From Demequina sediminicola (lineage in GTDB: Bacteria > Actinomycetota > Actinomycetes > Actinomycetales > Demequinaceae), in contig NZ_BBRB01000002.1 of assembly GCF_000975055.1 (NCBI RefSeq), positions 310,001-374,000 of the forward strand: a stretch of DNA of 64,000 bases, given 5' to 3'. The number at the start of each line of letters is the position of its first letter. The stretch's first letter is position 1. The position numbers were made by a program, and so were the translations under genes. A model generated the notes under the pieces. The model was not told the DNA's origin, ran no database searches, and saw only the letters and a list, made by a program, of their open reading frames with translations. Of the stretch, positions 1 to 64,000 are shown one piece after another.

Positions 1-267
1 CCGGCTGACCATGGTCCATGTCCTGCGGCTCCCGACGCTGAGTGCCATGAGAAGGGCTGTCAGGCTGAGATAAACGCCGATCGCAGCGCCCACAGTGCAG
101 CAAGCGAGCAGAACGACGTCATCGATGCTCCAGGACGCGTGGGTGGTACTGGTGACGAGGGTCCATGCTGTCCACGCAAGCCCGCCTGTGACCGCAGGTG
201 TCGCGAGCACGAGGGCAACGGCGATCACGATACGCGCAATCCGCCTCGGTGTGGATATGGGGCTCAT
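1..267 (-). CDS. Small membrane protein, N-terminal part (runs off window)
   Basis: An open frame starts at the ATG at 265-267 (minus strand) and stays open for 89 codons to the window edge. A GGAGAG ribosome binding site lies just upstream. The visible protein has a short basic N-terminus and two hydrophobic segments at about residues 9-30 and 47-70, separated by a short Thr/Trp-containing loop, so it is probably an inner-membrane protein. In related actinobacteria a LysM-type membrane protein often sits at this place beside the small HTH gene, but no LysM domain is visible in the part present here, so that identity is only inference. The C-terminus is outside the window. Confidence 0.6.
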   Translation of the reverse strand, partial: MSPISTPRRIARIVIAVALVLATPAVTGGLAWTAWTLVTSTTHASWSIDDVVLLACCTVGAAIGVYLSLTALLMALSVGSRRTWTMVSR

Positions 268-370
268 GATGCTCTCCAATGTCATTTGATGCTGTTTGAT
301 GACACTAGATGTAGTCCACTGTGATGGCATTGTCTAGGGCGAGCATGACTCCTGTGGAAAGCGCTAGCGT

Positions 371-892
371 GTGCGCATGCGTTGGGATGACCTCTTTGAT
401 GACTTGGAAGGCCAGGCTCAAGCTGCTGAGGTCGAAGCGTGGCGCGCGGATGTGACCGCAAGGACGCGATCGGAACTCGCTGACGTTCCGGTCTTCGAAC
501 GCCTGCTCGCGACGATCGGGCACGCGGTGACGCTGTGGTGCCGCGATGGAGTGCCCGTCCGTGGAACGCTGAATGATGTCGCTGCGAGTTGGCTATTGAT
601 TGGGGATCACGCCGGACGTGAGCATGTGGTGCCCACGGGTGCGGTCGGGCACCTAGACGGACTTGCCCACTCGACGGCGAGCGCCACTGTCGTCGAGAAG
701 TCGCTGACCTTGGCCAGCGTTCTGCGAGGCCTCTCCCGAGATCGAGCGCGAGTCATGTTGGTGGTGAACTCGGGGACTGTGGTGGGTGTCATCCAGGCTG
801 TCGGCGCCGACTGGTGCGACGTGCGTACGGACCAGGGCACTACCGTGACAGTGCGCCTTGAGGCGCTATTGCGCTGCTCGTCTGCTGGGTAG
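371..892 (+). CDS. Hypothetical protein, actinobacterial
   Basis: A 173-residue soluble protein with an acidic N-terminus (WDDLFDDLEGQ) that looks helical, followed by a beta-rich stretch with several Val/Thr-rich strands (about residues 48-170) and no signal peptide or membrane segment. The start is either the GTG at 371, which has GGAAAG 8 bases upstream, or the ATG at 377. I do not recognise a domain of known function. Genes of this length occur next to the HTH/SAF/CpaE-like cluster in actinobacteria, but a shared role is inference. Confidence 0.65.
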   Translation: MRMRWDDLFDDLEGQAQAAEVEAWRADVTARTRSELADVPVFERLLATIGHAVTLWCRDGVPVRGTLNDVAASWLLIGDHAGREHVVPTGAVGHLDGLAHSTASATVVEKSLTLASVLRGLSRDRARVMLVVNSGTVVGVIQAVGADWCDVRTDQGTTVTVRLEALLRCSSAG

Positions 893-936
893 AGTCAGTA
901 CGGCTCGGTGAGTGGGCCTGGGCGACGGCGAGGGCC

Positions 937-1143
937 TTATGCGTCCTCGTGGGCCTTACTGCGTGCGGCTGCGTATTGGCGTTCGATGTATGACTCGAGT
1001 TCCGCGGACTCTACGCGCCAGATCCCTCGACCGCCTACCTGAATGGCGGGGAGCTCCCCACTGCGCACCAGCGAATACGCCTGCTGCGAGGAAATGTTCA
1101 GGACTTCCTGAACATCTTCGAGTTTGAGAAACCGCTGTGCCAT
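937..1143 (-). CDS. Excisionase-family helix-turn-helix protein
   Basis: A 68-residue protein that is almost entirely one winged helix-turn-helix of the MerR/excisionase type: FLKLEDVQEVLNIS, then the recognition part with SSQQAYSLVRSGELPAIQ and GGRGIWRV, then a helix ending in the basic ERQYAAARSK. This is the architecture of AlpA/Xis-like and BldC-like small DNA-binding proteins. The ATG at 1141-1143 was preferred over upstream in-frame starts because the domain begins exactly there; the SD is weak. It is transcribed away from the SAF-domain gene. Small single-domain HTH proteins of this kind are widespread in actinobacterial chromosomes and are not by themselves evidence of a mobile element. 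Confidence 0.85.
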   Translation of the reverse strand: MAQRFLKLEDVQEVLNISSQQAYSLVRSGELPAIQVGGRGIWRVESAELESYIERQYAAARSKAHEDA

Positions 1144-1254
1144 AGCGCCATTGTGGCATGACCACAAGGCGTTCCTGGGTTGTCCACAGGACTTGTCGCG
1201 TGACGTGAGGACGGGCACTCTTGGCTCAGCCAAAGAACATTCCAGGGGGAAACG

Positions 1255-1902
1255 ATGCACGACGATGCTCCAGTCGCAGGAAGATTGAGGCGGCCGAGCT
1301 GGAAGGATCCTCGTTTGTTGGCGGGGATCCTCCTCATTGCGGTGTCCGTGGTGGGGGTTGGTCTGGTGGTGCGATCAGCCGATGTGACTGTGGACTACTA
1401 CATGGCAGACGAGACACTCCCGCCTGGCACGGTGCTCACCGAGGACAATGTGCGCGTCTCGTCCGCGAAGGTCGATGGCGACATGTACTGGGAGGCCACG
1501 GGTGCCGACTCAGATGATGCCGTTCCTTACGGTGCCGTCGTGACCCGCACCATCACGGCCGGTGAGCTGTTACCGGTCAGCGCTACTGCAGATGCCGACA
1601 AGATAGGCCTCAGGCCGCTTCCGGTCGCGGCGTCGCTGCCAGTCTCTGAGGACATAGGCGTGGGATCGGTCGTGGACATTTGGATGACGGTCGCTGTTCC
1701 CGCTGATGGTGGCATCGAGTCAGCGACCGTCATTGTGGCCGAGCAAGTTGCCGTCACGGCCATCGAGCGCAGCGAGTCAAACTTTGGGGGCGGTCACGGC
1801 GCCACAGTCCACGTCGCTATCGATCACGCCGAGGTGCCTGCGTTTTTGCAGGCGATCTCACGCGAGGGCGAGCTGGTCGTCGTGGGCTGGGGTGGAGCCT
1901 GA
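1255..1902 (+). CDS. SAF-domain membrane-anchored protein
   Basis: This 215-residue protein has a basic N-terminus, one transmembrane helix (about residues 21-41) and then an extracytoplasmic SAF-type domain beginning near YYMADETLPPGTVLTEDNV, the typical start of SAF/CpaB/FlgA folds. A second beta-rich part (about 120-215) follows. The start has a good RBS (GGGGGA, 1246-1251) before the ATG. Its TGA overlaps the ATG of the CpaE-like ATPase (TGATG), so the two are translationally coupled. CpaB and CpaE are both Tad pilus components, but no CpaF, TadB/C or prepilin gene is present, so the partners and function are unknown. Confidence 0.8.
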   Translation: MHDDAPVAGRLRRPSWKDPRLLAGILLIAVSVVGVGLVVRSADVTVDYYMADETLPPGTVLTEDNVRVSSAKVDGDMYWEATGADSDDAVPYGAVVTRTITAGELLPVSATADADKIGLRPLPVAASLPVSEDIGVGSVVDIWMTVAVPADGGIESATVIVAEQVAVTAIERSESNFGGGHGATVHVAIDHAEVPAFLQAISREGELVVVGWGGA

Positions 1903-3218
1903 TGGGAGCGACGAATGTTCTCGTCGCCGTGCGAGGGTCCGCAGAATCCGGTGTGAGTGCCGCGCTCGATGCGCGTCGGGAACTCACCGTTGCTCGACGC
2001 TGTGCGGAACTCGACGAGGCCGTGGGAGCTGCCCATGCCGGTATTGGTGCAGTGGTGGTGGTGTCGGAACAGCCGCAGTTGACGCGTGCCGTGGTGGCGG
2101 AGCTGTCACGGAGCGCGATCGTCGTGGCGATCGCCCCGGATCACGTGGTGGCGCGGCGCCTTGAGGCGTTGGGGATCGGCCACGTCTGGGCGGGGCGAGA
2201 GCCAGCCGATGTTGCGGCTCAGGTCGCCGCGATCGTTGAGCGAGAGCATATGCCGGTTCCAGAAGCCGCAACTCGCGAGGCGGGGTCGCCAAGCACATCT
2301 GCTCGCGGTGTCGTGATTGCGATCTGGGGCCCCACGGGTGCTCCCGGGCGCACCACCGTTGCCGTCAATCTGGCGGCGGAGATAGCGTCCGCTGGGCGCG
2401 AAGCGTTGATCATTGATGCAGATACGTACGGCGGAGCGGTGGGCCAAGCCTGCGGCATGCTCGACGAGGCTCCGGGGCTCGCCGCGGTGTCACGTGCGAG
2501 CCTCAACGGCACTTTGGATGCGCGTATCCTGCACAGCCATGCGCGGCAGGTGGCGCCTCACTTGAGAGCGCTCACCGGAATCACCCGCCCACAGCGGTGG
2601 CCGGAACTCCCGGGGAGCGCTCTGGAACAGGTGTGGGAAGTGGCGCGGGAGTGCGCTGATGTGGTGATCGTTGACGCCGGGTTTGGGCTTGAACAAGATG
2701 AAGAACTCACGTACGACACCGTGGCCCCTCAACGTCACGGTGCCACGCTGAGTGCCCTCGCTGCCGCCGACCTGATCGTTGCGGTGGGAAGCGCGGAACC
2801 TCTCGGGGTGCAACGGCTTATCCACGGGCTCGAGTCCCTGTCAGCGCACGCGCCCGCGACGCCCCTCGTCGTGGTGAATCGTGTGCGTTCCGAGGTAGCG
2901 GGACCCAAGCCGGAGCAAGCACTTGCCGATGCACTGGCTCGCTATGCGGGCATCGGCCAGGTCCGAATGCTGCCCTGGGACCCCCGAGCCGCCGATGCTG
3001 TCACGTTGGCGGGTCAGACACTCGCCGAACGTGTGCCACGCTCTCGGCTTCGCAAGGCGCACACTGCCTTGATGCGTGACATCTCGGAGCGAATGGGGTG
3101 GGAGTGGGGTTCACAAGCCAAAGATCCCAGCGAGGCTCGGTCCGGAGTTGCCGCACAGCGAGGATCACAGGCTCCTGCGCGAGTTCTCCCCACGCAGCCG
3201 GCTTCCCTGACACACTGA
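1902..3218 (+). CDS. CpaE/Ssd-like MinD-ParA family ATPase
   Basis: A 438-residue protein with an N-terminal receiver-like region (about 1-115) and a C-terminal MinD/ParA-type P-loop domain. The deviant Walker A reads GPTGAPGRTTVAVNLA (about 142-158), without the signature Lys of classical ParA. The next strand ends in LIIDADTYGGAVGQ (Walker A' region) and a later strand in VVIVDAG. CpaE-like and mycobacterial Ssd proteins have this two-part layout. In CpaE the N-terminus is a degenerate receiver. The last ~35 residues are a low-complexity Ser/Ala/Gln tail. It is coupled to the SAF gene and is probably cytoplasmic at the membrane, possibly in septum placement or envelope machine assembly. Confidence 0.8.
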   Translation: MGATNVLVAVRGSAESGVSAALDARRELTVARRCAELDEAVGAAHAGIGAVVVVSEQPQLTRAVVAELSRSAIVVAIAPDHVVARRLEALGIGHVWAGREPADVAAQVAAIVEREHMPVPEAATREAGSPSTSARGVVIAIWGPTGAPGRTTVAVNLAAEIASAGREALIIDADTYGGAVGQACGMLDEAPGLAAVSRASLNGTLDARILHSHARQVAPHLRALTGITRPQRWPELPGSALEQVWEVARECADVVIVDAGFGLEQDEELTYDTVAPQRHGATLSALAAADLIVAVGSAEPLGVQRLIHGLESLSAHAPATPLVVVNRVRSEVAGPKPEQALADALARYAGIGQVRMLPWDPRAADAVTLAGQTLAERVPRSRLRKAHTALMRDISERMGWEWGSQAKDPSEARSGVAAQRGSQAPARVLPTQPASLTH

Positions 3219-3222
3219 AGTC

Positions 3223-3663
3223 ATGCGCGTGTACATCCCCGCCTCGTTCGACGATCTTGAGACCTGCCTCACGGGCTTGTGGAGCCCCGGTGATGCGTTT
3301 GCCGTGACCGATCAGTTGCTCGATATCACCGCGCTCGACGACGACGATGAAGTCGCAGAGCAGGTCCGTGATGTGGCCGCATTGACGTCAGTGGCGCGTC
3401 GAGGCGTGCCTCTGCGTGTCGTCATTGTGGCGGACTGCCCGCGTTTAGATGTCGAGGAGCTTGCCGGTGAACATCCAGCCGCGGTCCGCATTAACGGGCG
3501 TGTGGACGGAGCGGATGTGGTGTGCGCGTTCGTCGACGAACTAGCGGCAGCCGATGCCGTGTCTGATGCCACGACGGGAAGTGCAGAGGCGCTCGAAGCC
3601 TTGGCAGACCACGAACTGCTGTGGTGGGACGTCAGCGAGTTCGACCAGATACCGCGCCCTTAG
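3223..3663 (+). CDS. Conserved hypothetical protein (DUF6912-like)
   Basis: A 146-residue acidic protein starting MRVYIPASFDDLE, a beginning I associate with the actinobacterial DUF6912 family; this assignment is from memory and tentative. No signal peptide, membrane segment or catalytic motif is apparent. It starts 4 bases after the ATPase stop, so it is probably the third gene of that operon. A CACACT stretch 6 bases before the ATG could alternatively be a leaderless -10. Its TAG overlaps the TAA of the convergent hisN by two bases, leaving no room for a terminator between them. Confidence 0.65.
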   Translation: MRVYIPASFDDLETCLTGLWSPGDAFAVTDQLLDITALDDDDEVAEQVRDVAALTSVARRGVPLRVVIVADCPRLDVEELAGEHPAAVRINGRVDGADVVCAFVDELAAADAVSDATTGSAEALEALADHELLWWDVSEFDQIPRP

Positions 3664-4451
3664 CGGGCGCGCAGCGCCTCGAGCATCGCGGCGTGGAGCA
3701 TGCCGTTGGTAGCAAGTGCATCGCCCCCGAACGGTCCAGCAACTCCATCCAGCGAGGTAAATGCCCCACCGGCTTCGGTGACGATTGGCACGAGTGCGGC
3801 CATGTCGTGCAACGCGAGTTCGGGTTCGCATGCGACGTCGACTGCCCCCTCGGCGACCATCATGTAGCTCCAGAAGTCACCAAATGCGCGAGTGCGCCAC
3901 ACGGTGCTGGAGACGTCCAGGAAGGCTGGTAGCAGCCCGCGTTCTTCCCAGCCGGTGAGTGACGAATACGACAGTGATGCCTGCTCGAGGTCGTCCACCG
4001 AGGACACGTGGAGGCGCCGGGCGTCCTCAGGGGTGAGGCCTCGCCATGCGCCTTGGTCACGGGCAGCAAACCAGCGTCGCTGGAGGGCTGGAGCGCTCAC
4101 GACACCCACCACTGGGTCGCCATCGACGACGAGCGCAATCAGTGTCGCCCACGCGGGCACGTTGCGAATGTAGTTCTTGGTGCCGTCGATGGGGTCGACG
4201 ATCCACTGTCGAGACGCGTCCCCCACGGCACCGTACTCCTCGCCAAGCACAGCATCGTCCGGGCGCTCACGAGCCAAAAACTCTCGGACAAGCCTCTCGG
4301 CTTCCCGGTCCACCGCGGTCACCGGGGTGTCGTCGGGCTTGGTCTCGACAGTGAGGTCATCTGCTTCGAAGTTGCCGAGAGTGACGGTATCGACGGCATC
4401 CGCTATGCGAAGCGCCAGTGCCAAGTCGTCCGAATAAGGGCCAGAGTTCAT
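3660..4451 (-). CDS. hisN: Histidinol-phosphatase, inositol monophosphatase family
   Basis: A 263-residue member of the inositol-monophosphatase superfamily. The metal-binding motifs are all present: LGEEYG (about 70), DPIDGTKNYIRN (about 86-97) and the C-terminal ELALHDMAALVPIVTEAGG, in which the WDxAA motif appears as HDMAA. The central SYSSL and GDFWSYMMVAEGAVD match the HisN-type subgroup that dephosphorylates L-histidinol phosphate in actinobacteria, giving histidinol for histidine synthesis. Inositol-1-phosphate or another sugar phosphate remains possible. It follows rsgA by 9 bp in the doxX-aroA-rsgA-hisN run, with a weak SD, so it is probably read from the operon transcript. Confidence 0.85.
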   Translation of the reverse strand: MNSGPYSDDLALALRIADAVDTVTLGNFEADDLTVETKPDDTPVTAVDREAERLVREFLARERPDDAVLGEEYGAVGDASRQWIVDPIDGTKNYIRNVPAWATLIALVVDGDPVVGVVSAPALQRRWFAARDQGAWRGLTPEDARRLHVSSVDDLEQASLSYSSLTGWEERGLLPAFLDVSSTVWRTRAFGDFWSYMMVAEGAVDVACEPELALHDMAALVPIVTEAGGAFTSLDGVAGPFGGDALATNGMLHAAMLEALRAR

Positions 4452-4460
4452 GGTGCCAGG

Positions 4461-5483
4461 CTAGCGCGTGGCATCGGCCTCGGCTCGCGTGGCCAGGAGC
4501 CTGCGAATGGAAATTACGCGGGCGCGCTGAGCATCGGTATGGGCCCACGCATCGAGCTCGCAACCTGCCTCCGCAGATTCGTGTGCGCAGCCGCGTGGGC
4601 AGTTTTCTGCAGCTGCCTCGGCGACGTCGGGGAAAGCGTCAATGAAGTGGTCGGGGTCGACGTGGGCGAGTCCGAAGGTGCGTACACCAGGGGTGTCGAT
4701 GATGCGGCCACCCTCGGGAAGGTCGAGAGCGACGGCGGAAGTCGACGTGTGGCGGCCGCGTCCGGTCACATCATTGACGTGTCCGACGGCACGAGCCGCA
4801 TCGGGAACGAGTGCATTGACGAGCGTTGACTTTCCTACGCCGGAGTAGCCCACCAGCACACTTTCGCGATCAGTCAGTAGGTCCCGAAGTGGACCGATGC
4901 CGTCGATCACTCGAGCGCCATCGGCGGCGGTGGACATCGTGGTCACCATGACCGTCACTCCGAGTGGCTCATAGGCGGCGCGCAGGTCATCGCCAGTGCC
5001 CAAATCGCCCTTGGTCAGGATCAGGATCGCCTCCATCCCGGCGTCGAGAGCAGCGACGAGGCAACGGTCAATCATTCGGGGGTTGGGTTCGGGGTCTGCA
5101 AGTGCAGTCACAATGCCCAATTGCTGGGCATTCGCGACTACCACGCGCTCGGCGGGGTCCGTGTCGTCGGCGGTGCGTCGGAGTTCCGTGGTGCGGGGGT
5201 CGCGTCGAACAATGCGTGCGAGCGTGCCATCGCCGCCGGATACATCTCCCACCAGCGAGACCCGGTCGCCGACCACGAGACCACGTCGCCCTAGTTCGCG
5301 GGCCTTGACTGCCGTCACTCGCGTTCCGTCATTGAGGACAGTCGAGAATCGTCCGCGATCTACGCCAATCACGACGCCAGGGATGGCGTCCTCGTGGAGT
5401 GGGCGGCGCTTGGAACGAGGTCGCGAGCCCTTGCCGGGCCGCACCTTGGCGTCCGATTCGTCGTAACGACTCCAGTCGCTCAC
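4461..5483 (-). CDS. rsgA: Ribosome small-subunit-dependent GTPase A
   Basis: This 340-residue protein is the circularly permuted GTPase RsgA, which acts in late 30S maturation. In order: an OB-fold (about 40-100), then G4 as TKGDL, followed by G1 GYSGVGKSTLVNAL and G3 IIDTPGVRTFG, which is the permuted order. A C-terminal zinc-binding segment follows with Cys/His spacing in ENCPRGCAHESAEAGCEL. The N-terminus is basic (KGSRPRSKRRP). The GTG at 5481-5483 was chosen because it overlaps the aroA stop as GTGA; an ATG seven codons upstream lies inside aroA. GGAAGGG lies about 11 bases before the GTG. Confidence 0.93.
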   Translation of the reverse strand: MSDWSRYDESDAKVRPGKGSRPRSKRRPLHEDAIPGVVIGVDRGRFSTVLNDGTRVTAVKARELGRRGLVVGDRVSLVGDVSGGDGTLARIVRRDPRTTELRRTADDTDPAERVVVANAQQLGIVTALADPEPNPRMIDRCLVAALDAGMEAILILTKGDLGTGDDLRAAYEPLGVTVMVTTMSTAADGARVIDGIGPLRDLLTDRESVLVGYSGVGKSTLVNALVPDAARAVGHVNDVTGRGRHTSTSAVALDLPEGGRIIDTPGVRTFGLAHVDPDHFIDAFPDVAEAAAENCPRGCAHESAEAGCELDAWAHTDAQRARVISIRRLLATRAEADATR

Positions 5484-6796
5484 GCGCTCAGCATGCCCTT
5501 CCACATGTCAGGGAAGTCCGGCATCGTTTTGGCTGTGGTGCCGACGTGCACGATGTCGATACCGTCCACCGCCAAGCCAACAATCGCGGCAAAGGTCGCC
5601 ATGCGGTGATCGTGGTAGCTCTCCATGGTGGCGGGCCGGATGCCCTCGGAGGGGAATCCGTGGAAGCTGAGCGAGCTCTCGTGCGCCGTGCACTGGCCTC
5701 CGAACCGCTCGACTTCGGTCGCGATCGCAGCCAAACGGTCCGTCTCGTGTCCGCGGAGATGGCCGATGCCCGTGATGGTCGAAGGCCCCTCAGCCAGCGC
5801 ACACAGTGCGGCAATGGTGGGTGTGATCTCGCCAGCGGGGGAGAGATCCGCATCGATTCCGGCGATACCGCCGTGGGCGAGTCCGGGTGCCGACACCGTG
5901 AGCACACCGTCGTCACGTGTGCAGGTGGCTCCCATGCGCTCGAGGATCTCGGGATAGAGTGCGCCCGGTTGGGTAGTCTCGGCAGGCCATCCGGGGATGC
6001 GGACGGTGCCACCGGCCACGAGCGGCGCCGCAATGAATGGGCCCGCATTCGATAAGTCGGGCTCCACGCGGACATCACCCAGCTCGAGTGAACCCGGGTG
6101 GACAACCCACGTGCGTTCGTCAGGCTGTTCGACGTGTACTCCGGCATTGCGCAGCGTCTCACAGGTCATGTCGATGTGGGGCAGGCTGGGCAGGGTCTCT
6201 CCTGTGTGGCGAACAGTGAGGCCGTGGGGGAGTCGCGGGGCAACCATGAGGAGCGCGGTGACGAACTGCGAACTCGCTGAGGAGTCGACGTCGACGGACG
6301 CTGCAATCTGCGCAGGGGGTGTCACTGTGAACGGCAGGGTCCCGCGGCCATCATCGTCGACTGTGGCGCCGAGCGCACGCAGCGCGTCGAGTAGCGGCCC
6401 CATCGGGCGCACGCGCGCCTCGGCGTCGCCGTCAAAGGTGACAGGGGCATCGGCGAGCAACACCATCGGTGGCACGAAGCGCATCACGGTGCCCGCCAGG
6501 CCGGTGAAGACATGGCCGCCACCCTTGAGGGGCCCCGGGTTGACGGTCCACTCGGTGCCGGCATCATCAATGGTGACGCCGAGTTCACGTAGCGCCGCGA
6601 TCATGAGGTCTGAGTCGCGGGAACGTAGCCCACCTCGGATGGTGACGGGGGACGATGCCAGGGCTGCGAGAGGCAGGAACCGGTTGGTCAGCGACTTGGA
6701 GCCGGGAACATCAACAGTGGCGTCAATCGGCGTGAGTGCACGGGGTGCGCGCCACAACTGGCCGGGGCCAGTTCCTGAAACTGTGCCGGTGGTCAC
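5480..6796 (-). CDS. aroA: 3-phosphoshikimate 1-carboxyvinyltransferase (EPSP synthase)
   Basis: A 438-residue enzyme of the shikimate pathway that transfers enolpyruvate from PEP to shikimate 3-phosphate. Seen: VPGSKSLTNRFLPLAALA near residue 30 (substrate-binding Lys/Ser/Arg), LAGTVMRFVPP (the EPSPS motif usually G-N-A/S-G-T, here GLAGTVMRF) and C-terminal HLRGHETDRLAAIATE and DHRMATFAAIVGLAVDG. Length and motif order are standard. The GTG start overlaps the TGA of doxX, and the stop overlaps rsgA, so the three genes are coupled. Neighbouring aroA-rsgA-hisN beside an ECF sigma/anti-sigma pair is also known from mycobacteria (established synteny). Confidence 0.94.
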   Translation of the reverse strand: MTTGTVSGTGPGQLWRAPRALTPIDATVDVPGSKSLTNRFLPLAALASSPVTIRGGLRSRDSDLMIAALRELGVTIDDAGTEWTVNPGPLKGGGHVFTGLAGTVMRFVPPMVLLADAPVTFDGDAEARVRPMGPLLDALRALGATVDDDGRGTLPFTVTPPAQIAASVDVDSSASSQFVTALLMVAPRLPHGLTVRHTGETLPSLPHIDMTCETLRNAGVHVEQPDERTWVVHPGSLELGDVRVEPDLSNAGPFIAAPLVAGGTVRIPGWPAETTQPGALYPEILERMGATCTRDDGVLTVSAPGLAHGGIAGIDADLSPAGEITPTIAALCALAEGPSTITGIGHLRGHETDRLAAIATEVERFGGQCTAHESSLSFHGFPSEGIRPATMESYHDHRMATFAAIVGLAVDGIDIVHVGTTAKTMPDFPDMWKGMLSA

Positions 6797-7323
6797 TTCT
6801 TGGAAGCGGTGAGCGCGCCACCACGGCGAGTTTTCTTGGCCTCAACCGTGGTCTTGCCCTTCTTGGCATCGGCCTTGACCTTCTTGGCCTGAGCCTTGGT
6901 CTTCTTAGCCTTGGCACGTTCCTTGCGGCGAGGGTTGTGTCCTGCTGAAGCGGCAAGCAAGGTACCGCCGAGCAGTGAAACGTTGCGCAGGAAGAACTCC
7001 ATCTGCTCCTCGCGCTTTGCCTCATCAGTCTCGGTCCAGAAGGGACGTCCGGCCACGACCGTGGCGGCCGTCAGCCCGGCGAGCACCAACCCGGCGGTCC
7101 GGGGCGTACGCGAGAGCGCAAGGACACTCGCCGCGACGATGGTGGCAGCACCATGAACCTTCACGATGTCAGTGGTCTTCACACCGTCGACGCCCGCCTC
7201 AGCCAGCGCAGGCTCGATGACAGGTGCGGCGCGTTCGGCACGCGTCTCGGGCTCGAGAACAGACTGCACACCTCCGTAAACGAACCAGGTGGCGAGCAGT
7301 GGCCGGGCGAGAACTCTAAGCAT
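6793..7323 (-). CDS. DoxX family membrane protein with Lys/Ala-rich tail
   Basis: Residues 1-128 match the DoxX family: [25 protein letters not shown] followed by three further hydrophobic segments (about 55-75, 77-92 and 110-125), so four membrane helices. DoxX-like proteins are membrane partners in redox and sulfur stress handling in actinobacteria. The last 47 residues are unusual: 15 Lys and 5 Arg with Ala/Thr, in KAKK- and AKK-type repeats that recall histone-like DNA-binding tails. The gene is the first of the aroA operon and is divergent from sigR across a 240 bp gap, which suggests a thiol-stress link but does not prove one. SD is weak. Confidence 0.8.
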
Positions 7324-7369
7324 GAACTAAACCTACCAAGACCGGCGCTCTGCGTCAGGTGTTCGCGGG

Positions 7370-7395
7370 GGAATGATGCGGGGAAGTGCGGCGTT
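7370..7395 (+). promoter_or_regulatory. SigR-type autoregulatory promoter of sigR
   Basis: GGAAT at 7370-7374 and GTT at 7393-7395 are separated by exactly 18 bases. This is the consensus recognised by SigR/SigH-type ECF factors (GGAAT-N18/19-GTT). It lies upstream of sigR in the correct orientation, so SigR probably drives its own gene. Transcription would begin near 7402. Confidence 0.8.
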
Positions 7396-7563
7396 ACACG
7401 TCGTATGAATGTCACGGAAACCGCCACACACCCCCGGGCTGGGAACGTGGCCTCATCCATCGAGGTTGACGTCACGCAGCGCACACTCCGCCCGAGCACC
7501 GTCCCAGGGCGGTCTCCGAATGCCCGCCAGAGTGACCCGGTGGGTGGCGTAGGCTCGGGTGCC

Positions 7564-8154
7564 ATGAGCGATTCAACGTTCGACTTCGAGACAGACGCGC
7601 TGTCGTTTATGGACCAACTTTACGGGGCTGCTCTGCGACTGACACGTAATGGCGCCGATGCCGAAGACCTGGTGCAGGAAACCTATGCCAAGGCCTTTGC
7701 CGCACAGGACAAGTTCACCCCCGGGACCAACCTCAAGGCGTGGTTGTACCGGATTCAAACCAACGCCTTTATCAATACCTATCGCAAGAAAAAGCGCCAA
7801 CCCTTGCAGTCGGATGCCGAACAGGTTGAAGACTGGCAGCTCGCGGCAGCTGCTGAACACACCAGTTCCGGATTGGCCTCAGCTGAACAGCAGGCGCTGG
7901 ACAGTCTGGGCGATGCGGAAGTGAAGCAAGCGCTGAATGACCTTCCAGAAGATTTCAGAATGGCTGTGTACCTCTCTGATGTTGAAGGATTCGCCTACAA
8001 GGAAATCGCCGAGATCATGGATACGCCGGTGGGCACCGTGATGTCGCGATTGCACCGTGGCCGCAAACTACTCAGAGAACAGCTCGTGGATTACGCTGCC
8101 GATCGCGGATTCCGCGATAAGCGCCCTGCGGCAAAGATGGATAAGGGAGCCTGA
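7564..8154 (+). CDS. sigR: ECF RNA polymerase sigma factor SigR
   Basis: A 196-residue group 4 sigma factor. Region 2 (about 15-85) has [25 protein letters not shown] and [24 protein letters not shown], highly characteristic of the SigR/SigH thiol-oxidative stress group. Region 4 (about 120-180) has [42 protein letters not shown]. It is followed two bases later by its zinc anti-sigma factor RsrA. The ATG at 7564 gives the standard short form; TAGGCT at 7550-7555 could be a -10 for a leaderless short transcript. The frame is open far upstream and has an ATG at 7405, which would add 53 residues, like the longer SigR' isoform known in Streptomyces. Confidence 0.93.
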
Positions 8155-8155
8155 C

Positions 8156-8398
8156 ATGGCGGGTCAAGAATGTAGTGAAGCATTGGATCGTCTTTTCGAG
8201 TACATCGATGACGAGCTCCCAGCCGATGAGGTGCACCGGATCGGTGAACACCTCAAGACATGCCCCCCGTGTGAAGCCGAGCACCAGATCAAAGAGAAGA
8301 TCAAGGAGCTCACCTCGCATGCCGGAGGAGAGAGAGCACCCGATCAGCTCCGCGAGCGGGTACTTGCATCGCTGCGTGCAGTGCGCGAAGACGGCTAG
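8156..8398 (+). CDS. rsrA: Zinc-binding anti-sigma factor RsrA
   Basis: An 80-residue ZAS-family anti-sigma factor that binds SigR in the reduced state and releases it when its cysteines form disulfides. The key residues are Cys6, His32, Cys36 and Cys39 (HLKTCPPC). They have the same mutual spacing as Cys11, His37, Cys41 and Cys44 of Streptomyces RsrA, so zinc binding and redox switching should be intact. The ATG at 8156 follows the sigR stop by one base, which favours this start over longer in-frame ones that lie inside sigR. A bidirectional terminator follows 120 bp downstream. Confidence 0.94.
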   Translation: MAGQECSEALDRLFEYIDDELPADEVHRIGEHLKTCPPCEAEHQIKEKIKELTSHAGGERAPDQLRERVLASLRAVREDG

Positions 8399-8417
8399 CG
8401 CCAGTCCCGCATAGTTT

Positions 8418-8447
8418 CGGTTCCGCACAGTCCGGTTCCGCACAGTT
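8418..8447. repeat. 15-bp tandem duplication in spacer
   Basis: The unit CGGTTCCGCACAGTC occurs twice in direct contact (8418-8432 and 8433-8447, last base T in the second copy), followed by a partial CGG. It lies in the spacer just after rsrA. Comparable short tandem duplications occur near 49.2 kb and 54.0 kb. Confidence 0.85.
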
Positions 8448-8520
8448 CGGTAGCGCCGAGTCCCGGGCGCCACAGCGCAGAGACGTCACACTAGACATCA
8501 AAGAATCGCCTAGAGATGAC

Positions 8521-8555
8521 AAAAGGCCGCATCAGCATTGCTGGTGCGGCCTTTT
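8521..8555 (+). terminator. Bidirectional intrinsic terminator
   Basis: The outer stem AAAAGGCCGCA pairs with TGCGGCCTTTT and continues inward with a G-U pair and CAGC/GCTG around a three-base loop. Both flanks are A/T-rich, so it can stop transcripts from rsrA (plus) and from the bL37 gene (minus). It sits between these two convergent genes. Confidence 0.9.
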
Positions 8556-8575
8556 CCTTTACGTGAAAGGACGTC

Positions 8576-8650
8576 TTATGCGTTGGGACGCTTGCCGTGG
8601 TTGGCTGCTCCCTTGGCGCGTGCCTTGCGCTTACGGCCTCGCTTGCTCAT
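8576..8650 (-). CDS. Ribosomal protein bL37-type / AURKAIP1-COX24 domain peptide
   Basis: A 24-codon gene: MSKRGRKRKARAKGAANHGK followed by RPNA and TAA. The very basic SKRGRKRKARAK..NHGKRP pattern is the small AURKAIP1/COX24-domain protein found across actinobacteria and described in mycobacterial ribosomes as bL37. A strong SD (GGGGGAG) lies 4 bases before the ATG, and the bidirectional terminator follows directly. It is easily missed because of its length. Its role is structural, in the large ribosomal subunit. Confidence 0.9.
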   Translation of the reverse strand: MSKRGRKRKARAKGAANHGKRPNA

Positions 8651-8775
8651 GAGCTCCCCCTTTCTGACGCGGGTGACGACGTGACTCCCTATCTTCCCAC
8701 ACTCAAGTTCTGTTGAACGCCGTGGTGCCGATAGTCTCACTCAAGACCTACACACCTTGTGCCGATGGAGAAGTC

Positions 8776-9864
8776 GTGAGCAACGAGCCAGTTTCCGTGA
8801 TTCCCTTCCTGCACGCTTTGGCGAGCACTGGAGGGTCCGACCTGCATTGCAAGGTTGGATCCGCACCCCGCATCCGCGTCGATGGACGCCTGCGCAAATT
8901 GCAGGTGCCACCGTTGACGCCTGCTGACACGCGCAACATGGTTGCTCAGGTGCTGCCCGAGGACCTTGTCGCTCAGTTCCGCGATACGCACGAGGCGGAC
9001 TTCGCGTTCTCGCTCTCTGGCGTTGGTCGCTTCCGCGTGAACGCCTACGTGGCGCGCGGCACGGACTGCCTTGTGTTCCGTCGCGTGGCCGTCGGTGCGC
9101 AGCCGTGGGAGGACCTGGGGTTGCCACAGGTCATCGCAGACCTCGCTCTTGAACCTCGCGGACTCGTCCTCGTGACTGGCCCTACCGGTTCTGGAAAGAC
9201 CACCACGTTGGCTTCGATGGTTGACCTCATCAATACGTACCGCGAGGTCAACATCATCACCATTGAGGATCCGATCGAGGTCCTGCATCAGGATAAGAAG
9301 GCGATCATCTCGCAGCGCGAGGTGCGCTCAGACACCCTTGACTTCACGAATGCCCTCCGTGGCGCTATGCGTCAAGACCCGGACGTCATCCTCGTCGGTG
9401 AGATGCGTGACATCGAGACGGTCCGCGCTGCGCTCTCCGCCGCAGAAACGGGGCACCTGGTGCTCGCGACGCTTCACACCGTTGATGCGCAGGACACGAT
9501 TAATCGCATCGTTGACTTCTTTACGCCCCACGAGCAGAGCCAGGTGCGCGCGACATTGGCGCAGACTCTCCGCGGCATCGTCTCTCAGCGACTTGTGCGC
9601 AAGGGTGACGGAAGTGGCCGGACTCTCGCCGCAGAAGTCATGGTCAACCACGGCCGTACCGCGGAAGCGATCATTGATCCGTCGAGCCAACCTCCCATCA
9701 CGGACCTGATCGCTGAAGGCGAGTACTACAAGATGCAGACCTTCGACCAGCACCTCTTTACGTTGGTTCGCGATGGGCTCGTCTCGGTCGATGATGCTGT
9801 CGCTATCGCCTCGCGACCACACGATTTGACTGTGACCCTGAAGAACTCGGGCGTCATCGCTTAA
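8776..9864 (+). CDS. pilT: PilT-family type IV pilus retraction ATPase
   Basis: A 362-residue secretion ATPase of the PilT/PilU type. It shows the N-terminal GGSDLHCKVGSAPRIRVDGRL, Walker A GPTGSGKTTTLASM (about 133-146), the Asp box IITIEDPIE, Walker B DVILVGEMRD and the His box AETGHLVLATLHT. The motif after it, MRDIETVRAALSAAETGHLV, is typical of PilT rather than PilB. GTG at 8776 was chosen for its SD (GGAG, 8767-8770); a TTG at 8713 would add 21 poorly conserved residues. PilT powers pilus retraction and twitching, yet no other pilus gene is nearby. Confidence 0.92.
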   Translation: MSNEPVSVIPFLHALASTGGSDLHCKVGSAPRIRVDGRLRKLQVPPLTPADTRNMVAQVLPEDLVAQFRDTHEADFAFSLSGVGRFRVNAYVARGTDCLVFRRVAVGAQPWEDLGLPQVIADLALEPRGLVLVTGPTGSGKTTTLASMVDLINTYREVNIITIEDPIEVLHQDKKAIISQREVRSDTLDFTNALRGAMRQDPDVILVGEMRDIETVRAALSAAETGHLVLATLHTVDAQDTINRIVDFFTPHEQSQVRATLAQTLRGIVSQRLVRKGDGSGRTLAAEVMVNHGRTAEAIIDPSSQPPITDLIAEGEYYKMQTFDQHLFTLVRDGLVSVDDAVAIASRPHDLTVTLKNSGVIA

Positions 9865-9928
9865 GAAATCCCTGGTATTCCGGCATTTTGCCAAAAACAT
9901 ACAGACACTTCTCAATGTTTTAGCCGGA

Positions 9929-9961
9929 GTACACCTTCCGTTCATTCAAAGTTTAATTTAC
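9929..9961 (+). promoter_or_regulatory. PHO box (PhoP-type direct repeats) upstream of pstS
   Basis: Three direct repeats are spaced exactly 11 bases apart: GTACACC (9929), GTTCATT (9940) and GTTTAAT (9951), each followed by four less conserved bases. This is the layout of actinobacterial PHO boxes (GTTCACC-like units every 11 bp) bound by phosphorylated PhoP under phosphate starvation. It lies 83 bp before the pstS start. Confidence 0.75.
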
Positions 9962-10043
9962 CTGCTTACTCTCGGTTCTAGTCGGCACAAAGCCGATGCC
10001 AATCCCTCTGCGGCGCCCCCCGGCGTCGACGAAAGGACCGAGA

Positions 10044-11036
10044 GTGACCACTAAGCTTCCCAAGTTCGCCGCATCTGGAGCGTTCGCGCTTTCCGCAGCA
10101 CTTCTGCTTGCCGCATGCGGAGGTACTTCTGACGACGCCGACGGCGCAGAAGCCTCGTCTTCTGCAGCCGCAGGTGGTTCCGGACTGTCCGGCACCATCG
10201 CAGCCGATGGCTCATCGACGGTCGCACCGCTGACCGAAGCAGCCGCTGACGCCTACCGCGATGTTGAGGCCGACGTGCAAGTCACGGTCGCCACGTCAGG
10301 TACCGGTGGCGGTTTCGCCGCATTCTGCGCCAACGAGACTGACATCTCCGATGCTTCGCGTCCCATTAAGGACGAAGAGGCAGACCTGTGCGCCGAAGCC
10401 GGCGTTGAGTTCACCGAGATCATCATCGCCAACGACGGTCTCTCCGTCGTGGTGAACCCCGAGAACGACTGGGCACAGTGCCTCACCACCGAGCAACTCG
10501 CCACCATCTGGGCTCCCGAGTCCGAAGGTGAAGTGATGTCGTGGGCAGACGTCGACCCATCGTTCCCTGACGAGCCACTGACCCTGTACGGAGCCGGTAC
10601 CGACTCCGGTACTTTCGACTACTTCACCGACGTCATCAACGGCGAAGAAGGCGCGAGCCGCACCGACTACAGCCCCTCGGAAGACGACAACGTCACGATC
10701 CAGGGTGTGTCGGGTGAACTCGGCGCGATGGGGTACTTCGGTCTGAGCTACCTCGAAGAGAACCCCGACATCATCAAGGGTGTGGAGATTGACGGCGGTG
10801 AGGGCTGCGTCTACCCCTCGACCGAGACCGTCCAGGACGGCTCTTACTCGCCGCTGGGCCGCCCGCTGTTCATCTATGTGAACAACGCCAACTACGCCGA
10901 GAAGCCTGAGCTGCGCGACTTCATCGACTACTACGTCAGCAACTCCGGCGACATTGCAGAGTCCGCCCTGTTTGTGCCGCTGACCGATGACCAGGTCGAG
11001 ACCGCAGAGTCCGAACTGGCATCCCTCGTCAACTAA
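10044..11036 (+). CDS. pstS: Phosphate ABC transporter substrate-binding lipoprotein
   Basis: A 330-residue lipoprotein that captures inorganic phosphate outside the membrane for PstCAB. It has a signal sequence with lipobox LLLAACGG (Cys near residue 26), an Ala/Ser linker, then the PstS fold: SGTIAADGSSTVAPLTEAAAD, TSGTGGGFAAFCANETDISDASRPI and LYGAGTDSGTFDYFTD, all phosphate-binding segments. GTG at 10044 is preferred: it has GAAAGGA upstream and gives a compact signal peptide. First gene of pstSCAB, behind a PHO box and followed by a strong hairpin before pstC, which may raise PstS levels above the membrane parts. Confidence 0.95.
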   Translation: MTTKLPKFAASGAFALSAALLLAACGGTSDDADGAEASSSAAAGGSGLSGTIAADGSSTVAPLTEAAADAYRDVEADVQVTVATSGTGGGFAAFCANETDISDASRPIKDEEADLCAEAGVEFTEIIIANDGLSVVVNPENDWAQCLTTEQLATIWAPESEGEVMSWADVDPSFPDEPLTLYGAGTDSGTFDYFTDVINGEEGASRTDYSPSEDDNVTIQGVSGELGAMGYFGLSYLEENPDIIKGVEIDGGEGCVYPSTETVQDGSYSPLGRPLFIYVNNANYAEKPELRDFIDYYVSNSGDIAESALFVPLTDDQVETAESELASLVN

Positions 11037-11044
11037 TACGTGAC

Positions 11045-11079
11045 ACCTGGGGGCGGGCCATCGTGGCCCGCCCCCAGGT
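11045..11079 (+). terminator. Strong intercistronic hairpin between pstS and pstC
   Basis: A perfect 16-bp stem (ACCTGGGGGCGGGCCA and its complement) closes on a TCG loop. No T-run follows, so it looks less like a full terminator and more like a partial attenuator or a 3' mRNA-stabilising element. Confidence 0.75.
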
Positions 11080-11103
11080 TCGCTATGTAAGGCGGTCCTT
11101 CTC

Positions 11104-12036
11104 TTGACCTCAGTAACGGCGCGCACGACGCCGCCCACCCCCGACCTACGACGGCGCCCGCGCCCCGGCGACATCGCCGCGCGTATGGGATTCAGGTTTG
11201 CCGCAGGACTCACGATCGCAATCACGCTGGGCATCCTCATCGCGCTCATCGTTCCGTCCGTGGAGTTCTTCTCTGAAGTGCCCGTGAACGAGTTCCTGTT
11301 CGGTACCCGCTGGGCACCCCGCTTCGCTGACGCTTCATTCGGTGTAGTTCCGCTCATCACGGCCACTGCGTGGACGACGGCAATTGCACTCTTCTTCGCG
11401 ATCCCGCTCGGGCTCGGTGCCGCGATCTTTATGTCGGAGTTCGCCCACCAGCGCACCCGCCGCATCCTCAAGCCCGTCCTCGAAGTCCTCGCAGGAATCC
11501 CTACGGTGGTCTACGGCTACTTCGCGGTCCAGTTCATCCAGGCCGTGGTGTTCCGAGACTGGCTGAAGCTCGAGACAGGCTCGTTCTCAGTGCTGTCCGC
11601 AGGCTTCGTCATGGGCATCATGATCATCCCGACGATCGCCTCGATCAGCGAGGACGCCATGTCTGCGGTGCCCAATAGCTTGCGGCAAGGCTCGGCAGCT
11701 CTTGGAGCAACGAGGCGGCAGACCGCGCTCAAGGTCGTCTTTCCCGCAGCTCTTTCAGGCATCATTGCCGCGATTGTCTTGGGCGTGTCTCGTGCGGTCG
11801 GTGAAACCATGATCGTGGCGCTTGCCGCAGGCCAGCAAGCACGCATCGTTGGTGGGCCCCTCGAAGCTGGCCAAACCATGACGGGCTTTATCGCGAACGC
11901 TGCGTTGGGTGACTCGCGAGTCGGGTCTCTCGAATACAACACGCTCTTTGCAGTAGGACTCCTGCTCTTTGTGATCACACTGCTGATCAACCTCGTGAGC
12001 ATTTGGATTGTCCGCCGATTCCGGGAGGCCTACTAA
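11104..12036 (+). CDS. pstC: Phosphate ABC transporter permease PstC
   Basis: A 310-residue inner-membrane permease with about six transmembrane helices. The cytoplasmic EAA loop is visible as MSAVPNSLRQGSAALGATRRQTALKVVFP, and the fold shows FFAIPLGLGAAIFMSEFA and LGVSRAVGETMIVALAAG, typical of PstC. The N-terminus carries a Pro/Arg-rich leader (TPPTPDLRRRPRPGD). The start is a TTG at 11104 with AAGGCGG nine bases upstream; no better start is seen. The stop overlaps pstA as TAATG. Confidence 0.94.
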   Translation: MTSVTARTTPPTPDLRRRPRPGDIAARMGFRFAAGLTIAITLGILIALIVPSVEFFSEVPVNEFLFGTRWAPRFADASFGVVPLITATAWTTAIALFFAIPLGLGAAIFMSEFAHQRTRRILKPVLEVLAGIPTVVYGYFAVQFIQAVVFRDWLKLETGSFSVLSAGFVMGIMIIPTIASISEDAMSAVPNSLRQGSAALGATRRQTALKVVFPAALSGIIAAIVLGVSRAVGETMIVALAAGQQARIVGGPLEAGQTMTGFIANAALGDSRVGSLEYNTLFAVGLLLFVITLLINLVSIWIVRRFREAY

Positions 12037-12941
12037 TGGCGCGCCGCACCATGCAAGAGACGGTTCACACCACGATCCGTCACAAGGCACGAAGCGGGGA
12101 GAGCAGCCCCAAGTCCATCGGGTTCCTCGTCATCCTTTGGCTTGCGATTCTGTTCGCCCTCGTGTTCCTGACGGTCCTGATCGTCACGACCTTCATCGAT
12201 GGTTGGAACCGACTAGATTCCCGACTCTTCACGGAGTACCCGGCCTCGGATCCTGAAGATGCGGGAGCCCGTCCGGCGATCCTTGGATCGCTTTGGGTGA
12301 TTGGCACCACGGCGTTGATGACCATCCCCCTGGGCGTCGCCGCAGCGATCCACATGGAGGAGTTCGCGAACCGGCATCACTGGTTCAGCCGAATTGTCGA
12401 AGTGAATGTGCAGAACCTCGCCGCAATTCCCGCCGTGATCTACGGCATGCTGACCCTCGGTGCCATGGGACTGATGGGGGTCTCGAACAAGAACCAGGTG
12501 TGGGTGGGGGCGCTCGCCCTATCGATGCTGATCTTGCCCGTGGTGATCATCGCGACGCGAGAGTCGCTGCGCGCTGTTCCCTCGGAAATCCGCCAGGGTT
12601 CTCTCGCAGTAGGCGCAACGCCATTGCAAACCGTGGTGCGTAACACCTTGCCAGCCGCCGTTCCGGGTATTGCGACCGGCTCCATCCTTGCCTTGTCGCG
12701 AGCGTTGGGTGAGGCAGCGCCACTGCTGCTCTTGGGTGGGCTCGTATTCCTTAGCTTCGACCCGAACGGTCTCACCAGCGGGTACACCACCATGCCTATC
12801 CAGATCTTTAACTGGACGTCACGCCCTCAAGCGGGCTTCCACGAACTCGCGGCTGCAGCGAGCGTGCTGCTCCTGGTGATGCTCCTCGCCATGAACGCCT
12901 TGGCAATCCTCATCCGTAACCGTTACCAGAAGCGTTGGTAA
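12036..12941 (+). CDS. pstA: Phosphate ABC transporter permease PstA
   Basis: A 301-residue membrane protein, partner of PstC in the phosphate channel. It has six hydrophobic segments and the EAA loop [29 protein letters not shown], followed by [18 protein letters not shown]. The ATG at 12036 shares its A with the pstC stop and has GGGAGG just upstream, so translation is coupled. An in-frame ATG 11 codons earlier lies inside pstC and lacks support. Confidence 0.94.
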
Positions 12942-12957
12942 CCCAGAAAGGTCCGCT

Positions 12958-13827
12958 GTGAATGACATCCGCAATACTTCCGTAGCCCCAGAACGTACCG
13001 GCTCGACGAACACCATCGTGCACGCATCGGCCCGGCCCTCTCTTGAGGTCCCCGTGCTCGACTGCGACTCGGTGAGTATCTTCTACGACGACTTCCGTGC
13101 AGTCCACGACGTCAACTTCGCATGCTTGCGCAACGAGATCACCGCGCTCATCGGCCCATCGGGCTGTGGCAAGTCAACGGTGCTTCGCTCGTTTAACCGC
13201 ATGAATGACCTCATCGAAGGCGCTCGCGTTGAAGGTGCCATCACCTACCGCGGTGAGGACATCTATGGTCCCGAGGTCGATGCAATCGAGGTCCGCCGGC
13301 GCATCGGCATGGTTTTCCAGAAGCCCAACCCGTTCCCCAAGTCGATTTACGACAACATCGCCTACGGGCCTCGAGTGAACGGCATGAAGGTTGACTCGAT
13401 GGACGATCTCGTCGAGGAGGCCCTGACCCGAGCCGCGTTGTGGGACGAGGTCAAAGACAAGCTGAAGCAGTCCGCGCTTGGACTCTCAGGTGGTCAGCAG
13501 CAGCGTTTGTGCATTGCACGGACCATTGCCGTTCAGCCAGAGGTGATCCTGATGGACGAGCCGTGCTCCGCACTCGACCCGATCGCGACCTTGCGTATTG
13601 AAGACCTGATGCAGGAGCTGCGCAACGACTACACGATCGTGATTGTCACGCACAACATGCAGCAAGCCGCTCGTGTTGCGGATAAGACCGCCTTCTTCAC
13701 TGCCGAGGCAAACGACACGACAGGTGATCGCACGGGAGTGCTGGTCGAGTTCGGCGACACGGCAACGATCTTCGAGTCACCACACGACAAGCGCACTGAG
13801 GACTACATCAGCGGCCGGTTCGGGTAA
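12958..13827 (+). CDS. pstB: Phosphate ABC transporter ATP-binding protein
   Basis: A 289-residue ATPase that drives phosphate import. It has Walker [21 protein letters not shown]-loop [23 protein letters not shown], signature [16 protein letters not shown], Walker [14 protein letters not shown] and switch His in [16 protein letters not shown]. All are intact and PstB-typical. An N-terminal extension of about 30 residues precedes the domain. The GTG start at 12958 has AGAAAGG upstream. It ends two bases before the winged-helix regulator. Confidence 0.95.
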
Positions 13828-13829
13828 CC

Positions 13830-14561
13830 ATGACTGCGCACACCCCGTGGCCCCGAACGGTGCTTGCTGTGGGGCTGGACCGTCAGCGCCACCTGCGGGG
13901 ACGCCACGACGAGTATCTCCGAGCGGGCGTCGTGGTGCAGGTCGTCGATACCGGTGTGGATGCGCTGGTGCGCCTTGGACGTGATCGCGATATCGCTGCG
14001 GTCATGGTGGGCCCCGGAGTGCGTGACATGGAGCTCGAGGGCCTGGTCGATGTGGTGATGCGTTTGGGGCATACGCCGGTGATCGTCGCGGCCGAGCGGG
14101 AGGCCGCGAGCCTCCCCCCGGTCGTGGCGAAGGTCCACACAGAGCCGATGCTGCTCCCGGCAAGTCCTCAACGGCTGCGGGCCGCTCTGGAACGACTTCC
14201 CGAGAGGCATGTGCCCGAACTGAGGCCACTCCAGGTGGGAGAGCTGATCGTCGAACGCGAAGCCCATGGGGCGCGCTGGCATGGCCGCAGAGTTGTCCTC
14301 GGGCCTCTGTTGCTCGATCTCATGACGGCACTCGTCAATGCCTACCCCGCGGTGGTGAGCCCGGAGGATCTGGCTCGCGAATGCGGTGCGACGGGCGCCG
14401 GTGCGGTCTCCCGTGTGCGTGTGGGTGTTGGCCGTGCGCGAGATGCGTTCGCGCAGGCCGTCCCGTGGGCAGTGCCGCCCATCGAGACTGTGCGCGGCAT
14501 TGGCTATACCTTGAGGGTGGACGCCGTGGTTCCGATGAGGTCCGTGATCAAGTCATCCTGA
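13830..14561 (+). CDS. Atypical OmpR/PhoB-type winged-helix regulator
   Basis: A 243-residue protein with two domains. The C-terminal part (about 130-232) is an OmpR/PhoB-type winged helix: LGPLLLDLMTALVNAYPAVVSPEDLARECGA, a recognition region around AVSRVRVGVGRARDAF and the closing ETVRGIGYTLRV. The N-terminal part (about 8-110) has receiver-like alternating strands and helices. However, the strand that normally ends in the phospho-acceptor Asp reads AAVMVGPG, and the N-terminal acidic pair is missing, so phosphorylation seems impossible. It starts two bases after pstB, with no kinase nearby. It probably regulates phosphate genes by a phosphorylation-independent route; this is inference. Confidence 0.75.
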   Translation: MTAHTPWPRTVLAVGLDRQRHLRGRHDEYLRAGVVVQVVDTGVDALVRLGRDRDIAAVMVGPGVRDMELEGLVDVVMRLGHTPVIVAAEREAASLPPVVAKVHTEPMLLPASPQRLRAALERLPERHVPELRPLQVGELIVEREAHGARWHGRRVVLGPLLLDLMTALVNAYPAVVSPEDLARECGATGAGAVSRVRVGVGRARDAFAQAVPWAVPPIETVRGIGYTLRVDAVVPMRSVIKSS

Positions 14562-14636
14562 TGGCACGGTCCGCGCGCTCCGCAGGGTACACAGTGGAGG
14601 CAGGGGAGCGCTTGTGGATGAGCGCGCTTGGTGGTG

Positions 14637-15236
14637 TTACCGCGGCGCAGCGACGCCGAGCCAGTCGTGCCAGGTGGAATGCAGCACCAGCCATGCCATG
14701 AGGCCGTAGCCAGCTTGGAGCGGAACTTCGCCGCCGCTGGTGTCCATGTCTGTCGCCCACTGCTCGTGGCGAGCCAGCGGGCCAAACATGTCGATGTAGG
14801 GCACGGCACGGCGGGCAGCGGACTCGTCGCACAGGGCCGCGTATTCGGCCACCGCTTGGCGATCGACTGCCGTGACTGGTGGCGGACCGGCAAGCATCAC
14901 GTTGAAGTTCAACGCCGCCGCACGGTCCAGGGTGTTCGCGAGGTTGAGGCGAGTCATCGTTGAGGACACACCGCGTGAGAGGTCGTGACGGCCAAGAGCG
15001 AAGAGCACGTAGTTCTCCGCGCTCTCGACTCCGTCTGGGCCTACACGTCGGAGGGCTTCGGAGTCCCAGCGCGTCGCCAGTTCCCCTGTGGTCTCACCAG
15101 GTACCGCGAGCGTGTGAAACCGCACGTCTTTGATCAGTGGCAACGTCCGCGCGGCCACGCGACCGGCCCAGCCTAGGGCTTTGGGGTCGCCGTGACCGGC
15201 GGTGAGCTCGTCGCCTACAAAGAAGACATTTTTCAT
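14637..15236 (-). CDS. SGNH/GDSL-like protein with altered catalytic residues
   Basis: A 199-residue protein with the SGNH hydrolase fold. The first block reads [22 protein letters not shown], so the nucleophile Ser of GDSL is Glu. The block III G-x-N-D appears as LGRHD, and the C-terminal DxxH region reads [19 protein letters not shown] without the His. Length and order fit the family, but the three usual catalytic positions are not conserved, so a classical esterase activity is unlikely. GDE variants are common in actinobacteria as far as I recall. Its ATG overlaps the kgd stop (ATGA), so it is the second gene of the kgd operon. Confidence 0.75.
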
Positions 15237-18200
15237 CGCGCGAATGCTCGCTTGACCAGGTCTTCCTGTTCAGCCTTGTGGCGCGAACTGAGGCCCGATG
15301 CTGGAGACGCAGACGCAGTGCGAGTCACCCCGCGTACGTCACGGCCAACGACCTGCGGAAGTGCGTGCGCAAGGTAGCTCCACGCGCCCTGGTTTCTTGG
15401 CTCTTCCTGAACCCACACGAGTTCAGCATCGGCGTAGGGTTCCAGCGCTGCTGCGATTGACTCCTGGTCAAGCGGGTAGAGCTGCTCGAGGCGCACAATC
15501 GCCGTCGTGGTGTCTCCGGACTTCTCACGTTCAGCCGCGAGGTCGTAGTACACCTTGCCCGCACACATGAGCACACGCGTCACATTGGCGGCATCGATCG
15601 TGTCCGGCTTCGCAGGCTCAAAGGTGCCTTGGGTGAAGTCCTCCACGGCTGACTGGGCCGCGCGCAGGCGCAGCATCGACTTAGGTGTGAACACCACCAA
15701 CGGCTTGCGGGGGCGGTCATAGGCCTGACGGCGCAGCAGGTGGAAGTAACTTGCCGGGGTCGAGGGCATTGCTGCCACCATGTTCTGCTCGGCGCACAAC
15801 TGGAGGAAGCGTTCCACCCGAGCGGACGAGTGGTCCGGTCCCTGTCCCTCATATCCGTGGGGCAAGAGCAGCACCACAGAGGAGGACTGACCCCACTTCT
15901 GCTCGGCCGATGAGATGAATTCATCGATGATGGTTTGCGCACCGTTGACGAAGTCACCAAACTGCGCTTCCCACAACACGAGAGCGTCGGGGCGTTCCAC
16001 GGAGTACCCGTACTCGAAGCCCAGGCATGCGTACTCACTCAACGACGAATCGTAAATGTGCATGCGTGCCTGGTCTGCGCTCAGGTACAGCAGCGGCGTC
16101 CACTCGGCACCAGTGGCGCGGTCGTGGAACACGGCGTGACGCTGGACGAAGGTGCCGCGTCGAGCGTCCTGGCCGGCGAGGCGTACCGGGGTGCCCTCTT
16201 GGAGGAGCGAACCGAAGGCGAGGAGCTCTCCATAGCCCCAGTCAATGCCACCTTCGCGGCTCATGACTTCACGCCGCTCCAGCAACTTCGCAAGCTTGGA
16301 GTGCACCTTGAAGCCCTCAGGTGGACGCATGTGCGCACGACCGATGCGCTCCACCTGCGAGGCGGTGACGGCGGTCTGCCATCCGACCATGACGCCGGCG
16401 TCCGAGGATTGACTCGAGGGCAGCTCAAGGCCAGAGATGGACTCCGACTGCGTGCCCTGGAAACCTTCACGCGTCTCAAGGAACACTCGCTCAAGCTGCG
16501 CCAGGTAGTCCTGAGAGACAGCCTCGGCTTCCTCGTTCGTGATGTCGCCGCGTCGAATGAGCGCCTCGGTGTAGAGGTGGCGTACGGAACGCTTGGCCTC
16601 GATGAGGTCGTACATGCGCGGCTGCGTCATCGAGGGGTCGTCGCCTTCGTTGTGACCACGGCGGCGGTAGCACACCATGTCGATGATGACGTCGCGACCG
16701 AACTCTTCGCGGTACTCGAATGCGAGGCGTGCGGTGCGGGCACAGGCCTCAGGGTCATCGCCATTCACGTGGAAGATGGGGATCTGGTAGCCCTTGGCGA
16801 TGTCTGTGCAGTAGCGCGTGGAACGCGAGTCGCCAGGCCCCGTGGTGAAGCCCACCTGGTTGTTGATGATGACGTGGACTGTTCCGCCGGTCTTGTAGCC
16901 ACGCAGCCCGGAGAGGTTGAGCGTCTCCATGACCACGCCCTGTCCTGCGAATGCTGCGTCGCCGTGGACGAGAACTGGCAAGACTGGGTAGCCGTCCGTG
17001 ACCGGGTCAGCGCCGAGTGCATCGAGCTTTGCTCGAACGATGCCCTCGAGGACTGGGTTGACGGCTTCGAGGTGTGAGGGGTTTGCCGCGAGGTAGACAT
17101 CCGTGGTGGCGCCTGACTCGGACGTAAAGACACCCTCGGTACCGAGGTGGTACTTCACGTCACCGGAGCCTTGGACCGATCCCGGGACGGCGGTGCCATC
17201 GAACTCGGAGAAGATCTGCGAATACGACTTGCCGGCGAGGTTTGCCAGCACGTTGAGGCGTCCGCGGTGAGCCATGCCGATGCATACCTCTTGGATGCCG
17301 GATTCGGCCGCCGAAGACATGACGGCGTCGAGGAGCGGGATGAGTGACTCGCCACCTTCGAGGGAGAAGCGCTTTTGCCCGACGTACTTGGTCTGCAGGA
17401 AGGCTTCGAAGGCCTCTGCTGCGTTCAGCCGGCGCAGGATGCGCAGGTGCTCTTCGCGGGTGGGCTTGGTGTAGTCGACTTCGAGGCGCTCTTGGAGCCA
17501 TGCGCGCTGCTTGCGGTCTGCGATGTGCATGTACTCGACACCCACCGTGCGGCAATATGCGTCACGCAGGCGTCCCAGCACTTCGCGCATCTTCCAGGTG
17601 CCACGGCCACCGAACTCGGCTGTGGCATAGATGCGGTCAAGGTCCCACAGCGTGAGGCCGTGGGTCTGCACGTCGAGGTCGGGGTGCTTGCGTAGCCGTG
17701 TGGACAAGGGGTCCACGTCGGCCATGAGGTGTCCGCGCGAGCGGTACGAGTGAATGAGTTCCGCGATGCGGGCGGGCTTCGCAGCTTCAGCGACGTCGTT
17801 GGTGGCGGCGTCTTGGATCCAGCGCACGGGCTCGTAGGGGATGCGCAGAGCGACGAAGACACGGTCGTAGAACCCGTCTTGGCCCAGCAACTTGCGGTGG
17901 ACCAGCGCGAGGAACTCGCCGGACTGAGCGCCCTGAATGACACGGTGGTCGTAGGTGGACGTCAGTGTCATGACCTTGGACACACCAAGGCGGGCCACGG
18001 TCTCAGACGAGGCACCTTGGTATTCGGCTGGGTAGTCCATGGCTCCCACACCGATGATCGATCCCTGACCCGCCATGAGGCGTGGAACGGAGTGGACGGT
18101 GCCAATCGTGCCGGGGTTCGTCAGCGTGATGGTGGTCTGCTGGAAGTCGGCGGCCTGGAGAGCGCCGGAGCGAGCACGCTTGACGACGTCTTCGTATGCC

Positions 18201-19111
18201 GACCAGAACTTCGCGAAGTCCATGTCGTCGGCGTTCTTGATGTTCGGCACGAGGAGCTGGCGGGTGCCGTCGTCCTTTGCCAAGTCGATGGCGAGCCCGA
18301 AGTTGACGTGCTCAGGAGTGCGGACAGCAGGCTTGCCGTCGTCCTCCGCGTAGGCAACGTTGAGAGCGGGTAGCTGTGCGAGCGCCTCCACAATGGCGTA
18401 GCCAATGAGGTGCGTGAAGCTGACCTTGCCGCCGCGGGTGCGGGCGAGGTGGTTGTTGATGACCGTGCGGTTATCCATCAGCAACTTGGCGGGAATGGTG
18501 CGCACCGACGTTGCTGTCGGCACCTCAAGGCTCGACTCCATGTTGGCGACGACGCGTGCGGCTGGGCCGCGCAGACGCGTCACACCGTGTTCGACGTTCT
18601 TGGCATTGAGTGCCTGGTGGTCGTGCTGCTGAAGATAGGTGGCGATCGGAGCCTGAGTGGTGGCGATCGGCTGGGTGGGGGCCTGCTCGGGAGCCTGATC
18701 TTCAGTCTGGGGTGACTCGGCGGCGGGCGCCGATGCCGGCGAAACGTCGGCCGGCGCGCTGGCGGCTGACGCGGGAGCGGCTTCGGTCACGGAAGCGGCC
18801 GACGCCGGTGCTGAGTGTGCCTCGGACGCTGAGACGTCGGTCGACGCAGGCGTGATGCGCGGTGCCGCAGGCCTGTGACTGGTCTCGTGTGAGCCCGGAC
18901 TGGGGGCGGCATCCTCTACCTGAGGCTGCGGTTCCGACGTGGCGTCGGTCGCGGAGGTCGAGGTGGGCTGGGACTGTGGGGTGCCCGAGGCATCGTTCTT
19001 ACGGCCGCTGAGGACGAGCGAGGCGACCGTGGGCGCCCCCTCTTCCCGGGTGACGGTAGTACGGTCTGCGTCGGTCGCGCTGGTGTCAGTAGACACGTCA
19101 GGGCCGCTCAC
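15233..19111 (-). CDS. kgd: Multifunctional 2-oxoglutarate decarboxylase/dehydrogenase/HOAS synthase
   Basis: A 1292-residue fusion of an E2-like acyltransferase domain and a thiamine-diphosphate E1 domain, the actinobacterial form of 2-oxoglutarate dehydrogenase in the TCA cycle. E2 part (about 175-420): [46 protein letters not shown] and the catalytic YDHRVIQG. E1 part: [51 protein letters not shown] and [17 protein letters not shown]. The first ~170 residues are a Ser/Ala/Pro/Thr/Glu-rich linker, and the usual N-terminal NEWLVEEM-type motif is absent. The GTG at 19111 is the most upstream usable start; its SD is poor. Confidence 0.93.
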
Positions 19112-19199
19112 TTTCTTGGCGCCAGTGCGTCAGATACGTCAGTGTTCTCAGGGACAAGCCTAGACGCAAAAATGCTCTGGTGTGAACGCCGCGCGTCAG

Positions 19200-20015
19200 T
19201 TACACGGAGATGTCACGGTGGCGCATACGGAACCAGCCAATTGCGGCTGCGACCAGGCCATATGTAAGGAGAACGCCAAATCCAGCCCAAGGGTTGAGGA
19301 GGTCTCCGGAGTCCATGGTGGAGTACAAACTGGCACCTACCATGGCATCTCCTGCTGCACCAGGCAGGAAGGCCGCGACGCCCTGTAAAGGTTCGATGAA
19401 GCCTAGGGCGAGGCGGAGGATAGGTTCAGCCAGTTGTGTCCATCCAATGAGCAAAACCACGACCAAGACTTGGCTGGGCATTGCGGTGCCCAGACCCACC
19501 CCCACCACGCCCCACACGGTGAGCGCGAGCACCCCCATGCCGATGGAACCCCAGATAGCAGAATTGTCGAGCCCAGTCGGGAAATCCGCGAGTGCCAATG
19601 CAGCTGCGCCGGTACCCACGCCCGTGACCATGGCCGCGATTCCCAGGACCACGGCGAACGGCACGATGCTCACCAACTTGGCCCCAATAAACCGTCCGCG
19701 GCGCGGATCCATCAACAGCGTGGTGTCAATCGTGCGGTGGCGGTACTCCTGTGTGACGGAGAGGGCTCCAAGGACAGCAGGGAACACATAGCCGAGTGAG
19801 ACGGGCAAGCTATAGACCATCAAGGCCACGTCATCGGGGTTCATCCCCGCGGTGAGCGACGCTGCTTCATCACCGCCGAGTTGCTCTGCGAAAGCGATGC
19901 TGAAAGCAATGGTGCCCACAAGGAAGGCCACACTCAAGATCAGCGACAGCAGGAGAACCCACCACATGCGGGTGGTGCTGATCTTGCGAATTTCGGAGCG
20001 AATGGCTGCGTTCAT
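19200..20015 (-). CDS. ABC-2 type transporter permease
   Basis: A 271-residue membrane protein with six hydrophobic segments (about 16-40, 65-85, 105-130, 140-165, 172-200 and 240-262). The MNAAIRSEIRKISTTRMWWVLL start and the QEYRHRTIDTTLLMDPRRGRFIGAKLV loop are typical of ABC-2 exporter permeases. It forms the membrane part with the ATPase encoded just upstream, whose stop overlaps this ATG (ATGA). The substrate is unknown; such pairs export peptides, antibiotics or lipids. Confidence 0.85.
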   Translation of the reverse strand: MNAAIRSEIRKISTTRMWWVLLLSLILSVAFLVGTIAFSIAFAEQLGGDEAASLTAGMNPDDVALMVYSLPVSLGYVFPAVLGALSVTQEYRHRTIDTTLLMDPRRGRFIGAKLVSIVPFAVVLGIAAMVTGVGTGAAALALADFPTGLDNSAIWGSIGMGVLALTVWGVVGVGLGTAMPSQVLVVVLLIGWTQLAEPILRLALGFIEPLQGVAAFLPGAAGDAMVGASLYSTMDSGDLLNPWAGFGVLLTYGLVAAAIGWFRMRHRDISV

Positions 20016-20914
20016 GCGGATGCCCCTTCCGTGGTCAGGCGCATAAACACCGTTTCGAGACTGTCGGTCTGCTGTTCCAGTCCGTGAAGTTCCAAGCCGT
20101 CAGCGAATGCGGCTGCCCCAACTTCTTGAGCGCTCGCGCCGTCGATGCGTGCTGTCGTAGGTGACGTCAGCGTTGCCGAGTCGAGGTATCTCGACGCGAT
20201 GAACGACTCCAGGGCCTCCTGCCGTGGGCTTCGCACCTCGACTCGTGAACTTGTCAGATTCCGTAAGTCCTCCATCGAGGACGAGTGACGCAGTTCCCCC
20301 TTGGCGACAATGACCACGTCGTCCACGGTGAGTTCAACTTCGCTGAGGAGGTGTGAGCTCAGGAGCACAGTGCCGCCTTCGGCAGCGAAGTTGCGGAGGA
20401 AGCCTCGGAGCCAGTGCACACCAGCCGGGTCGAGACCGTTGGCGGACTCGTCGAGAATGAGGACTTGAGGGTCACCGAGCAGGGCAGTCGCCAGTCCAAG
20501 TCGCTGCCGCATTCCCATGGAGTAGCCGCCCACACGGCGACCGGCTGCTTCTGTGAGTCCCACCATCGCCAGCACTTCGTCGCACCGCTGAGCCGTGACG
20601 CCGGCCAGGGGTGCGTAAGTGAGGAGATGTCCACGGGCACTGCGACCAGGGTGAAAAGCGGCTTCGAACTGGGCGCCGACACGCTGTGGCGCGTGGGCGA
20701 TGCCGTCATAGGGTTTGCCACCGATGAGGGCTTCTCCGGCCGTGGGGGAGATGAGTCCCACGAGAGCTCGCAGGGTGGTGGACTTGCCTGCCCCATTTGG
20801 CCCAAGGAAACCGGTGACACGACCGGCGCGCGCCGTGAAGGTCAGGTCGTTGACCGCGGCCACTGAGCCAAAGGTCTTGGTCAATCCGCGTACTTCAATG
20901 TCGGGTGCATCCAC
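20012..20914 (-). CDS. ABC transporter ATP-binding protein (drug/peptide export type)
   Basis: A 300-residue CcmA-type ATPase. It has Walker A GPNGAGKSTTLRALVGL (about 39-55), Q-loop VGAQFEAAFHPGRSAR, signature YSMGMRQRLGLA, Walker B VLILDESANGLDP and switch His in LLSSHLLSEVE. The Walker B Glu is present, but the following Pro/Ala is Ser. The C-terminal ~90 residues resemble the regulatory extension of DrrA/CcmA-like exporters. GTG at 20914 was chosen for its SD (GGGGGAC). The much longer in-frame reading upstream lacks similarity. Confidence 0.88.
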   Translation of the reverse strand: MDAPDIEVRGLTKTFGSVAAVNDLTFTARAGRVTGFLGPNGAGKSTTLRALVGLISPTAGEALIGGKPYDGIAHAPQRVGAQFEAAFHPGRSARGHLLTYAPLAGVTAQRCDEVLAMVGLTEAAGRRVGGYSMGMRQRLGLATALLGDPQVLILDESANGLDPAGVHWLRGFLRNFAAEGGTVLLSSHLLSEVELTVDDVVIVAKGELRHSSSMEDLRNLTSSRVEVRSPRQEALESFIASRYLDSATLTSPTTARIDGASAQEVGAAAFADGLELHGLEQQTDSLETVFMRLTTEGASA

Positions 20915-21213
20915 GCGAATGTCCCCCTTCTGGATAGAGATCTGCGCTGACCGTATCAGGTGCTTGGGGCGCGATTCTGGGAGCGCGGAGTCGTATCGTT
21001 TCGGGCACGTACTGCTAGGCAATTTGCCGAGCGGAATGTGAAGTTTTCCACAGTGAGGAATACCTGAGAGCCCATAAAGCCCGTATCTCCAAGGGTTACG
21101 AAAAGGGCCGTCTCCGCAGGGGTAGCCAAGCCGTAACCGTTTCGTTAGACTCGCTGAAAACCTCGGCCGGGTGGGGGCCGGAGGACGATGGCAATCGAAG
21201 TGTGGAGGCTCGT
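20915..21213. other. Divergent intergenic region of about 300 bp
   Basis: No gene is visible here. It must hold the promoters of the ABC exporter (minus) and the M15 peptidase (plus). Noted in it: GGTTACG at 21094-21100 and its complement CGTAACC at 21132-21138, followed by TTTCGTTAG at 21140-21148. These TTACG/TAACG-type repeats recall regulator boxes in front of actinobacterial cell-wall hydrolase genes, but I cannot assign a regulator. Confidence 0.4.
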
Positions 21214-22056
21214 GTGAGCAAGCGTGAAGGCGCGTCAAAACCGACGCATCACTCTCGCAAAGTGCTCCGTGAAGCCCACGCGGAGATCTCCCAGGACCGC
21301 ACTACTCACCGTCGCCGCAAGTTCCTTGCACGTACGGGAGTGCTTGCAGGTTTCGCGCTGACGATGGTGGTGTACCCCGCGGTGGGAACAATCGCACCGT
21401 ATGCCGACGCATCGGAAAGCGGCGGTGCCGCCACGGTGGCCGACGGCGGTCACACTGTGAGTTCGCGGGCCATCATCGGCGCCCAACAGTTGGACGACGG
21501 AAACCTGCCATTGCCCAGCGTGAACGGCGCTAGTGCCGTGCTCGCGGTATCCGCAGAGTTCTCCGCGAGTTCGCACCTGCCTGATTGTGATCCGTCCGTT
21601 GGCGCGGAGGGTTACAACGGACGCATGAGCGAAGACTCGATGTGCGCCCTCGACAACGGCGTGCTGCTGCGCAATGACGCTGCCGTGGCGCTCGCAGAAC
21701 TCAGCGCTGCGTTTGAGTTGGAGTTTGGCCGGGCGCTGTGTGTGGGGAACGGCTACCGGACCCTCTCAGAGCAGTACGCAACGAAGGCGTCGCGCGGCTA
21801 CCTTGCGGCGCAGCCTGGTTACTCGGTTCACGGGTGGGGCTTGGCCATTGACCTCTGCGGCGATGACGACACTGGCTACACCAAGGCATGGCTCGAATCG
21901 CATGGCTCAACCTGGGGTTGGGTCAACCCCTCGTGGGCCAAGTCGAGCAAGTGGGAGCCCTGGCACTGGGAGTATGAGCCAGGCACCGACGAGCTCGGTG
22001 TATACGACGCTGGCTACTGGAGCAGTAGCAACACGTACTACAGCAACCGCGGCTAG
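21214..22056 (+). CDS. D-alanyl-D-alanine carboxypeptidase, M15B (VanY-like)
   Basis: A 280-residue peptidoglycan peptidase. The N-terminus is basic with one membrane anchor or signal helix (about 43-62), then a low-complexity linker and the M15 catalytic domain (about 125-265). Zinc motifs are visible as SVHGWGLAIDL (His and Asp ligands) and WEPWHWEYE (catalytic Glu and His ligand). The domain starts around LRNDAAVALAELSAAFELEFG with the conserved GYRTLSEQ. GTG at 21214 has GGAGG five bases upstream. It should trim D-Ala from stem peptides outside the membrane. The C-terminal Ser/Tyr-rich tail is short and unassigned. Confidence 0.88.
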   Translation: MSKREGASKPTHHSRKVLREAHAEISQDRTTHRRRKFLARTGVLAGFALTMVVYPAVGTIAPYADASESGGAATVADGGHTVSSRAIIGAQQLDDGNLPLPSVNGASAVLAVSAEFSASSHLPDCDPSVGAEGYNGRMSEDSMCALDNGVLLRNDAAVALAELSAAFELEFGRALCVGNGYRTLSEQYATKASRGYLAAQPGYSVHGWGLAIDLCGDDDTGYTKAWLESHGSTWGWVNPSWAKSSKWEPWHWEYEPGTDELGVYDAGYWSSSNTYYSNRG

Positions 22057-22224
22057 TTCCGCGCCGTGCTCGGCTAGGGCGCCACTCTGATCAGGCATCG
22101 CCGTGTCGCAATGCACTCTCCACGCCCGTGTAGCAGGCTGAGCGGTACGGAGGTGCAATGCCGCATGTGCCTCGTCACTCCGCCGCAGTGAGCGGCGTGT
22201 GGAAGCGACCGAGAGGAACGTGGA

Positions 22225-23337
22225 ATGCGCATAGGAGTACCCACAGAGGTCAAGAACCATGAGACACGGGTAGGTCTTGAACCCGCCGCCGTCGCACGCT
22301 TGGTCGACGGCGGCCATGAGGTCGTCGTGCAAAGTGGAGCCGGCGACGGCGCGCTGTTTCACGACAGAGAGTACGCCGATGCCGGGGCCATTATCGGAAC
22401 GCGCGAGGACGCGTGGGGAGCGGCTATGGTCGTGAAAGTCAAAGAGCCACTGCCCGAGGAGTTCCCGCTTCTCAGCGACAACATCCTCTTTACCTTCTTG
22501 CACCTCGCTGCGAACAAGCCACTTGCCAAGGCCCTCATCGCGGCAGGGACCACCGCCTTCTCGTATGACACAGTCCAAACGGGCGATGGTGCACTGCCAC
22601 TCCTCGCTCCGATGAGCGCCATAGCTGGTGCGCTCGCGGTCGTGGAAGGCGCCCACTTCCTCTTGGGATCCGTGGGTGGTCCGGGCGTGTTGCTGGGTGG
22701 TGCTCCCGGTGTGCCTGGGGCCCGAGTGGTGGTAATCGGTGTGGGATCTGCCGGCTCAGCGGCCATCGACCAAGCGGTGGGTGCTGGGGCAGAGGTCGTC
22801 GTCCTTGACCGTGCTGTCGATCGGCTCCGTGAAGCCGAAAATCGTTGGGGCGACGCTATCCGGACCGTCGTTTCGACCCCCGCGTCCGTGGCCGAGGAGG
22901 TGCGTGCAGCGGATCTCGTCATCGGCGCGGTCCTCGTTCCGGGAAGGCCTGCACCCGTCGTGATACCCCACGGTCTCGTGCAGTCAATGAAGCCCGGCGC
23001 CGTCATCGTCGATATCGCGATTGATCAAGGTGGATGCTGCGAAGACTCCAAGGCGACTTCTCACGATGACCCTGTGTTCAGCATCGGCCCGGCGACGTTG
23101 TACTGCGTCACGAACATGCCCGGTGCTGTGGGAACCACAGCGACAGCGGCACTCAACGCGCACACCGTGGCGTACGTGCAGGAACTCGCGGAAGGCTGGG
23201 AGCGGGCCATCTCAGCAGACGATGCCCTTGCTCGAGGACTTAACGTCGCCGGAGGAGTCCTGAGATGCGCCGCCGTGCAGGAGTCCTTTCCCGATCTTCC
23301 TGCTGGTCCTCCAGGTCCGGCGTTGCTGTCGGGCTAG
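22225..23337 (+). CDS. ald: Alanine dehydrogenase
   Basis: A 370-residue NAD-dependent L-alanine dehydrogenase that interconverts L-alanine with pyruvate and ammonium. Signature features: MRIGVPTEVKNHETRVGLEPAAV, KVKEPLPEE (substrate-binding Lys), FTFLHLAAN (catalytic His) and the Rossmann GVGSAGSAA. The C-terminus is the standard length. One departure from the usual pattern: the GGxGxxPG segment reads GGAPGVPGA. The RBS GAGAGGAA precedes the ATG. Its last 98 bases overlap the convergent patatin gene, so the two transcripts collide and no terminator separates them. Confidence 0.93.
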   Translation: MRIGVPTEVKNHETRVGLEPAAVARLVDGGHEVVVQSGAGDGALFHDREYADAGAIIGTREDAWGAAMVVKVKEPLPEEFPLLSDNILFTFLHLAANKPLAKALIAAGTTAFSYDTVQTGDGALPLLAPMSAIAGALAVVEGAHFLLGSVGGPGVLLGGAPGVPGARVVVIGVGSAGSAAIDQAVGAGAEVVVLDRAVDRLREAENRWGDAIRTVVSTPASVAEEVRAADLVIGAVLVPGRPAPVVIPHGLVQSMKPGAVIVDIAIDQGGCCEDSKATSHDDPVFSIGPATLYCVTNMPGAVGTTATAALNAHTVAYVQELAEGWERAISADDALARGLNVAGGVLRCAAVQESFPDLPAGPPGPALLSG

Positions 23338-24154
23338 CCGCCGCGTCGGACTGGCCCGAGGGTGCCACAGAGGTGTCGATGCGCGGTCGAGGTGGGCGCG
23401 GGTTGATCACCGGGTAGTCACGAAACTCAGCCTCCGCAGCTTCGCGGCCCGCCTGAACGAGGTCCGGTAGCCCCTTGATGACCCACTGGCTGTGCTTACC
23501 CACACGCGGAGTAATGACCGTGACATCCGAGCGGATCTCCCATTCGTGAACCTCAAAACCATTGCCGAATCCGCGGAGATCCCACTCGGCAGCCAAACGG
23601 ACAGCAATGACGTGATCGGCGCCCAAGCCAAAGCAGGCTTCGATAGGGAGGTTCTGCACGAGCCCGCCGTCAAGGAGTGATCGGCCCTCGATGTGGACAG
23701 GGCGGAAGACGCCCGGAACCGCGATAGACGCAGCGACTGCCTCGGTGAGAGAACCATGATCAATGACGACGGCCTCACGGGCCTCGATGTCGGTGGCGAC
23801 GGCGCCGAACCGAATCGGGAGGTCTTCAATGTTGGGGTCCGTACCTGCCACGTTGATCACGCCTCGTGCGAGTCCATCGTGCGTCATCAGTCCAAAGCCG
23901 GGCTTTGGCGTCCAGGTGCCGAAGCTCTGCCAGCCCCACTCGTAGATGCGATCCTCCAATGCATATGGATTCAGCCCCAAGGCTGTGGCGCCACCTGCAA
24001 TAGAACCGGCAGAGGTGCCCGTGATGACTTCAGGGATGATGCCGCGCTCATGTAGCACCTGCATGACTCCCACATGCGCTGCACCCAATGCGCCGCCGCC
24101 GCCGAGCGCGAGTCCCAGGTGTGGCACATATCGGAGGTCATCATCGTTAGCCAT
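23240..24154 (-). CDS. Patatin-like phospholipase
   Basis: A 304-residue patatin-family lipid hydrolase, also called RssA-like. The oxyanion loop GGGGALGAAHVGV (about 16-28), the nucleophile elbow GTSAGS (about 43-48) and the catalytic dyad Asp in LLDGGLVQN are all intact, so activity on phospholipids or acyl esters is likely. No signal peptide is present. ATG at 24154 is chosen over an ATG three codons upstream; neither has a clear SD. The last ~60 residues are a basic, Pro/Arg-rich tail. Its end lies antisense to the end of ald, which suggests the stop may have drifted into the neighbouring gene. Confidence 0.87.
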   Translation of the reverse strand: MANDDDLRYVPHLGLALGGGGALGAAHVGVMQVLHERGIIPEVITGTSAGSIAGGATALGLNPYALEDRIYEWGWQSFGTWTPKPGFGLMTHDGLARGVINVAGTDPNIEDLPIRFGAVATDIEAREAVVIDHGSLTEAVAASIAVPGVFRPVHIEGRSLLDGGLVQNLPIEACFGLGADHVIAVRLAAEWDLRGFGNGFEVHEWEIRSDVTVITPRVGKHSQWVIKGLPDLVQAGREAAEAEFRDYPVINPRPPRPRIDTSVAPSGQSDAAASPTATPDLEDQQEDRERTPARRRISGLLRRR

Positions 24155-24205
24155 GGTCACCATCGTAGAGAGGTCAGGAGATCTACGCCCGTATGCTTGA
24201 CGGTC

Positions 24206-24556
24206 ATGAATGAAGAATCTGTTGCGGCGACACCAAATCCGCGATCAGCGGGTCCACTGATCGGCGCATTGGCGGTGGCTGTGGTGGTGGTCGTCGCCGC
24301 TGTGGTCTGGTTCTTTGTCGGAGCTGGCACCTCAACGCAGGAACAGGACGCCATCGAGGCGTGCGAGATCGCAGCTCAGGAGGCGGGCCTAGGGGAGATT
24401 GTTCGCGGTGACATCGCGGGCCCCGAGGCGGGCGTGTACGACATCGCGTGGGAGTTTGCCGATGGCACGTTCGGGGGCTGCGAGGCTACGGTCGCGGACA
24501 ATCAGGTCACCAGCGTCGAGTTGGTGGGCGACGCCGCAGAGGACCTCGAAGAGTAA
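24206..24556 (+). CDS. Single-pass membrane protein of unknown function
   Basis: A 116-residue protein with a short cytoplasmic N-terminus, one strongly hydrophobic Val/Ala helix (about 18-40) and an acidic exported domain with two Cys (CEIAAQ and GGCEATV) that may form a disulfide. No family recognised. TATGCT at 24192-24197, eight bases before the ATG, and the lack of an SD point to a leaderless transcript. It is divergent from patatin and precedes an unrelated reductase. Confidence 0.65.
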   Translation: MNEESVAATPNPRSAGPLIGALAVAVVVVVAAVVWFFVGAGTSTQEQDAIEACEIAAQEAGLGEIVRGDIAGPEAGVYDIAWEFADGTFGGCEATVADNQVTSVELVGDAAEDLEE

Positions 24557-24644
24557 AGTCTCGCACCGGCCGTGACCATGCTGGTTTGAGCAAACGGGCA
24601 CGCCCAGGTACGTTCGCATGTGGGCGAACACGTGAGGAGTGGCC

Positions 24645-25514
24645 ATGGACCAGCGCGCCTTGGGAAAAAGGACCGTCGGAGCGATCGGGCTCGGCGGGAT
24701 GCCCATGTCGGTAGAGGGGCGCCCGGACGAGGCTCGTTCAATCGCCACGATTCACGCCGCACTCGATGCCGGCGTCACCCTGATTGATACCGCCGACGCG
24801 TACCACCTGCATCCCGGTGAAGCAGGGCACAATGAGGCGTTGATTGCTCGTGCGCTCGTCGCCTATGGTGCGCGCCGCGACGATGTGCTGGTCGCTACCA
24901 AGTCTGGTCACGTCCGTCCAGGGGACGGAACGTGGGCGGTCAACGGAGACCCCGCGTACCTGAAGTACGCGGCACGGGCCTCTGCGCAGCGCCTAGGTGG
25001 CGACAGCATCGGCCTGCACCAATTCCACCGTCCCGACCCGCGCGTGCCCTATGCCGATTCTGTGGGGGCATTCGCAGAACTCTTAGACGATGGTGTGATC
25101 GCGATGGCGGGAATCTCGAACGCCAACGTCGACCAGATTCGTGAGGCTCACCACGTCTTGGGCGGACGACTCACCTCCGTGCAAAACCAGTTCTCCCCGG
25201 CGTTCGTTTCCAGTTATGACGAACTGCAACTCTGTGCCGAACTGGGTGTCGCGTTCATTCCTTGGAGTCCCTTGGGCGGCATCGGCAAGGCCGGGGACGT
25301 AGGTACGCGTTTCCATGCGTTCCAGCACGTCGCCGATGCTCGAGGGATCTCCGCGCAGCAAGTCGTGTTGGCATGGGAGCTTGCGTTGGGAGACCACGTG
25401 ATCCCCATTCCGGGAGCATCGCGACCGAGTTCCATCTTGGACTCCGCTGCAGCGGCAGAGATTGAACTCACCGCGGAGGAGCTCGAGCAGCTCGCTCCGA
25501 CACTTGACGCCTAG
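24645..25514 (+). CDS. Aldo/keto reductase
   Basis: A 289-residue NADPH-dependent oxidoreductase with the (beta/alpha)8 AKR fold. Seen: ALGKRTVGAIGLGGMPMS at the N-terminus, the catalytic set in LIDTADAYH (Asp, Tyr) and VLVATKSGH (Lys), an IGLHQFHRPDP strand with the catalytic His, and the C-terminal IPIPGASRPSSILDSAAAAEIELT cofactor segment. The ATG at 24645 has GAGGAG upstream. The substrate is not predictable; YdbC/YajO-type reductases of this size act on aldehydes and ketones. It appears to be a single-gene unit. Confidence 0.9.
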   Translation: MDQRALGKRTVGAIGLGGMPMSVEGRPDEARSIATIHAALDAGVTLIDTADAYHLHPGEAGHNEALIARALVAYGARRDDVLVATKSGHVRPGDGTWAVNGDPAYLKYAARASAQRLGGDSIGLHQFHRPDPRVPYADSVGAFAELLDDGVIAMAGISNANVDQIREAHHVLGGRLTSVQNQFSPAFVSSYDELQLCAELGVAFIPWSPLGGIGKAGDVGTRFHAFQHVADARGISAQQVVLAWELALGDHVIPIPGASRPSSILDSAAAAEIELTAEELEQLAPTLDA

Positions 25515-25529
25515 AGCGCGACGCGCGCG

Positions 25530-26018
25530 TTACTCCGTTGCATTCTTTGCCACGATGACTTGCAAGATGTACTCACCCGGTTCGCCGATGACGGAGGACG
25601 TCACGGTGTAGTTGTTGCCCTCGAAGAGCATCGTGTTGAATGCCCCGCCCTCGGCGTCTTCCACGACCATCGAGACTTCGGGGTTTTCGGCGTAACCGGC
25701 GGCCGTGAGATTGGCGTTGAGTTCCTCCCACGACGCGATGTCGGCGACGCTCATCGAGACCATCATGCCGTCACCGGTCGTCGTCGACACGTCGATGGTG
25801 CCGTCGGGAAGGGTGATGTCATCAGGCCAGCCATCCGGGAGGTTGGCCCCAGCGCCATCGAGGTTGAGGTCGACGTCTGCTTCACCACCTCCGATGGCCT
25901 CTTCGGCGGCTTGTTCGACGGCGTTGTTCGCGATGTCCTCGATGGGATTCGAGCACGCAGTGAGTGTCGCCGCGAAGGCGACGGCGGCGAATGGCGCGAC
26001 AAGAGTGGTGATCTTCAT
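25530..26018 (-). CDS. Secreted lipoprotein of unknown function
   Basis: A 162-residue protein with a signal peptide and lipobox LTACSNP (Cys about residue 22), then a short acidic linker (EQAAEEAIGGGEADVD) and a compact beta-rich domain starting LPDGWPDDITLPDGTI. The latter motif, with a following SMSVADIASWEELNANLTAAGY, recurs in small actinobacterial lipoproteins of unknown role. The ATG at 26018 has a good SD (GAGGAGC); the long in-frame extension upstream is not convincing. It is convergent with the aldo/keto reductase gene. Confidence 0.8.
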   Translation of the reverse strand: MKITTLVAPFAAVAFAATLTACSNPIEDIANNAVEQAAEEAIGGGEADVDLNLDGAGANLPDGWPDDITLPDGTIDVSTTTGDGMMVSMSVADIASWEELNANLTAAGYAENPEVSMVVEDAEGGAFNTMLFEGNNYTVTSSVIGEPGEYILQVIVAKNATE

Positions 26019-26180
26019 GGAAAGCTCCTCAGCAATAATTCCCGTGAGACGCCGCGGCCCCTCATGAGAAGCGCCGGGTGCCATCGAACCGTCCCAACCT
26101 TCATGCTCGCACGTTGTGACGTAGGTCACAACTGGGGGCTCGCTAGACGTGGTTGCTGCAGGTTCTGGGGAAACGACAAA

Positions 26181-26217
26181 GCCGGAGGGATCCGCGCCTT
26201 TCAGCGCGCCCTCCGGC
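26181..26217 (-). terminator. Intrinsic terminator downstream of tRNA-Arg
   Basis: GCCGGAGGG at 26181-26189 pairs with CCCTCCGGC at 26209-26217, with an inner GCGC/GCGC pairing. Read on the minus strand it is followed by TTTGTC, placing it 24 bases after the tRNA 3' end. Confidence 0.8.
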
Positions 26218-26240
26218 TCTTGTGTCGCGAGCATGCAACG

Positions 26241-26313
26241 CGCCCCCGACAGGAGTCGAACCTGCGACCTTCGATACCGGAAACCGGCGCTCTATCCGCT
26301 GAGCTACGGGGGC
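26241..26313 (-). tRNA. tRNA-Arg (anticodon CCG)
   Basis: A full cloverleaf can be drawn: acceptor GCCCCCG/CGGGGGC, D-arm GCTC/GAGC, anticodon loop TTCCGGT with anticodon CCG, T-arm GCAGG/CCTGT with TTCGACT loop. The outermost anticodon-stem pair is a C-A mismatch. The discriminator is G and CCA is not encoded. It reads the CGG codon. Confidence 0.93.
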
Positions 26314-26444
26314 ATGCGGGCGAGCCCGCGAGAACCTAGATTACCAGGACACGACGGGCACCCTTTCCCGTGAGGTGAGAGCGCAGCGGGGCCGCGTGTG
26401 TGGCATGGATCGTGATCTCGTTGTACGCCCCTTCGTGTTACTGT

Positions 26445-26458
26445 ACCGTCTGGACGGT
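26445..26458 (+). promoter_or_regulatory. Inverted-repeat operator upstream of MFS pump
   Basis: ACCGTC-TG-GACGGT is a perfect palindrome placed directly after a TACTGT sequence that could be the -10, 24 bases before the MFS start. TetR-family repressors bind such sites, and a TetR gene follows the pump, so autoregulation is likely. Confidence 0.75.
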
Positions 26459-26482
26459 TGAGTAACTTGAGAGGAGCCCGTC

Positions 26483-27979
26483 ATGTCAGCAACGCGCCGG
26501 TGGGCGGCCTTAGCGGTACTCGTCGGAGCCGTGCTACTCCTCGCGATTGACAGCACCGTGCTGTATCTCGCAGTGCCGTCACTCACCGCAGACCTCCAAG
26601 CGAGCGCCACACAGGTGTTGTGGATCGGCGACATCTACTCGCTCGCCATTGCAGGCCTACTCGTCACCATGGGAAACGTTGCCGACCGAGTGGGGCGCAA
26701 GCGCCTCCTCCTGATGGGTGCCACTGGATTTGGTGCCGCATCGGTCCTGGCGGCCTTCGCCACCAGCCCAGAAATGCTGATTGTGGCCCGGCTTCTCCTC
26801 GGCATCGCAGGAGCGACCCTGATGCCCTCGACGCTGTCGCTGATCCGTCAGGTGTTCCCCGACCCCACCGAGCGCACCCGCGCCATCGCCATCTGGTCGG
26901 CGGCTGCCGCCAGTGGCCTAGCCATCGGCCCTCTCGTGGGCGGCGTGCTCCTCGAGCACTTCTGGTGGGGGTCAGTGTTCCTCATCAACGTGCCAGTAGT
27001 GGCCATCCTTGTGATTGCTGGCGCACGGCTCCTCCCCGAGTCGCGCAATCCGCACAGCGGCCGCCTCGACCTGATCTCCAGCGCGCTGTCCATGGCGGCG
27101 ATCATTCCGTTCGTCTACGCCATCAAGAAAACGTTCGCCGGCGACATCAATGCTCTGCTCCTGACCGCCGTAGCGCTGTCCGCAGCGGCAGCCGTGGCAT
27201 TTGTGCGGCGCCAACGCACCGCACCTGCTCCGATGGTCGACGTTCGCCTCTTCAAAGTGCCGGAGTTCGCCGGCGCTGTTGCCGTGACCTTCATCACCGT
27301 GTTCGCGCTCAGCGGCGTTCTGTTTTTCTTCTCGCAGTACTTGCAACTCGCGCGCGGCATGAGTCCACTCGAAGCCGGCATCGCGCAACTCCCCATCGCG
27401 GTCGCAAGCATGGCAGTCGCGCTCGTGGTCGCCGCAGCGCTGCGAGCCTGGGGACGAGGGCCAGCAATCGCAGGCGCACTCGCCCTCGCGGCCACCGGGC
27501 TGGTGCTGCTCGCCCTCGTCGAGGACGCCCAGTCGTACTGGTGGGTGGCGTTGGCGCTCATCCCCGTGGGGCTGGGGATCGGAATGGCAGAGACGCTGAG
27601 TGTTGACGCAGTGGTCTCTGCAGTCGAACCCGACAAGGCCGGTGCCGCATCATCTATCTCCGAGACCGCCTATGAACTGGGCGTCGCACTCGGAATCGCT
27701 GTGCTCGGATCCGTCTCGACCCTCGCCTACCGCCTCTACCTTGATGTGCCGGACGGAACCCCCGCCCACGTTCAGGCGGGCGTCGAAGACTCCCTGGCAA
27801 GCGCATCGGCCCTCCTGGAACCCAACTCTGCACTGCTCGAGCACGCCCAGCACGCCTTCACTCAAGGGATGCAAGTCACCACCCTCGTCTCGGCTACGGT
27901 GTTGCTGGTAGGTGCCGCGGTGGCGTGGCGCAAGATTCCAGCACGGCGCACCGCAGTGCTTGTCGAACACGGAGGGTAG
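26483..27979 (+). CDS. MFS multidrug efflux transporter, DHA2 (14-TM) type
   Basis: A 498-residue membrane protein with 14 hydrophobic segments. The N-terminal part shows LLLAIDSTVLYLAVPSLTADL (motif D1-like) and GNVADRVGRKRLLLMGA, the MFS motif A loop. ATLMPSTLSLIRQVFPDPTERTRAIAIWSA is typical of QacA/LfrA/SmvA-like drug/proton antiporters. The ATG has a GAGAGGAG SD. It is followed four bases later by a TetR regulator and preceded by a palindromic operator, so it is probably induced by the drug or metabolite it exports, for example a cationic biocide. Confidence 0.92.
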   Translation: MSATRRWAALAVLVGAVLLLAIDSTVLYLAVPSLTADLQASATQVLWIGDIYSLAIAGLLVTMGNVADRVGRKRLLLMGATGFGAASVLAAFATSPEMLIVARLLLGIAGATLMPSTLSLIRQVFPDPTERTRAIAIWSAAAASGLAIGPLVGGVLLEHFWWGSVFLINVPVVAILVIAGARLLPESRNPHSGRLDLISSALSMAAIIPFVYAIKKTFAGDINALLLTAVALSAAAAVAFVRRQRTAPAPMVDVRLFKVPEFAGAVAVTFITVFALSGVLFFFSQYLQLARGMSPLEAGIAQLPIAVASMAVALVVAAALRAWGRGPAIAGALALAATGLVLLALVEDAQSYWWVALALIPVGLGIGMAETLSVDAVVSAVEPDKAGAASSISETAYELGVALGIAVLGSVSTLAYRLYLDVPDGTPAHVQAGVEDSLASASALLEPNSALLEHAQHAFTQGMQVTTLVSATVLLVGAAVAWRKIPARRTAVLVEHGG

Positions 27980-27983
27980 TGCG

Positions 27984-28577
27984 ATGGGAAGAGTTGAAGG
28001 GCGTTCCGCGGAGGACACGCGTCAGCTCATTCTCGATGCCGCCAGCCGTGTGGTGTTGCGCGACGGACTCGCCGCCAGCCTGGAGTCCGTGGCCGCCGAG
28101 GCCGGCGTGTCAAAAGGCGGACTGCTCTACCACTTCTCCTCCAAAGCCGCCCTCACCGAAGCGCTCGCGCGGGAACTCTACGAGTCGTTTAGGCGCTCCG
28201 TGCATGCCGCCATTGCGCCAGACGACGACGCTCCTGGCCGGCTATTGCGCGCCTACGTGCGCGTGTCCATTGCGGACGCCCACGACGCCGCAGGCCTTCA
28301 TGACAGCGTGGCGCTCGCGGCCCACGTCATGGGTGAACCCGCGCGCCAGGCAATCGCTCACGAGGACGGACAACGGTGGCGTGAAGACCTCGACGCCGAC
28401 GGGCTGCCGTCCCATGTGGTGCGCCTCGTGGTCGCGGCAGCAGACGGCGTGAGCGTGGCGCCGCTGTGGGGAACTGCGCTCACCACAGAGGACCTCGACC
28501 AACTCGAACGCCAACTCTTGGATCTCACGACCGGCTACCGCAACAACGGCACTGACACTCAAGGGAAAAGCAGTTGA
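27984..28577 (+). CDS. TetR family transcriptional repressor
   Basis: A 197-residue regulator. The N-terminal HTH is typical: RQLILDAASRVVLRDGLAASLESVAAEAGVSKGGLLYHFSSKAALTEALA (about 12-61). A variable ligand domain follows. The ATG at 27984 has GGAGGG seven bases upstream; the longer in-frame reading lies inside the MFS gene. It probably represses the MFS gene and itself via the palindrome at 26445. Its TGA overlaps the TTG start of the asparaginase-like gene. Confidence 0.92.
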   Translation: MGRVEGRSAEDTRQLILDAASRVVLRDGLAASLESVAAEAGVSKGGLLYHFSSKAALTEALARELYESFRRSVHAAIAPDDDAPGRLLRAYVRVSIADAHDAAGLHDSVALAAHVMGEPARQAIAHEDGQRWREDLDADGLPSHVVRLVVAAADGVSVAPLWGTALTTEDLDQLERQLLDLTTGYRNNGTDTQGKSS

Positions 28578-29086
28578 CACGCCACGCGGACGTCGCAGTT
28601 ATCGCCACGGGCGGCACCATCGACAAGGTCTATGAACTCACCGGCGACTTGGAAGTCGGTGAGCCCGCAGCCGTTCGGATTCTCTCGACGGTCGTGCCCG
28701 GTGTGGCGATCCGTGTCACCGGTGCTCTCGCGCTCGACAGTCGGGACATCACCGATGCTGACCGGGACGTGCTGGTGCGTGCCATCGATGAGGCTCAGAC
28801 CGACGCCGTGGTGGTCACACACGGCACGGACACCATGGCGGACACCGCCAGCTACCTCCACTCCCGTGTTCCCGCGGGTAGCACGGTGGTGCTCACTGGC
28901 GCTTTGCGTCCGGAAACCGTTCACGGGTCCGATGCGCAGGTGAATCTGGGCTTCGCGCTCGCAGCCGCGCAACTCGCATCCCCGGGCGTTTACGTCGCGA
29001 TGGGGGCTCGGCTTTTCGCCGCGGGGACGGTGCGCAAGGAAACTGCGACGGGCGCGTTCGTAGCAACGGGCGAGGAGCGCTCCTAG
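28574..29086 (+). CDS. Single-domain asparaginase-like protein
   Basis: A 170-residue protein matching only the N-terminal domain of L-asparaginases. It has VIATGGTIDKVY with the first catalytic Thr (about residue 12) and VVVTHGTDTMADTASYL with the second Thr-Asp pair. LTGALRPETVHGSDAQVNLGFALAAAQL follows, and the protein ends at VATGEERS without the second domain (usual total about 330). Short asparaginase-domain proteins of 160-170 residues exist as a family, so this is probably not a broken gene. The TTG start overlaps the TetR stop (TTGA) and has AAGGGAAAAG upstream. Why it is coupled to an efflux regulator is unclear. Confidence 0.82.
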   Translation: MTRHADVAVIATGGTIDKVYELTGDLEVGEPAAVRILSTVVPGVAIRVTGALALDSRDITDADRDVLVRAIDEAQTDAVVVTHGTDTMADTASYLHSRVPAGSTVVLTGALRPETVHGSDAQVNLGFALAAAQLASPGVYVAMGARLFAAGTVRKETATGAFVATGEERS

Positions 29087-29123
29087 GGGCCTTAGTTCCG
29101 GGGGTGTTGGTTGCAGCGCGTTT

Positions 29124-30359
29124 CTAGGTGCGTGGGGTGAGGCGCTGCAACTGGGTGACGTGGTCGGGGGTGAGTTCTGTGGTGTGGGCGACGCCGAGGA
29201 GTTTCATGGTGCGGATGATTTCTTGGCGCAGGATGTGGATGGTGCGGTCGACTCCTTCGCGTCCGCCTGCCATGAGGCCATACAGATAGGCGCGGCCAAT
29301 GAGGGTGAAGTCGGCACCCATGGCTAGGGCTGCGACGATGTCGGCGCCGGACATGATGCCGGTGTCGACAATGATCTGCGCCTCCGGCCCAAGGTCCTTG
29401 CGCACTTTGGGGAGCAGGTGGAAGGGGATGGGAGCGCGGTCGAGTTGGCGGCCTCCGTGGTTAGACAGCACGATCCCGTCAACACCCAGGTCCATCACGG
29501 CGCGTGCGTCGGTGATGGTTTGGATGCCTTTGACGAACACCTGACCGGGCCATTGGTCGCGGATCCACTCGAGGTCTTCGAACGTGATGGTCGGATCGAA
29601 CAGGGCGTCCAGGAGTTCCCCGATGGTGCCGTCCCATTCGGACAGGGATGCAAACGTGAGGGGTTCGGTGGTGAGGAAGTTGATCCACCATTCAGGCCTG
29701 GGTATTGCGTTCAGCACAGTCTTCGGTGTCAGCTGTGGAGGAATCGTGAACCCGTTATAGCTATCTCGGAGCCTGGCTCCGGCGACGGGAACGTCCACTG
29801 TCACCAAGAGAGTGTCGAAGCCTGACTGCGCGGCGCGTGAGACGAGGTCCATGGACTTGTCGCGGTCTTTTTGCATATACAGCTGGAACCAGTTACGTCC
29901 ATCGGGGTTGACCTCCGCTACGCCTTCGGGAGAGGTGGTGCCCACTGTCGACAGGGAGAACGGAATGCCAGCCGATCGGGCGGCGGAAGCACCAGCACGT
30001 TCACCTTCAGAGTGCATCATGCGAGTAAACCCGGTGGGGGCAATACCGAACGGCAATGCTGCAGTGCCGCCAGCGATCTCGACTGAGGTATCCACATGGG
30101 AGACGTCTTTCAAGATTGCCGGATGGAACTCGATATCGAGAAACGCTTGACGGGCACGTGCCAGCGACAGTTCTGCTTCTGCGGCCCCGTCGGTGTAATC
30201 AAACGCACCCTTGGGGGTTCGTCGCTTGGCTATGGCGCGCAGATCAGCGATGGTGTGAGCCCTCGACAGACGCCTCGTACGCCCATTGAACTCGATCTTT
30301 TTGAAACTCATCAACGGCGCCAACTCACTCGGCCGCGGCACACGACGCTCCATCTTCAT
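29124..30359 (-). CDS. lldD: FMN-dependent L-lactate dehydrogenase / alpha-hydroxy acid dehydrogenase
   Basis: A 411-residue enzyme of the FMN-dependent alpha-hydroxy acid family. It shows [13 protein letters not shown], the FMN contacts [21 protein letters not shown] and [15 protein letters not shown], the active-site Lys in VFVKGIQ and the catalytic His in [13 protein letters not shown], then [35 protein letters not shown]. Its ATG overlaps the stop of rhaB, so it is the last gene of the rhamnose operon. Rhamnose breakdown yields lactaldehyde and then lactate. This enzyme would convert L-lactate to pyruvate, which fits its place. Confidence 0.9.
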
Positions 30360-31783
30360 GAGTTACTCCTGGGCTCGTAAGTGTGTAGTTCAGTCGTGCG
30401 CGCCACGAGGTCACGCATGGATTCAAGAGTGGCACCAGTGGCGCCCTCCGCGCGGGCCTGCACCACGACGTTACCCAACGCGGTGGCCTCAACGGGGCCA
30501 GCGACGACTCGTAGTCCTGCATAGTCAGCGGTGCGTTGGCACAGGAGAGCGTTGAGGGAGCCGCCGCCTGTGATGTGGATGGTGTCGACGGCCTGACCGG
30601 AGAGGTCGGAGGCCATCCTCACCGCATCGGCAAACGCCTTGGCTAGCGATTCAATGATGCTGCGCGTGGTCTCGGCGCGAGTGTGAGGCACACGGAGGCC
30701 CCGCTCGCTCAACCATTGGGCGATGCGTGCAGGCATGTCGCCAGGGGCAAGAAAGGCCTCGTCAGTCGCGTCGAAGACCGGCATGTCAGGTCCCACGGCG
30801 ACGGCTTCAGCGAGCAGACGTTCAAGCTCGATGGTGGTGCCATCACGTTCCCAGGTCCGGATGGATTCGCTGAGAAGCCACAACCCCATGACGTTGTGAA
30901 GGAAACGCGTCCGCCCGTCGACTCCACCCTCGTTCGTGAAGTTCGCGGCTCGGGCGGCATCGGAGAGCACGGGCGTTTCCGTCTCAACACCCACCAGGCC
31001 CCACGTCCCACAGGAGATGTAAGCGCCACCCTGTTCGCGCATCGGCGTGGCGACAACGGCCGATGCCGTGTCGTGGCTCCCCACCGCGGTCACCTGCGCG
31101 TTCCCAGACAGTCCGGTCGCCTCCAGTACCGCGGGGAGGAGCGGGCCGATGCGGTCGCCGGGTTCCACGAGCGCCGGCAAGAGTGCCGGGTTCAAGCCCA
31201 GGGTATGAAGGAGGTCCGTGTCCCACTGTCCGGTGGTGACATTGAGTAGTCCGGTGGTCGACGCGTTGGTGCGCTCGGACACGGTGGCTCCGGTGAGGTA
31301 GAACGCCACGAGGTCGGGAACGAGCAATACCTTGTCTGCGACCGCCAGCATCGCCGGGTCCTCAGCAGCCAACTGGTAGACGCTGTTGAACGGAAGGAAC
31401 TGAAGTCCATTGCGCGCGTAGAGGTCGGTGAAGGGAACCTTGGCGTGCACGGTGTCGACGCCTCGCCCGGACCGTTCATCCCGGTAGTGGAATGGTTCGC
31501 CCAATACACGCGAACCGCGTAGTAGTGCGTAGTCCACTGCCCACGAGTCGATTCCGATGGAACTGATGTCGCCTGCCCACGATGCCGCATCCCGGAGTCC
31601 TGCCTGGGCTGCGCGAAACAGCGCTTGGACGTCCCAGTGGAGTCCATCGGGGAGGGCGACAGGGCCGTTGGGAAAGCGCGCCATCTGACGCACGCGCAAC
31701 TCGTCTGGCCCGACCCGCCCCGCCATCACCCGGCCGCTCGTGGCGCCCAGGTCGATGGCGGCGACGGTGACGGACTCGTTCAT
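30356..31783 (-). CDS. rhaB: Rhamnulokinase
   Basis: A 475-residue FGGY-family sugar kinase that phosphorylates L-rhamnulose. The N-terminal phosphate loop reads [12 protein letters not shown] (about 8-19), followed by [32 protein letters not shown] and [11 protein letters not shown], all typical of RhaB rather than GlpK or XylB. The second ATP-binding part has [26 protein letters not shown] and [20 protein letters not shown] (adenosine motif, as IHITGGGS). Its ATG overlaps the stop of the upstream aldolase/dehydrogenase and its stop overlaps lldD, so the genes are tightly coupled. Confidence 0.94.
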
Positions 31784-33819
31784 CGGATGAATGCCGCGGC
31801 AACGCCCGAGTCGACAGGAATGTGTAGTCCTGTGGTGCGGGTGAGGTCGGGGCCGGTGAGGACGTACACGGCATCTGCGACGTTTTCGGGAACGACTTCG
31901 CGCTTCAAGATGGTGCGCTGCGCGTAGAACTTGCCCAGGTCTTCTTCCTCAACACCATAGGTCGCGGCGCGGTTGGCCCCCCAACCGGAGGCGAAGATTC
32001 CCGAGCCGCGGACCACGCCATCAGGGTTGATGCCGTTGACGCGGATGCCGTGTTCGCCCAGTTCCACCGCAAGCAGACGCACCTGGTGGGCTTGGTCTGC
32101 CTTGGTGGCGGAGTAAGCGATGTTGTTGGGGCCCGCGAAGACGCCGTTCTTGGAGGCGATGTAGATGATGTCCCCGCCAAGCTTTTGGTCGATGAGGATC
32201 TTGGCTGCGGTCTTCGAAACGAGGAATGATCCCTTGGCCATGACATCGTGCTGGAGATCCCAGTCGGCCTCGGTCGTGTCGAGCAGGGACTTGGACAGCG
32301 ACAGGCCGGCGTTGTTGACGACGAGGTCGACGCCGCCAAACGCCAGGACGGCCTGGTTGAACGCGGCTTCGATCGCGTCTGCATCGGCAACGTTGGCGGC
32401 TACACCGATGGCGACATCGCTATTGCCCAGTTCCGCAGCAGCGGCTTGAGCCTTCTCAAGGTCGAGGTCCGCAATGACAACGCAGGCACCTTCAGCGGCG
32501 AGGCGAGTGGCGATGGCCTTGCCGATGCCGGAAGCCGCGCCCGTGACAAGAGCCACGCGCCCCTGGTGGGACTTGGGCTTGGGCATGCGCTGGAGCTTGG
32601 CTTCTTCCAATGCCCAGTATTCGATGCGGAACTTCTCGGCATCGGAGATGGGCGTGTAGGTGCTCAGCGCTTCTGCGCCGCGCATCACGTTGATGGCGTT
32701 GATGTAGAACTCGCCGGCCACGCGCGCGGTCTGCTTGTTGGCTCCAAAGGAGTACATGCCCACGCCGGGCACCAGCACGATGAGGGGGTCAGCTCCGCGA
32801 ATGGCGGGGGAGTCCTCGGTGGCGTGCGCCTCGTAGTACGCGGTGTAGTCGGCGCGATACGCCTCGTGGAGCTCACCCAGGCGTGCCAGCGATTCCTCGA
32901 TTGAGGCATCGGCGGGGAGGTCGAGGATCATCGGCTTGACCTTGGTGCGCAAGAAGTGGTCGGGGCAACTGGTGCCCAACTCGGCCAATTCCGGAGCGCG
33001 CTCGCTGGCGAGGAAGTCGAGCACCACATCCGCGTCGGTGAAGTGGCCAATCATCGGCTTGTCGGTGGACGCCAGCCCGCGAATCGTGGGTGCTAGCGCC
33101 GCTGCCTTCGCGCGGCGCTCACTGTCGGACAGCGCCTTAAAGCCGTCGCGCACCCCGCCGAAGGGGGCATCGGCGCCGTGTTCTGCGATGTAGTTGGCGG
33201 CCGTATCAATAATCCAGGTGCTGTTGGCCTCGGCCTCGTCGGAGGTGTCGCCCCAGGCGGTGATGCCGTGGCCGCCAAGGATGCAGCCGACTGACTGGGG
33301 GTTTGCTTCCTTGATGGCTGCGATGTCGAGCCCGAGCTGGAAGCCGGGACGACGCCACGGGACCCACACCACCTTGTCGCCAAAGATCTTTGCGGTCAGT
33401 TCTTCACCATCGGCTGCCGTCGCGATAGCGATGCCAGAGTCCGGGTGCAGGTGGTCGACGTGGGCTGCATCCACTAAGCCGTGCATCGCGGTGTCGATGG
33501 ATGGGGCCGCGCCGCCCTTGCCATGGAGGCAGTAGTCGAACGCGGCGACCATCTCATCTTCGCGATCGGTGCCGGGGTACACGTTGACGAGTGACCGCAT
33601 CCGATCGAGCCGCAATACAGCCAAGCCCTTCTCCTGAAGAGTTCCGAGGTCGCCACCCGATCCCTTCACCCACAGCAACTCGACAGGATCGCCAGTGACG
33701 GGGTCTGTCTCGGTGCCCTTGGCGGACGTGTTTCCACCGGCATAGTTGGTGTTCTTGGGGTCTGATCCAAGGCGGTTGGAGCGGGCAATCAGCTCGGTAG
33801 CGGCTGGATTCGTTGTCAC
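31780..33819 (-). CDS. Bifunctional rhamnulose-1-phosphate aldolase / lactaldehyde dehydrogenase
   Basis: A 679-residue two-domain enzyme, the RhaEW/RhaD-SDR form. The N-terminal part (about 1-400) is a class II aldolase: NTNYAGGNTSAKG, ELLWVKGSGGDLG and HVDHLHPDSGIAIA with the metal His pair. The C-terminal part (about 425-679) is a short-chain dehydrogenase: VTGAASGIGKAIA (NAD loop), VNNAGLS and catalytic YSATKADQAHQ (Y-x3-K). It splits rhamnulose-1-P to DHAP and lactaldehyde and oxidises the latter to lactate. GTG at 33819 is chosen (AGAGGAC upstream); the longer in-frame reading is not supported. The family length is about 680. Confidence 0.93.
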   Translation of the reverse strand: MTTNPAATELIARSNRLGSDPKNTNYAGGNTSAKGTETDPVTGDPVELLWVKGSGGDLGTLQEKGLAVLRLDRMRSLVNVYPGTDREDEMVAAFDYCLHGKGGAAPSIDTAMHGLVDAAHVDHLHPDSGIAIATAADGEELTAKIFGDKVVWVPWRRPGFQLGLDIAAIKEANPQSVGCILGGHGITAWGDTSDEAEANSTWIIDTAANYIAEHGADAPFGGVRDGFKALSDSERRAKAAALAPTIRGLASTDKPMIGHFTDADVVLDFLASERAPELAELGTSCPDHFLRTKVKPMILDLPADASIEESLARLGELHEAYRADYTAYYEAHATEDSPAIRGADPLIVLVPGVGMYSFGANKQTARVAGEFYINAINVMRGAEALSTYTPISDAEKFRIEYWALEEAKLQRMPKPKSHQGRVALVTGAASGIGKAIATRLAAEGACVVIADLDLEKAQAAAAELGNSDVAIGVAANVADADAIEAAFNQAVLAFGGVDLVVNNAGLSLSKSLLDTTEADWDLQHDVMAKGSFLVSKTAAKILIDQKLGGDIIYIASKNGVFAGPNNIAYSATKADQAHQVRLLAVELGEHGIRVNGINPDGVVRGSGIFASGWGANRAATYGVEEEDLGKFYAQRTILKREVVPENVADAVYVLTGPDLTRTTGLHIPVDSGVAAAFIR

Positions 33820-33853
33820 GATGGGTCCTCTTTCAGTGTGGATAGGGCGAAAG

Positions 33854-34204
33854 TCAGTGTTCGATGCCCGCGGCGTCGAGTTGCTGGGCAAGGTTGAAGA
33901 CCTCGGGGAGGCTCGGGGCATTTTGGTCCGGACGCGCGCCACCGAGATCGACAAAGAACGGTGCCATGGCTTCTTCCCACGAGGCTGTGCGGGGGTCTGC
34001 GGCTAGTGCTGCGGCCGATGCGACGTCGTCATCGGTCTCGTACACGCCTACGAGGAGGCCGTCCGGACGCAAGAACAGCGAGTAGTCACGGCGTCCGGCA
34101 TCGCGGATGGCCGCCAACATCTCCGGCCAGACGGCCCGGTGCGCCTCGACGTATTCGTCCAGACGCTCCGGGTCCACCTGAAGGGTGAAGCAGACGCGTG
34201 GCAT
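33854..34204 (-). CDS. rhaM: L-rhamnose mutarotase
   Basis: A 116-residue dimeric enzyme that interconverts alpha and beta L-rhamnose. The family begins CFTLQVDPERLDEYVEAHRAVWPEMLAAIRDAGRRDYSLFL, with the catalytic His at HRAVWPEM, and continues LVGVYETDD and the conserved WEEAMAPFFV region (WxxxMxxxF). It starts two bases after the rhaI stop, within one transcript, and is followed 34 bases later by the aldolase/dehydrogenase gene. Motifs and length are standard. Confidence 0.93.
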   Translation of the reverse strand: MPRVCFTLQVDPERLDEYVEAHRAVWPEMLAAIRDAGRRDYSLFLRPDGLLVGVYETDDDVASAAALAADPRTASWEEAMAPFFVDLGGARPDQNAPSLPEVFNLAQQLDAAGIEH

Positions 34205-34206
34205 GC

Positions 34207-35373
34207 TTACGCGCCCCAGCCTGCTTGCGCACCGCCAACGCGGTCGGCCGCGATCTGTGTGAGGTAGCCAGATTCCGCGAAAGCGGACATGGGGTCTGCG
34301 GGAAGTCCGCGGGACTCGCGCCAGGTTGCCAGGTCGCCGCGGACATCGGTGTAGAAGGCGTCCATCAAAATGCCGTGGGCGCCCAACACGTCTCCTGCGG
34401 CCTGTGCGGCGTCGAGGGCATCACGGTCGACGAGGAGGGCACGAGCAGTCATTTCCTGGACGTTGAGCACGGAGCGAATCTGGCCAGGGATCTTGTCCTC
34501 GATGTTGTGGCACTGGTCGAGCATGAAGGCGGTATCGCCATCGGTGCCGTAGCCACCACCACGAATGACCTCGACGATGATGCGGAACAGTTGGAACGGA
34601 TCGGCTGCTCCGACGATGAGGTCGTCGTCCGCATAGTTGCGGGAGTTGAAGTCGAATGAACCCAGTTTGCCCAGGCGGAGCAACTGCATGACGATGAATT
34701 CGATGTTGGTGCTCGGGGCGTGGTGGCCGGTGTCGAGGCAGACGGTCGCGCGATCGCCGAGGGCTGCGACCTGGGCGTAGCTGGTTCCCCAGTCGGGGAC
34801 GTCCATGTGATAGAACGCAGGCTCAAAGATCTTGTATTCGAGCACCAGGCGCTGCTGTTCGCCGAGCCGGGCGTAGATCTCTTGGAGTGATTCGTGCACG
34901 CGGTCCTGGCGGCCGCGCATGTCGTCCTGACCGGCGTAGTTGGTGCCGTCGGCCAGCCAAATCTTGAGGTCACGAGAGCCGGTCGCATCCATGATGTCGA
35001 TGCACTCGAGGTGGTGATCGATGGCCTTGCGGCGGATGCGGTCGTCGCGGTGGGCCAGGGAGCCGAACTTGTAGTCCTCTTCCTGGAAGGTGTTGGAGTT
35101 GATGGTGCCCAGGGCGACGCCGTGGTCTTCGGCGTGCTGGCGCAACTCGGAGTAGTCGTCGACCTTGTCCCACGGGATGTGCAGGGCCACCGAGGGTGCT
35201 AGTCCCGTGAACTTGTGCACCTGGGCGGCGTCCGCGATCTTCTCGAATGGGTCGCGTGGCGTGCCGGGGGTGCCGAAGACGCGGAATCGCGTTCCGGAGT
35301 TGCCGAAGGCCCACGAGGGGAGCTCGATGGCTTGTTCGGCGAGCCGAGGTGCGATGGCGTCAAACGTGGTCAT
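34207..35373 (-). CDS. rhaI: L-rhamnose isomerase, RhaI (xylose isomerase-like) type
   Basis: A 388-residue (beta/alpha)8 isomerase that converts L-rhamnose to L-rhamnulose. It belongs to the RhaI type known from Pseudomonas stutzeri, not the E. coli RhaA type. Seen: AFGNSGTRFRVFGTPGTPRDP, KIWLADGTNYAGQDDMRGRQDRVHESL, LEYKIFEPAFYHMDVPDWG with a metal Glu, LDTGHHAPSTNIEFIV and FDFNSRNYADDDL, with metal His/Asp. It is the first gene of the catabolic operon, with an RBS GGAAGGA, a strong promoter and a LacI-type operator just upstream. Confidence 0.93.
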   Translation of the reverse strand: MTTFDAIAPRLAEQAIELPSWAFGNSGTRFRVFGTPGTPRDPFEKIADAAQVHKFTGLAPSVALHIPWDKVDDYSELRQHAEDHGVALGTINSNTFQEEDYKFGSLAHRDDRIRRKAIDHHLECIDIMDATGSRDLKIWLADGTNYAGQDDMRGRQDRVHESLQEIYARLGEQQRLVLEYKIFEPAFYHMDVPDWGTSYAQVAALGDRATVCLDTGHHAPSTNIEFIVMQLLRLGKLGSFDFNSRNYADDDLIVGAADPFQLFRIIVEVIRGGGYGTDGDTAFMLDQCHNIEDKIPGQIRSVLNVQEMTARALLVDRDALDAAQAAGDVLGAHGILMDAFYTDVRGDLATWRESRGLPADPMSAFAESGYLTQIAADRVGGAQAGWGA

Positions 35374-35393
35374 GACGTCGTTGTCCTTCCAGA

Positions 35394-35441
35394 TTGAAAC
35401 GATTCAAAACTGACTTTACGGGGTGATGAGCGTGATGTCAA
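35394..35441 (-). promoter_or_regulatory. Rhamnose catabolic promoter with LacI-type operator
   Basis: On the minus strand: -35 TTGACA (35436-35441), 17-base spacer, -10 TAAAGT (35413-35418), then the operator TTGAATCGTTTCAA (35394-35407) right at the expected transcription start, 20 bases before the rhaI ATG. The operator has perfect TTGAA/TTCAA arms and a central CG, typical of LacI-family binding. A repressor bound there would block initiation. Confidence 0.85.
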
Positions 35442-35462
35442 AGTTGGGGAGAGGGGCTGCCC

Positions 35463-35498
35463 GTTGGGGCCCGGCTAGGAGGTATGCCGGGCCCCAAC
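35463..35498 (-). terminator. Hairpin at the end of the rhamnose transporter operon
   Basis: A perfect 13-bp stem, GTTGGGGCCCGGC and its complement, closes a 10-base loop. It lies 15 bases after the substrate-binding protein stop on the minus strand. No T-run follows, so it may act as an mRNA stabiliser or a weak terminator before the rhaI promoter. Confidence 0.7.
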
Positions 35499-35512
35499 AA
35501 GCGCCTGGCGAC

Positions 35513-36565
35513 TTAGAAGTCGAAGTCGCCGATGTTGTCTGCGTCGAACACGTAGGGGTCGCCCAAAAGGACCACGCCATCGGCGTCAACGGTGTACTCG
35601 CCGAGCTTGCCGGCGTCGAAGGTGTCGCCCTCAGCTCCGGTGATCGTGCCCTCGATCAGGGCCTTGTTGGCGTAGGCAGCGAGGTAGCCCAGGTCGCCCG
35701 GGTTCCACAGTGCGAATGCTTCCGAGGTGCCGTCTTCGATGTACGAGCGCATCTGGTTCGGGGTGCCCAAGCCAGTGATCGCGACTTCACCCTTGTACTC
35801 GGAGGTCGAGAGGTAGCGTGCTGCAGCAGCAATGCCGACGGTGGTCGGGGACACAATGCCCTTGAGGTCGGGGTAGGTCTGCAGCAGTGCCGCAGTCTTG
35901 TCGAACGAGGTCTGGTCGTCGTCGTCGCCGTACACGACGTCAACGAGTTCGATGTTCGGGTGGTCTTCCGCGAGCATGCCTTCCATGAGCTCGATCCAGG
36001 CGTTCTGGTTGGTCGCGTTGGCCGTTGCGGAGAGGATCGCGATCTGGCCCTCATCACCAATCTGCTCGGCAATCATGTCGACCTGTACCTGGGCAATACC
36101 CTCGGAGGTGGCCTGGTTGATGAAGATGTCGCGGCAGTCGGTGTTCGTGTCGGAGTCGAACGTGACGACCTTCACGCCATTGTCGCGAGCCTCGTTGAGG
36201 GCGTCGCAGATGGCTTCGGGGTCGTTCGCGGAGACCGCGATACCGCCCACGCCCTGCTGGGTGAGGGTGTTGATGTAGCTCACCTGAGCATCGGGTGCTG
36301 CCTCGGCAGGGCCGACCTCGGCGTAGGTTCCACCGAACTCTTCGATGGCTTCTTCACCACCGGCATCGGAGGTGTCGAAGTAGGCGTTACCCAAGTTCTT
36401 GGGCAGGAAGGTGATGGCGAGGTTGGCATCGGAGCCGCCCTCGGAACCGCCTGCTGTCGAGGAGGACTCGGTGTCCGAGTCGCTCGAGCAGCCGGTCACG
36501 ACAAGAGCGGCGGACAGCGCGAGAGCTGCCAGCGACCCCTTGCGGAGTGTGCGTGAAGACGTCAT
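35513..36565 (-). CDS. rhaS: Rhamnose ABC transporter substrate-binding lipoprotein
   Basis: A 350-residue sugar-binding lipoprotein of the ribose/AI-2-like family. The signal peptide ends at lipobox VVTGCSSD (Cys about residue 26), then a Ser/Glu/Gly linker, and the two-lobe fold beginning NLAITFLPKNLGNAYFDTSD. VGPAEAAPDAQVSYINTL and GIAVSANDPEAICDALNEARDNGVKVVTFDSD are typical of rhamnose/AI-2-binding proteins. It is the last gene of the transporter operon and its ATG overlaps the permease stop. A hairpin follows, and the catabolic operon starts 140 bases downstream. Confidence 0.9.
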   Translation of the reverse strand: MTSSRTLRKGSLAALALSAALVVTGCSSDSDTESSSTAGGSEGGSDANLAITFLPKNLGNAYFDTSDAGGEEAIEEFGGTYAEVGPAEAAPDAQVSYINTLTQQGVGGIAVSANDPEAICDALNEARDNGVKVVTFDSDTNTDCRDIFINQATSEGIAQVQVDMIAEQIGDEGQIAILSATANATNQNAWIELMEGMLAEDHPNIELVDVVYGDDDDQTSFDKTAALLQTYPDLKGIVSPTTVGIAAAARYLSTSEYKGEVAITGLGTPNQMRSYIEDGTSEAFALWNPGDLGYLAAYANKALIEGTITGAEGDTFDAGKLGEYTVDADGVVLLGDPYVFDADNIGDFDF

Positions 36566-37683
36566 TGTGCTTCCTTTTCTTGAGTTGCCGATGCGGGGGC
36601 ATCGGGGCTTGCTTGGTTCGCCGCGGTGACGGCCGGGGTGCCGCCTGCGGATTCTCTGCGCCCTCGTTGGCGCGCTCGTGCGGAGCGTGCCCAGGCGAGA
36701 AGACTGGGGGAGATCACCGAGATCACGAGGAGTGTTCCGGTGATGATGTTGATGACATCGGACGTGACATTGGCCAGACGCAGCGCACTGGCGAGGATGC
36801 CGATGAGGAAGACACCGGCAATCACACCGTGCAGTGCGCCGCGTCCACCGAAGATGGAGACGCCACCGAGGAGCACCGCGGCGATGACGCTGAGCTCCAA
36901 GCCCGTGGCATTGTCACCTCGGGCGCTTCCGTAGCGCAGGGTGTAGTAGATGCCTGCCAAGGCCGCGATGGTTCCCGAAGCCACGAAGAGCATGAGCTTG
37001 GTGCGCTCGACGCGGACGCCGGAGAACCGTGCGGCTTCCGAGGACTGGCCGATGGCGAAGACGCCGCGGCCGAAAGGCGTAGCGTGCAGGACCAGCGCAA
37101 AGATGATGGCGAGAACCACAAAGAGGACCATGACGCTCGGGATCGGCGTGCCTGGGATCTTCGACGTCGCAAGGTCCGTCCACGTGTCCGGGAATCCTGT
37201 GACCGCAGTGGTTCCAAGGATTCCGACAGCGAGGCCGCGGAACAGGGCGAGCGTACCGATCGTGACCGCCAGCGAAGGAAGGCCGACCACGGTGACGAGG
37301 AACCCATTGATGAATCCTGCGATGGCACCGGCGACCAGTGCTGCGAGCATCGCCAGCGGAATGGGCCAGCCAGCTTGGTACAGCGTTCCAAAGGCAACGC
37401 TTGATAGGCCGACCACGGATGCGACGGATAGGTCGATCTCGCCCGTGATGATGATCATGGTCATCGGCAGGGCGATGAGCAGGATCGCGGCGATATCGAG
37501 CATCAAATACGTCAGGGTGATAGGGGCCGCAAAGTTGGGCACCATGATGGCGGCGACGATGTAGACCGCGATGACTGCAGCAACGATGGCCATCTCACGG
37601 GTGAGGAAGGCCCGCTGCCACCAGGGGCGTGAGTAGTTCTTGTAGGTGCGGACAGTGGTCCGCTCGGCGACGGCGTTAGACAC
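36562..37683 (-). CDS. Rhamnose ABC transporter permease (RbsC-like, second)
   Basis: A 373-residue permease with about ten hydrophobic segments. It shows IIITGEIDLSVASVVGLSSVAFG, the characteristic G-x-I-D-L-S/SVG loop of RbsC/RhaP/RhaQ permeases, and a second VVGLPSLAVTIGTLALFRGLAVG. GVRVERTKLMLFVASGTIAALAGI is the conserved interdomain loop. GTG at 37683 has GGAGG six bases upstream and overlaps the end of the first permease gene by 8 bases. The C-terminus carries an Ala/Ser/Pro-rich tail of about 40 residues. Confidence 0.9.
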   Translation of the reverse strand: MSNAVAERTTVRTYKNYSRPWWQRAFLTREMAIVAAVIAVYIVAAIMVPNFAAPITLTYLMLDIAAILLIALPMTMIIITGEIDLSVASVVGLSSVAFGTLYQAGWPIPLAMLAALVAGAIAGFINGFLVTVVGLPSLAVTIGTLALFRGLAVGILGTTAVTGFPDTWTDLATSKIPGTPIPSVMVLFVVLAIIFALVLHATPFGRGVFAIGQSSEAARFSGVRVERTKLMLFVASGTIAALAGIYYTLRYGSARGDNATGLELSVIAAVLLGGVSIFGGRGALHGVIAGVFLIGILASALRLANVTSDVINIITGTLLVISVISPSLLAWARSARARQRGRRESAGGTPAVTAANQASPDAPASATQEKEAQ

Positions 37684-38770
37684 GGTGCGCCTCCTTCTCT
37701 TCCTTGTCGCCGGGTGGCGGCGGGCCGCCGGTGTCGTGTTCGGTATCTCGTAGGTCAAGGAGCCGTCGCTCTTGGCGGTTGGCTGCGACCTTGTCCAGCA
37801 CAATGGCGCCGATGATGAGGACACCCACCACGGCTCGCTGCCAGAAGTCTTCGACGCCGAGGACGGGCAGTGCGCGGTTGATGGTCAGCAGGAGATAAGC
37901 GCCGATGGCGGCACCGAACACGGAGCCGGAGCCACCGAAGATGGCAACGCCGCCGATGACCGCTGCACCCACCGCTTCAAGCTCGAGTCCCGAGCCCACC
38001 TGCGAGTTAACGGTGCCGTAGCGAGCGGCGTAGAGGACGCCAGCCAGGCCCGCCAGCGCGCCCGAGACCACAAAGGCTGTCAGGATGCGGCGCTTGACCT
38101 GCAGCCCGTACAGGTTCGCGGCATCGGGGTCGGAGCCGATGGCATAGAACTCTCGGCCACCTCGCTGGGTATACATGTACCAGCCAGCGATGGCGAGAAC
38201 CACAAGTGCGATCACCGTGATCACAGGGATCGAGAACCATGACTTGGTTCCGAGGGCGAGGAAGTCGGCTGGCATGTCTGAGGCGTTGATGCGGTCGGAC
38301 CCTGTCCACATCACGTTGATGCCGCGGTACGCATACAGCGTGCCCAACGTAATGACGAGCGACGGGACGCGCGCAAAGGCGACCAGGCAACCGTTGATGA
38401 GACCCAGGAGCGCACCGAAGGCTATTCCGATGAGGAAGACCGTGGGCCATGGCAGCCAGGAGAAGTCAATAAAGACGCGACCCGTGAGGTAGGCGCTCAG
38501 TCCCACGACGGAGCCGACCGAGAGGTCCACGTTCCGAGTGATGATGACGACCGCCTGCCCTACCGCGACGATCATGAGGATCGCGGGTGTGACGAGGAGG
38601 TCCCGGAAGCCATCGCTTGAGAACAGGAAGTTCGGGTTCTGAATCGTGGTGATAGCGATCACTGCGAACAGCGCCGCCAGGACGCCAATTTCACGAGCCT
38701 TGCCGATGCGGCCCAGGCGGGCGAGCACATTGGACTGGGCCAGGATGCTGGTGGAGCTGCTGTCGCTCAT
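37676..38770 (-). CDS. Rhamnose ABC transporter permease (RbsC-like, first)
   Basis: A 364-residue membrane protein, paralogous to the following permease: VVIITRNVDLSVGSVVGLSAYLTG, ARVPSLVITLGTLYAYRGINVMW and VKRRILTAFVVSGALAGLAGVLYAARYG. About ten membrane helices. RhaP/RhaQ-type permeases form a heterodimeric channel. Its ATG overlaps the stop of the ATPase gene (ATGA). An acidic/basic tail (PPPPGDKEEKEAHRV) closes the protein. Confidence 0.9.
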   Translation of the reverse strand: MSDSSSTSILAQSNVLARLGRIGKAREIGVLAALFAVIAITTIQNPNFLFSSDGFRDLLVTPAILMIVAVGQAVVIITRNVDLSVGSVVGLSAYLTGRVFIDFSWLPWPTVFLIGIAFGALLGLINGCLVAFARVPSLVITLGTLYAYRGINVMWTGSDRINASDMPADFLALGTKSWFSIPVITVIALVVLAIAGWYMYTQRGGREFYAIGSDPDAANLYGLQVKRRILTAFVVSGALAGLAGVLYAARYGTVNSQVGSGLELEAVGAAVIGGVAIFGGSGSVFGAAIGAYLLLTINRALPVLGVEDFWQRAVVGVLIIGAIVLDKVAANRQERRLLDLRDTEHDTGGPPPPGDKEEKEAHRV

Positions 38771-40293
38771 GCTGCGACCTCCTTCGAGTGGGTCGCAGCG
38801 AACATGACCGATTCGGGTGTCGCGTCAGCGCGGTCAATCTCTGCTGTGATGCGGCCTTCGTGGACCACGAGGACCCTGTCGGCCATTCCCAGCACCTCGG
38901 GCAGTTCCGAGGAAATCATGATGATCGCGAGGCCCTGGCCCGCAAGCTTGGAAAGGTCGCGGTGAACCTCAGACTTGGTGCCGATGTCGATGCCGCGTGT
39001 GGGCTCGTCGACAATCAGGACCTTGGGGTCTGTGGCAAGCCATTTGGCGAGTACGACCTTCTGCTGGTTTCCACCGCTCAGCGTGCCGACTTGAGCATCA
39101 AGCGCGCTGGTCTTCACCTCGAGTCGTGATGCCCATGTGGCCGCAGCTTTGTTCTCCGCGGCGGGCCAGAGCAAGCCCCAGCGGGTCAGCGCGCGGCGAA
39201 TGGCAAGCGTGGTGTTGCGCGCTACGGAGGACTCCAGGATGACGCCTTGATTGCGGCGGTCCTCGGGGACGAGTGCGATCCCGGCATTCATGGCCGCTGC
39301 AGGATTGTGCTTGCGCAACTGAGTTCCGTTGACGGAAACGCTGCCTGACTCGTAGTCATCGACACCAAAGACGGCTCGCGCGATTTCGCTGCGGCCCGCG
39401 CCAACGAGGCCAGCGAGCGCGACGATCTCGCCGGATCGGACGGAAAACGACACGTCATGAAAGAGGCCGCGTTGGTTGAGCCCGTCGACGACGAGAACCT
39501 CGTCACCTATCTCTGCGGGCTCCTTGGGGAAGAGCGTGCTGACGTCGCGGCCGACCATTTGCCGGACGAGGTCGTCGACGCTGGTGTCTTCGATGGGCGT
39601 GGTTGCGACGTACTCGCCGTCGCGCATGATCGTCACCGTGTCGCACAGGTCAAAGACTTCGTCGAAGCGGTGCGAGATGAACAGGAGTGCTCGGCCTTCG
39701 TCGCGCAGTGACCGTGCGACTTTGAACAGGCGCTCGACCTCGACTCCAGAGAGGGCTGCGGTGGGCTCGTCCATGATGAGGACGCGGGCGTCGAGGGAGA
39801 TCGCCTTGGCGATTTCCACGATCTGCTGATCCGCGATCGAGAGCCCGCGCGTGGGGCGGTCGGGGTCGAGGTTGACTCCGAGCTGGCTGAAGAGTTCTTT
39901 GACTTGGCTACGCATGGCTCGCCGATCGATGCCTCGGAAGCCCTTCGTGGGCTGGCGGCCCATGAAGATGTTCTCAGTGACGGAGAGATCGGGGAAGAGC
40001 GTGGGCTCCTGGTAGATCACGGCGATCCCGGCATCCTTGGACTGCGCGGTGTTGCTGAAGTCGACGCTCTCGCCAGCGAACTCCAGCGTGCCTGCGTCGC
40101 GTTGGTGAACTCCGGCAATGATCTTGACGAGGGTTGACTTTCCGGCACCGTTTTCACCGATTAGTGCGTGGATGGAGTGGGACTCCATGCGTAGTGAGCC
40201 GCTCTTGAGAGCGACCACAGATCCGAAGGATTTTGAGACTCCTTCGAGCAGCAGAGCGGGGGTGCTCTGACTGGTGGGGACGTGCGTCGACAT
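38767..40293 (-). CDS. Rhamnose ABC transporter ATP-binding protein (RhaT/RbsA-like)
   Basis: A 508-residue tandem ATPase. First half: Walker A IGENGAGKSTLVKIIAG, signature LSIADQQIVEIAKA (a degenerate signature usual in RbsA-like proteins) and Walker B VLIMDEPTAAL. Second half: the Walker A site is degenerate (LAGLVGAGRSEIARAV), while LSGGNQQKVVLAKWLATDPKVLIVDEPTRGIDIG is canonical. Together they power sugar import. ATG at 40293 has GGAG five bases upstream; an in-frame GTG two codons earlier is less likely. It is the first gene of a four-gene operon behind a promoter flanked by two LacI-type operators. Confidence 0.92.
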   Translation of the reverse strand: MSTHVPTSQSTPALLLEGVSKSFGSVVALKSGSLRMESHSIHALIGENGAGKSTLVKIIAGVHQRDAGTLEFAGESVDFSNTAQSKDAGIAVIYQEPTLFPDLSVTENIFMGRQPTKGFRGIDRRAMRSQVKELFSQLGVNLDPDRPTRGLSIADQQIVEIAKAISLDARVLIMDEPTAALSGVEVERLFKVARSLRDEGRALLFISHRFDEVFDLCDTVTIMRDGEYVATTPIEDTSVDDLVRQMVGRDVSTLFPKEPAEIGDEVLVVDGLNQRGLFHDVSFSVRSGEIVALAGLVGAGRSEIARAVFGVDDYESGSVSVNGTQLRKHNPAAAMNAGIALVPEDRRNQGVILESSVARNTTLAIRRALTRWGLLWPAAENKAAATWASRLEVKTSALDAQVGTLSGGNQQKVVLAKWLATDPKVLIVDEPTRGIDIGTKSEVHRDLSKLAGQGLAIIMISSELPEVLGMADRVLVVHEGRITAEIDRADATPESVMFAATHSKEVAA

Positions 40294-40320
40294 TGACACT
40301 CCAGTTTCAGTCGCCGTTGA

Positions 40321-40371
40321 TGAAACGATTCAAGTGGGTTCACGATAAAGGAGGTTCGCGGTGGTTGTCAA
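40321..40371 (-). promoter_or_regulatory. Rhamnose transporter promoter and proximal operator
   Basis: Minus-strand -35 TTGACA (40366-40371), 18-base spacer and -10 TATCGT (40342-40347). The operator TGAATCGTTTCA (40321-40332) follows the -10 by 9 bases, matching the site in front of rhaI. Confidence 0.8.
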
Positions 40372-40390
40372 AAGGTTCTGATTGCGGGAA

Positions 40391-40402
40391 TGTAACGATT
40401 CA
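40391..40402. promoter_or_regulatory. Second (distal) LacI-type operator, rhamnose transporter
   Basis: TGTAACGATTCA on the plus strand matches the other two operators at 11 of 12 positions. It lies 20 bases upstream of the transporter -35, between that promoter and the LacI gene, so it may serve the regulator promoter or form a repression loop with the proximal site. Confidence 0.7.
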
Positions 40403-40485
40403 ATATGATGGTCTTCGTGCCCACTGGTATCCGGACACGGGCGATCCAGGTGTGACAAGATCACCGGAAGGTTAAAGGAGGACCC

Positions 40486-41499
40486 GTGGGAGTCAGTGTC
40501 AAGGAAGTCGCCAAGCGCGCAGGTGTCTCAGTGGGCACGGTTTCCAACGTCCTCAACCGCCCCGAGAGCGTGCGTGCCGACACAATCGACCGCGTAAACG
40601 CCGCCATCGCTGAACTTGGCTATGTCCCCAACGATGCCGCGCGACAGTTGCGCGCTGGCCAATCGACGCAGATTGCGCTCCTGGTCCTCGACATCGGGAA
40701 CCCCTTCTTCGCTGACGTCGCACGCGGTGCCGAGCGACAGGCCGCCCTCACTGGACATACGGTGTTGTTGGCCAACTCCGATGACTCGCACGAGCGGGAG
40801 GCCGCCCACCTCGACCAGTTCGAGCGCCAACGCGTGGCAGGAGTCCTGCTTGTCCCGAGTGACGACGCTGCAGATCGCGTGGCACGGTTGCGAGAACGCG
40901 GGATCCCCGTGGTGCTGGTCGACCGAGGGACTGCGGATTCCTCTGTTGCGTCCGTTGCCGTCGATGATGTGGTTGGCGGGAAGACGGCGGCCCAGCACAT
41001 CCTGGACCAAGGCCGTCGCCGCATCGTGTTCGTGGGGGGACCGTTGGCGATTGCTCAGGCGCGGGATCGTCTCGCTGGCGCTCAGGAGGCAGTCGACGCA
41101 GTGGATGGGGCGAGTCTCGACATCTTGGAAACGACCAGCTTGAGTCTTGAGCAGGGAATGGCCGCGGGCGCCCGTATTCAGGAGCTGGTAGCGGAGGGTA
41201 AATGCGATGCAGTATTCGCTGCTAACGACCTGTTGGCCATTGGCTTGCAGCAGTCGATGCTGACAGGCGCCGGTCGAGTCACGATCCCGGGAGATGTCGT
41301 CATGGTCGGCTACGACGACATCAGTTTTGCGGCGGCCGCCGTCGTCCCCATCACGTCCGTACGGCAGCCCCGTGAACGCATCGGCTCTACTGCTGTAGAA
41401 CTGCTCATGAAAGAGCGTGACGCCGCAGACGGAGCCGTGCGTGAACACGTTCTGTTCCAGCCAGAGCTCGTGGTCCGCGCGTCTTCGACGGCCCAGTAG
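40486..41499 (+). CDS. LacI family regulator of the rhamnose genes
   Basis: A 337-residue repressor with the LacI HTH (VSVKEVAKRAGVSVGTVSNVLNRPESV) at the N-terminus and a periplasmic-binding-protein-like effector domain. The latter shows IALLVLDIGNPFFADVARGAE, VAGVLLVPSDD and VSVAVDDVVGGKTAAQHILDQGRRRI. The GTG at 40486 has a strong SD (AAAGGAGG). It is divergent from the rhamnose transporter operon. The shared operator sequence in front of both rhamnose operons, with a LacI gene beside them, supports the role of local repressor, probably relieved by rhamnose or rhamnulose. Confidence 0.9.
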   Translation: MGVSVKEVAKRAGVSVGTVSNVLNRPESVRADTIDRVNAAIAELGYVPNDAARQLRAGQSTQIALLVLDIGNPFFADVARGAERQAALTGHTVLLANSDDSHEREAAHLDQFERQRVAGVLLVPSDDAADRVARLRERGIPVVLVDRGTADSSVASVAVDDVVGGKTAAQHILDQGRRRIVFVGGPLAIAQARDRLAGAQEAVDAVDGASLDILETTSLSLEQGMAAGARIQELVAEGKCDAVFAANDLLAIGLQQSMLTGAGRVTIPGDVVMVGYDDISFAAAAVVPITSVRQPRERIGSTAVELLMKERDAADGAVREHVLFQPELVVRASSTAQ

Positions 41500-41522
41500 C
41501 GAGGTTTTGCGGTGAAGAGTGC

Positions 41523-42293
41523 TTGACTGAGCATATGGAGCATTCAGTCGGGTTGACCCTTGTTGGCGGACCTACCGTGGTCATCGAGTATGCGGGGCAG
41601 CGACTCTTGACGGACCCCACCTTTGACCCGCCCGGCAACTACGGCAACCTCACTAAACTGGCCGGCCCCGCGCTCGACCCTCAAGACCTGTGGCCCCTCG
41701 ACGCGGTGCTCCTCAGCCACGATGAGCATGATGACAACCTCGACATGGCTGGCCGTGCGATTCTTCCGCAGGTTCAGCAGGTGCTCACCACTCCCTCTGG
41801 AGCCCAGCGCCTTGGTCGCGCTCGCGGTCTCGAGCCCTGGGAGAGCACGGAGCTCTTGGGTGGTGGTGAGAATGTCACGGTGACAGCCGTGCCGGCTCAG
41901 CACGGCCCGGACGATGTCGCTCCTCACCTGGGCGAAGTGACGGGCTTTGTCCTCGAATCGCCAGGCTCTCCTACGGTCTACATCTCCGGTGATAACTCCG
42001 AAGTAGGCGTGGCCGCGACGGTGGCAGAACGCTTCCCGGATGTTGCTATTGCCCTGGTGTTTGCCGGTGGAGCGGGCATCGAACGTCTTGGAAATGTGCT
42101 GTTGACTGTCGACGCAGAGCGCGTGGCCAGCATCGGCGATCTGTGGCCCGATGCCGCGGTAGTCCCGGTCCACATTGAAGACTGGGAACACTTCCGCCAG
42201 CCACGGCAGGATCTCATCGCGTGGTTCGCGGACCACCACCAGGAGGAGCGCCTCACGCTCGTCGAGCGCGGGGAGCGCATCGAGATTCCGTAA
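41523..42293 (+). CDS. MBL-fold metal-dependent hydrolase
   Basis: A 256-residue metallo-beta-lactamase fold protein of the UlaG/YcjT-like type. It shows LTLVGGPTVVIEYAGQRLLTDPTFD and LLSHDEHDDNLD, in which the usual HxHxDH appears as H-x2-H-D-D, then VTAVPAQHGP and TVYISGDNSE and VPVHIEDWEHF. Metal binding is probable, substrate unknown. The start is the TTG at 41523 (GAAGAG upstream) or the ATG at 41535. It begins 24 bases after the LacI gene, perhaps co-transcribed. Confidence 0.8.
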   Translation: MTEHMEHSVGLTLVGGPTVVIEYAGQRLLTDPTFDPPGNYGNLTKLAGPALDPQDLWPLDAVLLSHDEHDDNLDMAGRAILPQVQQVLTTPSGAQRLGRARGLEPWESTELLGGGENVTVTAVPAQHGPDDVAPHLGEVTGFVLESPGSPTVYISGDNSEVGVAATVAERFPDVAIALVFAGGAGIERLGNVLLTVDAERVASIGDLWPDAAVVPVHIEDWEHFRQPRQDLIAWFADHHQEERLTLVERGERIEIP

Positions 42294-42360
42294 GGTGCGG
42301 GCCCAGCAGTTGCGGCCGTAGCGACGGCGAGTGTCAGTCCGGGCGCGTAACGTCCTCACC

Positions 42361-42735
42361 ATGACGACGTTGCCGAACGTAGACCCCTGGATCCTCGAGA
42401 CGATTGCTACCTTGCCGGGCACGGAGGTCGTGCCCTATCCCGAGTGGGGTGCCCAAACCCTGCAGGTTGCCGGCAAGCACTTTGGGCGGGTCGGTACTGA
42501 CCCCGGCGGGCGGCCCATACTGACCCTCAAAGGTGATCCCGACAACAACCTTGCTCTGGTGCAGGAGTATGACGGCATTAGCCCTGGCTACTACACCAAC
42601 AAGCGGCTATGGGTGTCCATCGCGCTTGACGACGAGCTCATCCCGCGAGAGGTGGTGGTCGAGGCGCTTGTGGTCGCGTTTGAGATCGTCAAAGCAGGCC
42701 TGCCCAAGTATGTGCAAGCGGAGCTGAACCTCTAG
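42361..42735 (+). CDS. MmcQ/YjbR family protein
   Basis: A 124-residue small protein of the MmcQ/YjbR fold: LPGTEVVPYPEWGAQTLQVAGKHFGRV, LTLKGDPDNNLALVQEYDGISPGYYTNKRLWVSIAL and REVVVEALVVAFEIVKAGL, matching the typical first strand, the YDGI..GYYTNKR-like middle and the closing helix. The family is annotated as putative DNA-binding, but function is not established. The ATG at 42361 is chosen as the domain begins there; longer starts have no support. Confidence 0.8.
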   Translation: MTTLPNVDPWILETIATLPGTEVVPYPEWGAQTLQVAGKHFGRVGTDPGGRPILTLKGDPDNNLALVQEYDGISPGYYTNKRLWVSIALDDELIPREVVVEALVVAFEIVKAGLPKYVQAELNL

Positions 42736-42750
42736 TTCGCTACAGAGTCG

Positions 42751-43773
42751 CTAATTCGTTGTGGCCGGCGGCGCAGTCGAGTCGCGGACGATCAGTTGAG
42801 TTGCCAGTTCGAGGCGTTGACTTGACAGCGGCTCATTGGCGATCGATTGCAAGAGCAAACGCGCCGCTGTCGCTCCGATCTCGTCGAAGGGCTGGCGCAC
42901 TGTGGTGAGGTGCGGAGCCGCGGAGATTGCTTGCATGCTGTCATCGAAGCCGACGACGGATAGTTCGCCAGGCACACGGACAGCACGCATGTGCGCGACA
43001 TCGAGTACACCGAGCGCTTCAAGGTCGTTGGACGCGAAGATCGCCGTGGGCGGCTGGGGGAGGTCGAGGAGCCTTCGCGCAGCCGCCTGACCGTCTTCAA
43101 ACATGAAGTTGCCCGGCTGGTCGTATTCAGGTGGCACCGAGATCTCTGCCTCGCGCAAGGCGAAGTAGTAGCCGGCGCGCCGGGCATCGGCGCATTCGCT
43201 GGCACGTCCACCGATGAACGCGATGCGCCGGTGGCCGAGGTCAATGAGATGTTTGGTCGCTGAGTAGCCGCCGGTAAAGCTGTTGACGCCCACAGAGGGA
43301 ATGCCCTCGGCTGGGGTGTTGACCGGGTCGATGACCACAAGCGGCACGTTGGCGTCCGCGAGGGCCTGGCGTTGTTCTTGGTCGACCGTTGACGTGACGA
43401 GAATGACGCCATGGTGTGCAGGTCCGACGAGGGCGTGGACCCAGTCGCCTTCGGAGTGGCTCGGGGTCAATTTGGTGACGACGTGCACTCCTGAGTGATG
43501 GGCGTGTTCGAGGACGCCGCGCAGCAATGCGAGGTTGTTCGCGTTGTCGAGTGCGTCGAAGGAGACCACAATGCTGCGTTGCTCGGGCTCTGTGTGCCCA
43601 CTGCGGGAAACATATCCGTGCTCGCGCAAAATTGCGTTGATTCGCGCACGAGTTTCGGAACTGACGTCGGCGCGCCCTTTGACGACTTTGGAGACAGTGG
43701 GTACGGAAACGCCTGCTTGTTCGGCGATGTCTTTCAGCGTGGGGCGACGCCGCTCAGCGGTTTCGGACGACAT
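42751..43773 (-). CDS. LacI family regulator of the xylo-oligosaccharide locus
   Basis: A 340-residue LacI-type repressor with HTH TLKDIAEQAGVSVPTVSKVVKGRADVSSETRARINAILREHGY. The effector domain shows SIVVSFDALDNANNLALLRGVLEHAHHSGV, GVILVTSTVDQEQRQALADANVPLVVIDP and VGVNSFTGGYSATKHLIDLGHRRIAFIGG. ATG at 43773 has GGAAAGGA upstream. It is divergent from the sugar transporter, and the palindrome at 43918-43933 is its likely target. The effector is presumably a xylose-containing sugar; this comes from the neighbours, not from the protein itself. Confidence 0.9.
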   Translation of the reverse strand: MSSETAERRRPTLKDIAEQAGVSVPTVSKVVKGRADVSSETRARINAILREHGYVSRSGHTEPEQRSIVVSFDALDNANNLALLRGVLEHAHHSGVHVVTKLTPSHSEGDWVHALVGPAHHGVILVTSTVDQEQRQALADANVPLVVIDPVNTPAEGIPSVGVNSFTGGYSATKHLIDLGHRRIAFIGGRASECADARRAGYYFALREAEISVPPEYDQPGNFMFEDGQAAARRLLDLPQPPTAIFASNDLEALGVLDVAHMRAVRVPGELSVVGFDDSMQAISAAPHLTTVRQPFDEIGATAARLLLQSIANEPLSSQRLELATQLIVRDSTAPPATTN

Positions 43774-43859
43774 GCGCGGGTCCTTTCCGGCGCGGTGATG
43801 GGGCGATACCTGGTAGGTCACGAGTTGGCCACGACATTGTGATCCCCCTTTGGTTCGGC

Positions 43860-43933
43860 TTGACATGCTCAATGCCCACATCGTACATTGCAAACAACGT
43901 TGCGCAAACTTGCGGCGAAACTTTCGAAAGTTT
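43860..43933 (+). promoter_or_regulatory. Promoter and operator of the second sugar locus
   Basis: -35 TTGACA (43860-43865), 18-base spacer, -10 TACATT (43884-43889), then a perfect 16-bp palindrome AAACTTTC-GAAAGTTT (43918-43933) in the untranslated leader, plus a TTGCGCAA palindrome at 43900-43907. These are placed so that a LacI-family repressor would block initiation or elongation. Confidence 0.8.
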
Positions 43934-43979
43934 GCTTGCGTTCCGACTCGATTTCACGACGATGTGAGGAGCAGTACAG

Positions 43980-45320
43980 ATGATGAAGGCCAAGAAGAGC
44001 CTAGGAGCAGTGGCAGCGGTGAGCGGCCTCGCGCTCACACTGGCGGCGTGCAGCAGCGGCGACGACGCCGACACTGACACCAGCGCGGGAGCCGGCGGTG
44101 AAGCCACAGCAGGCGCCGCTACCGTGTGGGTCACCGCGGGCACGGAATCCGTGCTGGACGCATCGATCGCCGCATGGAATGAAACCGGCAACGGCACCCT
44201 CGAGATGCAAACCTTCGAGAACGACCCGTTCAAGCAGAAACTCCGTACCGCCGTCAGCGCCGGCGAGGGCCCCACAGTCTTCTCTGGCTGGGGTGGCGGT
44301 GGCCTTGCAGAGTACGTGAAGGAAGGCGCCGTTGAATCTCTTCAGTCTGCCCTTGATGCTGAGCCTGAACTGCGTGACCGCATCTTCCCTGCAGTCCTTG
44401 CAGGTGGAACGGTCAACGACGAGATCTACGCACTTCCCATCAATGGTGTGCAGCCCGTCGTGTTCTACATGAACCAGGCCGTGCTCGACGAGGCCGGCGT
44501 GGCCGCACCCACCACTTGGGACGAGCTGATGGCCGCCGTGCCTGTTCTCAAAGAGGCGGGCGTTGCGCCCATCTCCATTGGAGGAGCAAGTAAGTGGCCC
44601 TACCTCATGTGGATCGCGTATCTGACGGACCGCATCGGTGGCCCTGAGGTCTTCGACGCCGTTGTCGCCGGTGAGCCTGGCGCCTGGGAAGACCCCGCCA
44701 TCATTGAGGCCGCATCGATGATCCAGGACCTTGTTGAGGCAGGTGGCTTTGTTGACGGCTACTCGGCCGTCGACGCCAACCAGGGCGCTGCTGAGGCACT
44801 CGTCTACACGGGCAAGGCCGCGATGCAGCTCCAGGGTGCTTGGGCCTACTCGGGCACGTATTCCACCGCCGCTGCAGACTTCGTTGAGGCCGGTGACCTG
44901 ACGTGGACGACGTTCCCCGAGGTTGAGGGTGGCGCTGGCGACCCCACCAACGTGACGGGAAACCTGTCCTCATACTTCTCGATCACCGCAGACTCGGCTG
45001 AGGATGAAAAGGCCACTGCGATGGACTGGCTACTGCACGGTGTGATGGACGACCAGTACGTCGACGACCTGACGGACACTGGTGCTGTTCCGCCAATCTC
45101 AGGCCTTGAAGACAAGATCGCGGAGACAGACGCCCCCGAGTGGAATGAATTCGTCTACTCGATCTCCGAGGATGCTGGAAACTTCCAGCTCTCGTGGGAC
45201 CAGGCGCTTGACGCCACACAGGCCGACGCACTGCTCACCAACTTGGAGCAGGTCTTCCTTCTCCAGATCACGCCTGAGGAGTTCGCGGCCAACCTCAATG
45301 AGGTGGCGCAGCAGGGATGA
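43980..45320 (+). CDS. Sugar ABC transporter substrate-binding lipoprotein
   Basis: A 446-residue extracellular binding protein of the family 1 type (MalE/XynE-like). The signal peptide ends at lipobox LTLAACSS (Cys near 25), followed by an Asp/Thr/Gly linker. The fold shows ATVWVTAGTESVLDASIAAWNETG, PTVFSGWGGGGLAEYV, YALPINGVQPVVFYMNQAVLDEAG and TTWDELMAAVPVLKEAGVAPIS, typical of oligosaccharide binders. The ATG has GAGGAG eight bases upstream. Its stop overlaps the first permease gene (ATGA). Neighbouring GH120 beta-xylosidase suggests xylo-oligosaccharides. Confidence 0.9.
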   Translation: MMKAKKSLGAVAAVSGLALTLAACSSGDDADTDTSAGAGGEATAGAATVWVTAGTESVLDASIAAWNETGNGTLEMQTFENDPFKQKLRTAVSAGEGPTVFSGWGGGGLAEYVKEGAVESLQSALDAEPELRDRIFPAVLAGGTVNDEIYALPINGVQPVVFYMNQAVLDEAGVAAPTTWDELMAAVPVLKEAGVAPISIGGASKWPYLMWIAYLTDRIGGPEVFDAVVAGEPGAWEDPAIIEAASMIQDLVEAGGFVDGYSAVDANQGAAEALVYTGKAAMQLQGAWAYSGTYSTAAADFVEAGDLTWTTFPEVEGGAGDPTNVTGNLSSYFSITADSAEDEKATAMDWLLHGVMDDQYVDDLTDTGAVPPISGLEDKIAETDAPEWNEFVYSISEDAGNFQLSWDQALDATQADALLTNLEQVFLLQITPEEFAANLNEVAQQG

Positions 45321-46222
45321 CAGTCCTCGCAACCAAGCGGGCCGAAGCGAAGCCTCGCTTCGGCCCGCCGGCCTCATTGAGTGTGCCGGCTCTAGCGCTC
45401 TTCGGATTCTTCGCGATTGTTCCGTTGATCATCGCGTTGGGACTGAGCTTTACGCGCTGGAACGGCCTTGGCTCGCCCGAGTGGGTTGGCTTCGATAACT
45501 GGGTCACGATCTTCTCCGACCCCGCAATCGCCCATTCGATCTGGCTTACCTTGGGCCTGATGATCCTGTCGTGGGTCATTCAGACTCCCATCGCGATGCT
45601 CCTCGGGGTGTTCCTCGCGGGGCACGAGCGGTACCGCGAGATCTTGGCAGTCATCTACTTTGTTCCGCTGTTGCTGTCCTCGGCCGCGATCGCAATCGCG
45701 TTCCGCAACCTGCTAGACCCCAACTTTGGGCTGTTCGCCAGCGGTGCAATCCCGTTCCTTGACCAGAACTGGCTCGGGGACCCGGACTTGGCGTTCATCA
45801 CGGTGACACTGATCATCGCGTGGCAGTTCATCCCGTTCCACACATTGTTGTACCAAGGTGGCGCCCGTCAGATTTCGCAGTCGATGTATGAAGCAGCTGC
45901 ACTCGATGGGGCTGGTCGTGTTCGGCAGTTCTTCTCCATCACGGTTCCGCAGATGAAGTACACGATCGTGACGTCATCGATGTTGATGATGGTGGGTGCG
46001 TTGACGTACTTCGATGTGATCTGGATTCTGACGCAGGGTGGTCCCGGCGACGCAACGCGCATCCTGCCGCTCGCGATGTATCAGACCGGATTCGTTGCTA
46101 ACCAGATGGGTCTGGCCTCGGCCATTGCCATCGTCCTTGCGGTGGTGGGAATGACGATCTCACTCACCATCACCCGATTGTCTGGATTCTCCCGTATGGA
46201 GAGCCAAATGGAAGGCGAGTGA
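45317..46222 (+). CDS. Sugar ABC transporter permease (MalF-like)
   Basis: A 301-residue membrane protein with six transmembrane helices. The EAA loop reads ISQSMYEAAALDGAGRVRQFFSITVPQMKYTI, the MalF-type consensus. It starts within the stop of the binding protein gene. Partner permease follows after 4 bases. Together they would form the import channel; no ATPase is encoded here, so a shared MsiK-type ATPase probably powers it (known in actinobacteria; not seen here). Confidence 0.92.
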   Translation: MTVLATKRAEAKPRFGPPASLSVPALALFGFFAIVPLIIALGLSFTRWNGLGSPEWVGFDNWVTIFSDPAIAHSIWLTLGLMILSWVIQTPIAMLLGVFLAGHERYREILAVIYFVPLLLSSAAIAIAFRNLLDPNFGLFASGAIPFLDQNWLGDPDLAFITVTLIIAWQFIPFHTLLYQGGARQISQSMYEAAALDGAGRVRQFFSITVPQMKYTIVTSSMLMMVGALTYFDVIWILTQGGPGDATRILPLAMYQTGFVANQMGLASAIAIVLAVVGMTISLTITRLSGFSRMESQMEGE

Positions 46223-46226
46223 CGGC

Positions 46227-47111
46227 ATGGCTGACACCCGTACTAAGAAGTCTTCGACCATCAAGGTCATTCGTAGTCAGCCCGCACGGCCTTCGAAGAA
46301 GCGGCTCAACGTGGCTGGTGGAGTCTTGTCCTTTGTGTGGCTCGCGGTTGTTGCCGTGCCGTTGTATTGGCTCGTCATCACGAGCTTTAGGACGCAGGCG
46401 ACGTTTTTCACCGATAAGCCGTTGGCGCTGCCTTCGGACCCCACGCTGGACAACTACCAGTTAGTGCTCGAGAACGACTTCTGGCGCTATTTGGCCAACT
46501 CCGCGATCGTCACCATCGTGGCGACAGTCTTGATTGTCGCTTGCGCATTCTTGGCCGCCTACGCCATCGCGCGTAATGGTCGTGGTGTGTCGAAGGCGAC
46601 CTTCAGTGTGTTGCTGCTGGGGCTGGCGATTCCTCTCCAGGCCACGATTATTCCGGTGTATCTGCTGATCGTGGAGATGGGTTTGTACGACACCTTGATC
46701 GCGGTGATCCTGCCCTCTGCTGCGTTCGGATTGCCTATTGCGGTGCTGATTCTCGTGAACTTCCTGCGCGACATTCCGCCGTCGTTGTTTGAGGCGGCAC
46801 GCCTTGATGGTGCTAGCGAGTGGCGCGCGATGCTGACGGTTGCGCTACCTCTGGCGCGTCCTGCGTTGGCAACCGTTGCCATCTATAGCGGTCTGAATGT
46901 GTGGAACGGGTTCTTGTTCCCGCTGATTTTGACGCAGAGTGAGGACAAGCGCGTCCTGCCACTGGCACTGACGACGTATCAGGGACTCTTCACGATCAAT
47001 GTCCCTGCTGTGGTGGCTGCGGTGGTGCTGTCGAGCCTGCCGGTGATTGCGTTGTACATCCTTGGACGGCGCCAACTCTTGGCCGGTATGACTGCGGGAT
47101 TCGGAAAATAG
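46227..47111 (+). CDS. Sugar ABC transporter permease (MalG-like)
   Basis: A 294-residue permease with six membrane helices. It has LPIAVLILVNFLRDIPPSLFEAARLDGASEWRAMLTVALPLARPALATV, the MalG EAA loop. A basic N-terminus (SQPARPSKKRLN) precedes the first helix. The ATG has GGAAGGCGAG upstream. It ends 69 bases before the beta-xylosidase gene, so both are likely one transcript. Confidence 0.92.
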   Translation: MADTRTKKSSTIKVIRSQPARPSKKRLNVAGGVLSFVWLAVVAVPLYWLVITSFRTQATFFTDKPLALPSDPTLDNYQLVLENDFWRYLANSAIVTIVATVLIVACAFLAAYAIARNGRGVSKATFSVLLLGLAIPLQATIIPVYLLIVEMGLYDTLIAVILPSAAFGLPIAVLILVNFLRDIPPSLFEAARLDGASEWRAMLTVALPLARPALATVAIYSGLNVWNGFLFPLILTQSEDKRVLPLALTTYQGLFTINVPAVVAAVVLSSLPVIALYILGRRQLLAGMTAGFGK

Positions 47112-47180
47112 ACATCGGTGGGTGACGCGGTTGCCGCAGTCGCCCCCAGAAGTAGTGTGAAGAAAGGCAAGGTGACCACC

Positions 47181-49157
47181 ATGGTCTCCGAATATCACGT
47201 CGCGACGAGCGGCAACGACTCCCACCCTGGCACGGCCGATGCGCCGTGGAAGACCATCTCAAGAGCTGCACAGAAGGCCGATGCTGGAGACACCGTCGTG
47301 GTTCACGAGGGTGTGTATCGCGAATGGGTCAAGCCGCAGCGTTCGGGGCGTGGGGAGGCTCGCCGGATCACGTACACGGCGGCCCCTGGTGAACGAGTCG
47401 TCATTAAGGGTTCCGAGGTTGTCGAGGCTTGGACGTCGCTGGGCTCGGGTGCGTGGACCACGCAAGTCCCGGCTGCCGTCTTTGGTGATTTCAACCCGTT
47501 TGCTGTCGAGGTCGAAGGCGACTGGGCAATCTACCCAAGCCCCGACTCTCCGCGGCGCCATCTTGGTGATGTGTACCTCGATGGCAAGAGCCTGTACGAG
47601 GCGGACTCGGTTGATGAGGTGCTCCACCCTGTGGACAAGGCTGAGGCCGTCGACGGCTGGTCGGGCATCAGTGTCGCGCGCCCGGATGCTGCTGCGACTG
47701 AACGTACGTGGTTCGCTGAGGTGGCCGAGGACTGCACCACCATTTGGGCCAACTTTGGCGATGCGGACCCTAACGCACACCTGACCGAGATCAACGTTCG
47801 CCGTTCAGTCTTTGCCCCTGTGGAGCACCACATTGACTACATCACGGTGCGCGGATTTGAGCTCGCGCAGGCCGCGTCCCCGTGGGCGCCTCCCACCGCT
47901 GACCAGCCCGGACTGATCGGTCCCAACTGGGCCAAGGGGTGGATTATCGAGGACAACGAGATCCACGACGCGAAGTGCGTCGCTATCTCGCTCGGTAAGG
48001 AAGGATCCACGGGCCACCACCGTGCCTCCGAGCGCCAAGACAAGCCCGGATACATCTATCAAATTGAATCTGTCTTCGCGGCTTTGCGAATCGGCTGGGA
48101 CCGCGAGAACATCGGCTCTCACATCGTGCGCCGCAACCACATCTTTGACTGTGGCCAAGCCGGCATCGTTGGGCACCTCGGGTGCGCCTTCTCCACGATT
48201 GAGGACAACCACATCGAACGGATTGCCCTCAAGCGCGAGTTCTTTGGCCACGAGATTGCGGGTATCAAGTTTCACGGCGCCGTCGACACGGTCATTGAGC
48301 ACAACCGCATCAACGACTGCACCCTCGGCATTTGGCTGGACTGGCAGACGCAGGGCACCCGTGTGTCGCGCAACCTCCTCTATCGCAATACGCGAGATCT
48401 CTTCATTGAGGTTGCCCACGGTCCGCATCTGGTCGACCACAACGTGTTGGGTTCCCCGGCGGCGCTTGAAGTCGTCTGCCAGGGTGGCGCGTACGTGAAC
48501 AACCTCATTGCCGGAACGGTGCGCCTTGAGCCGGTCATGGAGCGGCCGACGCCGTACCACGTGCCTCACAGCACGCAAGTAGCGGGATATGCGGGCACAA
48601 GTGGGGGTGACGATCGATTCATCGCGAACGTGTTCTTGGCTGGGGACAAGACGGATGCCTATACGCCGGGCACGTTCCAATACGATCAAGCGAGTTACGG
48701 CACGGCCGGATACGACGGTTGTGAGCCCTCGATGGAGAAGTTCATCGAGAGCCTGAACATTGGCAATAGCGACCACGAACACTTCCATGGCGTGCGCCGT
48801 CCCGTACAGATCGAGCGCAACGTCTATGCCTCTGGCGCTCACGCATACGAGCACGAGACTGGTGCAACGTCGGTCGGCGGAGACTCGATGTGTGGCTTCG
48901 CGATCGAGGAGCGTGGCGATGCCGTCTATCTCACGTTCGCGCTGCCTGCAGGCTTCGCAGACGCAACAGGACCTGTCACGCACGGCACGGATTTGCGCCC
49001 TGCGTACTATCCCGACGCGGAGTTCGAGAACCCTGACGGCACATCTGCTGAGTGCGATGTCGATCTCACCGGCGTGGAAAAGTCGCATGATGACACCTAC
49101 CCTGCAGGCCCCTTGGCTGAGCTGCGCGAAGGTGCCGCGGAATACCGCGTCTGGTGA
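47181..49157 (+). CDS. GH120 beta-xylosidase (right-handed beta-helix)
   Basis: A 658-residue intracellular glycosidase closely matching the GH120 family, known from Thermoanaerobacterium saccharolyticum XylC. It begins EYHVATSGNDSHPGTADAPWKTISRAA, then GDTVVVHEGVYREWVKPQ, PWAPPTADQPGLIGPNW and FFGHEIAGIKFHGAVDTVIEHN. The XylC nucleophile Asp382 and general acid Glu405 correspond to Asp387 (LGIWLDWQTQG) and Glu410 (DLFIEVAHGP), with the same 23-residue spacing. No signal peptide. ATG at 47181 was chosen for its ideal SD (AAGGTGA, 47169-47175). Expected to cleave xylobiose and short xylo-oligosaccharides from the adjacent importer. Confidence 0.93.
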   Translation: MVSEYHVATSGNDSHPGTADAPWKTISRAAQKADAGDTVVVHEGVYREWVKPQRSGRGEARRITYTAAPGERVVIKGSEVVEAWTSLGSGAWTTQVPAAVFGDFNPFAVEVEGDWAIYPSPDSPRRHLGDVYLDGKSLYEADSVDEVLHPVDKAEAVDGWSGISVARPDAAATERTWFAEVAEDCTTIWANFGDADPNAHLTEINVRRSVFAPVEHHIDYITVRGFELAQAASPWAPPTADQPGLIGPNWAKGWIIEDNEIHDAKCVAISLGKEGSTGHHRASERQDKPGYIYQIESVFAALRIGWDRENIGSHIVRRNHIFDCGQAGIVGHLGCAFSTIEDNHIERIALKREFFGHEIAGIKFHGAVDTVIEHNRINDCTLGIWLDWQTQGTRVSRNLLYRNTRDLFIEVAHGPHLVDHNVLGSPAALEVVCQGGAYVNNLIAGTVRLEPVMERPTPYHVPHSTQVAGYAGTSGGDDRFIANVFLAGDKTDAYTPGTFQYDQASYGTAGYDGCEPSMEKFIESLNIGNSDHEHFHGVRRPVQIERNVYASGAHAYEHETGATSVGGDSMCGFAIEERGDAVYLTFALPAGFADATGPVTHGTDLRPAYYPDAEFENPDGTSAECDVDLTGVEKSHDDTYPAGPLAELREGAAEYRVW

Positions 49158-49168
49158 CACACTGACAG

Positions 49169-49198
49169 CATGCGGCAGTGCACCATGCGGCAGTGCAC
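49169..49198. repeat. 15-bp tandem duplication
   Basis: CATGCGGCAGTGCAC occurs twice in direct contact (49169-49183 and 49184-49198), and the first five bases start again at 49199. It lies in the short spacer after the beta-xylosidase gene. Confidence 0.9.
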
Positions 49199-49215
49199 CA
49201 TGCAGAGCCGCGCGA

Positions 49216-49254
49216 GTCGCAGTGCAGTGTCGCAGTGAAGTGTCGCAGTGCAGT
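49216..49254. repeat. 13-bp triplication
   Basis: GTCGCAGTGCAGT, GTCGCAGTGAAGT and GTCGCAGTGCAGT run head to tail (49216, 49229, 49242). The GCAGTG core is shared with the adjacent 15-bp unit. The array ends 32 bases before the chosen isomerase start and could affect translation or copy number. Confidence 0.9.
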
Positions 49255-49286
49255 AACGGAGCCGCCACCACATGGAGAACGAACGT

Positions 49287-50525
49287 ATGAGTGATGCACC
49301 AGGAAGCGCCGAGTACCTCACGCAACAGCGGGCATCGTTGGTGCCGTGGGTTGCAATGGCTCGCAACGAGCACGGTTTCGGCTATCTCAACGCCGATGGT
49401 TCGCTCGACGCGAGCAAGGGCACTGAACTGTGGATCACCTGCAGGATGACTCACGTGGCGGCGCTTGGCCTCCTCGCGCAAGAGGAGCCGCACAACTCTG
49501 GCCCGTCGGCGTCGGAACTGCGTGACTTGGCAACTCACGGCGTGCGGTGTCTTGCTGAGACCTTTCACGACGGCGCCAACGGTGGCTGGTACGCGGCCGT
49601 TGGCGCAGACGGACCTACGGTGACGACCAAGCAGGCCTACGGACACGCCTTTGTGATCCTGGCCGCGAGCTCGGCGCTCGCGGCCGGGGTCGACGGCGCC
49701 GATGAACTCCTCACGGCTGCGTTGAAAGTCTCGGACGAGCGTTTCTGGGATGAGGAACACGGCCTGGTGGTCGAGGAATGGAATGCCGACTGGAGCGAGT
49801 TGGACTCCTACCGTGGCGTGAACGCCAACATGCACACAGTCGAGGCATACCTGGCGGCTGGTGATGTTCTGGGTGAGCGCCGTTGGCACCTCCGTGCGGG
49901 ACGCATCGGCGAGCACGTCGTGGCGTGGGCAAAGAGCAACAACTGGCGTATCCCCGAGCACTTCGACTCGTCGTGGGAGCCGCAACTGGAATTGCATCGT
50001 GAACAGCCAGCTCACCCGTTCCGACCCTACGGCGCAACTGTAGGGCACGGACTTGAGTGGGCCCGTTTGCTGCTTGCCATTGACCAAAGCCTGGGGGCCG
50101 ATGCTCCAGAGGGCTTCGAGGTGGCGGCTACAGCGCTGTACGAACAGGCAGTCGCCGATGGTTGGGATGCAGACGGAGCTGTGGGATTTGTCTACACGAC
50201 GGATTGGGAAGGCACACCGGTCGTGCGTGACCGTATGCATTGGGTCGTGGCCGAGGCAACCGCAACGGCTGCTGCTCTGGAGAAGACCACGGGGGAGCCT
50301 CAGTACAGTGATGCGGCCGCGCACTGGTGGCAGTATGCCGATGAGTGTGTGATCGACCATGAGGGCGGGTCGTGGTTTCACGAACTCGATCCACAGAATC
50401 GCCCGGCTGGAACAGTGTGGCCGGGCAAGCCGGATGTCTATCACGCGTATCAAGCTGCGCTGCTCCCGGAGTTGCCGTTGACACCCTCGTTTGCAGCCGC
50501 GCTTCGCGCGCGTGGGGGAGTCTGA
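49287..50525 (+). CDS. AGE family epimerase/isomerase (D-mannose isomerase-like)
   Basis: A 412-residue (alpha/alpha)6-barrel protein of the N-acylglucosamine 2-epimerase family. It shows [89 protein letters not shown] and [16 protein letters not shown] with catalytic His and Arg residues. This subset resembles D-mannose isomerases (which also act on D-lyxose) rather than RnBP or cellobiose 2-epimerases; the substrate here is inferred. ATG at 49287 has GGAGA eight bases upstream; an ATG five codons earlier is possible. Confidence 0.85.
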
Positions 50526-50602
50526 GTCGTGCGCGCGCAAGGCCGGGTGAAGTCCCAGGGGCGTTGAGTTCCGGACGAACAGTGTCGGGTGGCCTGCGCC
50601 GA

Positions 50603-50617
50603 TACACTGGCGGGGTG
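50603..50617 (+). promoter_or_regulatory. -10 element for leaderless argS transcript
   Basis: TACACT at 50603-50608, followed by six bases and then the GTG at 50615. No SD is visible. Transcription would start at or next to the GTG, giving a leaderless mRNA, common in actinobacteria. Confidence 0.65.
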
Positions 50618-52291
50618 ACTCCTGAAGAACTCTCCGCACAGATCCGCACCGCGCTCCTCGAGGGCATTGACGACTCCGACTTTCAGTTGTCGCCTTTCGA
50701 TGTACCTGAAGACTTGCGCGTGGAGCGACCCCGCCAGCGTGAGCACGGCGACTGGTCGACCAATATTGCGATGCAACTGGCGAAGAAGGCCGGAACCAAC
50801 CCGCGCGAGTTTGCTGACACTCTTGTGGAGCGTCTTGTTGAGATTGACGGCATCGCTACCGCTGAGGTCGCGGGCCCGGGCTTCATCAACATCTGCTTGG
50901 CTGCTGAGGCCGCGGGCGAGTTGGCGCGCGGCATCGTGGACTATGGCGAGGACTACGGTCGCGGCGAGTCCCTGACTGGCAAGACCGTCAATGTCGAGTT
51001 CGTGTCCGCCAACCCCACCGGCCCCATTCACATTGGTGGCACGCGCTGGGCGGCGGTGGGCGACTCGTTGTCGCGCTTGTTTGAGTTCCACGGCGCCACT
51101 GTGGTGCGCGAGTACTACTTCAACGACCACGGCGTGCAGATCGACAATTTTGCGGAGTCGCTCTATGTGGTGGTGGCTGGGGAAGAGACTCCCGACAACG
51201 GGTACGGCGGCCAATACATTCAGGACATCGCCAACGAGGTGATGATCGAGGCGATGGAGAACGCGGACCCTGACCCGCTTGAGCTCCCTCGCGACGAGGC
51301 CATCGAATTCTTCCGCCTGCGTGGCGTGCGCCTCATGTTCAACGAAATCAAGAAGTCGCTGAGTGACTTTGGCGTCGAGTTTGATGTGTTCTTCCACGAG
51401 GACGAGCTACACAAGTCCGGAAAGGTTGACCGGGCGCTCAAGGAACTCAAGGAGTCTGGCGCTCTGTACGAGTCCGAGGGTGCCTGGTGGCTGCGCACCA
51501 CCGAACACGGCGACGACAAGGACCGTGTCGTCATCAAGTCGGATGGAAACGCGGCTTACATTGCGGGTGACATCGCATACATCCGTGACAAGGCAGAGCG
51601 TGGTGCTGATCTGTGCGTGTACCTGCTGGGTGCAGACCACCACGGCTACATCGTCCGGTTGAAGGCCGCTGCCGCTGCGCTGGGCTTTGCTCCCGAAATC
51701 GTCGAGGTCATCATCGGTCAGATGGTCAACCTGGTCAAGGACGGTGAACCTGTCCGGATGTCTAAGCGTGCTGGCACGGTTGTCACGATGGAAGACCTTG
51801 TCGACGCTGTGGGTGTTGATGCTGCCCGGTATTCGCTTGCCCGTTCGAGCGCAGACAGCACTATCGATATTGATCTTGATTTGCTGGCCACCAAGTCCAA
51901 TGCCAATCCGGTGTTTTACGTCCAGTACGCACACGCGCGCGCATGTTCAGTGGCACGCAACGCGGCAGAGTATGGCATCCGCCGTGAAGATGGCTTTGAC
52001 GCGAGTCTGCTGGCGCACGAGTGGGAAGCGAAGCTGTTGGGCGTCTTGGGTGAGTTCCCGCGCGTCGTCACGCAGGCAGTGGAGTTCCGTGAACAGCACC
52101 GCGTCGCTCGTTACCTCGAGGAGCTCGCTGGCGTCTATCACGGCTGGTACGACCGCACTCGTGTTACCCCGCAGGGTGATGAAGAGATCACGGACCTGAA
52201 CCGCACCCGCTTGTGGTTGAACGATGCGACGCGCCAGGTCTTTGCAAACGGCCTGCAGCTGCTCGGTGTGTCCGCTCCCGAAAGGATGTAG
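50615..52291 (+). CDS. argS: Arginyl-tRNA synthetase
   Basis: A 558-residue class I aminoacyl-tRNA synthetase. It has an N-terminal arginyl domain, the HIGH signature in [22 protein letters not shown] (HIGG), and the KMSKS region as [16 protein letters not shown], then the C-terminal DALR domain with [15 protein letters not shown]. The GTG start gives [17 protein letters not shown], a standard N-terminus. It is a leaderless candidate. lysA follows after 6 bases, a frequent pairing in actinobacteria. It charges tRNA-Arg. Confidence 0.96.
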
Positions 52292-52297
52292 TTGCAC

Positions 52298-53635
52298 ATG
52301 ACCTCATCTCCTTGGTCCCAGACCGTGGAGCGCGGTTCCGACGGTGCGCTATCTGTGGGTGGCCTTGACGTGCGCGACCTTGCTGCGGAGCACGGGACCC
52401 CTCTGTACGTTGTCGATGAGGCCGATTTCCGTGCCCGCGCATCGGCTTTCCGCGGCCATTTCTCGGCGGCATTCCAGCGTCACGGTGCCCAGATGGACGT
52501 GTTCTATGCGTCCAAGGCCTTCTTGTGTTCGCAGGTGGCCGGGTGGATGCATGAGGACGGGCTCAGCCTGGACGTGGCCTCGCTTGGTGAGCTGGAGGTC
52601 GCGTTGCGTGGCGGCATGCCCGCACACCGCATTGGCTTGCACGGCAACAACAAGCAGATTGACGAGTTGACACGGGCACTCGAGGTGGGGGTGGGCCGCA
52701 TCATTGTCGACTCCTTCACGGAGGTTGACGTTCTCAATGAGTTAGCGGGATCACTTGGATTGCAGGCTCCCGTCTTGGTGCGCGTCACTACCGGCGTACA
52801 TGCAGGCGGTCACGAGTACATCGCGACCAGCCACGAGGACCAAAAGTTTGGTCTCTCGCTTGCGACTGGCGCTGCACTGGAGGCACTGCACGCCTGTCAC
52901 GACGCCCCGCACCTCAATCTGCTCGGCATCCATACGCACATTGGAAGCCAGATCCTCTCGATCGACGCCTTCCGGGAGTCTGCTGATCGCATGTTGCGTC
53001 TGCGCGCGCAGTTCACGGCAGCTACGGGCGCGGATCTCCCTGAGGTTGACCTGGGTGGTGGCTACGCCATCGCCTACACCGAGGGCGCGGAATCCTTGGA
53101 TCCGGCCGATGCCGCGGTCGCCATTGCCGATGCGGTTGCCTCGGTGATGGAAGACCACGGCGGTACGTGGCCGCACTTCTCGATCGAACCCGGACGGGCA
53201 ATCGCGGGGCCGGCAGGCATGACGCTCTACAACGTTGGGGTCGTGAAGCAGGTGTCGCTCGACGAGGGCGGATCGCGCCAGTACGTGGCTGTCGATGGCG
53301 GCATGAGCGACAATCCGCGCACGATCATGTACGGCGCGGAGTACGCGGCAACGCTGGCCTCGCGGTCTTCGGAAGCTGAGCCGGCGCTGTCTCGTGTGGT
53401 CGGCAAACACTGTGAGTCGGGGGACATCGTCGTTCGCGATGTGGATCTGCCTGGAGATGTAGCACGCGGAGATCTGCTCGCTGTGGCAGCAACCGGCGCC
53501 TATGGGCGCTCGATGGCGTCAACGTACAACAACGCGCTGCGTCCAGCTGTGGTGGCAGTGCGCGATGGCCGCTCGCGAGTGCTCGTTCGCCGCGACACCA
53601 TCGCAGACTTGCTTGACTGGGACGTACCTGCCTGA
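52298..53635 (+). CDS. lysA: Diaminopimelate decarboxylase
   Basis: A 445-residue PLP-dependent enzyme that makes L-lysine from meso-diaminopimelate. The PLP Lys sits in VFYASKAFLC. Other hallmarks: LHGNNK, GIHTHIGSQI, VDLGGGYAIAY, SIEPGRAIAGPAG and GKHCESGDIV (active-site Cys region), then GAYGRSMASTYNNALRPA. ATG at 52298 is chosen; a TTG two codons upstream has a better SD distance (AAAGGA). It is the second gene after argS and leads toward the aspartate-family genes hom-thrC-thrB. Confidence 0.95.
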   Translation: MTSSPWSQTVERGSDGALSVGGLDVRDLAAEHGTPLYVVDEADFRARASAFRGHFSAAFQRHGAQMDVFYASKAFLCSQVAGWMHEDGLSLDVASLGELEVALRGGMPAHRIGLHGNNKQIDELTRALEVGVGRIIVDSFTEVDVLNELAGSLGLQAPVLVRVTTGVHAGGHEYIATSHEDQKFGLSLATGAALEALHACHDAPHLNLLGIHTHIGSQILSIDAFRESADRMLRLRAQFTAATGADLPEVDLGGGYAIAYTEGAESLDPADAAVAIADAVASVMEDHGGTWPHFSIEPGRAIAGPAGMTLYNVGVVKQVSLDEGGSRQYVAVDGGMSDNPRTIMYGAEYAATLASRSSEAEPALSRVVGKHCESGDIVVRDVDLPGDVARGDLLAVAATGAYGRSMASTYNNALRPAVVAVRDGRSRVLVRRDTIADLLDWDVPA

Positions 53636-53766
53636 CGCTGAGCGCCCGTTGCTTCACGCCTCACCCTCAGTCGGCGAGGTCATCTTGGGAAGATCTCAGA
53701 CATCCGTGGCGTTCACTGTGTTGACGGCGAAACTCCCTTCGTCGTTCCACAGGGAAGGAGAATGCG

Positions 53767-54000
53767 ATGACTGACTCCACGAACACCAGTAATTCCGTAG
53801 ATACCGACTCCCACGACAAGACCGAGGCGCTGAAGGATCTTGCTACCGAGGTTGAGCAAGAGCGCACCGAAGGAACGTCGTCCGTGTTACCTGATGACGA
53901 CACCCCCGAGGATGACGGCGACACTCGCGAGAACCACGAGAAGGACAAACTCATCGACAACGTGGTGATCCCGCCAGCCCCTCCGGGAATCCCAAGGTAA
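53767..54000 (+). CDS. Small acidic protein of unknown function
   Basis: A 77-residue, strongly acidic, Asp/Glu/Ser/Thr-rich and probably disordered protein (DDDTPEDDGDTREN) ending VVIPPAPPGIPR. It has a good SD (GGAAGGAG, seven bases before the ATG), which is the main support for it being real. No family recognised. Confidence 0.55.
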   Translation: MTDSTNTSNSVDTDSHDKTEALKDLATEVEQERTEGTSSVLPDDDTPEDDGDTRENHEKDKLIDNVVIPPAPPGIPR

Positions 54001-54030
54001 CTAGCAATTTTCTGAGCAACCGTCTGTCGC

Positions 54031-54060
54031 CGCGCTAGGTCGTGTCGCGCTAGGTCGTGC
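54031..54060. repeat. 15-bp tandem duplication
   Basis: CGCGCTAGGTCGTGT and CGCGCTAGGTCGTGC are adjacent (54031 and 54046), followed by a third partial CGCGCC. It lies between the small acidic protein and the phosphatase gene, in a 96-base spacer. Confidence 0.85.
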
Positions 54061-54096
54061 CGCGCCAGTCCGGCGGGGAGGGTCTCGCGGCTCGAT

Positions 54097-54651
54097 TTAT
54101 CGGTCCGCGAGACCGCCCCACGCAGTCAGTTCCTCGAGGTCATCGACGATCTCGTCCATGACGCGATCGAACATGTCCTGGTCTCCGCCATACGGGTCGT
54201 CGAGACTCTCCAGCGGCACTGGCGCATCGAGCCGGACGGCATCCAGAGTAAACGCCGTGCTCTCCAGGCGCGTTTGAGGCGTGGCCCCCACCGGGGCATC
54301 GGCCTGGCGGGAGAGTGCGACAGCCTCCTTGAGCCCAAAGACGTGCGGTGCTCGCTCACCCCACTCGCGCTCGGCCCACCGTGCATGCTGTTGCGTGGCG
54401 ACCAGCACAAGGTCGGACTCGGCCAGCGTGGCGTAATCCAACTGGGCTGGCCGGTGGTGCCCGATGGTGATGCCGTGCCGGACCGCCGCGTTGAGCATGG
54501 GGAGCGGGACTTCCATACCGATTTCCGCGTAGATTCCAGCGCTGGTGACCTCAGCAGAAGGTCCCCAAAGATTCTGGGCGACGTACTCCATGGCAGGTGA
54601 GCGGCAAATGTTGCCGGTGCACACCATCGTGACGCGGGGTGTTGAGTTCAT
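54097..54651 (-). CDS. Low-molecular-weight protein tyrosine phosphatase
   Basis: A 184-residue LMW-PTP family protein. The P-loop VCTGNICRSP (Cys11 to Arg17, C-x5-R-S) sits at the N-terminus and the general acid in the DDPYGG loop near residue 159. Both are intact, so it should dephosphorylate phosphotyrosine on proteins, or arsenate if ArsC-like; the Etp/Wzb-like sequence and DPYGG favour the first. No obvious partner kinase lies nearby. It is convergent with the small acidic gene and divergent from hom. Start ATG is the first in frame; SD weak. Confidence 0.88.
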   Translation of the reverse strand: MNSTPRVTMVCTGNICRSPAMEYVAQNLWGPSAEVTSAGIYAEIGMEVPLPMLNAAVRHGITIGHHRPAQLDYATLAESDLVLVATQQHARWAEREWGERAPHVFGLKEAVALSRQADAPVGATPQTRLESTAFTLDAVRLDAPVPLESLDDPYGGDQDMFDRVMDEIVDDLEELTAWGGLADR

Positions 54652-54814
54652 GGCTCTTCACCCTAGAACACGACCCCAGCGCTACGCCAGGAGGCGAGAA
54701 TCGCCAAGCCAGCATCGTCCGGGCTTCCCGCGCTAGTTCTCGCCATGGCTACGTCCGACTGCGGGGCGCCGTGTCGTGAGAACCGGCCGATGCTGGGAAG
54801 GGCGAGGCCTCCGA

Positions 54815-54830
54815 TAGAGTGTTCGCCGTG
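54815..54830 (+). promoter_or_regulatory. -10 element for leaderless hom transcript
   Basis: TAGAGT at 54815-54820 followed by seven bases and GTG at 54828. No SD precedes this GTG, consistent with a leaderless start. Confidence 0.6.
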
Positions 54831-56114
54831 TCAACTTCCAGTAGCCCCGTGAAGATCGCCATCCTCGGATGTGGGACCGTCGGCACCCAAGTGGTGCGTG
54901 TCCTGACCGAGCAGCAGACCGACCTCAGCGCCCGCGTGGGTGCAGATGTTGAGATCGCTGGCGTGTACGTCCGCGACACGTCTGTGACACGTGACCCTGT
55001 GGTCCCCACGGACGTTCTCACCAGCGACGTCGATGCCCTGATTGAAAGGGCCGATGTGGTGGTGGAGTTGATGGGGGGCCTGGAGCCCGCGCGCACCATG
55101 ATCCTGCAGGCGCTGAACGCAGGCAAGGGTGTGGTGACCGCGAACAAGGCGCTCCTCGCGACGCATGGCGCGGAACTCTACGAAGCCGCTGACGCCTCGG
55201 GTGCTGATCTGTACTTTGAGGCGGCTGTGGCGGGCGCGATCCCGCTCGTGCGCCCCGTGCGGGAGTCTCTCGCCGGTGACACGGTGACTCGGATCCTGGG
55301 CATTGTGAATGGCACCACCAACTATGTGTTGGATGAGATGACGACGAAGGGCCTCGACTACGGCGAGGTGGTCGCGGAGGCTCAGCGCCTTGGATACGCG
55401 GAAGCGGACCCCACGGCGGATGTGGGCGGCCATGACGCTGCCGCGAAGGCCGCGATCCTGGCTTCGCTGGCGTTCCATCAGCGGGTGTCTCTCGACGACG
55501 TTTACTGCGAAGGCATCACCGAGATTACGGCTGCAGACATTGAAGCCGCAGCAGAAACCGGGCACGTCATCAAGTTGCTGGCCATCGCGGAGCAGACGTC
55601 TGAAGGTGTCTCAGCGCGCGTTTACCCCGCTCTGGTGCCCAACGCTCACCCCCTCGCCTCCGTGCGCGGCGCATTCAACGCTGTCTTCATCGAGGCTGAA
55701 GCCGCAGGGGAACTCATGTTCTATGGCCAGGGCGCCGGTGGTGCCCCCACCGCATCGGCTGTCATGGGAGACATCGTGTCTGTCGCACGCCATGCGGCCG
55801 GAGGCGGACACGGACCGCGCGAGTCCAATTACGCCAAGCATCCGCTGCTGCCCATCGGTGGGGCACAGACTCGCTACGCCATCCGTATGAGCGTTCACGA
55901 CAAGCCTGGTGTGCTGGCACGCGTGGCAGACGCGTTCGCACGCAATGGAGTCGGCATCGGCTCTGTCCTGCAGGTGCCCGATGCTGAACTCGCGTCGCTC
56001 ATCATCTCGACCCACCGCGCCAGCGAGGCATCGCTGAGCGCCACCGTGGCCGAGGTCCGCGAGATGGACTCCGTAGGAGAAGTGCTGTCAGTCCTGAGGA
56101 TTGAGGGAGAGTAA
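54828..56114 (+). CDS. hom: Homoserine dehydrogenase
   Basis: A 428-residue enzyme that reduces aspartate semialdehyde to homoserine in threonine/methionine synthesis. N-terminal Rossmann loop [12 protein letters not shown], the dimer/substrate part [49 protein letters not shown], and [16 protein letters not shown], with the catalytic Lys and Asp in [23 protein letters not shown]. The C-terminus (about 350-428) is an ACT domain ([25 protein letters not shown]), so threonine feedback is likely. GTG at 54828 is chosen with its -10. Its stop overlaps thrC (TAATG). Confidence 0.96.
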
Positions 56115-57172
56115 TGGCTCACGTGTGGCGCGGTGCTGTCCGCGAATACCTGGATCGAATGCCTTTCGATGAGGGAGACCAGATCGTTTCTCTGGGCGAG
56201 GGAGGCACCCCGCTGATCTACGCCAAGTCCATCTCGGAAGAGGTAGGCGCCAGGGTGTACGTCAAGTACGAGGGAATGAATCCCACCGGCTCCTTCAAGG
56301 ACCGTGGCATGACCTCAGCAATGACCCAGGTCGTCAAGGACGGCGACCACACGGTCGTGTGTGCGTCTACAGGCAACACCTCGGCATCGGCCGCTGCCTA
56401 CGCCGCTCACGCAGGCCTCAACTGCGTAGTCATGATTCCCGAGGGCAAGATCGCTGCAGGCAAAATGGCGCAGGCCATCGTGCACGGCGCCAAGCTGGTC
56501 CAGGTGGATGGCAACTTCGACGAGTGCCTTGACATTGTGCGCTCGCTGTCGGAGGACTACCCCGTGGCACTCGTGAACTCCGTGAACCCGTACCGCTTGC
56601 AGGGCCAAAAGACCGCTGCGTTCGAGATCGTTGACCAACTCGGCGACGCTCCAGATATTCACATGCTGCCGGTCGGCAACGCAGGCAACATCTCCGCATA
56701 CTGGATGGGTTTCCAGGAGTACGCGGAGGCCGGCGTGGCGACTCGCACCCCGCGCATCTGGGGCGTGCAAGCGGAAGGCGCCGCACCGTTCGTGCACGGT
56801 GGTCCCATCAAGGATCCAGAGACGGTTGCCACCGCAATCCGTATCGGCAAGCCGGCCTCATGGGACAAGGCCATTGCTGCTCGTGACGAATCGGGCGGCT
56901 GGATTCGCGCCGTGTCCGACGTGCAGATCCTCAACGCTCAGGCCCGCCTTGCCGCGGACGTCGGCGTCTTTGTCGAGCCAGCTTCCGCCGCTCCCATCGC
57001 GGGGCTTCTTGCAGCATCGGCCCTTGGCGAAGTGCCAGAGGGCGCGACCATCACCTGCACCGTGACCGGCAACGGACTCAAGGACACCGCGACTGCCCTT
57101 CAAGGTCGCGAGGTCAACCCCGAAGTTATCCCTGTGGACGTGGCCGCCGCCGCGAAGGCATTGGGGCTGTAG
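56114..57172 (+). CDS. thrC: Threonine synthase
   Basis: A 352-residue PLP enzyme that converts O-phosphohomoserine to threonine. The PLP Lys is in [15 protein letters not shown], with [37 protein letters not shown] and the C-terminal [14 protein letters not shown]. Typical length for the short actinobacterial type. The ATG has GAGGGAG upstream and overlaps the hom stop. thrB follows two bases after its stop. Confidence 0.96.
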
Positions 57173-57174
57173 CA

Positions 57175-58101
57175 ATGCGGGTGGGCGCAGATCATGTGCT
57201 GGTGACAGTTCCCGCGACGGCAGGCAATCTGGGCCCTGGCTTCGACGCGATGGGTCTGGCGCTTGGAGTCTCCGACGAGATCGAAGTGAGAGCAGTCGCC
57301 GCCAACGGCGTCACATTGAACATCGAAGGAGAGGGCGCAGATACGCTCCCGCGTGACGAGTCGCACCTCGTCGTACGCGCACTGCGCGCCGCCCTGGACC
57401 ATGTCGGCGCGTCGCAGGTCGGGCTTGAAATCACTGCTCGCAACCGCATCCCTCACGGCCGAGGGTTGGGGTCATCGGCTGCGGCCGTGGTCGCCGGAAT
57501 CTCGGCAGCACGCGGCTTGATCGCGGAGCCGGAAGCGATCTCTCGCGAGGTCGCACTGCAGATTGCGACGTCATTCGAAGGCCACCCCGACAACGCCGCA
57601 CCTGCCATTTGGGGCGGCGTGACGGTGGCTTGGATGGAAGGCCCCCTTCCACACGCCATCGCCGTCGAGATGGCCGACGGCCTTGAGACTGCCGTACTGG
57701 TGCCCGGTTCCACGCTCCCCACGTCGCAGGCGCGCGCCGTCTTGCCGGCCAAGGTGCCGCACGCTGACGCAGCCTTCAACGCTGGGCGCTCCGCATTGCT
57801 CGTTGCTGCGCTCGCGGGTCAGACCGATTACCTCTTCGCGGCCACCGAGGACCGTCTCCACCAGGACTACCGTGCGGAAGCCATGCCTGCCGCCATGTCG
57901 ATGTTGACGTACCTTCGTGAAAAGGGCCTGGCTGCCGTCGTCTCGGGAGCCGGGCCCTCTGTCTTGGTGATTGGCCGTGATCTTCACTCGGTTGATCTCG
58001 AGGACGGCATGCCGCAATGGGCCCGCGGAATTGGTGGCGAGAACTGGCGCGTGGTGCATTCGGGTGAGCCAGTTGCCGGTGCCACAGTGCACAGGTTGTA
58101 G
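57175..58101 (+). CDS. thrB: Homoserine kinase
   Basis: A 308-residue GHMP kinase that phosphorylates homoserine. GHMP motif 1 VPATAGNLGPGFDAMGLAL at the N-terminus, the phosphate loop IPHGRGLGSSAAAVVAGISAAR and the C-terminal VVSGAGPSVLV motif are all present. It closes the hom-thrC-thrB run, the standard actinobacterial threonine operon. Spacing to thrC is two bases. Confidence 0.96.
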   Translation: MRVGADHVLVTVPATAGNLGPGFDAMGLALGVSDEIEVRAVAANGVTLNIEGEGADTLPRDESHLVVRALRAALDHVGASQVGLEITARNRIPHGRGLGSSAAAVVAGISAARGLIAEPEAISREVALQIATSFEGHPDNAAPAIWGGVTVAWMEGPLPHAIAVEMADGLETAVLVPGSTLPTSQARAVLPAKVPHADAAFNAGRSALLVAALAGQTDYLFAATEDRLHQDYRAEAMPAAMSMLTYLREKGLAAVVSGAGPSVLVIGRDLHSVDLEDGMPQWARGIGGENWRVVHSGEPVAGATVHRL

Positions 58102-58182
58102 CTGCTCGCCACACCTCTGTGAGGTGGTCGCCTCATGGCGAGAAGCCAGTACGATTGACCCAACACGCAAAGGTGCGAAGGG

Positions 58183-58878
58183 ATGACGATGAGCAGGAAG
58201 TGCCTGGTTGTCCGCGGCGGCTGGTCCGGACACCACCCAGTAGCGTCAACCGAGATGTATATGCCGGTGCTGGAGCAGTTGGGGTTCGGCGTCGACGTTG
58301 AGGACACCCCCGAGATCTACTCGGATGCAGAGGCCATGGGTCGATATGACCTGATCGTCCAAGCCGTCACCATGGGCAGTGCCACCGTGGACGAGATCGA
58401 GGGCCTGCGCGAGGCCGTCGCAGCGGGTGCCGGGCTTGCCGGCTGGCACGGCGGAATCATTGATTCGTTCCGCAATTCGACGGGCTATCTTCAGCTCGTC
58501 GGGGCTCAGTTCGCCGCCCATCCGGATGCCGGAAAAAACCGTGGACGCACCGACCTTGAGCCCTACCGCGACTACACCGTGCGTGTGACCGATGCAGGGC
58601 GAGAGCACCCGATTACTGACGCACTGAGCGACTTCGACATCACGACCGAGCAGTACTGGGTTCTGACAGATTCGCACAACCGCGTGCTGTTGGAGTGCAC
58701 CCTTGAGTCCGACGACGGCGACGAATGGAACGAGTCGATGGTGATGCCGGTTGCCTGGACCCGTCAGTGGGGCGCCGGACGCATCTTCGCCACAACTCTG
58801 GGGCACACCCTTGACGTTCTGGAGCGCCCAGAGGTCTCCGGCATGATTCGCCGGGGCTTCGACTGGGCGAGCCGCTAA
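58183..58878 (+). CDS. ThuA-like protein
   Basis: A 231-residue ThuA-like (class I glutamine amidotransferase-like fold) protein. It has VVRGGWSGHHPVASTEMYMPVLEQLGFGVD, YDLIVQAVTMGSATVDEIEGLREAVAAGAGLAGWHGGIIDSFRNSTGY, EHPITDALSDFDITTEQYWVLTDSHNRVL and the closing MPVAWTRQWGAGRIFATTLGH. ThuA proteins take part in trehalose or other disaccharide utilisation, function not well defined. Start 58183 (AAAGGTG upstream) or ATG at 58189. No sugar genes are directly beside it. Confidence 0.88.
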   Translation: MTMSRKCLVVRGGWSGHHPVASTEMYMPVLEQLGFGVDVEDTPEIYSDAEAMGRYDLIVQAVTMGSATVDEIEGLREAVAAGAGLAGWHGGIIDSFRNSTGYLQLVGAQFAAHPDAGKNRGRTDLEPYRDYTVRVTDAGREHPITDALSDFDITTEQYWVLTDSHNRVLLECTLESDDGDEWNESMVMPVAWTRQWGAGRIFATTLGHTLDVLERPEVSGMIRRGFDWASR

Positions 58879-58903
58879 GGCGGCGCTCGGTAGGGTCAGT
58901 GCC

Positions 58904-59497
58904 ATGAGTATTCGTGTTGCCACCGACGCTGACCGTGACGCCATCGCGCGGATCTGCCGCCTGACCGGCGCAGCCGGTCAAGACGCGACGGGCGTGTACG
59001 GCGACGACACGGTCCTCGCCGATGTTTATGCGACTCCGTACCTTGACGGTCCGGATTGCTTTGCGTTGGTGTGGGATCAAGGCCATGGGGCGGTGGGCTA
59101 TTGCGTGGGAACGATGGACACGGAGGCGTTCCAAGCGTGGTTCAGCGATACCTGGTGGCCATCGGTCGCGAGCACTCACGCCATCGTGACCGAAGGCGAT
59201 GAGCGACTGCTCCGGGCCGCCACGGACCGTTCCAGGATGCTGACACCGCTCACGGGGGAGTACCCCGCGCATGTGCACATTGACTTGCTTCCGGAAGCTC
59301 AAGGTCGTGGCGCCGGGCGAGCCCTCATCGAGGCAGCCGTGGATCTTCTCCGGTCGCATGGCGTCTCTGGCATCCACCTGGGCGTTGATCCCGCCAACGA
59401 AGGCGCATTGGCGTTCTATCCCAAGGTGGGTTTCTCGGTAGTGCCTGATTCTGGTGGTGCGATGTTTACGCGCGCGACCGAGGCATCGGCCGTCTAA
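58904..59497 (+). CDS. GNAT family N-acetyltransferase
   Basis: A 197-residue acetyltransferase. The acetyl-CoA loop is IDLLPEAQGRGAGRALIEAAVDLLRSHG (Q-x-R-G-x-G), followed by GIHLGVDPANEGALAFYPKVGFSV, a clear GNAT motif B. The N-terminal part (MSIRVATDADRDAIARICRLTGAAG) is also typical. TAGGGT at 58891-58896 seven bases before the ATG suggests a leaderless start. Substrate unknown. Confidence 0.88.
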   Translation: MSIRVATDADRDAIARICRLTGAAGQDATGVYGDDTVLADVYATPYLDGPDCFALVWDQGHGAVGYCVGTMDTEAFQAWFSDTWWPSVASTHAIVTEGDERLLRAATDRSRMLTPLTGEYPAHVHIDLLPEAQGRGAGRALIEAAVDLLRSHGVSGIHLGVDPANEGALAFYPKVGFSVVPDSGGAMFTRATEASAV

Positions 59498-59627
59498 CTC
59501 TGCGAGTTTCCTCCTTCGAGGAATTCCGGCACGTCTACGTCGGTTCTTCTGAAACAAACGTGCACCAGTGCATCGTATTAAGGTGAGACGGTGACGATGC
59601 TTGCCGCGAGCGAGCCGCACGTCCCGT

Positions 59628-59645
59628 GGACGTCGTGCGACGTCC
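59628..59645. promoter_or_regulatory. Perfect inverted repeat upstream of ABC exporter
   Basis: GGACGTCG-TG-CGACGTCC, a perfect 8-bp arm palindrome ending 20 bases before the exporter start. It could be an operator or a 5' leader hairpin. A weaker TGCAC-CA-GTGCA palindrome lies at 59561-59572, upstream of a TATTAA-type -10. Confidence 0.6.
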
Positions 59646-59665
59646 CCGAGTTGTGAGGAGAGCAG

Positions 59666-61453
59666 ATGACAGCGGTGGCTGAACGCGCCGAGACCAGTAC
59701 CACTCAGCACCGCGAGGGAACGCTCTGGGGTCTCCTTGTCGCCTCAGTCAAGCCGTACTGGCGTCCGCTCCTGGGAGTGGTGCTGTTCCAACTTGGTTCA
59801 TCGATAGCCAACCTGTACCTTCCGAGCCTGAATGCAGACATCATCGACAACGGCGTCGTCACCGGTGACGTCCCATACATCTGGAACGTCGGCGGCATCA
59901 TGCTCGCCCTCTCGTTCTTGCAAATCGCGTGCTCCATCACCGCCGTCTACTTTGGCGCCAAGGTCGCGATGGCCGTCGGGCGCGATCTGCGAGGCCAGAT
60001 CTTCGCGCGGGTCGGGAGCTACTCCGAGAACGAAGTCCAGCTCTTTGGCGCTCCCAGCCTGATCACTCGCTCCACGAACGACGTCCAGCAAGTCCAGATG
60101 CTGGTGCTCATGAGCTGCACGTTGCTCGTGACGGCGCCATTCATGGCCATCGGCGGAATGTTCATGGCGCTCCACCAGGACGTCGCGCTCGCCTGGATTC
60201 TGGTGGTGGCGATCCCCGTGCTTCTGATCGCCGTCATCCTGATCATTTGGCGCATGGTTCCGCACTTCCAGCGCATGCAAAAGCGCATCGATGCGATCAA
60301 CCGCGTGATGCGTGAGCAACTCACCGGAATCCGCGTGGTGCGCGCCTTCGTTCGCGAGCCACAGGAACGGGAGCGTTTCGCGGACGCCAACGCCGCGGTG
60401 ACCGAGTCCGCCTATAAAGCAGGTCGCTTGATGGCGTCGATGTTCCCGATTGTCATGCTCGTGATGAACATCTCTTCCGTTGCCGTGCTGTGGTTCGGTG
60501 CGGAGCGAGTCGACAACGGGCAAATGGAAGTGGGCGCATTGACCGCCTTCCTGACCTACATTGTGCAAATCCTGATGGCTGTGATGATGGCCACGTTCCT
60601 GTTTGTGATGATTCCTCGCGCCTCTGTTTCCGCGGACCGCATCAGTGAGGTGCTGGCCACGGAGACATCCGTACATCTGGCGAGCAATCCGCGTGCCGAT
60701 GTCGGCAACACGGGAGTGGTGGAGTTTGATGATGTCACCTTCGCCTACCCAGGTGCTGAAGAGCCGGTGCTGAAGAACGTCAGCTTCACTGCCACGCCGG
60801 GTACCACGACAGCGATCATCGGATCTACTGGAGCCGGCAAGTCAACGCTTGTAGGCCTAGTGCCACGTCTCTACGACGCGACATCAGGCGCTGTGCGCGT
60901 CGACGGGGTAGATGTGCGGGACACCGTTCTCGAGGCACTGTGGAAGCGCATGGGCCTGGTGCCACAACGCCCGTACCTGTTCTCCGGCACGGTCGCATCC
61001 AATCTGCGCTACGGCGCCGAGGACGCGACCGACGAGGAACTTTGGGAAGCACTGACCGTGGCTCAAGGTGACGAGTTTGTCCGTGCCATGCCGGACGGTC
61101 TCGAGACTGCAGTGGCTCAGGGCGGCACCACGGTGTCGGGCGGCCAGCGCCAGCGTCTCTCGATCGCGCGCGCTCTGGTGCGCAAGCCGCAGATCCTCAT
61201 GTTTGACGACTCGTTTAGCGCCCTTGACACCGCAACCGATGCGCGACTTCGCGCTGCGCTCGAACGTGCTGCCTCGGATGCCACTGTCATCGTGGTGGCA
61301 CAGCGAGTCTCGTCGATCGTGGACGCAGACCAGATTCTGGTGCTCGAAGACGGCGAGGTCGTCGCCCGCGGCACTCACGACGAACTCCTTGTCAGTTCGG
61401 AGACCTACCAAGAAATTGTCAGTACCCAGTTGCGAGCGGAGGAGGCATCGTGA
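59666..61453 (+). CDS. Heterodimeric ABC exporter, subunit 1 (degenerate ATP site)
   Basis: A 595-residue half-transporter: six membrane helices (about 30-320) then a nucleotide-binding domain. Walker A GSTGAGKST (about 388) and signature VSGGQRQRLSIARAL are canonical. However, Walker B reads LMFDDSFSALD, with Asp in place of the catalytic Glu, and the switch is VVVAQRVSSI, with Gln in place of His. This is the pattern of the degenerate member of TM287/288-like heterodimers. ATG has GAGGAG upstream. The stop overlaps the second subunit gene (GTGA). Exports drugs, peptides or lipids; substrate unknown. Confidence 0.92.
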   Translation: MTAVAERAETSTTQHREGTLWGLLVASVKPYWRPLLGVVLFQLGSSIANLYLPSLNADIIDNGVVTGDVPYIWNVGGIMLALSFLQIACSITAVYFGAKVAMAVGRDLRGQIFARVGSYSENEVQLFGAPSLITRSTNDVQQVQMLVLMSCTLLVTAPFMAIGGMFMALHQDVALAWILVVAIPVLLIAVILIIWRMVPHFQRMQKRIDAINRVMREQLTGIRVVRAFVREPQERERFADANAAVTESAYKAGRLMASMFPIVMLVMNISSVAVLWFGAERVDNGQMEVGALTAFLTYIVQILMAVMMATFLFVMIPRASVSADRISEVLATETSVHLASNPRADVGNTGVVEFDDVTFAYPGAEEPVLKNVSFTATPGTTTAIIGSTGAGKSTLVGLVPRLYDATSGAVRVDGVDVRDTVLEALWKRMGLVPQRPYLFSGTVASNLRYGAEDATDEELWEALTVAQGDEFVRAMPDGLETAVAQGGTTVSGGQRQRLSIARALVRKPQILMFDDSFSALDTATDARLRAALERAASDATVIVVAQRVSSIVDADQILVLEDGEVVARGTHDELLVSSETYQEIVSTQLRAEEAS

Positions 61454-63450
61454 GCGACAACGCGAAGTCCACCACCGCCACAGCACGCCCACCTGCACGT
61501 GGCGGCGGACCCGGTCACGGGCCTGCAGCCGGCATGCCTACAGAGAAGGCCATGAACTTTGGTCCTTCCCTCAAGCGTTTGTTCGCTCAGTTGGCGCCCG
61601 AGAAGGGGCTGGTGTACCTGGTCGTGGTCCTGGGCGCAGGGTCGGTGGCTCTGTCAGTCATCGGACCCAAAGTGCTCGGCAACGCCACCACCACCATCTA
61701 CGAGGGTTTCGTCACAGGCGAGGGGATTGACTTCGCGGCACTCCACAGGATCTTGTGGGCAGTCGTCGCGATCTATGTGGTGTCTGCGATCCTGGGCCTC
61801 GCGCAGGGCTGGATTCTCAACGGTGTCACTCAACGCACGGTGTACCGACTGCGCCAGCGTGTTGAGGAGAAGGTCCACAGCCTACCGCTGAGTTACTTTG
61901 ACCGCCATACTCGCGGCGAGCTCCTGAGCCGCGTGACAAACGACATCGACAACGTTTCGCAGACCCTGCAACAGACGCTGAGTCAGTTGTTCACTTCGGT
62001 GCTCACGGTCATTGGTGTCCTTGTCATGATGATCTGGATCTCGCCACTTCTGGCTCTGATCGCGGTGGTATCGATCCCCCTCACCATCGTTATCGTGGCG
62101 CAGGTCGCCAAGCGCTCCCAGGTGAAGTTCGTCGATCAGTGGAAGTACACCGGTGAACTCAACGGCACTATTGAGGAGACGTACAGCGGGCACGCACTCG
62201 TCAAGGTGTTTGGGCGTCAAGCGAAGACCCAAGAAGAGTTCGACACCAAGAACGAGGAACTGTACAAGGCGAGCTTCGGTGCCCAGTTCATTTCCGGCAT
62301 CATCATGCCTGCTGCGATGTTTGTGGGAAACCTGGTGTACGTCGCTGTCGCTGTCGTTGGCGGCATCATGGTCGCTGGGGGATCACTTCCCATCGGAGAC
62401 GTCCAGGCCTTTATCCAGTATTCGCGACAGTTCCAGCAACCACTGAGCCAACTCGGTTCGATGTTCAACCTGCTGCAGTCGGGGGTGGCAAGTGCTGAGC
62501 GCGTGTTCGAGTTCGTGGATGCTGACGATCAAAGTGAGGACCGTGAGCCAGCGGAAACTCCAGAGAAGTTCCGTGGGCGCCTGCAGTTCGAGGACGTGCG
62601 GTTCGCCTACGACCAAGACAAGCCACTCATCACCGGCCTGTCGCTGACCGCGGAGCCAGGCAAGACGGTGGCGATCGTTGGGCCTACGGGCGCAGGCAAG
62701 ACCACGCTCGTCAACCTGATCATGCGCTTCTACGAACTCGACGGAGGACGCATCACGCTGGACGGCACGGACATTGCACACATGACCCGCGATGACCTGC
62801 GTTCGCGCACGGGAATGGTCCTGCAGGATGCGTGGCTCTTTGGCGGCACTATTCGCGAGAACATCGCATACGGACGCCCCGACGCCACCGAGGAAGAGAT
62901 CCTTGACGCGGCTCGCGCTGCGTACGTCGACCGTTTTGTTCACTCTCTTCCCGACGGGTACGAGACGGTCATCGACGATGACGCCACGAACGTCTCAGTC
63001 GGTGAACGCCAGCTCATCACCATTGCGCGTGCGTTCGTTGCGCGTCCCAGTGTGCTGATCTTGGACGAGGCGACGAGTTCCGTTGACACCCGCACAGAAC
63101 TCCTCGTGCAGCACGCCATGGAGGACCTGCGTAAGGACCGCACGAGCTTCGTGATCGCTCACCGGTTGTCCACCATTCGTGACGCTGATCTCATCCTGGT
63201 GATGGAGCACGGTGACATTGTGGAGCAGGGCTCGCACGAGGAACTGATCGCTGCCAAGGGCGCGTATTCACGTTTGTACGAGGCGCAGTTCGCTGCCCCC
63301 ATCGACGACGTGGACGACCCCGCTCCAGCAACGGGGGAGTTGCCGACGATGACAGCCAATGCTCGCATGGCTGGAACTCCTGTGATGCCGGTGGACGGCA
63401 CTACAGAGGGTGACGACGCGCCGCCTGTAGAGGACCGCCCGCGCACCTAG
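61450..63450 (+). CDS. Heterodimeric ABC exporter, subunit 2 (active ATP site)
   Basis: A 666-residue partner. After a 40-residue Gly/Pro-rich lead, six membrane helices are followed by an NBD with Walker A GPTGAGKTTLVNLI, Walker B VLILDEATSSVD and switch FVIAHRLSTI, all canonical. Its signature reads NVSVGERQLITIARAF, so SGGQ is altered. Together with subunit 1 this gives one good ATP site (this Walker A/B plus SGGQ of subunit 1) and one degenerate site. The C-terminus has a ~60-residue Asp/Pro/Thr-rich tail. GTG at 61450 shares bases with the previous stop. Confidence 0.92.
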   Translation: MSDNAKSTTATARPPARGGGPGHGPAAGMPTEKAMNFGPSLKRLFAQLAPEKGLVYLVVVLGAGSVALSVIGPKVLGNATTTIYEGFVTGEGIDFAALHRILWAVVAIYVVSAILGLAQGWILNGVTQRTVYRLRQRVEEKVHSLPLSYFDRHTRGELLSRVTNDIDNVSQTLQQTLSQLFTSVLTVIGVLVMMIWISPLLALIAVVSIPLTIVIVAQVAKRSQVKFVDQWKYTGELNGTIEETYSGHALVKVFGRQAKTQEEFDTKNEELYKASFGAQFISGIIMPAAMFVGNLVYVAVAVVGGIMVAGGSLPIGDVQAFIQYSRQFQQPLSQLGSMFNLLQSGVASAERVFEFVDADDQSEDREPAETPEKFRGRLQFEDVRFAYDQDKPLITGLSLTAEPGKTVAIVGPTGAGKTTLVNLIMRFYELDGGRITLDGTDIAHMTRDDLRSRTGMVLQDAWLFGGTIRENIAYGRPDATEEEILDAARAAYVDRFVHSLPDGYETVIDDDATNVSVGERQLITIARAFVARPSVLILDEATSSVDTRTELLVQHAMEDLRKDRTSFVIAHRLSTIRDADLILVMEHGDIVEQGSHEELIAAKGAYSRLYEAQFAAPIDDVDDPAPATGELPTMTANARMAGTPVMPVDGTTEGDDAPPVEDRPRT

Positions 63451-63487
63451 GAGTCACTGCTCCGGACTGCTGGAGCGCATCCGCTTC

Positions 63488-64000
63488 TTATGCCTGGTAG
63501 ACGGTGACGCCACGCTTGAATGTGCGCTCGACGCTGATGTCCTTGATGGCATCGGCGTCAACCTCGAGCGGGTTGGCGTCGAGGATGACGAGATCGCCTA
63601 GTTTCCCTACCTCGATGGAGCCGCGGTCATCTTCGCAGCGGTGTTCGTACGCCGCATTGATGGTCGCCGCCTGGAGAGCCTCGTACGCGGTCACGCGTTG
63701 AGCCTCGCCCACGACGACTCCTCCAGTCGAGATCCGCTTCACCGCGGTCCACATGAGTACAAGAGGATTGATGGGAGTGATGGGGTAGTCGGAATGGTTC
63801 GTTGGCTTGAGGCCCAGATCGATGGCCGAACGCATGGGCGAGATTCCGAAGGCGCGCTCTTCGCCAAAGTTGCGAATGTGGGTGTCGCCAAAAATGTACG
63901 TGTGGATGGTGAACATTGAGGGCTCGAAGCCCTCAGCGACGTAGTCATCTAACTGGTCTAGGCGCATCACTTGCGAGTGGATGGGTACGGTCCGTCCCGG
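63488..64000 (-). CDS. Amidohydrolase family protein, C-terminal part (runs off window)
   Basis: The last 170 residues of a YtcJ-type amidohydrolase: VPIHSQVMRLDQLDDYVAEGFEPSMFTIHTY, GDTHIRNFGEERAFGISPMRSAIDLGLKPTNHSDYPITPINPLVLMWTAV (metal-site Asp in HSDYPI), RVTAYEALQAATINAAYEH and GSIEVGKLGDLVILDANPLEVD, all family hallmarks of this C-terminal half. The frame is open through the window edge, so the start and first metal ligands are not visible. It is convergent with the ABC exporter. Confidence 0.88.
   Translation of the reverse strand, partial: PGRTVPIHSQVMRLDQLDDYVAEGFEPSMFTIHTYIFGDTHIRNFGEERAFGISPMRSAIDLGLKPTNHSDYPITPINPLVLMWTAVKRISTGGVVVGEAQRVTAYEALQAATINAAYEHRCEDDRGSIEVGKLGDLVILDANPLEVDADAIKDISVERTFKRGVTVYQA

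Follow-up and report, generated by a model that had tools for sequence, protein, structure and literature searches.

Two putative promoters of Demequina sigR, each with a start codon at or near the predicted 5' end of its mRNA

In the 64-kb stretch of the 2.46-Mb Demequina sediminicola genome analysed here (the window), sigR-rsrA appears to have two promoters, each of which would put a start codon on the mRNA 5' end or no more than about 2 nt from it. The upstream promoter, p2, is of the SigR-dependent type and would give a leaderless mRNA for a long form, SigR', and short SigR would be encoded by a nearly leaderless transcript from the downstream promoter, p1. As no strong Shine-Dalgarno sequence precedes the short-form ATG, the choice of promoter would largely be the choice of isoform, a reading that we consider likely.

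The start sites, the translation of both forms and the stress dependence of this switch are predicted here from the DNA. In unstressed cells, the housekeeping-type p1 (TAGGCT) would yield the nearly leaderless mRNA and, from it, short SigR, which RsrA would keep inactive. Upon thiol stress, RsrA would be oxidised and SigR freed, and p2 would fire. Ribosomes on the p2 mRNA, which would begin on the ATG at 7405, would then make SigR', longer by 53 residues. SigR' would amplify the stress response, and its lifetime, judged from that in Streptomyces, is probably short.

The sigR locus in the window

The short form (7564..8154, forward strand, 196 aa) is a SigR/SigH-family sigma factor, matching TIGR02947 with 313 bits against a cut-off of 251.55 from residue 6 onward; the long form (7405..8154, forward strand, 249 aa, stop codon at 8152-8154) scores 312.8 bits with the same family. 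The sigR product also matches the Mycobacterium SigH structure 5zx2 (E 5.6e-76). Directly adjoining sigR on the same strand is rsrA (8156..8398), encoding an RsrA-type zinc anti-sigma factor (TIGR03988, 71.5 bits, cut-off 62.5) whose translation contains HxxxCxxC and matches the RsrA structure 5frf (E 5.7e-10). A divergent open reading frame of 176 aa lies at 6793-7323 on the minus strand; no NCBIfam or Pfam family matched it. TAGGTT (7330-7335, minus strand) is found 6 nt before the ATG of this frame, which may also be leaderless.

An earlier examination of the same DNA (the sequence-only reading) had placed GGAAT at 7370 and GTT at 7393 with a spacing of 18 bases, and the sequence agrees: GGAAT is at 7370-7374 with a G before it, and 18 bases separate it from GTT at 7393-7395, so that p2 as a whole is GGGAAT-N18-GTT (7369..7395, forward strand). 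The ATG that was said to add 53 residues in an open sigR frame is likewise there (7405-7407), with the frame open from it to the short-form ATG at 7564, a distance of 159 nt or 53 codons (extension 7405..7563, forward strand). The locus thus has, as expected of a two-isoform loop, a longer in-frame start with a SigR-type promoter ahead of it. In the canonical numbering of the -10 element, the G of GTT is position -12, and the base at +12 from it is the transcription start. Transcription from p2 is therefore predicted to begin at the first base of ATG 7405, not near 7402 as had been suggested, and the 12 nt between the G of GTT and the ATG leave no room for a leader.

The complete arrangement, GGGAAT-N18-GTT-N9-ATG, occurs once in the 64 kb as compared with 0.00 times in 100 shuffles. 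The bare promoter motif (GGAAY-N18-GTT, 6 occurrences versus 2.04 expected) is much weaker evidence than motif plus geometry. The open frame extends far 5' of p2 too (the ORF runs from 7153), and 34% of composition shuffles likewise have 52 codons without a stop; thus, an open frame in a single genome proves little, and the case rests on relatives.

Start codons of both forms in relatives

For the comparison, sigR loci were oriented, the best upstream GGAA[TC]-N17..19-GTT was taken, and start codons were tabulated according to how far they lie from the G of GTT. The 44 Demequina genomes searched gave 43 SigR loci, with G041 dropped for a paralogue-level match (6.1e-29). The named set from other genera was drawn from 584 confirmed candidates, of which the best 80 were taken; L045-L050 were dropped because they come from the same genomes as Demequina loci, and 68 of 74 were counted, the frame not being found by pattern in L053, L057, L058, L080, L108 and L115. 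The survey set comprises 126 loci in 49 families and 109 genera. Genomes with a match (151 of 158 and 138 of 149) supplied 125 of these loci, 46 being the non-Demequina loci among the matches listed and 79 hand-picked for genus spread; of the Streptomyces-type loci, the set takes in L125 and excludes L126-L133, and it also omits the window (L134) and Demequina repeats (L164-L173). The named and survey sets share genomes (identical N-termini are found in, for example, L065/L137 and L084/L144), and their counts are not additive as independent observations.

A p2-type promoter is present at 43/43 Demequina loci, 64/68 named loci (best 80 of 584) and 115/126 survey loci. At 42 of the 43 Demequina loci, an in-frame sigR start codon (ATG or GTG) follows 11-13 nt from the G of GTT (+12 at 30 loci, +13 at 10 and +11 at 2). 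The same is true of 39/68 named loci (best 80 of 584) and of 50/126 survey loci, leaving 65 of the 115 promoter-bearing survey loci without such a start. When a start codon stands at +12, it is in the sigR frame at 30/31 Demequina, 36/36 named (best 80 of 584) and 40/42 survey loci. The next three bins (14-16, 17-19 and 20-22) hold 2, 2 and 3 loci in Demequina, 2, 3 and 2 in the named set (best 80 of 584) and 3, 8 and 5 in the survey. Higher counts are seen at 23-25 in Demequina (15 loci, mostly the valine codon GTG inside VTTTV), at 2-4 in the named set (12 loci among the best 80 of 584, with GTTGTG) and in single bins between 26 and 52 in the survey, which reach 15 loci and are in part Shine-Dalgarno-led starts. 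The conserved distance from p2 to the start codon supports the earlier suggestion of a nearly leaderless long form.

The remaining Demequina locus, L044, belongs to G011, a genome with a completeness score of 50%; the promoter and an ATG at +12 are kept and the sigR frame behind them is broken, perhaps through sequencing errors. Another group within the genus (L020, L022-L029 and L033) has GTG long starts at +13 and a near-constant N-terminus, VTTTVE/D..

The putative -10 element of p1, TAGGCT (7550-7555, forward strand), is 8 nt 5' of the ATG at 7564. A TANNNT-to-ATG spacing of exactly 8 is found at 41/43 Demequina loci, which in this sense carry the sequence pattern of the separate short-form promoter that belongs to a two-isoform loop, and at 26/68 named (best 80 of 584) and 48/126 survey loci; any other single spacing is found at 3 loci at most. 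The fixed T, A and T are set by the search pattern, and the inner bases vary (TAGGCT 67, TACGCT 15, TACCCT 9, and others). The residues V-G-S, V-R-S or L-G-S before the short methionine are there because the -10 element is read as codons. By eye, p1 has no recognisable -35. The proposal that TAGGCT could drive a leaderless short form is supported by this spacing, which points to a near-leaderless p1 transcript. The geometry would place the transcription start on or a few nt from the start codon at both starts, as is usual for leaderless genes. Leaderless p2 and 8-nt p1 geometry are not associated with each other (39/89 versus 25/73, p 0.26).

Of 115 such short ATGs, none has a Shine-Dalgarno sequence reaching -7.5 kcal/mol when a 12-nt window is used. 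With a 17-nt window, anti-Shine-Dalgarno pairing at the short start ranges from -9.8 to +0.8 kcal/mol in 42 Demequina loci (mean -3.9; window locus -5.0), and the mean at the rsrA start is -8.8 kcal/mol. These 17-nt values suggest possible weak ribosome entry at the short start, so that some short form may be made from p2 mRNA.

The extension as protein and rival readings

Behind these long starts, the sigR frame contains no stops in 968 Demequina, 2140 named (best 80 of 584) and 2521 survey codons, as against 40+9, 101+25 and 126+34 stops, respectively, in the two remaining frames. Stops in close relatives had been named in advance as what would count against a translated extension; 42/43 Demequina loci have none, the frame of L044 being broken as described above. 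Extension length in the 42 Demequina loci is 15-33 residues, with 53 in the window, and the changes are always of whole codons.

Third-position bias, put forward in the sequence-only reading as a check, is present in close relatives and is modest. Codon positions 1/2/3 carry 30, 34 and 62 substitutions when 18 close, disjoint pairs are compared (p 0.0007), and the bias fades with distance, to 92/98/131 in 24 pairs (p 0.016) and to a non-significant 198/202/238 in all 31 pairs (p 0.10); within Demequina (13 pairs) the numbers are 53/47/71 (p 0.065). When 63 overlapping pairs from this genus are compared, the in-frame pN/pS is 0.61, the two other frames give 0.88 and 1.46, and the sigma core has 0.13. 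G+C by codon position is coding-like in 40 loci of other genera (0.727/0.649/0.825); a coding signature of this kind was rejected for Demequina (0.678/0.751/0.705 in 42 loci). Together, the substitution, pN/pS and G+C results indicate that the frame is kept and that its amino acids are weakly constrained, and the extension appears to be read as a loosely constrained protein segment.

The N-terminus may be an exception to this weak constraint. The motif [LV][ED]R[PTQ] is found in residues 2-16 of 12/42 Demequina, 11/89 other leaderless and 15/75 Shine-Dalgarno-led long forms, where shuffles give 0.2 to 0.5, although the counts are non-independent because they include related and repeated genomes, among them those common to the named and survey sets. 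Outside these residues it is absent from the other leaderless (2646 aa) and Shine-Dalgarno-led (1984 aa) extensions, and also from the remaining 67 aa of the Demequina extensions, which are too few to tell. The motif is possibly a degron or other tag of long forms; the 13-residue N-terminus in the window is without it.

The nearest relative, L003, has the same distance from p2 to the divergent ORF as the window and shares GTCAGGTGTT (counted by eye), so the 29 extra codons of the window were apparently gained inside the extension. The gained stretch, which relatives lack, carries a second SigR-like GGGAAC-N18-GTT (7441..7467, forward strand) without a start codon at +12, which may be a spare promoter or chance. 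Tandem promoter duplication was considered as the source of the longer extension and the second motif and was rejected, the similarity not being above that of shuffles (P 0.16).

Other readings of the locus can be weighed against these data. If p2 merely supplied more short-form mRNA, 7405-7563 would be an untranslated leader and its open frame accidental. Such a reading would fit the weak amino-acid constraint (0.61 in frame versus 0.13 in the sigma core), the Demequina codon-position G+C and the 34% of shuffles in which the window frame is open by chance. However, it would not lead one to expect stops to be missing from all three sets (named, the best 80 of 584, included) or nearly all +12 starts to be in frame where one third would be (30/31, 36/36 among the best 80 of 584, and 40/42), and the short ATG is without the strong Shine-Dalgarno sequence that a leadered mRNA would call for. 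We consider it improbable. That the long protein alone exists, with TAGGCT and ATG 7564 being neither promoter nor start, seems to us very improbable. The missing -35 would agree with this, and V-G-S could be conserved as protein, but the spacing of 8 recurs at 41/43 Demequina and 74/194 other loci (named, best 80 of 584, plus survey, which overlap) with other values hardly ever seen, the inner TANNNT bases vary (TAGGCT, TACGCT and TACCCT being the commonest), and the family match starts just past the short ATG.

A different question is what the extension does if both forms are made. It could alter binding of RsrA or of polymerase, or just record the promoter architecture, and have no part in degradation. 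Loose constraint, a length of 15 to 53 residues within one genus with no evident shared degron, and a sequence unlike the Streptomyces extension by eye are all in keeping with this idea, which we nevertheless regard as unlikely. The N-terminal motif exceeds shuffles in many long forms, and passages of PMC4921905 and PMC5472188 give the extended form of Streptomyces as a Clp substrate with a half-life of about 10 min. The reading preferred here is still that of two promoters and two isoforms, with a long form that is probably short-lived.

Known systems and wider distribution

The SigR/SigR'-RsrA loop of Streptomyces coelicolor, reportedly described by Kim in 2009, is like the Demequina locus in having a SigR-type upstream promoter, an in-frame longer form, a separate short-form promoter and rsrA downstream. 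In parts of PMC4921905 and PMC5472188, the two-isoform loop is treated as established in Streptomyces: SigR' is the product of a SigR-dependent promoter, with 55 (PMC4921905) or 58 (PMC5472188) extra residues, and the short form has a GTC start with AGGAGGTG as its Shine-Dalgarno sequence (from a passage of PMC5472188). Searching with this sigR Shine-Dalgarno sequence and GTC start of PMC5472188 gave Streptomyces-type loci (L125-L133) in 9 genomes when 396 of the phylum were covered; all 9 fall in one of the 237 genera, which is taken to be Streptomyces because the searched sequence was described from that genus. Their long forms begin MGxxxCP (9/9 loci), and their long ATG is 53-63 nt past GTT in 8 of the 9; at L125, the sole locus scored, the long start has a Shine-Dalgarno sequence of -10.7 kcal/mol.

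The long start of Streptomyces is therefore leadered with a Shine-Dalgarno sequence and its short start is a GTC with another, whereas both Demequina starts would be leaderless or nearly so, and a leadered long start with a Shine-Dalgarno sequence is absent from the window locus. Such a start is perhaps a trait of the Streptomyces version and not of the loop as such. Of the claim that the architecture is the same as in Streptomyces, the two-isoform logic stands and the manner of initiation does not; conservation backs a two-isoform architecture with a SigR-type autoregulatory promoter in the lineage, and what we see appears to be a mechanistic variant of the known loop. The suggested likeness in length to the Streptomyces extension of about 55 residues does not extend to other Demequina (15-33 residues). 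The window being an outlier in its genus, its 53 residues are probably a coincidental match, and homology between the two extensions was discarded, as no similarity is visible by eye.

The TANNNT placement is that of leaderless (TA-led) genes in Actinobacteria: portions of PMC3160421 describe a TANNNT some 12 bp 5' of the start codon, with 19.2% of genes on average being of this kind, and portions of PMC3898074 describe M. tuberculosis TANNNT elements centred 7-12 bp upstream of start sites without a conserved -35. Unlike ordinary TA-led genes, Demequina sigR would stack two such starts in one frame under two sigma factors. In passages of PMC4803200 and PMC4921905, M. tuberculosis SigH/SigE promoters have the similar consensus GGAAYR-N17-GTT, the sigE transcript from p1 is leaderless and a SigH-type promoter lies upstream of sigH; these passages do not describe a long isoform. 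Corynebacterium glutamicum sigH, for which part of PMC3489674 lists three mapped starts 22, 89 and 93 nt upstream, assigned to SigA, is a counter-example to universality of the geometry. Within the sections of open-licence literature covered, no description of a leaderless SigR' or of the two-start geometry was found, and an earlier one may exist; nothing was found there on a Demequina sigma factor with oxidative stress.

A SigR gene tree (FastTree, 231 rows, this gene alone) requires at least 23 changes between leaderless and Shine-Dalgarno modes over 196 scored loci, a rough figure with permissive Shine-Dalgarno scoring and no shuffled baseline; the energy cut-off that defines the Shine-Dalgarno-led class is permissive, and among 202 non-Demequina loci 23 are unclear. 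We tentatively offer a broader reading in which stacked leaderless promoters hard-wire the SigR isoform. Start-site selection alone would decide the protein, with no leader, Shine-Dalgarno sequence or shared ribosome entry; the arrangement would be widespread in Actinomycetia, with many exchanges with the Shine-Dalgarno version, and [LV][ED]R[PTQ] would be a possible degron of many long forms. Leaderless starts could also keep SigR' translatable when stress impairs ordinary initiation.

If so, the Streptomyces loop becomes a pattern readable from DNA across the class Actinomycetia, in which a sigma factor's own promoter writes a different protein start. Two SigR isoforms would be predicted in dozens of genera, and leaderless and Shine-Dalgarno initiation would seem to be swappable while the two-isoform logic stays. 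A single annotated sigR start may capture one of two proteins, and sigR would be a compact system for asking if leaderless translation matters under thiol stress.

Elsewhere in the genome, GGAAT-N18-GTT-N7..11-RTG is found at 11 distinct places (12 rows), as compared with 0 for the reversed pattern. Apart from sigR, five of these places (L271, L272, L278, L280 and L281) lead into an ORF of 62-379 aa whose start codon stands 10-11 nt from the GTT. These may be leaderless SigR targets, which may thus not be unusual in this genome.
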